The notes under the pieces were generated by a model that searched no databases, was not told where the DNA came from, and was given only the letters and a program-made list of their open reading frames with translations. The translations under genes were made by a program, and so were the position numbers. Shown in pieces: positions 1 to 40,010 of a DNA stretch of 40,010 nucleotides (position 1 is the stretch's first letter; each line of letters starts with the position of its first letter). Where the stretch lies: NCBI GenBank assembly GCA_900320505.1, contig ONSL01000016.1, positions 1 through 40,010 on the forward strand. Reading direction: 5' to 3'. The stretch comes from an uncultured Eubacteriales bacterium (GTDB taxonomy: Bacteria > Bacillota_I > Bacilli_A > RF39 > UBA660).

Positions 1-1
1 A

Positions 2-1531
2 AATCAAAATAAAACAGTATATTATAATGAAAAAGGGCAAATGCTATATGGATTTCAAAAAATAGGAGATAGTTACTATTTCTTTGATTACAATACAGGT
101 AAAAAAGCATACTCTGGAGAAAAAAAAATAGATAATCACTGGTATTTGTTTGATAAAGATGGAGTTATGTTAACAGGCTTTCAGTACATAAAAGCTCAAA
201 ATAAAACAGTATACTATAATGAAAAAGGTCAAATGCTATATGGACAGCAGAATATAAATGGATTCTGGTACAATTTTGAAACTAATACTGGGAAAATGTT
301 AACTGGTTTTCAGTACATAAAAAATCAAAACAAAACAGTATATTATAACGAGAAAGGTCAAATGCTTCATGGATATAATAAGTTAGAAAAAGATTACTAT
401 TATTTTGATATTTCTACTGGAGAAGAAGCAAAAGACAAAGTAATAAATGTAGATGGTAAATTTAAATATTTCAATAAGAGTGGAAAAGAAGAAAAGGTAT
501 CAGGCCAAAAATATATAAACAATCATTGGTATTTATTTGATAAAGATGGAAAAATGTTAACAGGTTTTCAAAATATTGAATCTCAAAATAAAACAGTATA
601 TTATAATGAAAATGGTGAGATGCTATATGGTGAAAATTATATTGATGGAGCATGGAGATATTTTGATAAATCAACTGGAGCTATGGCTACAGGCTTTACA
701 AATGTAGGTGAAAAAATTGTATATTATGACAAAGATGGAAAAATGGTTTATGGAAATAAGACTATAGACGGAATTGACTACTACTTTAATACTGCAACAG
801 GAGCAATGAAAGATAACTTCATAAAGAAAGATGGTAATACATATTATTATTCAGAAAATGGTAAAATGGCAACAGGATGGAATAATATTGCTGGTATAAA
901 ATATTATTTTAATAATTCAGGAGAATTAATTGGAAAAGATGTCAGAAAGGTAATAGATGTTTCAGCACACAATAAAAAGATTGATTGGGATAAAGTTTAT
1001 AGAACAAAAAGTGTTGATGGAGTAATAGTTAGGGTATCAGCAAGCTCAGTATATGAAGATAAAATGCTTTCATACAATATTAGCAATTTAAAAAGGCTTG
1101 GAATACCTTATGGATTGTATATTTATAGTTATGCTGAAAATGGACAAGAAGGAAGAGAATATGCACAGTTTGTAGTAAACGAGATAAAAAAATATTCGAT
1201 GAATCCATCACTTGGAATATATCTTGATTTAGAAAGCAACAATATTACGGGATATCTTGATACAAACAAATATAATGAGATAACAAGAGGATTTATGGAT
1301 GTTATGAATAATAATGGATATGGAAATCTTTCAAGAATATATACATACAAAAAATATGCAAACGATGTACTAAACAGTGATTATTTAAAAAATCAAATTT
1401 ATTGGATTGCACAATATAATAATAGATTAACATATTCTGGAAATTATTCAGCATGGCAATATACAAGTAGTGATTGGATAGATGGTATATCGACAAAAGT
1501 AGATAGTAGTGTGTGGTTTGCAAAATTTTAA
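2..1531 (+). CDS. GH25 lysozyme with cell-wall-binding repeats, 5' end outside window
   Basis: The reading frame is open from base 2 and the first residues (NQNKTVYYNEKGQMLYG) repeat a motif found further on, so the gene begins upstream of the window; the ATG at 41 is internal. About 310 residues are tandem aromatic/glycine repeats of the choline/glucan-binding type (units such as LTGFQ...NKTVYYNEKGQMLYG), which usually anchor proteins to the cell envelope. The C-terminal ~190 residues are a glycoside hydrolase family 25 domain: IDVSAHN near visible residue 319 and LDLES with D409 and E411 match the family's catalytic Asp and DxE positions. The expected role is cleavage of the MurNAc-GlcNAc bond in peptidoglycan. 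It lies 18 bases before the next surface-polysaccharide gene and is probably co-transcribed, suggesting envelope remodelling. The signal peptide, if any, is outside the window. Confidence 0.9.
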   Translation, partial: NQNKTVYYNEKGQMLYGFQKIGDSYYFFDYNTGKKAYSGEKKIDNHWYLFDKDGVMLTGFQYIKAQNKTVYYNEKGQMLYGQQNINGFWYNFETNTGKMLTGFQYIKNQNKTVYYNEKGQMLHGYNKLEKDYYYFDISTGEEAKDKVINVDGKFKYFNKSGKEEKVSGQKYINNHWYLFDKDGKMLTGFQNIESQNKTVYYNENGEMLYGENYIDGAWRYFDKSTGAMATGFTNVGEKIVYYDKDGKMVYGNKTIDGIDYYFNTATGAMKDNFIKKDGNTYYYSENGKMATGWNNIAGIKYYFNNSGELIGKDVRKVIDVSAHNKKIDWDKVYRTKSVDGVIVRVSASSVYEDKMLSYNISNLKRLGIPYGLYIYSYAENGQEGREYAQFVVNEIKKYSMNPSLGIYLDLESNNITGYLDTNKYNEITRGFMDVMNNNGYGNLSRIYTYKKYANDVLNSDYLKNQIYWIAQYNNRLTYSGNYSAWQYTSSDWIDGISTKVDSSVWFAKF

Positions 1532-1549
1532 TGAGATGAGGGTATTAAT

Positions 1550-3754
1550 ATGGATAAAAATAGTTATAAAAATAGTCTATCAGATTATAAAAAAATAATA
1601 TATAACGAAGATAAGAAAATAAAAAAACTAGAAACAAACGAAAAGAAACTTAACGATGAATTAGTAAGGTTAAAACAAATTGTTAGTGAACAAGAAAAAT
1701 TAATAAACATATATAGAAATCCAATAAGTAGAATAAAAAGAAAAGCAAGTACATTAAACAAAATGATACATCAAAACAAAAATAATCAAAAGGAAAAAAA
1801 AGAGAAAAATACAGTAAATGTAGTAATAGATGAAAAATCAAACAAAGAAAATATAAAAATGATTCCATACGATTCACATTATGAAGAAAATGTAGATTTT
1901 TCAAATAGAACAATTGACATAAAGCCTCTTGCTTTTTACTTACCACAATATCATACATTTAAAGAGAATGATGAATGGTGGGGAAAAGGTTTTACGGAAT
2001 GGACAAATGTAAAAAAAGCAAAACCTCGTTTTGAAGGACATTATGAGCCAAGAATTCCACACGAAGATTTTGGATATTATACATTAGATAATAGTGAAAT
2101 ATTAAAAAAGCAAGTAAAACTTGCTAAACAGCATGGAATATATGGCTTTTGTTTCTACTATTATTGGTTTTCTGGTAAAAGACTATTAGAGAAGCCTGTT
2201 GATATATATTTAAAAGATAAGAGCATAGATTTTCCTTTCTGTTTTTGCTGGGCAAATGAAAATTGGACAAGAAGTTGGGATGGCCTAAAGAAAAATATTT
2301 TAATGGAACAAAAGTATTCAGATGATGATCCAGAAAGATTTATAAAAGATATAAAGAAATATTTTGATGATAAACGATATATAAGAATAGACGGAAAACC
2401 ACTCCTTTTAGTTTACAATCCAAAAGAAATACCAAACTATAAAAATGTAGTTGAAAAGTGGAGAAAAACAGCAAGAGATATTGGAATTGGAGAAATTGAA
2501 ATATGGTCTGAAAGAGATATGGCAATAGATGATATAAGTAACATTGATTTTGTAGATGCAGAATTTGATTTTGCACCACATGCATTTTCATCAGAAAGAA
2601 TGAAAATTAATAAATATCATAATAGTAATTTATACAACTGTTTATTTGATTACAAGAAAATGGTTAAAGATATTACATATAATTTCTATAAAGAATTTTA
2701 CAGCATTAAGCCATTTGTCTTTTCATGTACTATGGGATGGGATAACTCGCCACGAAGAAAAAATGAATTTTTTTCATACTATGAATATAACCCAAAATCA
2801 TTTTATGAATGGCTATGTGAAATAATTAGAGAAACAAGAAGAAGAAACCCAGAAGATAAGAGATTTATGCTTGTTAATGCATGGAACGAATGGGGAGAAG
2901 GAACATATCTTGAACCAGATAAAAAGTATGGATACACAAACATTAACACATTATCAAAGGCAATATATGATTTACCATATGATAATAACGTTATAGTATC
3001 TGATAACAATTTTAAAATAAATGATTTAAAAAATCCTAAAATTGCAGTTCAGGCACATATATACTACATAGAATATACCGACGAAATCTTAGATGAACTA
3101 AATAAAATACCATATAAATTTGATTTATATATATCAACAGATACTTTAGATAAGAAACAAAATATTATTAATAAAATTAAAAAAAGAAAATTTGAGAATG
3201 TAAGAGAAGTTCAAATAAAAATTATAAAGAATATTGGTAGAGATATATATCCATTTTTAACACAAATGAAAAATTATATTGATAAATATGATTATGTATG
3301 TCACATTCATACAAAGCATAAGGAATTTTATGATGATTTATGGAGAAAAGATTTATATAAAAATCTATTTGGAAGTCAAAAAAATATTAAAAATATATTT
3401 ACTATTTTTAAGAAAAATAAAAATATAGGTATTATTTGCCCTGAATATTTTTATATGATTTCAGATAATATTGAAATTGGAAGCAATTTAAAAAACATTA
3501 ATGAAGTATTAAAAATCGTAAAACTAGATACATTTAACATTGAAAACGAAAAACTGGATTTTCCTGCAGGTTCCATGTTTTGGGCAAGAACTAATGCAAT
3601 AAAGCCATTATTTAAAAATGTTGATAAATTTAGTTTCAATACAAATAGTTTAGTAGATGGAAACATAGAACACGCTATTGAAAGATTATTTGGAATTATA
3701 CCTGAAAAACTAGGATATCAGATAATTCACATAAAAAATAATACTAATGATTAA
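1550..3754 (+). CDS. WbsX-like / RgpF-like surface polysaccharide glycosyltransferase (two-domain)
   Basis: This is a 734-residue protein with a ribosome site (gatgagggt) before ATG 1550. Residues ~15-55 are highly charged and probably coiled coil. From about residue 125 there is a WbsX / GH99-like domain: PLAFYLPQYHTFKEND, WWGKGFTEWTNV, CWANENWTRSWDG and AWNEWGEGTYLEPD are its hallmark motifs. From about residue 500 the sequence changes to an RgpF (rhamnan synthesis F) type domain, with CHIHTKHKEFYDDLWR and FPAGSMFWARTNA. Such proteins occur in O-antigen and rhamnan loci and are presumed to add or modify sugars on lipid-linked polymers. The fusion and the rfb genes downstream fit a rhamnose-containing polymer; the exact reaction cannot be read from the sequence. 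Its stop codon lies in the loop of a terminator hairpin. Confidence 0.85.
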   Translation: MDKNSYKNSLSDYKKIIYNEDKKIKKLETNEKKLNDELVRLKQIVSEQEKLINIYRNPISRIKRKASTLNKMIHQNKNNQKEKKEKNTVNVVIDEKSNKENIKMIPYDSHYEENVDFSNRTIDIKPLAFYLPQYHTFKENDEWWGKGFTEWTNVKKAKPRFEGHYEPRIPHEDFGYYTLDNSEILKKQVKLAKQHGIYGFCFYYYWFSGKRLLEKPVDIYLKDKSIDFPFCFCWANENWTRSWDGLKKNILMEQKYSDDDPERFIKDIKKYFDDKRYIRIDGKPLLLVYNPKEIPNYKNVVEKWRKTARDIGIGEIEIWSERDMAIDDISNIDFVDAEFDFAPHAFSSERMKINKYHNSNLYNCLFDYKKMVKDITYNFYKEFYSIKPFVFSCTMGWDNSPRRKNEFFSYYEYNPKSFYEWLCEIIRETRRRNPEDKRFMLVNAWNEWGEGTYLEPDKKYGYTNINTLSKAIYDLPYDNNVIVSDNNFKINDLKNPKIAVQAHIYYIEYTDEILDELNKIPYKFDLYISTDTLDKKQNIINKIKKRKFENVREVQIKIIKNIGRDIYPFLTQMKNYIDKYDYVCHIHTKHKEFYDDLWRKDLYKNLFGSQKNIKNIFTIFKKNKNIGIICPEYFYMISDNIEIGSNLKNINEVLKIVKLDTFNIENEKLDFPAGSMFWARTNAIKPLFKNVDKFSFNTNSLVDGNIEHAIERLFGIIPEKLGYQIIHIKNNTND

Positions 3755-3777
3755 TTTCAGCATTGGTATTATTTTTT
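3737..3777 (+). terminator. Rho-independent terminator after the WbsX/RgpF gene
   Basis: The arms AATAATACTAATG (3737-3749) and CATTGGTATTATT (3761-3773) pair over 13 bp with one G-U pair. They are flanked by an A-run and a run of six T. The gene's stop codon lies in the loop. Confidence 0.75.
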
Positions 3778-3786
3778 AGTATCAGG

Positions 3787-3815
3787 TAGAAATAGACAAA
3801 AAAAAATGTTATACT
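3787..3815 (+). promoter_or_regulatory. Promoter for the ABC-exporter / glycosyltransferase operon
   Basis: There is an extended -10 (TG at 3807-3808, TATACT at 3810-3815) with a weak -35 TAGAAA (3787-3792) 17 bases upstream. It follows the terminator and precedes the ATPase gene at 3844. Confidence 0.55.
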
Positions 3816-3843
3816 ATTATTATATATTTAATAGAGGTGCAAA

Positions 3844-4584
3844 ATGAATAAAAATGAAGATTATGCAATATTAGTAAATCATGTTACAAAAAAATTTAAA
3901 GTATACTATGATAAAGCTAATACATTAAAAGAAAGAATAGTCTTCTGGAATAGAAAAAAGCCAGAAGAAAGAACAGTATTAGAAGATATAAACTTAAAAA
4001 TAAGAAAAGGAGAATCAGTTGCATTAATAGGTGTTAATGGAAGTGGAAAATCAACATTATTAAAATTAATGACAAAAATTATTTATCCAACAAAAGGAAA
4101 AATAACAACACATGGTAAATTAACATCACTTCTAGAATTAGGTGCAGGATTTCACCAGGATTTCACAGGAAGAGAAAACATTTATTTCAATGCCTCAATA
4201 TTTGGACTAACAAAGAAAGAAATAGATGCAAAACTAGACGATATAATTAAATTCTCTGAACTAGAAGAATTTATTGATAATCCAGTAAGAACATATTCAT
4301 CTGGAATGTATATGCGTCTTGCATTTGCAGTTGCAATAAATGTAGAAGCAGATATCATATTAATTGATGAAATACTTGCAGTTGGCGATCAACATTTCCA
4401 AGAAAAATGCTTTGCAAAACTTCATGAATTAAAGAAAAGTGGAAAAACTATAGTTATAGTAAGCCATAGCTTAGACTCTGTAAAAGACTTATGTGATAGA
4501 GCAGTATGGATTTATGAGGGACATATAAAGGAAGATGGTCCAACAGATAAAGTTGTAAAGGACTACCTAGAATTGTGTGGTTAG
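3844..4584 (+). CDS. Polysaccharide ABC exporter, ATP-binding subunit (TagH/KpsT/Wzt type)
   Basis: The protein has 246 residues and a ribosome site (agaggtg) before ATG 3844. Walker A GVNGSGKST is at 63-71, the signature YSSGM at 151-155 and Walker B ILIDE at 172-176. The N-terminal extension and the LLELGAGFHQDFTGREN segment are typical of ATPases that export teichoic acids, O-antigens and capsules. It lacks the long C-terminal carbohydrate-binding domain of O9a-type Wzt, so it is the short type. It should energise export of an undecaprenyl-linked polymer through the permease encoded immediately downstream. Confidence 0.93.
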   Translation: MNKNEDYAILVNHVTKKFKVYYDKANTLKERIVFWNRKKPEERTVLEDINLKIRKGESVALIGVNGSGKSTLLKLMTKIIYPTKGKITTHGKLTSLLELGAGFHQDFTGRENIYFNASIFGLTKKEIDAKLDDIIKFSELEEFIDNPVRTYSSGMYMRLAFAVAINVEADIILIDEILAVGDQHFQEKCFAKLHELKKSGKTIVIVSHSLDSVKDLCDRAVWIYEGHIKEDGPTDKVVKDYLELCG

Positions 4585-4595
4585 GAGAAGATATT

Positions 4596-5369
4596 ATGGA
4601 GTTATTTAAAAATTTATATAATTATAGAGAACTATTAAAAAGCAATGTAAAAAAAGAAATTAGAGGAAGATATAAAGGCTCATTTCTAGGTGTTCTATGG
4701 TCATTTGTCAACCCACTTTTACAAGTACTTGTATATGCAATAGTTTTCCCATATATCATGAGAGTTAAAACACCGAATTACTTGCAATACCTAATTGTTG
4801 GAATTATTCCATGGACATTTTTTACAACAGTAATGAATCAAGGAATGATAACAATAAGAACAAATTCAGACATTATAAAAAAAGTATATTTTCCAAGAGA
4901 AATACTTCCAATATCAGTTGTATTAAGTGGACTTGTTAATTTCTTCATCAGTTGTATTATAATACTTTTATTCTGCATATTCGGTGGTTTAGGAATTAGT
5001 TGGCATTTGATTTTGCTTCCATTTATTGCGATATTACAGTCATTATTTTCACTAGGACTTGTATTTGCATTAAGTGCAATAAATATATATATAAAAGATA
5101 CTGAATACATTGTACAGTTTATTTTAAATATGGTATTTTATGCAACACCAATCCTATATCAAGCAAGCTTGTTTCCAAAAAAATTGAGATGGGTTATTGA
5201 TATCAATCCACTAGGAGGAATGATTGAGGCATATAGAGATATATTTATGTTACATCGTGTTCCACCAGCAAGTTCACTAATTTACCTAACAATAATATCA
5301 ATTGTTGTATTCTTTATAGGACTTGCAATATTTAGAAAACTTGAAAAAGGATTTGCTGAGGAAGTATAA
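4596..5369 (+). CDS. Polysaccharide ABC exporter, membrane subunit (TagG/RfbA/Wzm type)
   Basis: This is an ABC-2-type permease with about six membrane segments. I place the start at ATG 4596, 7 codons inside the longest frame: a good ribosome site (TAGGAGAAG) lies just after the ATPase stop at 4584 and spaces correctly to 4596. That gives 257 residues. The N-terminal motif KKEIRGRYKGSFLGVLWSFV and the central YATPILY stretch are typical of exporters of teichoic acid, O-antigen or capsule. It pairs with the preceding ATPase to move the finished polymer or lipid-linked precursor across the membrane. Confidence 0.93.
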   Translation: MELFKNLYNYRELLKSNVKKEIRGRYKGSFLGVLWSFVNPLLQVLVYAIVFPYIMRVKTPNYLQYLIVGIIPWTFFTTVMNQGMITIRTNSDIIKKVYFPREILPISVVLSGLVNFFISCIIILLFCIFGGLGISWHLILLPFIAILQSLFSLGLVFALSAINIYIKDTEYIVQFILNMVFYATPILYQASLFPKKLRWVIDINPLGGMIEAYRDIFMLHRVPPASSLIYLTIISIVVFFIGLAIFRKLEKGFAEEV

Positions 5370-6226
5370 TGATATCATTTATATTATTAAATTATAAAAA
5401 TTTAAAAGATACAATAGAGTGTATTGAATCAATTAATAAAATTAAAACTGATAAAAAAATATCCACAATAGTTGTGGATAATGCATCTTTAACAAAAGAC
5501 GAAGTTGAAAAGTTAAAAAAATATACAAAGGACATAATTTTACTAAAAGAAAATGTTGGATTTGCAAAAGGAAATAATAAAGGATGTAAATATGCAATAG
5601 AAAAATATAATCCTGATTTCTTATGTGTAATAAATAATGATACGTTAATAAAACAGGCAAACTTCGTAGATGAAATATATAGATGTTATAAAGAAACAAA
5701 TTTTGATATAATGGGGCCTAAAATTATAACAGATGGTGGTGAATCAGTTAATCCATTTCCGGTATATGATAACATAGACACTATAAATGAAAAGATAGCA
5801 TATCATAACAAACTAATAAAAATATATGGGAATGTATTATTAAGAAATTTGCTAGCAATATATATGAAAACAAAAAGATTATTTGTAAAGCCAAAACATC
5901 TTGAAAATGGGAAAAAATCAGAGTACGGAGTAGCTCTCCATGGATGTGCATTAATATTTTCAAAGAAATATTATAAGAGATATAATGATGTATTTTATAA
6001 TGAAACTTTCTTATATCATGAAGAAGAATTCTTATATTACAGAAAACTTCATGACAATTTAATAACATATTATGATGCTAACTTAGAAATATTTCATAAA
6101 GAAGGAGCATCACTAAATAAAACATTTGAAAAAGATAATTACAAAAAATTAATATTTAGAAACAAAGAAATAGTAAAATCACTAACATTATTAAAAAATG
6201 TTTATGAAAAAAAAGAGACAATATGA
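5369..6226 (+). CDS. GT2 family glycosyltransferase (rhamnosyltransferase-like)
   Basis: The 285-residue cytoplasmic GT-A enzyme starts at ATG 5369, overlapping the permease stop by one base (TAATG). The N-terminus SFILLNYKNLKDTIECIESI, TIVVDNAS, ENVGFAKGNNKGC and VINNDT are the nucleotide-binding and metal-binding (DxD-equivalent NND) motifs of family 2. GCALIFSKKYY and YHEEEFLYYRKL match the WbbL-like rhamnosyltransferase subgroup. With rfbACDB nearby, dTDP-rhamnose is a likely donor (inference). The C-terminus lacks membrane segments. It probably adds one sugar during assembly of the polymer exported by the adjacent transporter. Confidence 0.85.
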   Translation: MISFILLNYKNLKDTIECIESINKIKTDKKISTIVVDNASLTKDEVEKLKKYTKDIILLKENVGFAKGNNKGCKYAIEKYNPDFLCVINNDTLIKQANFVDEIYRCYKETNFDIMGPKIITDGGESVNPFPVYDNIDTINEKIAYHNKLIKIYGNVLLRNLLAIYMKTKRLFVKPKHLENGKKSEYGVALHGCALIFSKKYYKRYNDVFYNETFLYHEEEFLYYRKLHDNLITYYDANLEIFHKEGASLNKTFEKDNYKKLIFRNKEIVKSLTLLKNVYEKKETI

Positions 6227-6236
6227 GGTGAACAAA

Positions 6237-9113
6237 ATGAATGATATAAAGAAAAAAAGTTCTAATATTGGAGTTTTAATTTTAATTTTAGTTGAAACAT
6301 TATTGTTATATAAAAGTTTTTCTTCAGTGAATAACTTTGTATCATCAGTAATTTATGGATTTATATTTTTTGCTTTAACTTTTATTGTTTATTTTTTTGA
6401 GAAAAGAATAAATAAATCACAAAACAAAAATGTATTTCTAATTGCTTCGATAATTGAAACTATTTTATTTCTATCAGTATATATTTATAATTCAAAAAAA
6501 AATGTAGATATATTTAATATAATAGAAGTTATTGCAAGTATATTTTTTACTTTAGAAGTCATTTTATCAAAGAAGAAACAGAATCCAATAATAGTCAACT
6601 TAATAACTATTATAATCATATTTCCTTTTTATATACTAAGTATAAAATACAATTTTAGTTTTATCATATTATTAGTTTCATTATCATTGTATATGTATAA
6701 AAATTACGATGAAACAGCAGTATTTCGTAAAAAAAATATAATATTTTATGGATTAGAAGGATTAATATTACTATTTATCAAGGATTTTAATATTGCAGTA
6801 TTTTTTATATTTACTTTATTCCTTTTAAGAATGTTAGAAGATTCAAAAAAGTTTTCAAGAAAATTAAAGACTGTTATTAAAATATATTATTTTATTGTAT
6901 TAGTAGTAAAAATAATACGCTTAATTATATTTAAAAATACATTTAATACATATATGAAAATTGACAATATTTTTGGAATAAGTATATTGTATATTTTGCT
7001 TCTATGTATGTATTCAAGTATTAAAGAATCTAATAACAAAACATTTATAAACAATTTATTTATCTTTTTAATTTATTTTGTAGCATTATTTGTCGATAAG
7101 AGTTTCTTCGAAATTGCAATATATGTACCAATATTATTATATATTATGTCAGAAGACTTATATTTATTTAATTATAAAAAATATGTAAATATATACAAAG
7201 AAAAATACTTTAAAAAGAAAATAAACAATCCATACAAAGTGTCAGTGGTTATACCAAACTATAACTATGCAAATTATATAATAGAAAGAATCGACTCAGT
7301 ATTATTACAAACATATCCGATATATGAGCTTATAATATTAGATGATAAATCAACAGACAATAGTATTGAAGTAATTAACAAAAAAATAGATGAGATAAAA
7401 AAAGATTATCCAGAATTGATTGTAAAAATTATACCAAATAAAACAAATAGTGGTAACGTTTTTAAACAGTGGGCAAAGGCATTTAAGGAATCAACAGGAG
7501 ATTTTTTGTGGATTGCAGAAGCTGATGATAGTTGCTCTAACATATTCCTAGAAACAGTTATGAAAGGATTTAAAAACGACAAAAAGGCTATTATATCATA
7601 TACAGAATCTCTTACAATGGATGAAAATAACAAAATAACAAAATATGATTTAAGAGACTGGATTGATATTTTTAATACTGGAAAATGGAATGATTCATTT
7701 ATTGATACAGGAAACGATTATGTTGAAAACTTTTTATGTATAAACAATACAATTGCAAATGTTTCAAGTTTAGTGTTTAGAAAAGAAAAAAATATTGATT
7801 TTCAAAAATATTTAAAAGAAGCAGAAGAATATCACTTAGCAGGTGACTGGCTTTTCTATGAAAAAGTTTTGCAATTTGGTGATATTGTTTATGATAAAAA
7901 TTCACTTAACTACCATAGAATGCATAGCAATTCAGTGACTCTTACAACAAAAAGAGAAAAAGAGTACATTGAGATGAAATCAATACAAAATGATATAGAA
8001 AATAATTACAATTTAACAAATGAAATGAAAATTAGGGTAGAAGAACGTCGTGAGAGATTCAGACATAATTTTAATTTTTCAGAAGAAGAAATTAAACTTA
8101 ACGAAATGGACTTAAGCAAAATAATAAAATCAAAAAAAATAAATGATAAAATACTTTTATCAATCATAGTACCAGTTTATAATACAGAAAAATATTTAAA
8201 AAAATGTCTAACGTCTATTTTAAAATCATTACCAGAATATAGCGAAGTAATAGTTGTAAATGATGGATCACCAGATGATTCAGAAAAAATTATAAAAGAA
8301 ATGATGAAAGAATATCCAAACAAAATTAAGTATTTTAAAAAGAAAAATGGAGGATTATCAAGTGCTAAAAACTATGGATTAAAAAAAGCAGAAGGAAAAT
8401 ATATTGGATTTATTGATTCTGATGATTATGTAAAAGAAGATATGTTTTCTTGTATGCTAAAAGAAGCATTAATAAATAATTCTGATATAGTCATTTGTGA
8501 TGTAAATATTGAATATGAGAATGGAACAAAAAATTATGTTTCGTCAATAAATTCAGATGATAAAGACTACGTATATAGTATACTTGACGTACCAATTTTC
8601 CCAACATCATGTAATAAGGTTGCAAAAAAAGAATTGTTTGATAGTCTTGATTATCCAGAAGGTTTAAATAACGAAGATGTAGCAGTTTCTCCAGTTTTAC
8701 TTGCTAAGAGCAAAAAGATTAATTATATTCCAACCGCTTTCTATAACTATTTACAAAGAACAGGCTCAATACAAAATTCTGGATTTAATGAGAAAAGATT
8801 TGTTGTATTTAAAACTGCAAAAATTTGTGAAGAAAGAATCTCAAAATATAATAAAGAATTAAAAGAAAAAATAATGGGGACAATATACATCCATCAGCTT
8901 TTCTCATTATTAATCTATCTAATATCAAATGTTAAAAATAAGAAAGAAAGATATAAATATATTGAGAAATTCAATGGTGAAATAAATCAGTTTGATTATG
9001 AAAATAATAAATATTTAAATAAATATTTAGAAGATTTTAAGATTACAAAATTGAAAAAATTAATAAAAAATAATGATATAAAACAAATAGATAAGCTAAT
9101 AAGAAATATATAG
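6237..9113 (+). CDS. Membrane-anchored double glycosyltransferase (TM domain + two GT2 modules)
   Basis: The start is set at ATG 6237, after GAGGTG, rather than at a frame start inside the previous gene; this gives 958 residues. The first ~325 residues form many hydrophobic segments (about ten) resembling no family I recognise. Two GT-A modules follow: module alpha from about residue 332 (SVVIPNYNYANYIIERIDSV, IILDDKSTDNS, WIAEADDS) and module beta from about residue 640 (LSIIVPVYNTEKYLKKC, VVNDGSPDDS, GFIDSDDYV). Both keep the Asp pair expected to bind the metal-nucleotide sugar. Such bifunctional proteins can add two sugars in turn. The next gene carries the same two module types in the opposite order. 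Confidence 0.82.
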   Translation: MNDIKKKSSNIGVLILILVETLLLYKSFSSVNNFVSSVIYGFIFFALTFIVYFFEKRINKSQNKNVFLIASIIETILFLSVYIYNSKKNVDIFNIIEVIASIFFTLEVILSKKKQNPIIVNLITIIIIFPFYILSIKYNFSFIILLVSLSLYMYKNYDETAVFRKKNIIFYGLEGLILLFIKDFNIAVFFIFTLFLLRMLEDSKKFSRKLKTVIKIYYFIVLVVKIIRLIIFKNTFNTYMKIDNIFGISILYILLLCMYSSIKESNNKTFINNLFIFLIYFVALFVDKSFFEIAIYVPILLYIMSEDLYLFNYKKYVNIYKEKYFKKKINNPYKVSVVIPNYNYANYIIERIDSVLLQTYPIYELIILDDKSTDNSIEVINKKIDEIKKDYPELIVKIIPNKTNSGNVFKQWAKAFKESTGDFLWIAEADDSCSNIFLETVMKGFKNDKKAIISYTESLTMDENNKITKYDLRDWIDIFNTGKWNDSFIDTGNDYVENFLCINNTIANVSSLVFRKEKNIDFQKYLKEAEEYHLAGDWLFYEKVLQFGDIVYDKNSLNYHRMHSNSVTLTTKREKEYIEMKSIQNDIENNYNLTNEMKIRVEERRERFRHNFNFSEEEIKLNEMDLSKIIKSKKINDKILLSIIVPVYNTEKYLKKCLTSILKSLPEYSEVIVVNDGSPDDSEKIIKEMMKEYPNKIKYFKKKNGGLSSAKNYGLKKAEGKYIGFIDSDDYVKEDMFSCMLKEALINNSDIVICDVNIEYENGTKNYVSSINSDDKDYVYSILDVPIFPTSCNKVAKKELFDSLDYPEGLNNEDVAVSPVLLAKSKKINYIPTAFYNYLQRTGSIQNSGFNEKRFVVFKTAKICEERISKYNKELKEKIMGTIYIHQLFSLLIYLISNVKNKKERYKYIEKFNGEINQFDYENNKYLNKYLEDFKITKLKKLIKNNDIKQIDKLIRNI

Positions 9114-9122
9114 GTGGTATTT

Positions 9123-11036
9123 ATGAATAAAAAAATTTCAATAATAATTAGTGCATATAATACAGAAAAGTATATTGAAAAATGTATCTCATCAATTACA
9201 AATCAAACATATAAAGACTTAGAAATAATAGTAATAGATGATGCATCTTCTGATGATACATTAAAAAAATTAAAAAATATCAAAGATAAAAGATTAAAAA
9301 TTCTTTCTAATAAGGAAAATAGTGGGCTTTCTTTTTCGAGAAATAAAGGAATTAAAGAATCAACAGGAGATTACGTTAGCTTTATTGACTCAGATGATTA
9401 TATACCAGAAAACTTTTATGAAGAACTAATGAAAACAATGGAAAAAGAAAAATCAGATATTGTTGTCTGTGATATCAATACTATATATGAAAACAATGGG
9501 AACAATATAAGACAAATATGTGGAAAAAAAGATGGAGACAAGATTGATTTTATAAATAAAGGACTTGCAGCATCAGCATGTAATAAATTATTTAAAAAGG
9601 ATATTATTAATAAATATCAATTTTCAGTCGGAAAAGTTAATGAAGATTTAGCAGTAATACTTCCATGCATTATTGAAGCAAATAAAGTATCATACAATGA
9701 AAATACTTATTATAACTATATTCAAAGAGGAAGCTCATTACAAAATTCAGCATTTTCAGAAAAAAGATTTGATATATTTTATGGAGTAGATCTTACATTA
9801 GAAAGAATAAAAAATGTAAAAGATTATAAGAAATATAAGGATGCAATTGTTTATAATCAACTAATAATGCTATTAGTTTATGTTATACCAAAAGAGACAG
9901 ATAGCAAAAAAAGAAAAATTTGGCTAAAAAAATATCATGATTTAATACAAAAATATGATATAAAAAATAATATATTCCTAGTAGATTTTTACAAAGATTT
10001 ATCATATAAACAGAGTGTATATTATAAAAAACTCATTGATTACACAGTAAATGGGAATATTTCAACAGCAAATTTAATAATAGATTTATATACAATATAC
10101 AGAAAATATAGAAAAAAAAAAGTAACAAAAGATAATTTAACTATAAAAGATTTAGTAGACATATCAGTATATCAGAGTAAACTGCCAAAAAACAAAAAAA
10201 CAATTTCCGTTGTAATACCAAATTACAATTATGAAAAATATTTATTAGAAAGATTATATTCAGTCTTAAACCAAAAAATAAAAATAGACGAAGTTATAAT
10301 CCTAGATGATTGCTCATCTGATAATAGTAGAAAGTTAATTGATGAATTAATTAAAAGATTATCAAAATATATAAATATATCAAAAGTTTATAACGAAAAA
10401 AATTCCGGCTCTGCTTTTAAACAATGGCAAAAAGGATTTAACCTTGCAAACTCAGACTATGTGTGGATTGCAGAAGCTGATGACTATTGTGATAGTAACT
10501 TTTTAAAAAAGGTATTTAATCCAATGATAAAAAATGAAAAAATACTGATTTCATATTCAGATACAGCATTCATAGATGCTGATGGAAAAATAATGATGAG
10601 TTCAATAAAGCCTGAAATTGACATAATGAAAACAGGTCACTGGGATAAATCATATATTAATGATGGAAAAGATGAATTTAAAAATTATTCTTTTTTAAAT
10701 TGTACAATTGCAAATGTTTCAAGTGTTGTTTTCAAGAAAGATAATTATGATGATTTATTCAAATTATCTGGTAATTTTAAACAAGCAGGTGACTGGCTAT
10801 TATATGTAAATATTATGCAACGTGGTTTAATTGCATATTATAATAAACCTCTAAACTACTATAGGGTCCATGGAAATAATGTAAGCTCTGTAACAAAAAA
10901 AGATGCACATTTAAAAGAAATAAAAAGAATACACAAATTCTATGATGAAAAATATGGACTTAATAAAAAGCAAAAAAATGAAATAGAAAAAAGATATAAG
11001 TTTTTAACTAAAGTATGGAATCTAGATAGAAAATAA
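9123..11036 (+). CDS. Double GT2 glycosyltransferase
   Basis: ATG 9123 is preferred over the in-frame GTG 9114 because the AGGTGG ribosome site (9112-9117) overlaps that GTG and spaces well to the ATG; the product has 637 residues. Module one (residues 1 to ~230) has ISIIISAYNTEKYIEKC, VIDDASSDDT and FIDSDDYI. Module two (from ~360) has SVVIPNYNYEKYLLERLYSV, IILDDCSSDNS and WIAEADDY. No membrane segments are evident. Module one resembles the last module of the preceding protein and module two resembles that protein's first module, so the pair share parts in permuted order. It probably adds two residues of the repeat unit. Donor and acceptor sugars cannot be inferred. Confidence 0.83.
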   Translation: MNKKISIIISAYNTEKYIEKCISSITNQTYKDLEIIVIDDASSDDTLKKLKNIKDKRLKILSNKENSGLSFSRNKGIKESTGDYVSFIDSDDYIPENFYEELMKTMEKEKSDIVVCDINTIYENNGNNIRQICGKKDGDKIDFINKGLAASACNKLFKKDIINKYQFSVGKVNEDLAVILPCIIEANKVSYNENTYYNYIQRGSSLQNSAFSEKRFDIFYGVDLTLERIKNVKDYKKYKDAIVYNQLIMLLVYVIPKETDSKKRKIWLKKYHDLIQKYDIKNNIFLVDFYKDLSYKQSVYYKKLIDYTVNGNISTANLIIDLYTIYRKYRKKKVTKDNLTIKDLVDISVYQSKLPKNKKTISVVIPNYNYEKYLLERLYSVLNQKIKIDEVIILDDCSSDNSRKLIDELIKRLSKYINISKVYNEKNSGSAFKQWQKGFNLANSDYVWIAEADDYCDSNFLKKVFNPMIKNEKILISYSDTAFIDADGKIMMSSIKPEIDIMKTGHWDKSYINDGKDEFKNYSFLNCTIANVSSVVFKKDNYDDLFKLSGNFKQAGDWLLYVNIMQRGLIAYYNKPLNYYRVHGNNVSSVTKKDAHLKEIKRIHKFYDEKYGLNKKQKNEIEKRYKFLTKVWNLDRK

Positions 11037-11041
11037 CATAC

Positions 11042-11071
11042 TTGACCTCTATTTGTTAAAAATATTATAAT
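11042..11071 (+). promoter_or_regulatory. Promoter upstream of GtrB-like gene
   Basis: TTGACC (11042-11047), an 18-base spacer and TATAAT (11066-11071). It gives the next two genes their own start within the polysaccharide locus. Confidence 0.65.
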
Positions 11072-11093
11072 TAAACTGGAAGGTGTTTTGTAA

Positions 11094-12056
11094 ATGAAAA
11101 GAGAAAATAAATTATACGTTGTTATACCATGTTATAATGAAGAAGAAGTATTAAATGAAACAACAAAAAGATTAACAGAAAAAATGAATAGTTTAATAAA
11201 GAAAAAAGTAATAAGTAAAGATAGTAAAGTAATGTATGTAAATGATGGCTCAAAAGATTCAACATGGGAGCTTATTAAAAAGATACATAAACAAAATGAT
11301 TTGTTTACAGGTATATCTTTATCAAGAAATAGAGGACATCAAAATGCATTAGTTGCAGGACTTCTAACTGCAAGAAAATATGCTGATGTAGTAATATCAA
11401 TGGATGCCGACCTTCAAGATGATATAAATGCAATGGATAAAATGCTAGAAAAATACGATGAAGGTTGCGACATAGTCTATGGAGTAAGGTCAGCCAGAAA
11501 AACAGATACATGGTTTAAAAGAACAACAGCAGAAAGTTTTTATAAATTTATGGATAAAATGGGAGTTGAAATTGTCTACAATCATGCTGATTACAGATTA
11601 ACATCTAAAAGAGTATTAGATGAATTTAGTAATTTTCATGAAGTAAACTTATTCTTAAGAGGAATATTCCCATTAATAGGATTCAAGACTGATAAAGTAT
11701 ATTATGAAAGAGCAGAAAGATTTGCTGGAGAATCAAAATATCCACTTAAAAAAATGCTTAATTTTGCATGGGATGGAATAACATCATTTAGTACAGAACC
11801 AATAAGGCTTATAACATTATTTGGTGGATTCCTTACATTTATAAGTATACTTACAATTATAATAATGCTTATTGTTAAATTATGCGGAGTTTCAATAACA
11901 CGTCTTTCATTTGGCATAGTTGCTTTATGGATACTTGGAAGCATTAATTTATTAGCACTAGGAATTGTAGGAGAATATGTTGGAAAAGTATATGCTGAAA
12001 CTAAAGCTAGACCAAGATTTATAATATCAGAGAATTTAAATGAAAATGAAAAATAA
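11094..12056 (+). CDS. Polyprenyl-phosphate glycosyltransferase (GtrB / DPM1-like)
   Basis: The 320-residue GT2 enzyme has a ribosome site (GGAAGGTG) before ATG 11094. The N-terminus LYVVIPCYNEEEVLNETTKRL, the MDADLQDD metal motif, YGVRSARKTDTWFKR and NHADYRLTSKRVL identify the DPM1/GtrB/ArnC group. Two C-terminal membrane segments (about 230-255 and 270-295) are the usual anchors. The group transfers a sugar from a nucleotide donor to undecaprenyl phosphate on the cytoplasmic face. The lipid-linked sugar is then used outside by a GT-C enzyme, and the next gene encodes a suitable polytopic protein. Sugar identity is unknown. Confidence 0.88.
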   Translation: MKRENKLYVVIPCYNEEEVLNETTKRLTEKMNSLIKKKVISKDSKVMYVNDGSKDSTWELIKKIHKQNDLFTGISLSRNRGHQNALVAGLLTARKYADVVISMDADLQDDINAMDKMLEKYDEGCDIVYGVRSARKTDTWFKRTTAESFYKFMDKMGVEIVYNHADYRLTSKRVLDEFSNFHEVNLFLRGIFPLIGFKTDKVYYERAERFAGESKYPLKKMLNFAWDGITSFSTEPIRLITLFGGFLTFISILTIIIMLIVKLCGVSITRLSFGIVALWILGSINLLALGIVGEYVGKVYAETKARPRFIISENLNENEK

Positions 12057-13596
12057 AAATAAATTAAATGTTTTTTTTGATAAATTTGTAAATAATTTAT
12101 ACATTATTATATTCTCTATAATTTTTATAGTTATTTTATTTTTTTCTTATAAAAACTATGCATGTAAGAAATTATACCTTACTAACAATATAATACTTTT
12201 ATTTATTGGCATAATTATCTGCTTTATTATATATAGATTAATTAACAGAATAAAAATTAAAAGTGGAAAAAAAATAAATGTGATTTTTATAATACTAACA
12301 ATTGTATTAATTCCTTTTTTGTTTTGTTATACAAGAAATTATCTTTTTATAACCGGATGGGATGTTGACGTAATTAGAAGAACCTCTACTTCAATAGTAA
12401 AAAATGAACCAATATGGTCAGATTACTTTGCAATGTATCCAAATAATATGCTATTAACATACATCTTAACAAAATTTGTCAGTTTTTCTAACATACTTAA
12501 CATACAACACATAGATAATTTGTTCTTATTAATAAATTGTTTTATATTTTCAATAACAAACTTTTTAGTATTTAAAATAACCTATAATATATATAAATCT
12601 TATAATAAAGCAATATTTGCATATATTTTATGTTTTGCATTAGTAACATTATCACCATGGATATGTGTAATGTATTCTGATACATTAGGCCTATTTTTAC
12701 TTACATTAGGAGTCTATTTGTTTATAAAAAAAGAGAATGCATCTGAAAATAAAAAAATAATTTATTTTATACTTTATACATTTGTATTAATTTTTGGCTA
12801 CTTTATAAAACCACAAGTATTTATATTCTTAATTGCAATATTTTTATATAAATTAACAAAGTTTAAATTCTCAATGTTAAAAAATAAATATTTTTGGATA
12901 AAATCAATTTCATTTATACTTATTTTCTGTTGCATTACTACGTTGGTAAATCAAATTAAACAAAAACCATATTTTTATACAAATGTAAAAGAATCAAATT
13001 TTGGAATTGAACATTACTTAATGATGGGTCATAATCTAGAAACAAGAGGAATTTATTCATATGATGACGTAGTATACTCCGAATCTTTCAAAACAAAAAA
13101 AGAAAGAAAAAAAGGTGATCTAAAATTAGTAAGAAAGAGAATAAACGGTGCAGGAGTATTAGGCTTAATTAGCTTATATACAGATAAAACATTAACAAAC
13201 TATAACGATGGCTCATTTGCATTTGGATGTGAAGGAAATTTTTATAAATATAAATATTCATATGGAAATAAAAAAGTAAGAGAAGCATTACAAAGTTATT
13301 ATCTAGATGGAGATAATCAAATAATATTCTTTACAGTGCAGCAGATAATTTGGTTAGCAGTTCTATTCTTAAATTTATTATCACTAAGTAAAACATCTAA
13401 TGAAAAAATAACAATTATGAAATTAGCAATAATAGGATTATCTATTTTTGAACTACTATTTGAAGCAAGAGCAAGATACTTATTTGCATATGCACCTGTT
13501 TATATAATAATAGGTATTAATGGTACAGAAAAATTTGACATAATTCTATTAAAAAGGAAATTAAAAAAGAAATATAAAAAAGTTTTCAATAAATAA
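12040..13596 (+). CDS. Polytopic membrane protein, probable GT-C glycosyltransferase
   Basis: The protein has up to 518 residues and overlaps the GtrB-like gene by 17 bases; ATG 12046 two codons in is an alternative start and neither has a strong ribosome site, suggesting translational coupling. It has about ten or eleven hydrophobic segments. The first larger extracytoplasmic loop contains TGWDVDVIRRTS, and an acidic residue in this position is typical of GT-C enzymes that use polyprenyl-phosphate sugars. A soluble segment (about 330-420, HYLMMGHN...) lies before the last membrane pair. Its place directly after a polyprenyl-phosphate sugar synthase suggests it transfers that sugar to the polymer outside the membrane. 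I do not recognise a specific family, so the function is inferred. Confidence 0.65.
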   Translation: MKMKNKNKLNVFFDKFVNNLYIIIFSIIFIVILFFSYKNYACKKLYLTNNIILLFIGIIICFIIYRLINRIKIKSGKKINVIFIILTIVLIPFLFCYTRNYLFITGWDVDVIRRTSTSIVKNEPIWSDYFAMYPNNMLLTYILTKFVSFSNILNIQHIDNLFLLINCFIFSITNFLVFKITYNIYKSYNKAIFAYILCFALVTLSPWICVMYSDTLGLFLLTLGVYLFIKKENASENKKIIYFILYTFVLIFGYFIKPQVFIFLIAIFLYKLTKFKFSMLKNKYFWIKSISFILIFCCITTLVNQIKQKPYFYTNVKESNFGIEHYLMMGHNLETRGIYSYDDVVYSESFKTKKERKKGDLKLVRKRINGAGVLGLISLYTDKTLTNYNDGSFAFGCEGNFYKYKYSYGNKKVREALQSYYLDGDNQIIFFTVQQIIWLAVLFLNLLSLSKTSNEKITIMKLAIIGLSIFELLFEARARYLFAYAPVYIIIGINGTEKFDIILLKRKLKKKYKKVFNK

Positions 13597-13607
13597 AACA
13601 AATATTT

Positions 13608-13636
13608 AAAAGTACTTTTATAAGTCCTTTTTTTTT
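13608..13636 (+). terminator. Imperfect Rho-independent terminator
   Basis: AAAAGTACTT (13608-13617) pairs with AAGTCCTTTT (13622-13631) with one mismatch and a TTAT loop, followed by a T-run to 13636. Confidence 0.5.
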
Positions 13637-13662
13637 AGTATAATAAATAAAGAGGAATAAAT

Positions 13663-14514
13663 ATGAAAAAACTATATTTTACAATAATAAATTATAATGA
13701 CTATAAAACAACTAAAACATTAATAGATAATATAAAAGATTATAAAAGTATATACAAAATAATTGTTGTTGATAATAACAGTACAGATGATAGCTATCCG
13801 AATTTAAAAAAAATAGAATCTAAAAAAATAAATGTAATAAAAAATAAAAATAGCAGTTATGCATCTGGAATAAATTATGCAGCAAAATACATATTTAAAG
13901 AAGAAAAAGAATTTAACATGGTAGTATCTAATTCAGATATTATAATAAGAAATGATAATGATTTAAAAATGCTAAATAACGACCTAGGAGAAAGTATTGG
14001 AGTGGTAGGTCCAATAATAAATACACACGGAGAAAAGTCTTGTGGTTGGCCTATAACTACACCAAATAAAGAGATTCTATTTAACATTCCATTAATTAGT
14101 AGATACTTTAGAAATAAATATTTAAAATATCCTAATAATTATTTAAAAAATGATGTAACAGAAGTAGATGCTGTATCTGGATGTTTCTTTGTGATAAGTA
14201 GTAATGCACTAAAAGCTATTGATTATTTAGATGAAAATACACATCTATATTATGAAGAAAATATTTTATCAATACGATTAAGAAAAAAAGGATATAAAGA
14301 AGTAGTAGATAAAAGAGTAGAAGTAATACACAACCACTCTGTAAGTATAGATAAATCAGTATCAAGAATAAATAAATTTAAAGAATTAAAGAAAAGTCAA
14401 AAATATTATGTATATAATTATTTAAAACCTAATATAATACAAAAATTCTTATTATTTCTAATGAATAAATTATCTTTACTTATACTTCATATCAGATGTT
14501 TATTTAGTAAATAA
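13663..14514 (+). CDS. GT2 family glycosyltransferase (WbbL-like)
   Basis: The protein has 283 residues and a ribosome site (agagga) upstream of ATG 13663. LYFTIINYNDYKTTKTLIDNI, IVVDNNSTDDSY, NKNSSYASGINYAA and VVSNSDI are family 2 GT-A motifs; the metal site is NSD instead of the NND of the gene at 5369. DAVSGCFFVISSNAL and YYEENILSIRLRKKGY match WbbL-like rhamnosyltransferases. A short hydrophobic C-terminal stretch (FLLFLMNKLSLLILHI) may attach it to the membrane. It is the last gene of the polysaccharide block before the ORF6N array and is followed by a strong terminator. A TATAAT at 13639-13644 may serve as its -10, but no good -35 is present. Confidence 0.83.
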   Translation: MKKLYFTIINYNDYKTTKTLIDNIKDYKSIYKIIVVDNNSTDDSYPNLKKIESKKINVIKNKNSSYASGINYAAKYIFKEEKEFNMVVSNSDIIIRNDNDLKMLNNDLGESIGVVGPIINTHGEKSCGWPITTPNKEILFNIPLISRYFRNKYLKYPNNYLKNDVTEVDAVSGCFFVISSNALKAIDYLDENTHLYYEENILSIRLRKKGYKEVVDKRVEVIHNHSVSIDKSVSRINKFKELKKSQKYYVYNYLKPNIIQKFLLFLMNKLSLLILHIRCLFSK

Positions 14515-14520
14515 ATAATT

Positions 14521-14559
14521 AAAAACTTAAGATTAAAAGTTTTCTCTTAAGTTTTTTTT
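14521..14559 (+). terminator. Strong Rho-independent terminator
   Basis: AAAAACTTAAGA (14521-14532) pairs perfectly with TCTTAAGTTTTT (14545-14556) and is followed by further T. It separates the polysaccharide genes from the ORF6N array. Confidence 0.85.
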
Positions 14560-14567
14560 GTAATTCA

Positions 14568-14589
14568 GTGTGTGCAAAAGTATACACAC
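14568..14589. repeat. Inverted repeat upstream of ORF6N-array promoter, possible operator
   Basis: GTGTGT (14568-14573) and ACACAC (14584-14589) are separated by 10 bases, just upstream of the array promoter. Its position suits binding by a regulator such as an ORF6N protein or the AbiEi-like protein of this operon (inference). Confidence 0.4.
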
Positions 14590-14602
14590 AAAAAAATATA
14601 AA

Positions 14603-14632
14603 TTGACTTTATATATTTCAATATGATATCAT
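14603..14632 (+). promoter_or_regulatory. Promoter of the ORF6N array
   Basis: TTGACT (14603-14608) lies 18 bases before TATCAT (14627-14632), with an extended -10 TG at 14624-14625. It drives copy A at 14681 and, by close gene spacing, probably the whole array. Confidence 0.6.
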
Positions 14633-14680
14633 AAATTTATAAGTTAACTAATTGTTTACAAAAGTAGGAGGGTAAGGCGC

Positions 14681-15523
14681 ATGAATGAATTAGCAAAAAA
14701 AGATAAAATAGAGAATATGATATATGAAATAAGAGGAAGAGAGGTTATACTTGACTCTGACCTAGCAAAACTTTATGGAGTTGAAACAAAAAGAATAAAC
14801 GAAGCAGTAAGAAGAAATAAAAATAAGTTTCCAGAAAGATTGTGCTTTAGATTAACAGAACATGAAATATTAATTATTTCAAGGTCGCAAATTGCGACCT
14901 TAAAGAATGTACGTGGGCAACACAGAAAATACTTGCCAACTGTCTTTACAGAACAAGGAATATATATGCTAGCAACAATACTAAAAAGTAAAATTGCAAC
15001 TGATACCACAATTGCAATAATGGATGCATTTGTTTTGATGAAAAAATATATTTCAAATGATTTAGTTGAACAAAAATATGTTAATAAATTAGTTTATAAT
15101 TTAGATGATAGGGTAAGTTTACTTGAAGCATCATTTAGTGAGATAAACAATAAAGAAAAAGTAAATCCACTATTTTTTGAAGGACAAATATATGATGCTT
15201 ATAGTTTATTAAAAAACATATTTGATAAGGCAAGTAAAGAAATAATAATTATAGATAACTATATAGATAGACATTTATTAGATGTACTTAAATATAACAA
15301 TGAAGATTACTTAAAATATAAAAAAGAATATTCTAATGTAAAACTAATTATTAATAATAAATTTCATGATAGATTTATAATTCTGGATAAGAATATTTTA
15401 TATCACTCAGGAGCAAGCTTTAAAGATTTAGGTAGTAAATGTTTTGCAATAAGTAAGATTGATGATAAAGACATGCTTAATAGTTTATTGAAACATATAG
15501 ATGGAGGTAAGGTACATGAATAA
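14681..15523 (+). CDS. ORF6N-domain protein with PLD-like tail, array copy A (intact head)
   Basis: The 280-residue protein has a ribosome site (aggaggg) 11 bases before ATG 14681. Residues ~8-125 are a complete ORF6N domain, a putative DNA-binding fold common in phage and mobile elements: IENMIYEIRGREVILDSDLA, LYGVETKRINEAVRRN, NKFPERLCFRLTEHE, then LPTVFTEQGIYMLATIL. The tail (~160-280) has FFEGQIYDAYSLLKNIF, IIIIDNYIDRHLLDVL, HDRFIILD and YHSGASFKDLG, a phospholipase D-like half domain with HDR in place of HKD. Relative to copy C, 12 residues with a central strand are missing after LLDVLK. A 21-base palindrome lies inside the head at 14881-14901. The last 8 bases overlap an embedded start codon for copy B. 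Its function is unknown; a regulator or defence-related role is inferred. Confidence 0.85.
   Translation: MNELAKKDKIENMIYEIRGREVILDSDLAKLYGVETKRINEAVRRNKNKFPERLCFRLTEHEILIISRSQIATLKNVRGQHRKYLPTVFTEQGIYMLATILKSKIATDTTIAIMDAFVLMKKYISNDLVEQKYVNKLVYNLDDRVSLLEASFSEINNKEKVNPLFFEGQIYDAYSLLKNIFDKASKEIIIIDNYIDRHLLDVLKYNNEDYLKYKKEYSNVKLIINNKFHDRFIILDKNILYHSGASFKDLGSKCFAISKIDDKDMLNSLLKHIDGGKVHE
14881..14901. repeat. Perfect palindrome inside ORF6N head A
   Basis: AAGGTCGCAA, centre A, TTGCGACCTT: 10-base arms with no mismatch. It encodes SRSQIATL between the HTH-like part and the FTEQG motif. Copies B and C have different palindromes at the equivalent position. Confidence 0.95.
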
Positions 15524-15542
15524 ATTAACAAAAGAAAATAAG
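15155..15542 (+). repeat. Tail repeat unit of copy A, including next ribosome site and start
   Basis: It runs from GAAAAAGTAAAT to the leader ATGAATAAATTAACAAAAG...AATAAG. It closely matches 15931-16327 apart from scattered substitutions and a 9-base indel. Both units end with GGAGGTAAGGTACATGAATAA, an embedded ribosome site and start codon for the following copy. Confidence 0.9.
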
Positions 15543-16308
15543 ACTTTATGAATGTAAAAATGGAACAAAAGAGATAAATCAAGCTGTTAAAAATAATCCT
15601 AATAAATTTCCTGAAAGATTTACTTTTAAAATTAGCAAAGAAGAATCCCAAATTTTTTTGGTCAAAATTTTTGACCAAAAAAAAGAGACTCGTGGTGGAA
15701 AATATAATATGCCAAGAGTTTTCACAGAAGAGGGTGTACTTATGCTTGCAACAATTCTAAAAAGCAAGGTAGCAGCATCAACTACAATTGCAATAATGGA
15801 TGCATTCGTTGCAATGAGAAAATATATATCTAGTAGCATAATAGAACAAAAGTATATAAACAATCTTGTATTAGAAGATCATGAAAAAGTAAAGTTATTG
15901 CAAGAATCAATTAATGAAATGAACAAGAAAGAAAAAGTAAATACATTATTCTTTGAAGGACAAATATACGATGCTTATAGTTTATTAAAAAACATATTTG
16001 ATAAGGCAAGTAAAGAAATAATAATTATAGATAACTATATAGATAGACATTTATTAGATGTACTTAAAACAAACAAGTATAATAATGAGGATTACTTAAA
16101 ATATAAGAAAGAATATTCTAATGTAGAATTAATTATTAATAATAATTTTCATGATAGATTTATAATTCTTGATAAAAGTATTCTATATCATTCAGGAGCA
16201 AGCTTTAAAGATTTGGGTAGTAAATGCTTTGCAATAAGTAAGATTGATGATAAAGACATGCTTAATAGTTTATTGAAACATATAGATGGAGGTAAGGTAC
16301 ATGAATAA
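15541..16308 (+). pseudogene. ORF6N / PLD-like array copy B, decayed at the 5' end
   Basis: The readable frame begins RLYECKNGTKEINQAVKNN at 15541 and continues through NKFPERFTFKISKEESQIF, MPRVFTEEGVLMLATIL and the same PLD-like tail as copy A. The first ~27 ORF6N residues, including the LDSDLA part, are deleted. The strong embedded start (ATG 15516, ribosome site GGAGGT at 15503-15508) is in another frame and makes only MNKLTKENKTL before a stop. No in-frame ATG exists near the 5' end. The only candidate is TTG 15658, which would remove half the head and has no ribosome site; it would give 216 residues. Nine residues are missing in the tail relative to copy C. It may be dead, or a silent cassette for recombination (inference). 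Confidence 0.7.
15653..15683. repeat. Perfect 31-base palindrome inside ORF6N head B
   Basis: The left arm TTTTTTTGGTCAAAA (15653-15667), centre T, and right arm TTTTGACCAAAAAAA (15669-15683) match without mismatch. The half-sites GGTC and GACC have the same 9-base spacing as in copy A, while the bases between them differ. Confidence 0.95.
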
Positions 16309-16327
16309 ATTAACAAAAGAAAATAAG
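15931..16327 (+). repeat. Tail repeat unit of copy B, including next ribosome site and start
   Basis: This is a direct repeat of 15155-15542, including the terminal leader ATGAATAAATTAACAAAAG...AATAAG that now precedes copy C. Head B is therefore flanked by direct repeats of roughly 390 bases, a suitable substrate for homologous deletion or amplification. Confidence 0.9.
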
Positions 16328-16338
16328 GAAGAGAGGTT

Positions 16339-17172
16339 ATGCTAGATTCTGATTTAGCAAGACTTTATGAATGTAAAAATGGAACAAAAGATATTAATAA
16401 GGCCGTAAAAAGAAATCTTGATAAATTTCCAATTGATTTTTATTTTCAATTAGAACTTTTAGAATATGAAAATTTGAAGTTCCAAAATGGAACTTCAAGT
16501 TTAAATACTTATGGTGGAATAAGAAAGCTACCTCATGTTTTTACAGAACAAGGAGTTGCAATGCTTGCAACGGTAATTCATACAAGTGTCGCAGCAGAAA
16601 TAAGTGTAAAGATAATGAGAGCATTCGTAGCAATGAGACACTATATTATGAATAGCACTTTAGTAAATAATAATTATAATTATAATGATTTACTAATTAA
16701 TATGGATAATAGAATAAGTGATAATTCAAATAAAATAAAGTTAATAGAAAACACATTGTATGAAATGAATAAAAAAGAAAAAGTAAATACACTATTCTTT
16801 GAAGGGCAAATATACGATGCTTATAGTCTTTTAAGAAACATATTTGATAAAGCAAGTAAAGAAATAATAATTATAGATAACTATATAGATAGACATTTAT
16901 TAGATGTACTTAAAGACACAAATAAAAAAATAAATATATACACAAACAAATATAATAATGAAGATTATTTAAAATATAAAAAAGAATATTCTAATGTAAA
17001 ATTAATTATTAATAATAATTTTCATGATAGATTTATAATTCTTGATAAAAGTATTCTATATCATTCAGGAGCAAGCTTTAAAGATTTAGGTAGTAAATGC
17101 TTTGCAATTAACGAAATAGAAGATAAAGAAATTTTAAATATTTTATTAAATCATATAGAAAGGACTAATTAA
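16339..17172 (+). CDS. ORF6N-domain protein with full PLD-like tail, array copy C (N-terminally shortened)
   Basis: The 277-residue frame begins MLDSDLARLYECKNGTKDIN, in the middle of the normal ORF6N start, so about 18 residues are missing compared with copy A. AGGA at 16326-16329 lies 9 bases before ATG 16339 and could serve as its ribosome site. The repeat-encoded ATG 16301 is out of frame and ends at TAG 16343-16345, overlapping this start region, so termination-reinitiation is possible. The head keeps KLPHVFTEQGVAMLATVI. The tail is the longest of the three and contains KDTNKKINIYTNK, absent in A and partly absent in B, followed by HDRFIILD and YHSGASFKDLG. Its 3' end differs from the other tails. 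It is immediately followed by the AbiEi-like gene. Confidence 0.75.
   Translation: MLDSDLARLYECKNGTKDINKAVKRNLDKFPIDFYFQLELLEYENLKFQNGTSSLNTYGGIRKLPHVFTEQGVAMLATVIHTSVAAEISVKIMRAFVAMRHYIMNSTLVNNNYNYNDLLINMDNRISDNSNKIKLIENTLYEMNKKEKVNTLFFEGQIYDAYSLLRNIFDKASKEIIIIDNYIDRHLLDVLKDTNKKINIYTNKYNNEDYLKYKKEYSNVKLIINNNFHDRFIILDKSILYHSGASFKDLGSKCFAINEIEDKEILNILLNHIERTN
16474..16498. repeat. Palindrome inside ORF6N head C
   Basis: TTGAAGTTCCA (16474-16484), centre AAA, TGGAACTTCAA (16488-16498): 11-base perfect arms. Beyond one mismatch the arms continue AAA/TTT. It encodes LKFQNGTS, at the position equivalent to SRSQIATL in copy A. Confidence 0.95.
16777..17110 (+). repeat. Tail repeat unit of copy C (diverges at its 3' end)
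   Basis: It matches the A and B tails from GAAAAAGTAAAT to TTTGCAAT but carries 36 bases absent from A and 27 absent from B. After 17110 the sequence diverges and lacks the embedded leader for another copy, marking the end of the array. Confidence 0.85.
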
Positions 17173-17173
17173 T

Positions 17174-17713
17174 ATGATATATAAAAGAAAAGAATATGTA
17201 GAAAGATATGGTGTATATGAAATGAGAAAAAACATAAAAGAAGGTAAAATACATAAAATATCAAATGGCTACTATTTGGATGATGCCGAAAATGATGAAA
17301 TTAACATTATCACTAAAAAGTATAAAAATTCAGTATTTACAATGGAGTCTGCATTCTATATTTTAGGACTAACTAATAAGAAACCATTAAAACACACTAT
17401 TGCAACTAAAAGAGAAGGAACAAGATTTAAAGATAAAGACATTAAACAGTATTATATGAAAGATAATTTGTTTGACATAGGTATAACTGAAGTAGATTAT
17501 AAAAATACTAAAATAAGAGTATACGATAAAGAAAGAATGTTAATAGAACTAATTAGAAATAGATCAACACTTTCTTTTGATTATTACAAAGAAATAATAA
17601 GAAACTACAGAAAAATAATTAATAAAATGGATGGATATAAACTTGTAGAATATCTTGGACATTTTACAAATGGTAAAAAAATATATGAAAAAATATTATA
17701 TGAAGTTTATTAA
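17174..17713 (+). CDS. AbiEi-like antitoxin / transcriptional regulator, without an AbiEii partner
   Basis: The 179-residue protein starts one base after the copy C stop, with a ribosome site (AAAGGA) at its end. An N-terminal winged-helix-like part (EYVERYGVYEMRKNIKEGK) is followed by ISNGYYLDD, TMESAFYILGLTNKKP, FDIGITEVDYKNTKIRVYDKERMLIELIRNR and a C-terminal helical region with YKEIIRNYRK. This order and these motifs are characteristic of AbiEi, the antitoxin and autorepressor of type IV abiE systems. The normal partner, the AbiEii nucleotidyltransferase, is absent: the next gene is rfbA. It may regulate the ORF6N array, act alone as a regulator, or be a leftover of a decayed system. Confidence 0.8.
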   Translation: MIYKRKEYVERYGVYEMRKNIKEGKIHKISNGYYLDDAENDEINIITKKYKNSVFTMESAFYILGLTNKKPLKHTIATKREGTRFKDKDIKQYYMKDNLFDIGITEVDYKNTKIRVYDKERMLIELIRNRSTLSFDYYKEIIRNYRKIINKMDGYKLVEYLGHFTNGKKIYEKILYEVY

Positions 17714-17717
17714 CCAT

Positions 17718-17746
17718 TTGTAAAAAAATTATATATGTTCTATAAT
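17718..17746 (+). promoter_or_regulatory. Promoter of the rfbACDB operon
   Basis: TTGTAA (17718-17723), a 17-base spacer and a perfect TATAAT (17741-17746). Confidence 0.65.
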
Positions 17747-17753
17747 GGAATAG

Positions 17754-17833
17754 GATGAAAGTGATAATATCACTATAATCAAAAATAGTATAAAGTAATT
17801 GAATCAAAACATTGCTATATATGATCTTTCATC
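17754..17833 (+). promoter_or_regulatory. Structured rfbA leader with two inverted repeats
   Basis: GATGAAAG (17754-17761) is exactly complementary to CTTTCATC (17826-17833), enclosing most of the leader just before the GGGAGG ribosome site. Inside it lies a perfect 15-base palindrome, AGTGATAATATCACT (17760-17774). They could be an RNA element or an operator. I recognise no known riboswitch. Confidence 0.45.
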
Positions 17834-17850
17834 GGTAATAGGGAGGATAT

Positions 17851-18729
17851 ATGAAAGGAATTATTTTAGCAGGTGGATCAGGTACTAGACTTTATCCAAT
17901 AACAGAGGCAATAAGTAAACAATTAATGCCAATATATGATAAGCCTATGATATTTTATCCACTATCAACACTTATGCTAGCAGGTATAAAAGATATACTT
18001 GTAATAACAACAGAAGAAGACCAGCCTGGATTTAAAAGATTATTAAAAAATGGAGAAGCATTTGGAGTAAACATAAGTTATGCAGTCCAAAAACATCCAG
18101 ATGGACTTGCTCAAGCATTTATAATAGGAGAGGATTTTATTAAAGATGACTCTTGTGCAATGGTGCTTGGAGATAATATATTCTACGGAAATGGATTTAC
18201 AAAAATGCTTGAAGGAGCACGTAAAAATGCTGAAAATGGATATGCAACAATATTCGGAAATGAAGTAAGAGATCCAGAACGTTTTGGAATAATGGAAATA
18301 GATGATAACAAAAATGTATTATCAGTAGAAGAAAAGCCAGAACATCCAAAGTCAAACATTGCAATAACAGGATTATATTTCTATCCAGAAGGAGTTGCAA
18401 AACTAGCTCGTAATGTAGTTCCATCAGCAAGAGGAGAACTTGAAATAACATCATTAAACGATATGTACTTAAAAGATAATAAACTAAAAGCACAAGTACT
18501 AGAAGATGGATTTACATGGTTTGACACTGGAACATTTGATTCAGAACTTGATGCTGCAAACATGATAAAAACAATAGAAAAAAATAAAGATAGTGTAATA
18601 TGTTGCCCAGAACAAATTGCATATTATAAAGGTTGGATTGACAAAGAAAAACTAAATGAAAGAGCAGAACTTCTAAAGAAAAATAGTTATGGAAAATATT
18701 TAAAAAAAATATATGATAGGACAAAATAG
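17851..18729 (+). CDS. rfbA: Glucose-1-phosphate thymidylyltransferase
   Basis: The 292-residue protein, usual length for RmlA, has a GGGAGG ribosome site before ATG 17851. KGIILAGGSGTRLYPIT, KQLMPIYDKPMIFYPLS, VLGDNIFYG and VEEKPEHPKSNIAITGLYFY are the nucleotide-binding and active-site signatures. It joins glucose 1-phosphate and dTTP to give dTDP-glucose, the first step to dTDP-L-rhamnose, and is normally feedback-inhibited by that product. It heads the four-gene rfbACDB operon in the cytoplasm and supplies the glycosyltransferases encoded upstream. Confidence 0.97.
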   Translation: MKGIILAGGSGTRLYPITEAISKQLMPIYDKPMIFYPLSTLMLAGIKDILVITTEEDQPGFKRLLKNGEAFGVNISYAVQKHPDGLAQAFIIGEDFIKDDSCAMVLGDNIFYGNGFTKMLEGARKNAENGYATIFGNEVRDPERFGIMEIDDNKNVLSVEEKPEHPKSNIAITGLYFYPEGVAKLARNVVPSARGELEITSLNDMYLKDNKLKAQVLEDGFTWFDTGTFDSELDAANMIKTIEKNKDSVICCPEQIAYYKGWIDKEKLNERAELLKKNSYGKYLKKIYDRTK

Positions 18730-18738
18730 GAGAAGATT

Positions 18739-19329
18739 ATGGAAAAGAAAGAAACTAATTTACTTGACTGCTATGTTTTAACACCAGATTTATATGGAGA
18801 TGATAGAGGATATTTTTCTCCATACTACAAGGAAGAAGAATTAAAAGAGTTAGGATTTGAAGGAGTTGCTCAAGCAAACAGATCAAAGAGTAGCAAAGGA
18901 GTAGTAAGAGGACTTCACTTCCAAGAAGATCCATATTGCCAAGCAAAAATTGTTGAAGTAATAAATGGAGCAGCAATAGATGTTGTTGTTGATTTAAGAA
19001 AAGACTCTGAAACATATGGCAAATGGACAAGTGTATTATTAAAACCATATAACGAAAATGATAAAGAATCTGGAAAGCAATTATTTGTTCCAAGAGGATT
19101 TGCACATGGCTTCATATCACTTGAAGATAATACAATATTTCATTATTTAGTTGATAATAAATATGCACCAAAAAGTGAAAATGGAATACTTTGGGATGAT
19201 AGAGAAATCGGAATACCATGGGATAAATGGTTTGAAGAATATGGAATAGATGAACCAAAATTATCAGAAAAAGACAAAGTTAGAAAACCACTTTCTAAAA
19301 CACTAGTAAAATTTAGGAGGAACAAATAA
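18739..19329 (+). CDS. rfbC: dTDP-4-dehydrorhamnose 3,5-epimerase
   Basis: The 196-residue cupin-fold enzyme lies 9 bases after rfbA, with ribosome site TAGGAGAAG. YGDDRGYFSPYYKEEELKE, QANRSKSSKGVVRGLHFQ (catalytic His in GLHFQ), IDVVVDLRKDSETYGKW and FVPRGFAHGFISLEDNTIF are typical of RmlC. It inverts C3 and C5 of dTDP-4-keto-6-deoxyglucose, the third step of the pathway, as a homodimer. Gene order A-C-D-B differs from the reaction order (A, B, C, D), which is common. Confidence 0.97.
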   Translation: MEKKETNLLDCYVLTPDLYGDDRGYFSPYYKEEELKELGFEGVAQANRSKSSKGVVRGLHFQEDPYCQAKIVEVINGAAIDVVVDLRKDSETYGKWTSVLLKPYNENDKESGKQLFVPRGFAHGFISLEDNTIFHYLVDNKYAPKSENGILWDDREIGIPWDKWFEEYGIDEPKLSEKDKVRKPLSKTLVKFRRNK

Positions 19330-20228
19330 TGAAATATTTAATAACAGGCTATAATGGTCAGCTAGGATATGACATAAAACGTGAACTTCTAAAAAGAGGA
19401 GTAAAAGAAGAAAATATTCTTGCAACTGATGTAAAAGATATGGACATAACAAAAAAAGATGAAGTAGAAAAAGTAATAACAGACTTTAATCCAGACGTAA
19501 TATTTCACTGTGCAGCATGGACTGCAGTAGATATTGCAGAAGATAATAAAGACAAAGTTTATAAAGTAAATGTAGAAGGAACAAAGAATATAACAGAAGC
19601 ATCAATAAAAGTAGATGCAAAACTATTCTACATGTCAACAGATTATGTATTTGATGGTACAAAGCCACTTTCAGAATTATATAGTGAAGAAGATGAAGTA
19701 AATCCTAAAAATGTTTATGGAATGTCAAAATACTTAGGAGAAAAAGAAGTAAGAAAAAATCCAAAACACTTTATAAATAGAATATCATGGGTATTCGGAA
19801 TAAATGGTACAAACTTCATAAAAACAATGCTTCGTTTGTCAGAAACACATAATGAACTAAACGTAGTAGATGATCAAATAGGATCACCAACATATACCGT
19901 TGACCTTGCAAGACTACTTGTTGATATGTCTGAAACAGAAAAATATGGAACATATAATTCAACAAATGAGGATTACACATCATGGGCAGATTTTGCAGAA
20001 TATATCTTTAAAGTAAACAACAAAAATGTAAAAGTAAATCATGTTTCAACAGAAGAGTATTTGGAAATAACAAAAAGTAAACAAGCATATCGCCCTAGAA
20101 ACTCAAAGTTCTCAAAAGAAAAACTAAAGGAAGCAGGATTTGAACTATTACCAACATGGGAAGATGCGACTGAAAGATATAGCGAAGAATTAAAAAATGA
20201 AAAGAAATTAGTAAAGGAGAAAAAATGA
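19329..20228 (+). CDS. rfbD: dTDP-4-dehydrorhamnose reductase
   Basis: The 299-residue short-chain dehydrogenase-type enzyme starts one base inside the rfbC stop with ribosome site AGGAGGAAC. YLITGYNGQLGYDI is the NAD(P)-binding motif. DVIFHCAAWTAVDIAEDNKD, MSTDYVFDGTKPL and the YGMSKYLGEKEV Tyr-Lys pair form the active site, and RISWVFGINGTNFIKTML follows. It reduces the 4-keto group with NAD(P)H to make dTDP-L-rhamnose, the last step. Overlaps on both sides indicate translational coupling. Confidence 0.97.
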   Translation: MKYLITGYNGQLGYDIKRELLKRGVKEENILATDVKDMDITKKDEVEKVITDFNPDVIFHCAAWTAVDIAEDNKDKVYKVNVEGTKNITEASIKVDAKLFYMSTDYVFDGTKPLSELYSEEDEVNPKNVYGMSKYLGEKEVRKNPKHFINRISWVFGINGTNFIKTMLRLSETHNELNVVDDQIGSPTYTVDLARLLVDMSETEKYGTYNSTNEDYTSWADFAEYIFKVNNKNVKVNHVSTEEYLEITKSKQAYRPRNSKFSKEKLKEAGFELLPTWEDATERYSEELKNEKKLVKEKK

Positions 20229-21238
20229 AATATATAATAACAGGTGGAGCAGGATTCATCGGAAGCAACTACTTACATTATGTTGTAAATAAATATAAAG
20301 AAGATTTCTTTATATGTTTAGATGCATTAACATATGCAGGAAATTATAACAATATAAAAGATTTAGAAGGAAAAGAAAACTATAAATTTGTAAAAGGAAA
20401 CATAACAGATAGAAGCTTTGTATATAAACTATTTGAAGAAGAGAGACCAGACTACATAATAAATTTTGCAGCAGAATCACATGTTGATAATTCAATAAAA
20501 GATCCAGAAATATTTTTAAGAACAAACATAATTGGAACGGAAGTATTAATGGATGCATGCTTAAAATACGGAATAAAAAGATATCATCAAGTATCAACAG
20601 ATGAAGTATATGGAGACTTACCACTTGATAAACCAGAACTTAAATTCACTGAAAACACTCCAATTCATACATCAAGTCCATATTCAACATCAAAAGCATC
20701 AGCAGATTTACTTGTTATGGCATACCATAGAACATATGGACTTCCAGTAACAATATCAAGATGCTCTAACAACTATGGACCATACCAGTTCCCAGAAAAG
20801 TTAATACCAAAGGTTATATCAAATGCATTACAAAATAAAAAAATACCAGTTTATGGAACAGGTAAAAACGTAAGAGACTGGATACATGTTCATGATCATA
20901 ACGTAGGAGTAGACTTAATAGTAAGAAATGGAAAAGATGGAGAAGTATACAATTTAGGTGGACACTCTGAAAGAGATAACTTAACAATAGTTAAAACAAT
21001 ATTAAAGGAAATGGGAAAGAGTGAAGACTTAATAGAATTTGTTGAAGACAGAAAAGGTCATGATTTAAGATATGCAATAGACTCAAATAAAGTAGAAAAA
21101 GAACTAGGATGGAAAAGAGAATATTCATTTGAAGAAGGTATCAAAGAAACAATAAATTGGTATCTAAATAATGAAGAATGGATAAAAAATATTTTAACTG
21201 GAGAATATAAGAATGCTTATAAAGATGAATCTAAATAA
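20225..21238 (+). CDS. rfbB: dTDP-glucose 4,6-dehydratase
   Basis: The 337-residue protein overlaps rfbD by four bases (ATGA). YIITGGAGFIGSNYLHYVV is the NAD-binding motif, STDEVYGDLP supplies the catalytic Thr-Asp-Glu, and SPYSTSKASADLLVMAYHRTY carries the Tyr-xxx-Lys pair. SRCSNNYGPYQFPEKLIP and TGKNVRDWIHVHDH are further RmlB signatures. It converts dTDP-glucose to dTDP-4-keto-6-deoxyglucose. It is last in the operon and its stop lies in the loop of a terminator. Confidence 0.97.
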   Translation: MKYIITGGAGFIGSNYLHYVVNKYKEDFFICLDALTYAGNYNNIKDLEGKENYKFVKGNITDRSFVYKLFEEERPDYIINFAAESHVDNSIKDPEIFLRTNIIGTEVLMDACLKYGIKRYHQVSTDEVYGDLPLDKPELKFTENTPIHTSSPYSTSKASADLLVMAYHRTYGLPVTISRCSNNYGPYQFPEKLIPKVISNALQNKKIPVYGTGKNVRDWIHVHDHNVGVDLIVRNGKDGEVYNLGGHSERDNLTIVKTILKEMGKSEDLIEFVEDRKGHDLRYAIDSNKVEKELGWKREYSFEEGIKETINWYLNNEEWIKNILTGEYKNAYKDESK

Positions 21239-21254
21239 CGATTCATCTTTTATA
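21221..21254 (+). terminator. Terminator after rfbB
   Basis: AAAGATGAATC (21221-21231) and GATTCATCTTT (21240-21250) pair perfectly with a short T-run after. The rfbB stop codon is in the loop. Confidence 0.65.
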
Positions 21255-21305
21255 TCATATTTAAATAAAATAAAACGTAAACTATAATAAAGAAATCAAA
21301 TTAGA

Positions 21306-21334
21306 GTGACTTATTAATAGATTTATGTTAAAAT
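21306..21334 (+). promoter_or_regulatory. Probable promoter for the thioredoxin-like gene and trmL
   Basis: GTGACT (21306-21311), a 17-base spacer and TAAAAT (21329-21334), with an extended -10 TG at 21326-21327. Confidence 0.45.
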
Positions 21335-21360
21335 TGTATTAGTAAGAAAAGGTGATAAAA

Positions 21361-21879
21361 TTGAACAAAAAACTTATAAAAAATTATTTTATACTTGCAA
21401 TTATAATATGTCTTGCAGTACTTGTAATACTTTATGCTGGAAGCTGGTATAAAGCATATTCAGATTATAAAAAACAAACTCCAGTAATTAGAGGTACATT
21501 ATCATATGAAATAACAGGACTTGATTTTGAACATGTTTTAGCAGAAAACCCAACAAGTACATTCTATATGTGTACATCAAGTAGTGATAATTGTAGAGCA
21601 TTTGAAAAAAGCTTCAGAAGATTAGTAACAAAAGATGAACTTCAAGATAAAATAATATATGTTAATTTATCAGGAGATGACATTTCGTCATTTGTAAATA
21701 ATTTTAATAATAACTATAAATACAAAGTAAAATTAAATGAAAGTTATCCTGCACTTGTTACATTTACAGATGGAAAGATAACAGGACTAATTGAAGGATC
21801 TGAAAAAGACCCATTAACAATAAAAGATGCAGAAGAATTTATTAAAGTTAATCATATAAGGAGCATAGAAAATTACTAA
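21361..21879 (+). CDS. Membrane-anchored thioredoxin-fold-like protein
   Basis: The start is assigned to TTG 21361, preceded by AAAAGGTGA at proper spacing; the in-frame GTG 21352 overlaps that ribosome site. The product has 172 residues. Residues ~7-28 are a membrane helix (FILAIIICLAVLVILYAG). The rest looks extracytoplasmic, with STFYMCTSSSDNCRAFEKSF (two Cys six apart) and a later SYPALVTFTDGKITGLIEG, reminiscent of the thioredoxin fold with its cis-Pro loop. It lacks a standard CxxC, so redox activity is uncertain. It is coupled to trmL by a one-base overlap (TAATG). I do not recognise a named family. Confidence 0.65.
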   Translation: MNKKLIKNYFILAIIICLAVLVILYAGSWYKAYSDYKKQTPVIRGTLSYEITGLDFEHVLAENPTSTFYMCTSSSDNCRAFEKSFRRLVTKDELQDKIIYVNLSGDDISSFVNNFNNNYKYKVKLNESYPALVTFTDGKITGLIEGSEKDPLTIKDAEEFIKVNHIRSIENY

Positions 21880-22388
21880 TGAATAACATAGTTTTATTTG
21901 AACCAGAGATACCTGGAAATACAGGAAATATAATGAGAACATGTGTTGCAACTGGCACAGTTTTACATCTAATTAAACCACTTGGCTTTACACTTGATGA
22001 TGCACATTTAAAAAGAAGTGGTGTAAACTACATAGATAAATTAGAATATTATGTATATGATAGCTTTGACGATTTTGCAAAGAAAAATAAAGGAGTTTAC
22101 TACTACTTTACACGATATGGAAGAAAACCACATACAAGTTTTGATTATACAAATAAAGAAGGTAAAAATTTATATTTTATATTTGGTAAAGAATCAACAG
22201 GAATACCAAAAGAAATATTAAAAAATGATCTTGAACACTGCATGAGAATACCAATGACAGATAACGTAAGAGCACTAAATCTTTCAAATTCTGTCGCAAT
22301 AGTAATATATGAGGTATTAAGGCAACAAAACTTTAAAGGACTTCTATTTGAAGAACCATTTAAAGGTGCAGATTATTTAGAAAGATAA
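21879..22388 (+). CDS. trmL: tRNA (cytidine/uridine-34 2'-O) methyltransferase
   Basis: The 169-residue SPOUT-class protein begins in the stop codon of the preceding gene. Motifs in order are LFEPEIPGNTGNIMRTC, LIKPLGFTLDDAHLKRSGVNY, FIFGKESTGIPKEIL and MTDNVRALNLSNSVAIVIYE, the AdoMet-binding trefoil knot. TrmL methylates the ribose of the wobble base of certain leucine tRNAs. Length and motifs are those of the family. It is followed at once by a strong terminator. Confidence 0.95.
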   Translation: MNNIVLFEPEIPGNTGNIMRTCVATGTVLHLIKPLGFTLDDAHLKRSGVNYIDKLEYYVYDSFDDFAKKNKGVYYYFTRYGRKPHTSFDYTNKEGKNLYFIFGKESTGIPKEILKNDLEHCMRIPMTDNVRALNLSNSVAIVIYEVLRQQNFKGLLFEEPFKGADYLER

Positions 22389-22429
22389 GAGTAATTTGAA
22401 AAATAATGTTGCAAATTGCTCTTTTTTTT
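22389..22429 (+). terminator. Terminator after trmL
   Basis: GAGTAATTTG (22389-22398) pairs with CAAATTGCTC (22412-22421) with one G-U pair, followed by eight T. Confidence 0.85.
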
Positions 22430-22455
22430 GTTATGATATTTACTGAATATAGAAT
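22428..22455 (+). promoter_or_regulatory. Promoter for the Pro/Val-rich membrane protein
   Basis: TTGTTA (22428-22433), a 16-base spacer and TAGAAT (22450-22455). Confidence 0.45.
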
Positions 22456-22475
22456 AAGATGGGAGAAGTGATTTT

Positions 22476-23657
22476 ATGTTTTCACTTAGTTGGTTTACAA
22501 CTGTACCTGGTATATTAATTACAGTTGGTGTTATACTACTTTTAGTAGCATTAGTAATATTTATAATTACAAGTTTAAAAGATAAAAAAAGAGAAAAGAG
22601 TGCTCCAGTTAAAAAAGAAAAGACAGATCCTGCAAAGGTTGAAACAACAGAAATACCTGTTCAACCTACACAAATTGCAAGTGTTGAAGTACCGGGCACA
22701 AACGTATATAGCGGAGTACCTGGAAGCGTTAGTGAAACATCGGTTCCAAACGTAGAAACAGCTACATCAACTCCAGCAGTAACAGCATCAGTTCCTGTAC
22801 AAAATGTAACAGAAGAGGTAACTCCAATTCTTGTAACAGATGTTCCAGCAGCTCCATATACTGCAACAGCAACTACTCCTGTAGAAGCAGTTCCAGTTGA
22901 GATGACAACACCTGTTGAAAATGTTTATACAGCATCAAATAATACTGTACCTACAGAACCAGCTATTCAAGATGCTTCAGTAGCACCTACACAAGTAGAA
23001 CAAGTTCAACCTGAACCTGAGATGCCAACTATGCCAGTAGAACCTACAATACCTACTGTAAGTGAGACGGCATCTCCAATTCCATCAGTAGAACAAGTAG
23101 TTCCTGAAATGCAAGATGTATCTGCACCAACAATTAGTACAAATGATGTTGCTCCAGCAGTCACAGAAGTACAACCTGCAACTTCTGAAGTTCCAGTAAC
23201 ACCAGTAGTTGAGCCAGCAATTGAACCTCAAACTCCAGCAGTAGAGCAACCTGCTCCAGTATCAACTCCTGCAGTTGAAGCTCCAGCAGAACCACAGATA
23301 TATGGTGGTGCAAATCCTGCTGTAACAGAGATTCCTGCCGCACAACCTGTACAACATGAAATATATGGTGGTGCAAATCCACTTGAAAGTACACAAAATA
23401 TTCCAATAAGTGAGATTGCAACTGGACAAGTTCCAAATGTAACACCAGCTGACGTAAATTCAAACGTTAGTGCGGTAAATGTAACACCTGAACAAACATT
23501 AGAAGTACCAAGTGTTGAAACTCAAACAGTACAACAACCTGTAGCACCAACAGTTCAAACACCAACTGAGCCAGTAGTAAATCAAACTGCAAATTCAAAT
23601 CCAAATGGCTTAACAAGCATTGATTCAATTACAATGCCTAATATAAATCAGCAATAA
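22476..23657 (+). CDS. Membrane-anchored Pro/Val/Thr-rich low-complexity protein
   Basis: The 393-residue protein has ribosome site GGGAGAAG before ATG 22476. A single membrane helix (about residues 10-32, ILITVGVILLLVALVIFIIT) is followed by a basic stop-transfer stretch (SLKDKKREKS), which suggests that the long tail faces the cytoplasm. The remaining ~350 residues are a disordered-looking tail of Pro, Val, Thr, Glu and Ala with almost no aromatic residues, except two copies of IYGGANP (near 275 and 295). No enzyme domain is visible. It could be a membrane tether or scaffold with IYGGANP as a binding motif (inference). It stands alone between two terminators. Confidence 0.75.
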   Translation: MFSLSWFTTVPGILITVGVILLLVALVIFIITSLKDKKREKSAPVKKEKTDPAKVETTEIPVQPTQIASVEVPGTNVYSGVPGSVSETSVPNVETATSTPAVTASVPVQNVTEEVTPILVTDVPAAPYTATATTPVEAVPVEMTTPVENVYTASNNTVPTEPAIQDASVAPTQVEQVQPEPEMPTMPVEPTIPTVSETASPIPSVEQVVPEMQDVSAPTISTNDVAPAVTEVQPATSEVPVTPVVEPAIEPQTPAVEQPAPVSTPAVEAPAEPQIYGGANPAVTEIPAAQPVQHEIYGGANPLESTQNIPISEIATGQVPNVTPADVNSNVSAVNVTPEQTLEVPSVETQTVQQPVAPTVQTPTEPVVNQTANSNPNGLTSIDSITMPNINQQ

Positions 23658-23684
23658 AAAATAAGCACTAAAGCTTATTTTTTT
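23657..23684. terminator. Bidirectional terminator between the Pro-rich gene and spoVS
   Basis: AAATAAGC (23659-23666) and GCTTATTT (23673-23680) with A-run and T-run flanks serve both converging genes. Confidence 0.75.
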
Positions 23685-23935
23685 GTTACAAGTAATTTAA
23701 TAGCAGTTTTTTCTTGATCTTCTATCTTTATATCAACAAAAGAAGGACAAACTACAAGATCAATGCCAGATGGAGCAAGATATCCTTTTGCAATAATTAC
23801 TGCTTTAATACCTTGATTTAAAGCTCCAGCACCAACCGCTTGCATTTCAACAGTATCTTCTTTTCTAATGATGTTTGAAAGTGCACCAGCTAGTTTTTGA
23901 GCTTTTGATTTAGATGAAATTTTTAATATTTCCAC
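23675..23935 (-). CDS. spoVS: Stage V sporulation protein S
   Basis: The start chosen is GTG at 23935, which has AAAGGA about 9 bases upstream and gives 86 residues, the length of Bacillus SpoVS. A longer frame to ATG 23968 adds 11 residues and has no ribosome site. EILKISSKSKAQKLAGALSN, VEMQAVGAGALNQGIKAVII, YLAPSGIDLVVCPSFVDI and EKTAIKLLV match the Alba-like SpoVS fold over its entire length. SpoVS acts in spore coat assembly and septation in Bacillus and is also widespread as a small nucleic-acid-binding-like protein, so alone it does not prove sporulation. It is one of only two minus-strand genes in the window. Confidence 0.93.
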   Translation of the reverse strand: MEILKISSKSKAQKLAGALSNIIRKEDTVEMQAVGAGALNQGIKAVIIAKGYLAPSGIDLVVCPSFVDIKIEDQEKTAIKLLVTKK

Positions 23936-23986
23936 TTTCTCATATCCTTTCTTATTAAATTTATTCATAAACTATTAAATTTATAC

Positions 23987-24015
23987 TTGTAAAATTGTGA
24001 AAAAAACTTTATACT
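23987..24015 (+). promoter_or_regulatory. Promoter of the T-box / serS transcript
   Basis: TTGTAA (23987-23992), a 17-base spacer and TATACT (24010-24015), just upstream of the T-box leader. Confidence 0.6.
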
Positions 24016-24021
24016 TAAATA

Positions 24022-24212
24022 AAGTCGATGACTAGATTATGAAATAACGATTCTATTAAAGAGAGACTATGTTAGGTGTAAATAGTTATAGATAATTATT
24101 TTATTCTGATCTACGAGATGGCATATGCCCGGCATTAGGTCGTTAAAAATAAGAGTATAAAAGGATGGTACCGTGCAATTATGCACTCCTTGGTGCTTTC
24201 CTTTTTATTGTT
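24022..24212 (+). ncRNA. T-box leader (tRNA-Ser-responsive, inferred)
   Basis: AGGATGGTACCGTG (24162-24175) matches the conserved T-box sequence whose UGGN bulge pairs with the uncharged tRNA acceptor end. The competing terminator is AAAGGATGGTACC with GGTGCTTTCCTTT (to about 24205) enclosing GTGCA-ATTA-TGCAC, followed by T. Upstream, an ACTAT/ATAGT hairpin and an AGAGAG stretch fit stem I. A UCU at 24105-24107 is a possible serine specifier but I could not fold stem I with certainty. By family knowledge, uncharged tRNA-Ser would allow read-through into the DUF1653 gene and serS. Confidence 0.85.
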
Positions 24213-24224
24213 TGGAGGTGTTTT

Positions 24225-24464
24225 ATGAGAGAGTTAAAAATTAACCATATATACAAGCATTTTAAAGGAAACTTATATTTGGTTATAGACACTGCATACC
24301 ACTCGGAAACCGGAGAAGAAATGGTAGTTTATAGGGCATTATATGGTGATAATAAATTATATGTAAGACCAAAAGATATGTTCTTAAGCAAAGTAGATAA
24401 AGAAAAATATCCACATGCTAAACAAGAATATAGATTTGAAGAAGTAGAAATAGACAAAAAATAG
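24225..24464 (+). CDS. DUF1653 family protein
   Basis: The 79-residue protein starts at ATG 24225 after TGGAGGTG; a longer frame would run into the T-box terminator and is rejected. [50 protein letters not shown] and a C-terminal YRFEEVE are the DUF1653 pattern (short beta-rich protein of unknown function). It lies between the T-box and serS, 12 bases from serS, so it is under the same serine-tRNA control. Confidence 0.85.
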
Positions 24465-24476
24465 GAGGAAATAAAA

Positions 24477-25760
24477 ATGATAGACATAAAATTAATAAGA
24501 GAAAATGAAGATTTAGTAAAGGAAAATATTAAGAAAAAATTTCAAGATGAAAAATTACCACTTGTTGATGAAGTAAAAGAATTAGATGAAAAAACACGTA
24601 AAGTAAAAGCTGAAGGCGATGAGTTAAGAAGCAAAAAGAAAAATATTTCAAGTGAAATAGGAAAATTAATGCAACAAGGAAAAAAGGATGAAGCAGAAAA
24701 AGTAAAAAAAGAAGTTGGAGAACTTTCTAAAAAAATAGAAGAATTAGAAAAAGAAGAAGACAAATATAACAAAAGAATAACGGAAATAATGATGGTTATA
24801 CCAAACATAATGGATCCATCAGTTCCAATAGGAGAAGATGATAGTCATAATGTTGAAATAGAACGTTTTGGAGATCCATATGTTCCACCATATGAAATAC
24901 CATATCATGCAGATATAATTGAAAACCTAAATGGAATGGATAAGGAGTCAGCTGGAAGAACAAGTGGAGAAGGTTTCTATTACCTATTAGGAGATATCGC
25001 TCGCCTTCATGAAGCAATGCTTGCATATGCAAGAGACTTTATGATTGATAAAGGATTTACATACGCAATACCTCCATTTATGATACATGGAGATGTTGTA
25101 AAAGGAGTTATGTCATTCCCAGAAATGCAAGAAATGATGTATAAAATTGAAGGAGAAGATCTTTACTTAATAGGTACATCAGAACATTCAATGATAGGTA
25201 AATTTAAAGGTCAAATAGTAAAAGAAGAGGACCTTCCAATCACAATGACAAGCTATTCACCATGCTTTAGAAAAGAAGGTGGATCACATGGACTTGAAGA
25301 AAGAGGACTATATAGAGTACATCAGTTTGAAAAACAAGAAATGATAGTACTTTGTAAGAAAGAAGAGAGAATGGAATGGTATAACAAGATGTGGAAATAT
25401 ACTGTTGAATTCTTTAGAAGTCTAGATGTACCAGTAAGAACACTTGAATGCTGCTCTGGAGATTTAGCAGACTTAAAAGTAAAATCATGTGATGTAGAAG
25501 CATGGAGTCCAAGACAAAAGAAATATTTTGAAGTTGGATCTTGTTCAACACTAGGCGATGCACAAGCAAGAAGATTAGGAATAAGAACAAAAGGAAAAGA
25601 CGGAACATACTATGTTGATACATTAAATAATACAGTAGTTGCAAGTCCAAGAGGATTAATCGCTGTAGTTGAAAATAACTATCAAGAAGACGGAAGCATA
25701 AAAGTACCAAAAGCATTACAACCATATATGGGTGGAATGACAGTTATTAAGAAAAAGTAA
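24477..25760 (+). CDS. serS: Serine--tRNA ligase
   Basis: The 427-residue class II aminoacyl-tRNA synthetase has ribosome site TAGGAGG before ATG 24477. The N-terminal tRNA-binding coiled coil spans ~30-100 (charged Lys/Glu helices). Motif 2 is in YSPCFRKEGGSHGLEERGLY, and motif 3 in the TLNNTVVASPRGLIAVVENN segment; TSEHSMIG lies in the serine-binding site. It charges tRNA-Ser in the cytoplasm. Length and motifs are complete. It is controlled by the upstream T-box. Confidence 0.98.
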   Translation: MIDIKLIRENEDLVKENIKKKFQDEKLPLVDEVKELDEKTRKVKAEGDELRSKKKNISSEIGKLMQQGKKDEAEKVKKEVGELSKKIEELEKEEDKYNKRITEIMMVIPNIMDPSVPIGEDDSHNVEIERFGDPYVPPYEIPYHADIIENLNGMDKESAGRTSGEGFYYLLGDIARLHEAMLAYARDFMIDKGFTYAIPPFMIHGDVVKGVMSFPEMQEMMYKIEGEDLYLIGTSEHSMIGKFKGQIVKEEDLPITMTSYSPCFRKEGGSHGLEERGLYRVHQFEKQEMIVLCKKEERMEWYNKMWKYTVEFFRSLDVPVRTLECCSGDLADLKVKSCDVEAWSPRQKKYFEVGSCSTLGDAQARRLGIRTKGKDGTYYVDTLNNTVVASPRGLIAVVENNYQEDGSIKVPKALQPYMGGMTVIKKK

Positions 25761-25761
25761 A

Positions 25762-26081
25762 ATTAAATATTTAATATTAGATTTTGGCAAAGTACTTGCA
25801 TATCCTCCAACAGTTTATAGCAAATAACTAGAGAGTTTCAAAAAGATGTTGATGATAAAAAACTAAATAAGAAAGAGGCATATCGTCTTGCAAAAGAAAG
25901 CTATTATATGATTGACACAAAAAAAATTGAAATAAAAGGTAATGCAATATTTATTGATGACAATGAAAAACTTTTAAAAATAGCAGAAGAAAAAGGATTA
26001 AATTCAACTCTCACGGATAGAGAAGGTAAAACAAAAGATTCTAAATATAGAATAATAAATTCATTAAAAGAAATAGACTAG
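25762..26081 (+). pseudogene. Remnant of a HAD-type hydrolase gene
   Basis: There is no intact gene after serS, but two fragments in different frames look like one HAD-superfamily protein. The first, from 25762, reads IKYLILDFGKVLAYPPTVYSK then stop; the ILDFGKVLAYP part resembles the N-terminal HAD motif I with the nucleophilic Asp. The second, from 25830, reads REFQKDVDDKKLNKKEAYRLAKE and later IKGNAIFIDDNEKLLKIAEE, a HAD motif IV-like FIDD, ending at 26081. The middle is deleted and the frame shifted, and no start codon or ribosome site remains. Confidence 0.7.
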
Positions 26082-26100
26082 GAGTTATTCCTAGTCTTAT
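26075..26100. terminator. Bidirectional terminator
   Basis: AGACTAGGA (26075-26083) and TCCTAGTCT (26089-26097) form a perfect 9-bp stem with a 5-base loop; T-rich on the + side, A-rich before it for the minus gene ending at 26078. Confidence 0.6.
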
Positions 26101-26920
26101 TTTTAACCTTATTTTTAATTTTCTTTTCACTATCTAAAACATTTTTGGCATAATCTAAAGCAATAGTACTATGAGAAGATAAATAATTATCATATAAATA
26201 CTCATAAACAGAATTAAAATCATTCTTGTTCATAAGATCAAGTCCAATCTTTAAATCATTTAAAGAAAGTAGAACATCTCTTTGCATCTCTTTATCTTCT
26301 TTTAAAGATTTATCATCGACAAATACAACAACAATTAAATTATCATTTATAAGGAAAGATATTCTATCCTTAAGAACAGATATAATATCACCTCTGTTAT
26401 AACCATTAAGCTTCAACTCTGTTATCTTGCTAGCATCACTAATAGGTTCTAACAAAATAGCTTTATATAAATTTTTATATTTAGAAGAAATAAGTAATTC
26501 TTTGATTTCAGAATCTTTCTCATTATCTATAAGATCATTAATACCATAAATTCTTCTTTTATCAATCTCTTCACCAAGCCTAATATCAATATTATCGAAA
26601 TAATCATCATCATCTCTAACATTACTTGCATGATCTAAAATCCTTTTGAAGACTTTATTTCTGATTCTCTTGCCAATTAGATAAGCATCATCTTCATGTC
26701 TAATTAAATTATCCATAAAGTCTAAACAACCGATGGTAACATTTTTAAGTTCGTTATCTTCTTCTACTTCAAGCTCTGAAATAAGCTTTGCAATATCGTC
26801 ATATTCATGACTTTCAAGCTTTCCAGAAATCTCAAGACCCATAAGCTTTTTATAAAGTGCCAGAATACGTCTTTCAATCTTTACTAAACTATCTATTTGC
26901 ATTTCATCTTTTATTTTCAT
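26078..26920 (-). CDS. Hypothetical acidic helical protein
   Basis: The start is set at the ATG at 26920 (MKIKDEMQID), giving 280 residues. The in-frame ATG at 26935 is only a few bases from the predicted transcription start and has no ribosome site. The sequence is rich in Asp, Lys, Leu and Ile, mostly helical by composition, with an acidic patch (VRDDDDYFDNIDI) near residue 120, a short hydrophobic strand (NLIVVVFVDD) near 210 and a very basic end (KKIKNKVKNKTRNNS). There is no signal peptide or membrane helix. I do not recognise a family. It is divergent from the ankyrin-like gene with overlapping promoters. Confidence 0.65.
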   Translation of the reverse strand: MKIKDEMQIDSLVKIERRILALYKKLMGLEISGKLESHEYDDIAKLISELEVEEDNELKNVTIGCLDFMDNLIRHEDDAYLIGKRIRNKVFKRILDHASNVRDDDDYFDNIDIRLGEEIDKRRIYGINDLIDNEKDSEIKELLISSKYKNLYKAILLEPISDASKITELKLNGYNRGDIISVLKDRISFLINDNLIVVVFVDDKSLKEDKEMQRDVLLSLNDLKIGLDLMNKNDFNSVYEYLYDNYLSSHSTIALDYAKNVLDSEKKIKNKVKNKTRNNS

Positions 26921-26943
26921 ATACCATCGCCCCATTAAAACTT

Positions 26944-26972
26944 ATTATAAACACGTTCCATAAATTTGACAA
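26944..26972 (-). promoter_or_regulatory. Promoter of the minus-strand hypothetical gene
   Basis: On the minus strand: TTGTCA (26972-26967), a 17-base spacer and TATAAT (26949-26944). Its -35 overlaps that of the divergent + promoter. Confidence 0.7.
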
Positions 26973-26994
26973 GACTATTTTTATTTTATATAAT
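26966..26994 (+). promoter_or_regulatory. Consensus promoter of the ankyrin-like gene
   Basis: A perfect TTGACA (26966-26971), 17-base spacer and perfect TATAAT (26989-26994). Confidence 0.8.
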
Positions 26995-27021
26995 GAAGAG
27001 GTCGCGTAAAAGAGGTGTAGT

Positions 27022-27693
27022 ATGATATTTTACAATGAAAAACAAGCTGAAGAAGAGACGTTAAAGGATAATACACTTGTATTTGAACTAATAAATTCTG
27101 GCTATTTAGATGTTGTAGATAAAGTTCTAAAAAATAAAAAATTTAATATAAACGTAAAAGACAAAAATGGAAATAATCCAGTGATGAGTTTAGTACTTCA
27201 TGGAAATGCAGATGTTGCATATAACCACTTGCTAAATAAAAAATTAGACGTAAATGCACAAAACAAAAGTGGAAATACACTTGCTCATTTAATAACATCA
27301 ATGAACTATATTAAACTTATGGATAGATTAAAAAGAAGAAAAGATCTTCATCCAAATACACTTAATAATAACAATGAAACAATACTTGATAAATGTAGTA
27401 GCATATACTCATTGAAAACAATACTTTCAGATAAGAGATTTAATAATATAAATCTAATATCATTTAGAAATTTAATTGACAACTACATAGAAAATGAAAG
27501 CTATGGAAAAAAATCAAAAATAGAGAACTTCAACATAATAATAAGTAATCTATCATCAAAGAAATTTAACAGTACTAAAATGAATAGCTTGGTACTTGAA
27601 GTAAAAGAAAGTGCCGAAGATATAAAAGAAGAATTAGAAAAGGGAAAATGTACAAGTCTAGAAAATCTTTTGAGTAATTATCTATATCTATAG
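27022..27693 (+). CDS. Ankyrin-repeat-like cytoplasmic protein
   Basis: The 223-residue protein has ribosome site AGAGGTG before ATG 27022. From about residue 20 to 130 it has degenerate ankyrin units: INVKDKNGNNPVMSLVLHGN, LDVNAQNKSGNTLAHLITSM and LHPNTLNNNNETILDKC, each with the ~33-residue spacing and the D-x-x-G-x-T/N-x-x type turn. The last ~90 residues are helical and charged, without a recognisable domain. Ankyrin repeats generally bind proteins; the partner is unknown. Its promoter is one of the closest to consensus in the window. Confidence 0.75.
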   Translation: MIFYNEKQAEEETLKDNTLVFELINSGYLDVVDKVLKNKKFNINVKDKNGNNPVMSLVLHGNADVAYNHLLNKKLDVNAQNKSGNTLAHLITSMNYIKLMDRLKRRKDLHPNTLNNNNETILDKCSSIYSLKTILSDKRFNNINLISFRNLIDNYIENESYGKKSKIENFNIIISNLSSKKFNSTKMNSLVLEVKESAEDIKEELEKGKCTSLENLLSNYLYL

Positions 27694-27699
27694 TATAAT
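27670..27699 (+). promoter_or_regulatory. Promoter of the lipoprotein gene
   Basis: TTGAGT (27670-27675), an 18-base spacer and TATAAT (27694-27699), overlapping the end of the ankyrin-like gene. Confidence 0.55.
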
Positions 27700-27725
27700 A
27701 ATATATAGAATAGAGGAAGATAAAA

Positions 27726-28139
27726 ATGAAAAAGAAAATATTATTATTTATATTATTTATCAGCATATTTATAACAGGATGTGATAAGAAAGAAAGCCTT
27801 GTTTGTAAAAATGAAACAAGTGATACAGGATCTAAAACATCCCTAACACTAGAAATAAGATTCATAAATGGTAAGATAACATCAGTAAGTGAAGATGGTT
27901 TAGTAAAATTTGATAGTACATATAAAAAATACATAAAAAGCTACAAAGAAAGTCTAGATAGCATGTATGATGACGAAGATTTAAACTATACATCAAGCAC
28001 AAATAATGATGAAGTTAATTTTAAAGTAACAAATAAAGATAAAAAGATAGAAAAGATGCTTGATAAACTAAATATAAAGGATAAAGAGAAGAATAAGATA
28101 AGAAAAGAACTAGAAGAAAGAGGATATAGTTGTAAATAA
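27726..28139 (+). CDS. Small lipoprotein
   Basis: The 137-residue protein has ribosome site AGAGGAAG before ATG 27726. A classic lipoprotein signal peptide, MKKKILLFILFISIFITGC, ends in the lipobox ITGC with Cys19 as the likely lipidated residue. The mature part begins DKKESLVCKNE and ends RGYSCK, giving two further Cys that may form a disulfide. A long charged helix occupies the second half (KDKKIEKMLDKLNIKDKEK). It probably sits on the outer face of the membrane; the function is unknown. Confidence 0.8.
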   Translation: MKKKILLFILFISIFITGCDKKESLVCKNETSDTGSKTSLTLEIRFINGKITSVSEDGLVKFDSTYKKYIKSYKESLDSMYDDEDLNYTSSTNNDEVNFKVTNKDKKIEKMLDKLNIKDKEKNKIRKELEERGYSCK

Positions 28140-28141
28140 AT

Positions 28142-28561
28142 ATGGAAGACAAAATAGAAGACATTGCGGAACATGCATCAGATTGGTGGTATAGAAGAAT
28201 TTTGAAAATGAACATAAATTCTTCTTTTAGTGCAGAATCAACATATGAAAAATTAAAACATATAAAGAAAACATATAAAGTAATAGATGGTTATAAAAAC
28301 TTTAAAGAATTTTTAAAACTAAATATAATAACAGAATTATCTGGTGGAGAAAGTGTAACACTAGAAACTGAAGAAGAAGCAGTTGGAACACTAAAAGAAT
28401 ATGTAGATAGTGTATATATGAACTTTCGTCTTCCACATGACTCAATAATGCATATAACAGAAGATGGATTTACAGCAGTAGAACTTGGAAGTTTTAATAG
28501 AAAAGTAAAAACAAAGTACATACCACATGAAAACATTAACAAGTTAATGGTAAGGAAGTGA
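28142..28561 (+). CDS. Hypothetical protein upstream of miaB
   Basis: The 139-residue soluble protein begins three bases after the lipoprotein stop; its ribosome site is weak, so translation may be coupled. Features: an N-terminal EDIAEHASDWWYRRIL with two adjacent Trp, a central TYKVIDGYKNFKEFLKLNII, and FTAVELGSFNRKVKTKYIP near the end. There is no membrane segment. I do not recognise a family. It overlaps the region before miaB and is likely co-transcribed with it. Confidence 0.65.
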   Translation: MEDKIEDIAEHASDWWYRRILKMNINSSFSAESTYEKLKHIKKTYKVIDGYKNFKEFLKLNIITELSGGESVTLETEEEAVGTLKEYVDSVYMNFRLPHDSIMHITEDGFTAVELGSFNRKVKTKYIPHENINKLMVRK

Positions 28562-28566
28562 AAAAT

Positions 28567-29967
28567 ATGGAAGAACCAAATTATAAAGATGTATTTAAAA
28601 AAGATAAAATTTTAGTAGAAAAATTTAAATTAAATGACAATTACAAACTTAAATATAGTGGTAAAAAATACTTTCTAAAAACATATGGATGCCAGATGAA
28701 TGAACATGATAGTGAAAACATAAAGGCACTTTTAGAAGACATGGGATTTGAAAGCGTCGATGACTATGAAAAAGCAGATTTAGTACTTTTAAATACATGC
28801 TCTGTAAGAGAAAATGCACATAATAAAGCATTTGGAATGCTAGGAAGATTTAAACATCTAAAAGAAGAAAAGAAAGATTTGATAGTAGGACTTTGCGGAT
28901 GCATGGCACAAGAAGAAGGAGTAATAAAAGAAATAAGAGAAAAATACAAATTTGTAAACTTTGTATTTGGGACACATAACGTATATGAACTTCCTGAAAT
29001 AATAGATAAAGCAGTAATGGAAGGAAAACAAGAAATTGATGTAAAAAGCTTTGGAGATAGAATAATAGAAGATATACCAGTAAGAAGAGAAAACAGCTTT
29101 AAAGCATATGTAAACATAATATATGGATGCGATAAATTTTGTACATACTGTATAGTTCCATACACAAGAGGTAAAGAACATTCAAGAAGACGTGAAGATA
29201 TACTAAAAGAAATAAAAGCACTAAAAGAAGATGGATATAAAGAAGTAACATTACTTGGACAAAATGTAAATGCATATGGTCATGATTTGTATAATGACTA
29301 TACATTTGGAAATTTACTTGAAGATGTTGCAAAAGAGGGAATACCTAGAATTAGATTTACAACAAGTCATCCATGGAACTTTACAGATAAAATGATAGAT
29401 GTAATTGCAAAATACGAAAATATAATGCCTGCAATACACTTACCACTACAATCTGGTTCAGATAAAATACTAAAAAGTATGGGAAGACGTTATACAAAAG
29501 AAAGCTACTTAAAGCTATTTGATGAAATGAAAGAAAAAATACCAAACTGTCACATATCAACAGATATAATAGTAGGATTTCCAGGAGAAACAGAAGAAGA
29601 CTTTAATGAAACACTAGATGTTGTAAAACATTGTAAATATGATAATGCATACACATTTATATACTCTCCAAGAGAAAATACACCTGCCGCTAAATTTAAA
29701 GATCAGGTAGATGAAAGTGTAAAGGAACAACGACTTCAAAGGTTAAATAAATTAGTTAATAAATACTTTTTAGAAAATAACAAAAAATTAGAAGGAAAAG
29801 TACTAGAAGTATTAGTAGAAGGCAAAAATGAAAAACATGGATACTTTGGTTATAGCAAAGAAATGAAACTTGTAAACTTTACAGGCAAAGAGATAGAAAT
29901 AGGAAGTCTAGTAAATGTTGAAATAACTAAAGCAAAAACTTGGAGTTTAGATGGAAATGCTAAATAA
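28567..29967 (+). CDS. miaB: tRNA-2-methylthio-N6-dimethylallyladenosine synthase
   Basis: ATG 28567 is preferred to GTG 28558 because GGAAGTGA spaces properly only to the ATG; the product has 466 residues. The N-terminal UPF0004 domain has KTYGCQMNEHDSE, LLNTCSVRE and GLCGCMAQ, giving the three Cys of one Fe-S cluster. The radical-SAM motif is YGCDKFCTYCIVPYTRG (CxxxCxxC), followed by LGQNVNAYG and IHLPLQSGSDKIL. A C-terminal TRAM domain (LEVLVEGKNEKHGYFGYSKE) binds tRNA. MiaB adds a methylthio group to i6A37 of tRNAs reading UNN codons. The gene after it is ylbF/ymcA-like, as in Bacillus. Confidence 0.96.
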   Translation: MEEPNYKDVFKKDKILVEKFKLNDNYKLKYSGKKYFLKTYGCQMNEHDSENIKALLEDMGFESVDDYEKADLVLLNTCSVRENAHNKAFGMLGRFKHLKEEKKDLIVGLCGCMAQEEGVIKEIREKYKFVNFVFGTHNVYELPEIIDKAVMEGKQEIDVKSFGDRIIEDIPVRRENSFKAYVNIIYGCDKFCTYCIVPYTRGKEHSRRREDILKEIKALKEDGYKEVTLLGQNVNAYGHDLYNDYTFGNLLEDVAKEGIPRIRFTTSHPWNFTDKMIDVIAKYENIMPAIHLPLQSGSDKILKSMGRRYTKESYLKLFDEMKEKIPNCHISTDIIVGFPGETEEDFNETLDVVKHCKYDNAYTFIYSPRENTPAAKFKDQVDESVKEQRLQRLNKLVNKYFLENNKKLEGKVLEVLVEGKNEKHGYFGYSKEMKLVNFTGKEIEIGSLVNVEITKAKTWSLDGNAK

Positions 29968-30298
29968 AGAAGAAAAAGATAAATTAGATGAAATAGTAAA
30001 ATATATAACAGAATCATCTGACTACAAAAAGATGATAAAATACAAAGAAAAAGTAAGCGAAAATAAAGAACTTTTAGACTTAATAAATGAAGTAAAGTCT
30101 CTTCAAAAAAAATATATAAGAAGTAAAAAAGAAGAAAACATAAAAAAAGAACTTGATAGTAAAATCTCTCTTTTAGAAAAATATGATGAATTTGTTATAT
30201 ATAACTATTATCTTGATAAAGTAAATACAAATCTAGAATTAGTAAAAGAAAAAATAAATAACTATTTTGATAAACTATTTAATGAAGAACTAATTTAG
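29951..30298 (+). CDS. YlbF/YmcA family protein
   Basis: The 115-residue protein starts at ATG 29951, 17 bases before the miaB stop, with GGAG at 29942-29945. It is almost wholly helical and charged (YKKMIKYKEKVSENKELLDL, INEVKSLQKKYIRSKKEE, YYLDKVNTNLELVKEKINNYF), matching the YlbF/YmcA fold. In B. subtilis YlbF, YmcA and YaaT form a complex that acts with RNase Y on mRNA maturation and affects sporulation and biofilm, and ymcA follows miaB (ymcB) there. The position here argues for the YmcA branch, but sequence alone does not decide. Confidence 0.82.
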   Translation: MEMLNKEEKDKLDEIVKYITESSDYKKMIKYKEKVSENKELLDLINEVKSLQKKYIRSKKEENIKKELDSKISLLEKYDEFVIYNYYLDKVNTNLELVKEKINNYFDKLFNEELI

Positions 30299-30310
30299 TT
30301 CTTTTTTTGT
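30285..30310 (+). terminator. Terminator after ylbF/ymcA-like gene
   Basis: AAGAACT (30285-30291) and AGTTCTT (30297-30303) form a perfect stem followed by T; the gene's stop codon is within it. Confidence 0.75.
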
Positions 30311-30337
30311 TTATTTTTTTAATATTAAGCATAAATT
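30309..30337 (+). promoter_or_regulatory. Possible sigma-E-type promoter of cotE
   Basis: GTTTATT (30309-30315), a 14-base spacer and CATAAATT (30330-30337) loosely fit the sporulation sigma-E pattern (KMATATT, CATACAHT). No good sigma-A promoter lies between the terminator and cotE. Confidence 0.35.
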
Positions 30338-30353
30338 ATATAGAGGAGGAATT

Positions 30354-30878
30354 ATGACTTATAAAGAAATTGTAACACGTGCTGTTCTAGGTAAAGGAAA
30401 GAAAAAATTTGTAACAAATAGTAGTATATCAACAGAAAATAATCCATCTACAATACTTGGATGCTGGATAATTAATCATAATTTTAAAGGAGATTTAGTA
30501 GGAGATAAAGTAAACATAACAGGATCATACGATGTTAATATTTGGTACAGTTATAACGATAATAAAGAAACACAAGTAATAAAAAATACTGATACATATA
30601 ATGAAGTTGTAACAATAAAAAATAAGGATGAAAATGCAAGTGCAATAATAAAATGCTTGTCAGGCCCAACATGTACAAATGTTAAAATAGATGGAAATAA
30701 AATAAATTATACAGTTGAAAAAGAATTAGGAATAGAACTAGTAGGTGATCAGAAAATAAAAATAGGAACAATGGATGAGGAAGATCCATGGGATGAAATA
30801 ATGGATGATCCAGAAGAAAAAATAGAAAGCATTGATGAAGATTACTTAAAAGATGAAGATGAAAATAATAAAAAGTAA
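30354..30878 (+). CDS. cotE: Outer spore coat morphogenetic protein CotE
   Basis: The 174-residue protein has ribosome site GAGGAGGA before ATG 30354. The N-terminus YKEIVTRAVLGKGKKKF and STILGCWIINHNFKG...VNITGSYDVNIWYSYNDNKET closely resemble Bacillus CotE, whose N-terminal region mediates assembly. VEKELGIELVGDQKI follows, and the C-terminus (after ~140) is very acidic, as in CotE. In Bacillus CotE forms a ring around the forespore and recruits outer coat proteins. The order miaB-ymcA-cotE is that of B. subtilis, which supports orthology. It implies that the organism sporulates or recently did. Confidence 0.93.
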   Translation: MTYKEIVTRAVLGKGKKKFVTNSSISTENNPSTILGCWIINHNFKGDLVGDKVNITGSYDVNIWYSYNDNKETQVIKNTDTYNEVVTIKNKDENASAIIKCLSGPTCTNVKIDGNKINYTVEKELGIELVGDQKIKIGTMDEEDPWDEIMDDPEEKIESIDEDYLKDEDENNKK

Positions 30879-30890
30879 TCTTCTTTTTTT
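30837..30890 (+). terminator. Terminator at the end of cotE
   Basis: GAAGATTACTT (30837-30847) pairs perfectly with AAGTAATCTTC (30873-30883) across a 25-base loop, then seven T. Confidence 0.7.
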
Positions 30891-30912
30891 ACACATTTTT
30901 TTGTCATAATTA

Positions 30913-30941
30913 TTTACAATATATGGTTTACTTGCTAAAAT
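30913..30941 (+). promoter_or_regulatory. Promoter of the cysteine-repeat protein / tex operon
   Basis: TTTACA (30913-30918), 17-base spacer and TAAAAT (30936-30941) with an extended -10 TG at 30933-30934. Confidence 0.6.
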
Positions 30942-30962
30942 ATATTTAGAGTTGAGGATATT

Positions 30963-32450
30963 ATGAAAAAAGAAAATAATAAAAGTAATATAAGCAAGAA
31001 TAAAAAGAATGAACAAACAAGCATAAACAAAAAAAGTATGTTTTTGATAGCAGTTCTTCTTCTTTTACTTGTAACATTAGTAGTAGGAGTATCATATCAA
31101 ATATTTTCATATAACAATGGAAAGAACTTTGGATTTGAAAATATATATGAAAATAATGATAATAATACATCTGGATATGATGTTGAAAAAACTTGTACAG
31201 GAACAAAATGTACATATAGATATTGTAAAGGAAATGTTTGTGTTACAGTAACATGTGATGGAAACAAATGCACATATAAATACTGTAGAGGAAATACATG
31301 TGCACATGTATCATGCGATGATGAAGACAATTGTTCATACAAAATATGTAATGGAACAAAATGCAAATCATGTTCTGATAATTCATGTTCATCAAAAATT
31401 TGTACTGGAAAAGATTGTACAAACGTAAATTGTAAGGGTAAGACTTGTACATTTGATGAATGTAAAGGAAACAAATGCGAAACAGAAATATGTGAAGGTA
31501 ATAGTTGCACAACATGCAAAGGCGATAAATGTACAACTGTAACATGTGAAGGTGATAAATGTACATTTAATGAATGTACAAAAGATAAATGTACAAATAC
31601 AACGTGTGAAGACGGAACATGTACAACATGTGATGGAAACAAATGCACATCAAAAACATGTGTAGATGGAACATGTAGAACTTGTACTGGTGACGAATGT
31701 GAAATATGTAAAGGTGATAAATGTACAAAATGTACTGGAAAGAGTTGTACAATGTGTGAAGAAAATAGTTGCACAGTATGTAATGACAAAGGATGTACTA
31801 AAGTAGAGTGCGATGGTAATAAATGTACATGTGATGGTAAAGAATGTCCTGATGTTAAGTGTAAAGATGGAACTTGTGTTGTATGTAACGGAGATAGTTG
31901 TGTAAAATGTAAAAATGGAACATGTACAGAGTGTAAGGATAGGACATGTAATGATGAACCAGCACCAGATCCTAATCCATTCACAAATGGTTCTGTAACA
32001 ATAGTATATACAGAAGGTGGAAATAGCGTAAGCCTTGAAAATGCACTTCCAATAGAAGATAAGGTTGGCAAGAAATTAACTGCAAATGGAGAATATATGG
32101 ACTTTACAGTTAGTGTAAACGTAAAAAGGACAAGTAATGTAAGTTATGTTGTTACAGCAGAAAAAGATCCATCAAGTAATATTGATGATAAATATGTTAA
32201 GCTTTATCTAGAAAGAAGCAACGATACATCATATAATGAAGAGATAATGGAGCCTAAACTATATGATGGAATAAAGAGTGCAAACTCCTATGGGGCACCT
32301 GCAGGAAGCATGATACTTGATACAGTATCAACAAATAAAACACTAACATATCATTATAGATTAAGAATGTGGTTAGATAAAAACTATAAAGTTGATAGTA
32401 CAAATAAGAAATTTATAGTAAGAGTAAATGTATATGGAATAGCAAGTTAA
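30963..32450 (+). CDS. Membrane-anchored cysteine-repeat protein (56 Cys)
   Basis: The 495-residue protein has ribosome site TTGAGG before ATG 30963. A basic cytoplasmic tail of ~25 residues precedes one membrane helix (~26-46), so the bulk is probably outside. Residues ~79-333 contain 56 Cys. At first a Cys occurs exactly every five residues (CTGTK CTYRY CKGNV CVTVT CDGNK). Further on the spacing alternates 5 and 3 (CTGDE CEI CKGDK CTK CTGKS CTM). Such regularity suggests a disulfide-braced beta-solenoid, as in insect antifreeze proteins (analogy only), or a metal-binding rod. A linker (EPAPDPNPF) leads to a beta-rich C-terminal domain (~345-495, VTIVYTEGGNSVSLENALPI, FIVRVNVYGIAS) with a possible TasA/camelysin resemblance. 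The function is unknown. tex starts 17 bases downstream. Confidence 0.8.
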   Translation: MKKENNKSNISKNKKNEQTSINKKSMFLIAVLLLLLVTLVVGVSYQIFSYNNGKNFGFENIYENNDNNTSGYDVEKTCTGTKCTYRYCKGNVCVTVTCDGNKCTYKYCRGNTCAHVSCDDEDNCSYKICNGTKCKSCSDNSCSSKICTGKDCTNVNCKGKTCTFDECKGNKCETEICEGNSCTTCKGDKCTTVTCEGDKCTFNECTKDKCTNTTCEDGTCTTCDGNKCTSKTCVDGTCRTCTGDECEICKGDKCTKCTGKSCTMCEENSCTVCNDKGCTKVECDGNKCTCDGKECPDVKCKDGTCVVCNGDSCVKCKNGTCTECKDRTCNDEPAPDPNPFTNGSVTIVYTEGGNSVSLENALPIEDKVGKKLTANGEYMDFTVSVNVKRTSNVSYVVTAEKDPSSNIDDKYVKLYLERSNDTSYNEEIMEPKLYDGIKSANSYGAPAGSMILDTVSTNKTLTYHYRLRMWLDKNYKVDSTNKKFIVRVNVYGIAS

Positions 32451-32467
32451 AAGACAAGGTGAATGAA

Positions 32468-34627
32468 GTGAATAGTAACATAATTAAATTAGTAGCAAAA
32501 GAAAATAATATAAGTGAAAAACAAGTAGAGACGGTTCTAAAAATGTTAGAAGAAGGAGCAACCGTCCCTTTTATTGCGCGTTATCGTAAAGAGGCAACCG
32601 GAGCACTTTCTGAAGATGAAATTAGAAGTGTAGAAACAGCATATAAATATCAGTTAAACCTAAATGATAGAAAAGAAGACGTAATAAGATTAATAGACGA
32701 AAAGAAAATGCTTACTGATGAATTAAAAGAAAGTATAATGAAATGTGAAAGACTAGTAGATGTAGAAGACCTTTATAGACCATATAAGGAAAAGAAGAAA
32801 ACAAAAGGATTAGAAGCAATTAATAAAGGATTAGAACCAATAGCAAAAATAATAATGTCATTTCCTGTAAAAGGAACAATAGATGAACTTGCAGAAAAAT
32901 ATGTAAATGATAAAGTAAAATCAAAGGATGAAGCTAAAGAAGGAGCAGGGTACATAATTGCAGAGTGGATAAGTGATAATGCATATTTAAGAAAAAGCAT
33001 TAGAAAATATACATATTTAAATGGAGAACTAGTAACAAAAAAGAAAAATAGTAAAGAAGATTTAGATCCTGAAAAAATATATGATATGTATTATGACTTT
33101 AAAGAAAGCATAAAATATGCAAAAACATATAGAATACTTGCAATAAATAGAGCAGAAAAAGAAAAGATAATAACTGTAAAAATAGATGTTGATGAAGATA
33201 GTATATTAAACTATCTAGAGTCAAAAGTAATTAAAAATAAAGAAAGTTTTGTGGTACCTTTTATAAAAGATGTAATAAAAGATAGTTATAAAAGACTAAT
33301 AAAAGGAAGCATAGAAAGAGATATAAGAAGTGAGCTTACAGAAAAAGCAGAAAAAGATGCAATAAAAACATTCTCAAATAATCTAGAGTCTCTTCTTCTA
33401 ACACCACCTCTAAAAGAAAAAGTGGTATTAGCATTTGACCCAGGATTTGTTAATGGCTGTAAACTTGCAGTAATTGATAAGACTGGAAAATATATGGCAA
33501 GTACAGTAATAAAACCATTCTTAAAAAATATATGTCCAAAAGATTTTCAAAAATGTAAGGAAGTCGTAAAAGAACTAATTGAAAGATACAATGTTGAAAT
33601 AATATCAATAGGTAATGGAACAGCATCACGTGAAAGTGAAAAATTCTGTAGTGAATTAATAAAAGAATATAACTTAAAATGTAAATATGTAATAGTAAGT
33701 GAAGCAGGAGCATCAATATATTCTGCAAGTGATGTTGCAAAAGAAGAATTAGGAGATTTAGCAATAGAAAAAAGAAGTGCAGTGTCAATAGGAAGAAGAC
33801 TTCAAGATCCACTATCAGAACTTGTAAAGATTCCACCAGATGGAATAGGAGTTGGAATGTATCAGCATGATATGCCTAAAAAAGAATTAAAAGAAAGCCT
33901 TGATTTCACAACAGAAAAATGTGTAAACAGTGTTGGAGTAAATGTAAATACTGCATCAGTTTCACTTCTTTCTTATGTATCAGGACTTACTAAAAAAATG
34001 GCAGAAAAGATAATAGATTTTAGGGATAAGCATGGTAAATTCAAAAGCCGTGAAGAACTAAAGAAAGATAAACTTCTAACACCAAAGGCATATGAACAAG
34101 CAATCGGATTCTTAAAAATACAAGATGGAACATGTCCTCTTGATAAAACAAATGTCCACCCAGAAAGCTATGATATTGCTGAAAATCTTTTAAAGAGTCT
34201 AGGACTTTCAGATAAAGATTTGGGTACAAAAGAACTTAAAGAAAAACTAAAGAATGTAAACATTGAAGAAGAAGCAAAAAAACTTAATACAGATAAATAT
34301 ACACTAAAGGATATAATAGAAAACCTAGAAAAACCAAATCTAGATCCAAGAGATGAATATCCACAACCAATATTAAAAAGTGATATTCTAGAGCTTAAAG
34401 ATTTATATGTTGGAGAAAAGCTAGAAGGAACAGTAAGAAATGTCGCACCATTTGGACTATTTATAGACATTGGACTTCATGATGATGGACTTGCACACAT
34501 ATCAAAACTATCAAAGAGTTTTGTAAAAGATCCTAATGATTTATATAGTGTTGGAGACATTGTTACATGCTATGTTGATAGTATAAATAAAGAAAAAGAA
34601 AAAGTAAATTTAAGAATGTATGAGTAG
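32468..34627 (+). CDS. tex: Tex family RNA-binding transcription accessory protein
   Basis: The start is assigned to GTG 32468, with AAGGTG at proper spacing; the in-frame GTG 32459 overlaps that site. The product has 719 residues, the typical Tex length. The N-terminal TVPFIARYRKEATGALSEDEIR and VEDLYRPYKEKKKTKGLEA are the Tex helical domain. VVLAFDPGFVNGCKLAVIDKTG starts the YqgF/RuvC-like domain, LLSYVSGLTKKMAEKIIDFR is a helix-hairpin-helix, and GEKLEGTVRNVAPFGLFIDIG...LAHISKLS is the C-terminal S1 domain. Tex binds nucleic acid and is linked to transcription and stress tolerance. Confidence 0.96.
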   Translation: MNSNIIKLVAKENNISEKQVETVLKMLEEGATVPFIARYRKEATGALSEDEIRSVETAYKYQLNLNDRKEDVIRLIDEKKMLTDELKESIMKCERLVDVEDLYRPYKEKKKTKGLEAINKGLEPIAKIIMSFPVKGTIDELAEKYVNDKVKSKDEAKEGAGYIIAEWISDNAYLRKSIRKYTYLNGELVTKKKNSKEDLDPEKIYDMYYDFKESIKYAKTYRILAINRAEKEKIITVKIDVDEDSILNYLESKVIKNKESFVVPFIKDVIKDSYKRLIKGSIERDIRSELTEKAEKDAIKTFSNNLESLLLTPPLKEKVVLAFDPGFVNGCKLAVIDKTGKYMASTVIKPFLKNICPKDFQKCKEVVKELIERYNVEIISIGNGTASRESEKFCSELIKEYNLKCKYVIVSEAGASIYSASDVAKEELGDLAIEKRSAVSIGRRLQDPLSELVKIPPDGIGVGMYQHDMPKKELKESLDFTTEKCVNSVGVNVNTASVSLLSYVSGLTKKMAEKIIDFRDKHGKFKSREELKKDKLLTPKAYEQAIGFLKIQDGTCPLDKTNVHPESYDIAENLLKSLGLSDKDLGTKELKEKLKNVNIEEEAKKLNTDKYTLKDIIENLEKPNLDPRDEYPQPILKSDILELKDLYVGEKLEGTVRNVAPFGLFIDIGLHDDGLAHISKLSKSFVKDPNDLYSVGDIVTCYVDSINKEKEKVNLRMYE

Positions 34628-34637
34628 GAGGATTAAA

Positions 34638-35096
34638 ATGAGAGAAAGAGGATTTGAAGTTGTAAAGGGGTATGAAGATAAAGATATACATATACCAGAA
34701 AGAAAAACAGCACATAGTGCAGGATATGATATAGAAGCAGCAGAAGATATAACAATTCCAAAATTTAAACCAGGAATAAAGCCAACCTTAATCCCAACAG
34801 GGTTAAAAGCATATTGTAAAGAAGATGAATGCTACTTATTATTAAACAGAAGTAGTGGCCCTAAAAAAGGATTTATGCTTGCAAATAGTGTTGGACTAAT
34901 AGATAGTGATTACTATGAAAACCCTGATAATGATGGACACTTCTACTTTGCATACTTTAACTGTAGTGACCATGATATTGAAGTAAAAAAAGGTGACATA
35001 ATAGGACAGGTAGTTTTCACAAAGTTCTTAATATGTGATGGTGATAACGCAACAGGAGTTCGTACAGGTGGATTTGGATCAACAGATAAAAAATAA
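34638..35096 (+). CDS. dut: dUTP diphosphatase (trimeric dUTPase)
   Basis: The start is ATG 34638 after TAGGAGGATT, giving 152 residues; a longer frame overlapping tex is rejected. The five dUTPase motifs are in order: SAGYDIEAAE (1), LNRSSGPKKGF (2), ANSVGLIDSDYY (3), GDIIGQVVFTKF (4) and RTGGFGSTDKK (5). It hydrolyses dUTP to dUMP and pyrophosphate, keeping uracil out of DNA and supplying dTMP synthesis. Between motifs 3 and 4 there is an NPDNDGHFYFAYFNCSDHD stretch longer than in short bacterial dUTPases. It follows tex closely and is followed by a terminator. Confidence 0.93.
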   Translation: MRERGFEVVKGYEDKDIHIPERKTAHSAGYDIEAAEDITIPKFKPGIKPTLIPTGLKAYCKEDECYLLLNRSSGPKKGFMLANSVGLIDSDYYENPDNDGHFYFAYFNCSDHDIEVKKGDIIGQVVFTKFLICDGDNATGVRTGGFGSTDKK

Positions 35097-35137
35097 TAGT
35101 AAATAACAATAAAGTATGATAAAATTGTAATAGAATG

Positions 35138-35167
35138 AAAAAGGGATTATTAATATAATTCCTTTTT
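35138..35167 (+). terminator. Terminator after dut
   Basis: AAAAAGGGATTA (35138-35149) pairs with TAATTCCTTTTT (35156-35167) with one G-U pair. An extended -10-like TGATAAAAT (35117-35125) lies just before it, so it could also be an attenuator for the AAA gene. Confidence 0.65.
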
Positions 35168-35187
35168 ATGCTATTTAGGGGGCAAAT

Positions 35188-36726
35188 ATGAAAAAAGACG
35201 ATAAATATGCTGCAATGCTAATGAAGGTGGAAAGATATGATGAAAAAGAGGGAATACTAATATATAAGCCATATATGATAATAACAGATTGTCATATTAG
35301 TGATGATATACTAGAATCAGCAGATGGAGAAAAATATTATTTATATAATGATATGAATATAATAAGAAATAACTTGGATATATGTTATGCAAAACCATAT
35401 TCACAAACAGATGTTGATAGAATATTTAAAAATAGAAACTACGATGAAAAAGTTGATATTGAAAAAGAAAAAGAACAGATAATACTAAATCATTTTGAAG
35501 AAATGTACATATATGTATATTTTGGCTCATATGACCCCAATGAAAAAGATGAAAAGGCAAAAATAAAAACAATGTATGCTGAAGAAGAAGACATAAAAAA
35601 TTATGCAGATTCATCATGGTTTTATAACTTTACATCGACAAGAGATGAAGAATATTTTGGCAAAGACAATAAAGACAGCGATGTACTTGAATTAAAACTT
35701 GGACTTACAACAAGAACAATATCAAATATGATAGATGAATTAGGAAAAGGTAAAAATAAAAAAATAATAAGCTATCTATCAAGAGGATACAACTGGCTAA
35801 TAGATGAACAACAAGATGAAGAAGACTTTCCTGATTTTGAAAAAACGACAGAAGATCTAACACTTGAAGAAAAAGAAGAAATGGTAAAGCCATATCTAGA
35901 TGAATTAAATAGTATGGTAGGAATTGAAAATATAAAAGAGTTTGTAAACAATTTAGAAAAATATATAATATATCTTAAAAAAGTTGAAAATGACACAAAC
36001 TTTGAAAGACCTAGTCTTCATATGTTCTTTACAGGTAATCCAGGAACAGGAAAAACAACAGTTGCAAGAATATTATCAAAAATATTTTATAGTTTTGGAT
36101 ACACACAGAATGATAAATTTATAGAAATAACAACAAAGGATATAATAGGAGGATATGTAGGAGATACAGCACTAAAAGCAGATAAACTTTTAAAAAAATA
36201 TAGAGGTGGTGTTGTATTTATAGATGAGGCATACACCTTTGCAGATCCAGGTCAGCTTTATGGAGATGAAGCATTATCACTAATACTAAAAGAGATGGAA
36301 CGTGATGGAACAGTATATATATTTGCAGGATATAAAGATGAAATGGAGCACTTTCTAGGAATGAATCCAGGACTTTCATCTAGAATAAGATATTATGAAG
36401 AATTTAATGATTATTCAGAAAAAGAACTTTTAGAAATGTTTATAAGAAAAGTAAAAAAATCTAAATTAAAACTAGAAGATGGATTAGAAGAAAAAATACT
36501 TGAAATAATAATGAAAGCTAAAACATATGATAACTTTGGTAATGGTAGATTTATAGATAAATTATTTGAAAAAATAAAATTTATACATGCAACAAATACA
36601 TACGATAGTACTGATTTAGAAAAACTTATAACAATAACAGAAAAAGACATTCCAAAAAGTATGGATGACTTATTATATAAAAGAAAAGAAAAAAATGAAA
36701 TAGGATTTCAAATGCAAAAAAAGTAG
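35188..36726 (+). CDS. CbxX/CfqX (SpoVK-like) AAA+ ATPase
   Basis: The 512-residue protein has ribosome site TAGGGGG before ATG 35188. The first ~240 residues are an acidic region without a recognised domain. The AAA+ core follows: SMVGIENIKEFV, Walker A GNPGTGKTT (283-291), the pore-like segment DIIGGYVGDTALKADKLL, Walker B VVFIDEAYTF (342 on), IFAGYKDEMEHFLGMNPGLSSRI with an arginine finger, and the C-terminal FGNGRFIDKLFE. This is the CbxX/CfqX/SpoVK family; SpoVK functions in Bacillus sporulation and CbbX remodels Rubisco. The N-terminal region is unlike either, so the substrate is unknown. Confidence 0.9.
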   Translation: MKKDDKYAAMLMKVERYDEKEGILIYKPYMIITDCHISDDILESADGEKYYLYNDMNIIRNNLDICYAKPYSQTDVDRIFKNRNYDEKVDIEKEKEQIILNHFEEMYIYVYFGSYDPNEKDEKAKIKTMYAEEEDIKNYADSSWFYNFTSTRDEEYFGKDNKDSDVLELKLGLTTRTISNMIDELGKGKNKKIISYLSRGYNWLIDEQQDEEDFPDFEKTTEDLTLEEKEEMVKPYLDELNSMVGIENIKEFVNNLEKYIIYLKKVENDTNFERPSLHMFFTGNPGTGKTTVARILSKIFYSFGYTQNDKFIEITTKDIIGGYVGDTALKADKLLKKYRGGVVFIDEAYTFADPGQLYGDEALSLILKEMERDGTVYIFAGYKDEMEHFLGMNPGLSSRIRYYEEFNDYSEKELLEMFIRKVKKSKLKLEDGLEEKILEIIMKAKTYDNFGNGRFIDKLFEKIKFIHATNTYDSTDLEKLITITEKDIPKSMDDLLYKRKEKNEIGFQMQKK

Positions 36727-36754
36727 ATTCCATATTTATTATGAATCTACTTTT
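36719..36754 (+). terminator. Terminator after the AAA ATPase gene
   Basis: AAAAGTAGATTC (36719-36730) and GAATCTACTTTT (36743-36754) pair perfectly over 12 bp. Confidence 0.65.
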
Positions 36755-36770
36755 AATATATATAAATAAA

Positions 36771-36916
36771 AAGGAAGCTGCATCCCCCTGAGGAGCAGCT
36801 TCTTAAAAAAGAATAAAAAGGGGTTGGCTAGTGTGATACTAGCGACCAATTCGTCTTTAACCGAATTGGTAGTTAATATCTTAATCATTTTGCCTTAAAA
36901 AGTCAACCTTTTTTTT
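36771..36916 (+). ncRNA. Candidate structured small RNA
   Basis: The 218-base gap between two genes holds a compact set of perfect hairpins. Hairpin 1 pairs GAAGCTGC (36774-36781) with GCAGCTTC (36795-36802), continued by TCC/GGA, with a C-rich loop CCCTGA. Hairpin 2 pairs GCTAGT with ACTAGC (36827-36843). Hairpin 3 pairs ACCAATTCG with CGAATTGGT (36845-36870). GGTTG (36822-36826) pairs with CAACC (36904-36908) to close a multi-way junction that runs straight into eight T, like an intrinsic terminator. I recognise no known RNA family. The promoter is unclear: a TATAAA at 36761-36766 lacks a good -35. Confidence 0.6.
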
Positions 36917-36953
36917 AATTTTTTTTTATGTTATTATTATATTAGTGATAAAA

Positions 36954-37505
36954 ATGAAAAAGAAGTTAAAATTAAAGAAAAAAGTAATTACATTTTTAGT
37001 AGCATTAATGTTTCTAATTATAAGCTTTATTATGTTTCATTTTGCATATTACATATATTATAACAGTAGAAAAATAAATTATTATAATGGAAAACAAGAG
37101 TATTCATACATAACACCTACATATATTACAAAACCAATCGCAGAATATAAAGATGGAAAATTTTATTTAGTAACAGATAAAAATAATAGTATATTTTGTG
37201 TATATATAAAAAATAAAAAAATAAATAAAATAGAAAAAAATAAAAAAAATATATATGGTTATCCAGTAGAGATTGATGATAATTTAAAAAATATAATAAT
37301 AAAAGATTATAACAAGACATTAAGTCTTGATGAAAAAGTAAATATTAATGAAAAAAACTATTATAAATATACAACAAAATACTATTTAGATAGTAGTGTA
37401 AACACTGTATATAAATTTAATTACATAGTATTTATATTAATGCTCTTATTCATAATATTTTTATTTATATGTGTAAATTATTTACACAAGAGAAATACTA
37501 AATAA
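36954..37505 (+). CDS. Hypothetical protein with two membrane helices
   Basis: The start is assigned to ATG 36954 (183 residues); GTG 36945 in frame is possible. No ribosome site is present, and an extended -10 (TG then TATTAT at 36929-36937) would place the transcription start within about ten bases, so the mRNA may be nearly leaderless. A basic N-terminus (KKKLKLKKK) precedes a membrane helix (~12-33), and a second helix (~153-175, YIVFILMLLFIIFLFICVNYL) ends the protein. The ~120 residues between are Tyr- and Lys-rich and probably extracytoplasmic, with repeated short strands (KFYLVTDKNNSIFCVYI). I do not recognise a family. Confidence 0.6.
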   Translation: MKKKLKLKKKVITFLVALMFLIISFIMFHFAYYIYYNSRKINYYNGKQEYSYITPTYITKPIAEYKDGKFYLVTDKNNSIFCVYIKNKKINKIEKNKKNIYGYPVEIDDNLKNIIIKDYNKTLSLDEKVNINEKNYYKYTTKYYLDSSVNTVYKFNYIVFILMLLFIIFLFICVNYLHKRNTK

Positions 37506-37520
37506 AAGCACAAATTTTCC

Positions 37521-37548
37521 TTGCATTTTTTCCTAAATATTATATAAT
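37521..37548 (+). promoter_or_regulatory. Promoter of lon
   Basis: TTGCAT (37521-37526), a 16-base spacer and TATAAT (37543-37548). I saw no CIRCE-like or CtsR-like operator around it. Confidence 0.6.
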
Positions 37549-37577
37549 AAAAACTAGTTGTTTTAGGAGGAATGGAT

Positions 37578-39872
37578 ATGCACAGTTTAGTATTTATTTC
37601 GAATGATTTAGTTTTATTTCCTAATACAGAAATTAGATTTGATATAGATTCATCTTATGATAAACACTTCTTTGATTTAATAGAAAATAGTGCTTTAAGA
37701 GAAGTTATAATAGTAAATAGTTATGATACATCAGTATTTCCAGATGTTACAATGTTACCAAATTATGGAATACTTGCAAAACTATCATTTTTTATGGACA
37801 TGCCAAATGGAAAAGCAAAAGTAACACTTGTTGGAGAAGAAAGAGTAGAAGTAAGTGGCTATGAAAAATTAGATGATGAAAATATATATACATGTTCTTA
37901 TAAAAATGTAAATGAAAAAATAATAAAAAATGACAACTTAAAGGACATGCTAATAAAGAGATTAAAAAAATATATAGAAACACTTCCATATGTTTCAAAT
38001 AGTGTACTAGGCAAAATAGATTTAATTGATAATTTAAATGATTTAACAGACTTAATAGCAAGTTTCTTACCATTTAGTTTAGACAAGAAAATGTATTATT
38101 TAGAAGAAAAAGATGCTGAAAAAAGAGGAGTAAGACTTCTAAAGGACATGAACCTAGATCTTAAATATGCAAGATTAGAAGAAAAAATAGATAAAGAAGT
38201 AAATGACAATATTAATAAAAATCAAAAAGAATTATATTTAAGAGAAAAAATAAATGCAATAGAAAAAGAACTAGGCGATGAAGACGATGGAAACATAAAT
38301 GATAAATTAAAGAAAAAAGTAAAAAACTTAAAAGCTCCCAAAAATATCAAAGAAAGAGCAAAACTAGAATTAAATAGATACCTTCAAACACCTAAAAACT
38401 CTCCAGAAGCATCAGTAATATATGACTATTTAGACTGGATATTAAATATACCATGGAATAAATATACAAAAGATAATAATGATTTTACAGATGTTGAAAG
38501 AGAACTTAATAATAGTCATTATGGATTAAAAAATGTAAAGGAAAGAATACTTGAATATTTAGCAGTAAAACAAAATACAAATAGTTTAAAAAGTCCTATA
38601 ATATGTTTAGTAGGACCTCCAGGAGTTGGAAAAACAACACTAGCAACTTCAATTGGAGAAGCACTCCATAGAAATGTTACAAAGATAAGTCTAGGAGGAG
38701 TATCAGACGAAGCTGAAATAGTAGGACATAGAAGAACATATGTTGCATCAACACCAGGTAGAATAATAGAAGGATTAAGAAAATCAAAAAGTATGAATCC
38801 AGTATTCATAATAGATGAAATAGATAAGATGACACGTGATATAAAAGGTGATCCTGCAAGTAGTCTTCTAGAAGTTTTAGATCCTAATCAAAATGATAAA
38901 TTTGTAGATCATTACATAGATGAAGAAGTTGATTTATCAAAAGTAATGTTTATTGCAACAGCAAACTATATTGATAGAATACCATATGAATTATTAGACA
39001 GACTAGAAATAATAGAAATACCAAGCTACACCGAATATGAAAAGAAAGATATTGCAAAAAATTATATAATACCAAAAGCACTTGATAGTGTAAACTTGAC
39101 AATTGTAAATGTACAGTTTACAGATGATGCAATATTAGAAATAATAAGGTATTACACAAAAGAAGCTGGAGTAAGAGAGTTAGAACGTAAAATAGAAGAA
39201 ATATTACGAAAGATAGTTAAAAAATTATTAATAGATAAAACAAAAGCATCATACAAGATAGACGTAAAGATGGTTAATGAATTATTAGGAAATCGTAAGT
39301 ATAATTACAACAGTACTCTAAAAAATAAAACACCAGGAATAGTAAATGGAATGGCATATACAGAATTTGGAGGAGATATTCTTCCAATAGAAGCAAATTA
39401 CTTTGAAGGAAATGGAAAACTAATCCTGACTGGTAATCTTGGAGATGTAATGAAAGAAAGTGCTGAACTTGCATTAAGTTTTGTAAAATCAAAAGCAAAA
39501 GAATACAAGATAAAAAAGGACTTTTCAAAAATTGATGTACATATACATGTTCCAGAAGGAGCAGTACCAAAAGATGGACCAAGTGCAGGAGTTGCAATAA
39601 CAACAGTACTTATAAGTTTATTTAAAGAATATGCAGTACCGGGAAATATTGCAATGACAGGAGAAATAACATTAACAGGCACTATACTTCCAATAGGAGG
39701 ATTAAGAGAAAAAATAATAGGAGCATTAAGAAGTGGTATCAAAAAAGTATATGTACCTAAATCAAATAAAAGTGATATAGAAGAACTTGATAAGAAACTA
39801 ACTAGTTCAATAAAAATAGAATATGTATCAAAATATGATGAATTATATGAAAAAATATTTAAAGAAAAATAA
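37578..39872 (+). CDS. lon: ATP-dependent protease Lon
   Basis: ATG 37578 is preferred because AGGAGG lies 7 bases upstream; ATG 37572 would touch that site. The product has 764 residues. The N-terminal LAN domain (residues 1 to ~190, LVLFPNTEIRFDI) is followed by a helical region with LREKINAIEKELGDEDD. The ATPase domain has Walker A GPPGVGKTT (346-354), ISLGGVSDEAEIVGHRRTYV and Walker B VFIIDEIDKM. The protease domain has PKDGPSAGVAI with Ser669 and GGLREKIIGA with Lys712, the Ser-Lys dyad. Lon degrades misfolded and regulatory proteins as a hexamer in the cytoplasm. Confidence 0.97.
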   Translation: MHSLVFISNDLVLFPNTEIRFDIDSSYDKHFFDLIENSALREVIIVNSYDTSVFPDVTMLPNYGILAKLSFFMDMPNGKAKVTLVGEERVEVSGYEKLDDENIYTCSYKNVNEKIIKNDNLKDMLIKRLKKYIETLPYVSNSVLGKIDLIDNLNDLTDLIASFLPFSLDKKMYYLEEKDAEKRGVRLLKDMNLDLKYARLEEKIDKEVNDNINKNQKELYLREKINAIEKELGDEDDGNINDKLKKKVKNLKAPKNIKERAKLELNRYLQTPKNSPEASVIYDYLDWILNIPWNKYTKDNNDFTDVERELNNSHYGLKNVKERILEYLAVKQNTNSLKSPIICLVGPPGVGKTTLATSIGEALHRNVTKISLGGVSDEAEIVGHRRTYVASTPGRIIEGLRKSKSMNPVFIIDEIDKMTRDIKGDPASSLLEVLDPNQNDKFVDHYIDEEVDLSKVMFIATANYIDRIPYELLDRLEIIEIPSYTEYEKKDIAKNYIIPKALDSVNLTIVNVQFTDDAILEIIRYYTKEAGVRELERKIEEILRKIVKKLLIDKTKASYKIDVKMVNELLGNRKYNYNSTLKNKTPGIVNGMAYTEFGGDILPIEANYFEGNGKLILTGNLGDVMKESAELALSFVKSKAKEYKIKKDFSKIDVHIHVPEGAVPKDGPSAGVAITTVLISLFKEYAVPGNIAMTGEITLTGTILPIGGLREKIIGALRSGIKKVYVPKSNKSDIEELDKKLTSSIKIEYVSKYDELYEKIFKEK

Positions 39873-39887
39873 AAAATTAAAAAAGTA

Positions 39888-40010
39888 TGAAATTTGCATT
39901 TCTGTAGAAAAAACGATTAAATTTCAAGTAGTGTTGGTGAATAAAAATTAGCATTGCTACAATTTAATTGATTTTATAGATGAGAATGTAAGAAATTGCA
40001 TTCTCATTTT
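39888..40010 (+). other. Structured segment after lon, ending in a terminator
   Basis: No gene is visible in 39873-40010. TGAAATTT (39888-39895) pairs with AAATTTCA (39919-39926). GTAGTGTTG (39929-39937) pairs imperfectly with the GCATTGCTAC segment near 39951-39960. The last hairpin, ATGAGAATG (39980-39988) with CATTCTCAT (39999-40007), is followed by T to the window edge and looks like a Rho-independent terminator. It could be the lon 3' UTR, or the leader of the next gene if that hairpin is an attenuator. Confidence 0.5.

Follow-up and report, generated by a model that had tools for sequence, protein, structure and literature searches.

In-gene palindromes of ORF6N genes covary with the recognition helix encoded beside them: candidate self-addressed operators

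Introduction

Repressors that regulate themselves or form loops are known to use auxiliary operators inside genes; lac O2, which lies in lacZ, and the internal operator of gal are examples. In these systems a multimeric repressor has an operator within coding sequence, and the same arrangement is likely in the ORF6N genes that we describe here. Unlike lac O2 and the gal internal operator, the putative ORF6N operator lies within the codons for the regulator's own DNA-binding domain, at equivalent places across a superfamily, and it covaries with a recognition helix encoded about 70 bp upstream. We rate this architecture, in which a site is overprinted on the DNA-binding-domain codons of its own reader and covaries with the helix, as new in kind; autoregulation, its most likely use, is a familiar role. 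A full-text literature search, with many subscription papers and bioRxiv outside its scope, returned no account of in-gene palindromes in ORF6N, of an ORF6N binding code, or of such self-encoded sites.

ORF6N (Pfam PF10543) is related to Bro-N (PF02498) and pRha (PF09669). DinD, the DNA-damage-inducible protein D of E. coli, shares with ORF6N a Bro-N-like head and an in-gene palindrome; it differs in its C-terminal region, in the even centre of its palindrome, and in a helix code at position 29. A further likeness is to the archaeal regulators TrmB and TrmBL2, where a helix-turn-helix (HTH), a helical linker, and a PLD-like domain follow one another in the same order as in one of the ORF6N proteins studied here (copy A). 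They are its top Foldseek matches, if weak ones (E about 1e-3); the likeness is structural, and the HxR(x4)D motif is a feature of ORF6N.

Three tandem ORF6N genes and their palindromes

The window (the whole stretch of DNA that was analysed, 40,010 nucleotides) is a contig of a 1.2 Mb genome and carries a tandem trio of genes at 14681-17172, all members of ORF6N (Table 1). Copy A is a complete gene. The ORF6N frame of copy B has no obvious start codon ahead of the head, and its first listed start is a TTG at 15658, inside palindrome B; this, together with the start of copy C at 16339, marks both as 5'-shortened copies. Against PF10543 (gathering cut-off 27.8 bits), A and C score 106.6 and 78.5 bits, and B scores 58.3 bits in a whole-genome search. 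Their tails are 83-94% identical in aligned blocks, and their heads are divergent. Two further ORF6N genes, L002 and L003, reside on other contigs of the same genome, with a palindrome at the equivalent place. Head fragments are present in the genomes of relatives, and many genomes have a single ORF6N gene.

Table 1. Positions of the ORF6N genes, recognition-helix codons, and palindromes in the window
Feature	Position	Strand	Basis or reading
Copy A, ORF6N - long helix - PLD-like protein, 280 aa	14681..15523	+	PF10543 E 8.1e-31; AlphaFold2 model
Copy A recognition-helix codons T36-R45	14786..14815	+	Model helix 36-45; covariation with palindrome bases
Palindrome A, AAGGTCGCAA-A-TTGCGACCTT	14881..14901	+	Putative binding site of protein A
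Copy B, 5'-shortened ORF6N gene	15544..16308	+	Open reading frame; upstream frames closed
Copy B recognition-helix codons TKEINQAVKN	15565..15594	+	Direct sequence reading; K, E, Q, N at 27, 28, 31, 35
Palindrome B, TTTTTTTGGTCAAAA-T-TTTTGACCAAAAAAA, 15-base arms around T	15653..15683	+	
Copy C, ORF6N gene, 5'-shortened, 277 aa	16339..17172	+	PF10543 E 4.8e-22
Copy C recognition-helix codons TKDINKAVKR	16384..16413	+	Direct sequence reading; K, D, K, R at 27, 28, 31, 35
Palindrome C, TTGAAGTTCCA-AAA-TGGAACTTCAA	16474..16498	+	Putative binding site of protein C

The initial annotation had placed an inverted repeat in each of the three heads, and we find all three where it put them. In A and C the centre falls on the base that directly follows the Gln codon; in B it is shifted by one base. 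The pattern RGTBNMANNNTKNVACY occurs 4 times in the window versus 0.28 expected; three of the matches are palindromes A, B, and C, and the fourth (31858) is non-palindromic.

Conservation of the symmetry across the family

ORF6N heads were gathered within the family, class, and phylum of the window's genome, in genome contigs (Bacillota, Bacteroidota, Spirochaetota, Fibrobacterota, and others), and in viral contigs, giving a first set of 138 unique heads and a larger set of 241 heads from many phyla. Each head was scored by its best palindrome ahead of the FTEQG motif; the control consisted of synonymous-codon draws, with codons taken from the same gene. Across the 138 heads the mean best score is 11.9 versus 5.2 in the draws, and a score of at least 9 is reached by 90% of heads versus 1.7% of draws, which rules out a codon-usage artefact as the source of the symmetry. 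The initial annotation had argued that chance does not explain three such palindromes and had proposed a synonymous-codon control; the strong excess bears it out. Its further view, that the DNA symmetry is kept while the sequence diversifies, holds for the family as well, where varied bases preserve the same symmetry.

A score of 8 or more at a common codon window is reached by 220 of the 241 heads in the larger set, the remainder being mostly mismatched versions; a few heads (L128, L233, L161, and L083) have a weak palindrome or none. The half-site reads, from the outside inward, T-T-G/A-A-R(±8)-G(±7)-T(±6, 219/220)-C/T/G(±5)-N(±4)-C/A(±3)-A(±2), and the centre is loose. Of the 220, 208 have their centre on the base that directly follows the Gln codon of the peptide L-R/K-S-Q-x-V/A-T-S. 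The other 12, window copy B included, carry the same DNA (GGTC..GACC) in another frame, where it is translated as L-V-E-I-F-D-Q or V-A-N-C-D-H; palindrome B, of the same DNA class, reads L-V-K-I-F-D-Q. Since these heads encode other peptides from the same DNA, the conserved thing is the DNA and not the peptide.

A code between helix residues and half-site bases

Mutual information between half-site bases and protein alignment columns singles out a few residues. Base ±3 shares 0.82 bit with helix position 35, where the next column outside the palindrome reaches 0.24; ±4 shares 1.43 and 1.12 bit with positions 31 and 28, ±5 shares 1.15 bit with position 31, and ±10 shares 0.9 bit with wing residue 73. 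In addition, ±8 tracks wing residue 74, and ±7 tracks position 27, weakly. Positions 27, 28, 31, and 35 form a single face of the HTH recognition helix and are encoded outside the palindrome.

The pairings are near-deterministic. All 162 heads with Arg at position 35 have C at ±3, and all 66 with Asn there have A. Arg-Glu at positions 28/31 goes with G,C at ±4/±5 in 69/69 heads; at the same bases Gln goes with A,C, Lys with C,T, and Leu with T,T, and Arg at 31 goes with G at ±5 in 39 of 40 heads. Wing residue 73 follows suit at ±10 (Arg with G, 146/148; Lys with A, 55/59; Tyr or Phe with T, 11/11). Arg-G, Asn-A, and Gln-A are canonical protein-DNA contacts, and the pairs of the ORF6N code agree with them.

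The three window copies obey these rules. In copy A, whose reading residues are K37, R38, E41, and R45, the half-site AAGGTCGCAA has C, G, and C at ±5, ±4, and ±3, paired with R38/E41/R45; in copy C, ±5 and ±4 are T and C, paired with D-K, and ±3 is C, paired with R. Among testable heads 163 of 168 obey the 28/31 code. Two of the five code breakers carry more than one candidate site: L109 has a second palindrome-type segment, and its peptide LRSKNLTA suggests the expected type, while L130 has a code-matching site in its promoter.

We consider it very probable, from the covariation, that each protein binds its own in-gene palindrome as a winged-helix dimer, a binding role that the initial annotation had proposed. 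The dimer would sit symmetrically on the palindrome, with residues 28 and 31 reading ±4/±5, residue 35 reading ±3, residue 27 reading ±7/±8 (more weakly), and wing residue 73 reading ±10.

Controls on the code and alternatives to DNA binding

Some palindrome bases encode residues 57-64, and these residues covary too. The pattern could be read as contact between loop and helix, with the DNA symmetry a by-product of the peptide. Three observations effectively refute this reading, which we hold to be the least probable of all. First, synonymous third bases obey the code: the Ser at -4 is encoded by TCG in all Arg-Glu heads (61/61) and by TCA in most Gln heads (65/76), and TCG, invariant there in Arg-Glu heads, is otherwise a minor Ser codon in ORF6N genes. 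Second, frame-shifted copies obey the code with different peptides: rules learnt on in-phase copies predict ±5/±4/±3 in 11 of 12, the sole miss depending on a single atypical training head, and palindrome B, with C, A, and A, is among the matches. Third, symmetry is lost in the synonymous draws.

Shared ancestry was controlled for with a tree whose underlying alignment omitted the helix and palindrome columns, on which independent pairs were counted across well-supported branches. Residue 35 changes at least 21 times on this tree. Pairs change in the same direction in 6/6 cases for residue 35 and, on average, in 7.8 of 8 for residue 73, 6.2 of 7 for Glu 31, and 7.5 of 9 for Gln 31, and no test yields an opposite pair. 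By the same count the link between position 27 and ±7 is weak (1.9 of 5).

As RNA, too, perfect inverted repeats of 9-20 bases around a short centre would be able to pair, and the initial annotation had named an RNA hairpin as an alternative. An mRNA hairpin acting in translation control, processing, or stability is nonetheless highly improbable. The spacing at the centre, 1 or 3 bases, is that of a DNA dyad, where a hairpin loop would take 3 or more, and a mismatch at ±1 is tolerated in 88/220 heads; among 140 arm mismatches, A.C-type (47) exceed G.U-type (28), the reverse of what G.U-tolerant pairing would leave; the bases covary with the recognition residues of an HTH; and the same sequences are found upstream of genes too.

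Structural placement and the C-terminal domain

In an AlphaFold2 model, copy A comprises an HTH, a wing, a long helix, and a PLD-like C-terminal domain. The covarying residues fall in helix 36-45, the second HTH helix, and the palindrome-coded residues lie at the wing tip, in the segment that runs from strand 55-57 to strand 87-89 (pLDDT about 49). A solved structure, sought by sequence, was not found (best E 0.042). The binding site of the gene's own product would be overprinted on codons for a flexible loop at the wing tip. The initial annotation had suggested that this loop determines specificity, and here our results depart from it: specificity tracks the recognition helix and a wing residue past the palindrome, and the palindrome peptide is a low-confidence loop whose DNA can be read in another frame with the code unbroken.

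The C-terminal half matches NucT, Nuc, and Zucchini in Foldseek (probability 1.00, E 2e-3 to 3e-2), and the PLD fold is present. In place of the HxK(x4)D catalytic motif of PLD nucleases, it has an invariant H229-D-R231-x4-D236, with Arg for Lys. A role in sensing or oligomerisation, as in TrmB, is possible for the domain, and so is nuclease activity.

A nuclease would open a selfish or DNA-processing route, in which the protein binds the palindrome and its PLD-like domain nicks or cuts its own site, driving gene conversion, tandem duplication, or spread. The nuclease-like fold with its invariant motif fits such a role, as do the tandem arrays with like tails and unlike heads and the head fragments in relatives. 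Set against this, Arg stands in place of the catalytic Lys of the HKD motif, nearly all copies keep the site intact, which is unlike a homing target, and the promoter sites described below are a better fit for regulation. Moreover, since DinD and Bro-N have the palindrome with other C-terminal regions, the palindrome is independent of the PLD-like domain. We regard self-cutting as unlikely, if the strongest of the competing accounts; the recombination or nicking site suggested by the initial annotation gained no positive support.

Distribution of sites and proposed negative autoregulation

Perfect palindromes of the general pattern in the window's own genome (about 82% complete) are only the five ORF6N ones. 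In 12 related genomes the GGTC-type pattern occurs 45 times, and a backward-pattern control 0 times. Compared by hand with the table of ORF6N genes, 32 of these sites are in ORF6N heads, 1 is in an ORF6N remnant, 12 are upstream (within about 400 bp), and 0 are elsewhere. Widespread genomic targets were considered and set aside, as there are none outside ORF6N loci in the own genome and the 12 relatives (in the relatives, for GGTC-type sites only). One genome, G136, holds 10 of the 12 upstream sites, several of them paired 38-39 bp apart. Over a wider sample, 25 of 229 genes have a site of their own type upstream with at most 2 mismatches, versus about 6.5 expected; a promoter site is present in only about 10% of genes, and most have the in-gene site alone. 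From these placements, the targets of ORF6N proteins appear to be the ORF6N genes themselves, mostly through the in-gene site and sometimes with promoter operators in addition.

Viral contigs scanned for TTGGTCRAANNNTTYGACCAA gave seven matches, 0 of them in an ORF6N gene and most non-palindromic; when these contigs were queried with protein A by itself, no relatives turned up, and an alignment was needed.

The in-gene site might instead serve other paralogues, as a decoy or for cross-regulation. Mixed site types upstream of some ORF6N genes in G136 point this way, and copy B and L002 have one site type in common. The code, however, ties the site to the helix of the same gene in about 97% of heads, and many genomes offer no second ORF6N gene. 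We judge service to paralogues in place of the gene's own protein to be improbable; cross-regulation probably takes place alongside own-site use. The idea that paralogues avoid each other's site within a genome was rejected, with 10 same-type pairs versus 9.1 expected.

For the purpose of binding we favour negative autoregulation: the protein would act through an operator about 200 bp inside its gene, with at least one further operator at the promoter in some genes. Taken as a whole, binding by a winged-helix dimer for this purpose is likely on the sequence evidence. Because site and reader both lie within about 120 bp of coding DNA, the two stay together when paralogues exchange heads by recombination or a head passes from one genome to another.

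Implications for recognition codes and mobile regulation

How to predict the sites of a DNA-binding protein from its sequence is still unsolved, in large part because gathering protein-site pairs takes much labour. In ORF6N and its relatives each gene gives its own candidate protein-site pair, in at least three subfamilies and under near-deterministic rules. It is quite likely, then, that this prokaryotic superfamily is self-addressed: any head that moves would bring a working operator along, the very many natural protein-site pairs in sequence databases would give a general recognition code between residues and bases, and the genes, E. coli dinD among them, would work as autonomous units of regulation or self-targeting in bacteria, plasmids, and phages. 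A portable operator of this kind would account for the match between head and site despite recombination and transfer. ORF6N, DinD, and Bro-N proteins, mostly without a known role, gain a concrete first candidate function. If the code is true, R45N in head A would shift the half-site preference from GGTCGCAA to GGTCGAAA.

Palindromes in DinD and Bro-N relatives

Phage-type Bro-N (ESGLY) and Rha heads, as sampled, have no in-gene palindrome. The palindrome is found in DinD and in a Bro-N subfamily (YWxxLK type), where a score of at least 8.5 is reached by 55% and 47% of heads versus 3% and 1% in the codon control, respectively. In DinD it is even-centred, nearly always at one codon, and of the ACCATTTTG..CAAAATGGT class. 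Both groups have a code of their own. In DinD, Arg at position 29 goes with G at ±6 and Glu with C; in the Bro-N subfamily, the residue at W+2 is matched at ±5, Val with T, Lys with G, and Thr with C or G.

The dinD gene of E. coli K-12 offers a direct test case. It carries TGACCATTTCGAGGAGATCCTCGATATGGTCA at codons about 58-69, with a score of 12 versus a maximum of 10 in 300 whole-gene codon draws, and upstream lies a palindromic box, AACTGTATATAAATACAGTT, that resembles a LexA box. A second E. coli dinD allele, that of a BL21-derived strain, has another helix (WRNF, where K-12 has YRHF) and another, partly mismatched palindrome.

Alleles and arrays of ORF6N-type genes

The coding sequence of E. 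coli dinD, an ORF6N relative, contains a palindrome at codons ~58-69 (collected loci L314, L429 and L430). Two alleles occur among the strains, distinguished by recognition helices YRHF and WRNF, and their palindromes differ as well. The three tandem ORF6N copies of the window combine tails that are 83-94% identical in aligned blocks with strongly diverged heads, a pattern we attribute to head swapping or tail conversion among paralogues. The short protein that follows has no match in Pfam; the cysteine-rich protein carries a hydrophobic segment at its N-terminus.

Features and their coordinates
Feature	Location	Remark
dinD, E. coli K-12	L314:3761-4585	
Operator-like palindromes 5' of ORF6N genes, genome G136	C6:10979-11033	
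Same	C10:23460-23756	
Same	C13:20022-20077	
Same	C1:36869-36992	
Tails of the tandem ORF6N copies	window 15105-17170	
Short protein	window 17174-17713	179 aa; directly after ORF6N array
Cysteine-rich protein	window 30963-32450	many short C-x-G-x-x-C-T-like repeats
Palindrome in viral gene	L285:6369-6389	perfect

Multiple sites and probable double heads

Upstream regions of ORF6N genes in G136 hold 2-4 operator-like palindromes each, often spaced 38-39 bp apart; since these multiple sites are of mixed specificity, they suggest cross-regulation between the paralogues. Some ORF6N genes (L147, L109 and L029) carry two tandem palindrome-type segments per head, and in L109 the peptide of the second segment appears to point to the type predicted from that head's own helix. 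On four contigs of genome G088 (C3, C5, C6 and C17), a Bro-N match adjoins an ORF6N match in what appears to be a single open frame of 258-411 aa, probably encoding double-headed proteins. The palindrome of viral locus L285, ATTGGTCAAATGATTTGACCAAT, lies within a gene that has an HTH-like segment and is not ORF6N; it is possibly a replication-protein site.
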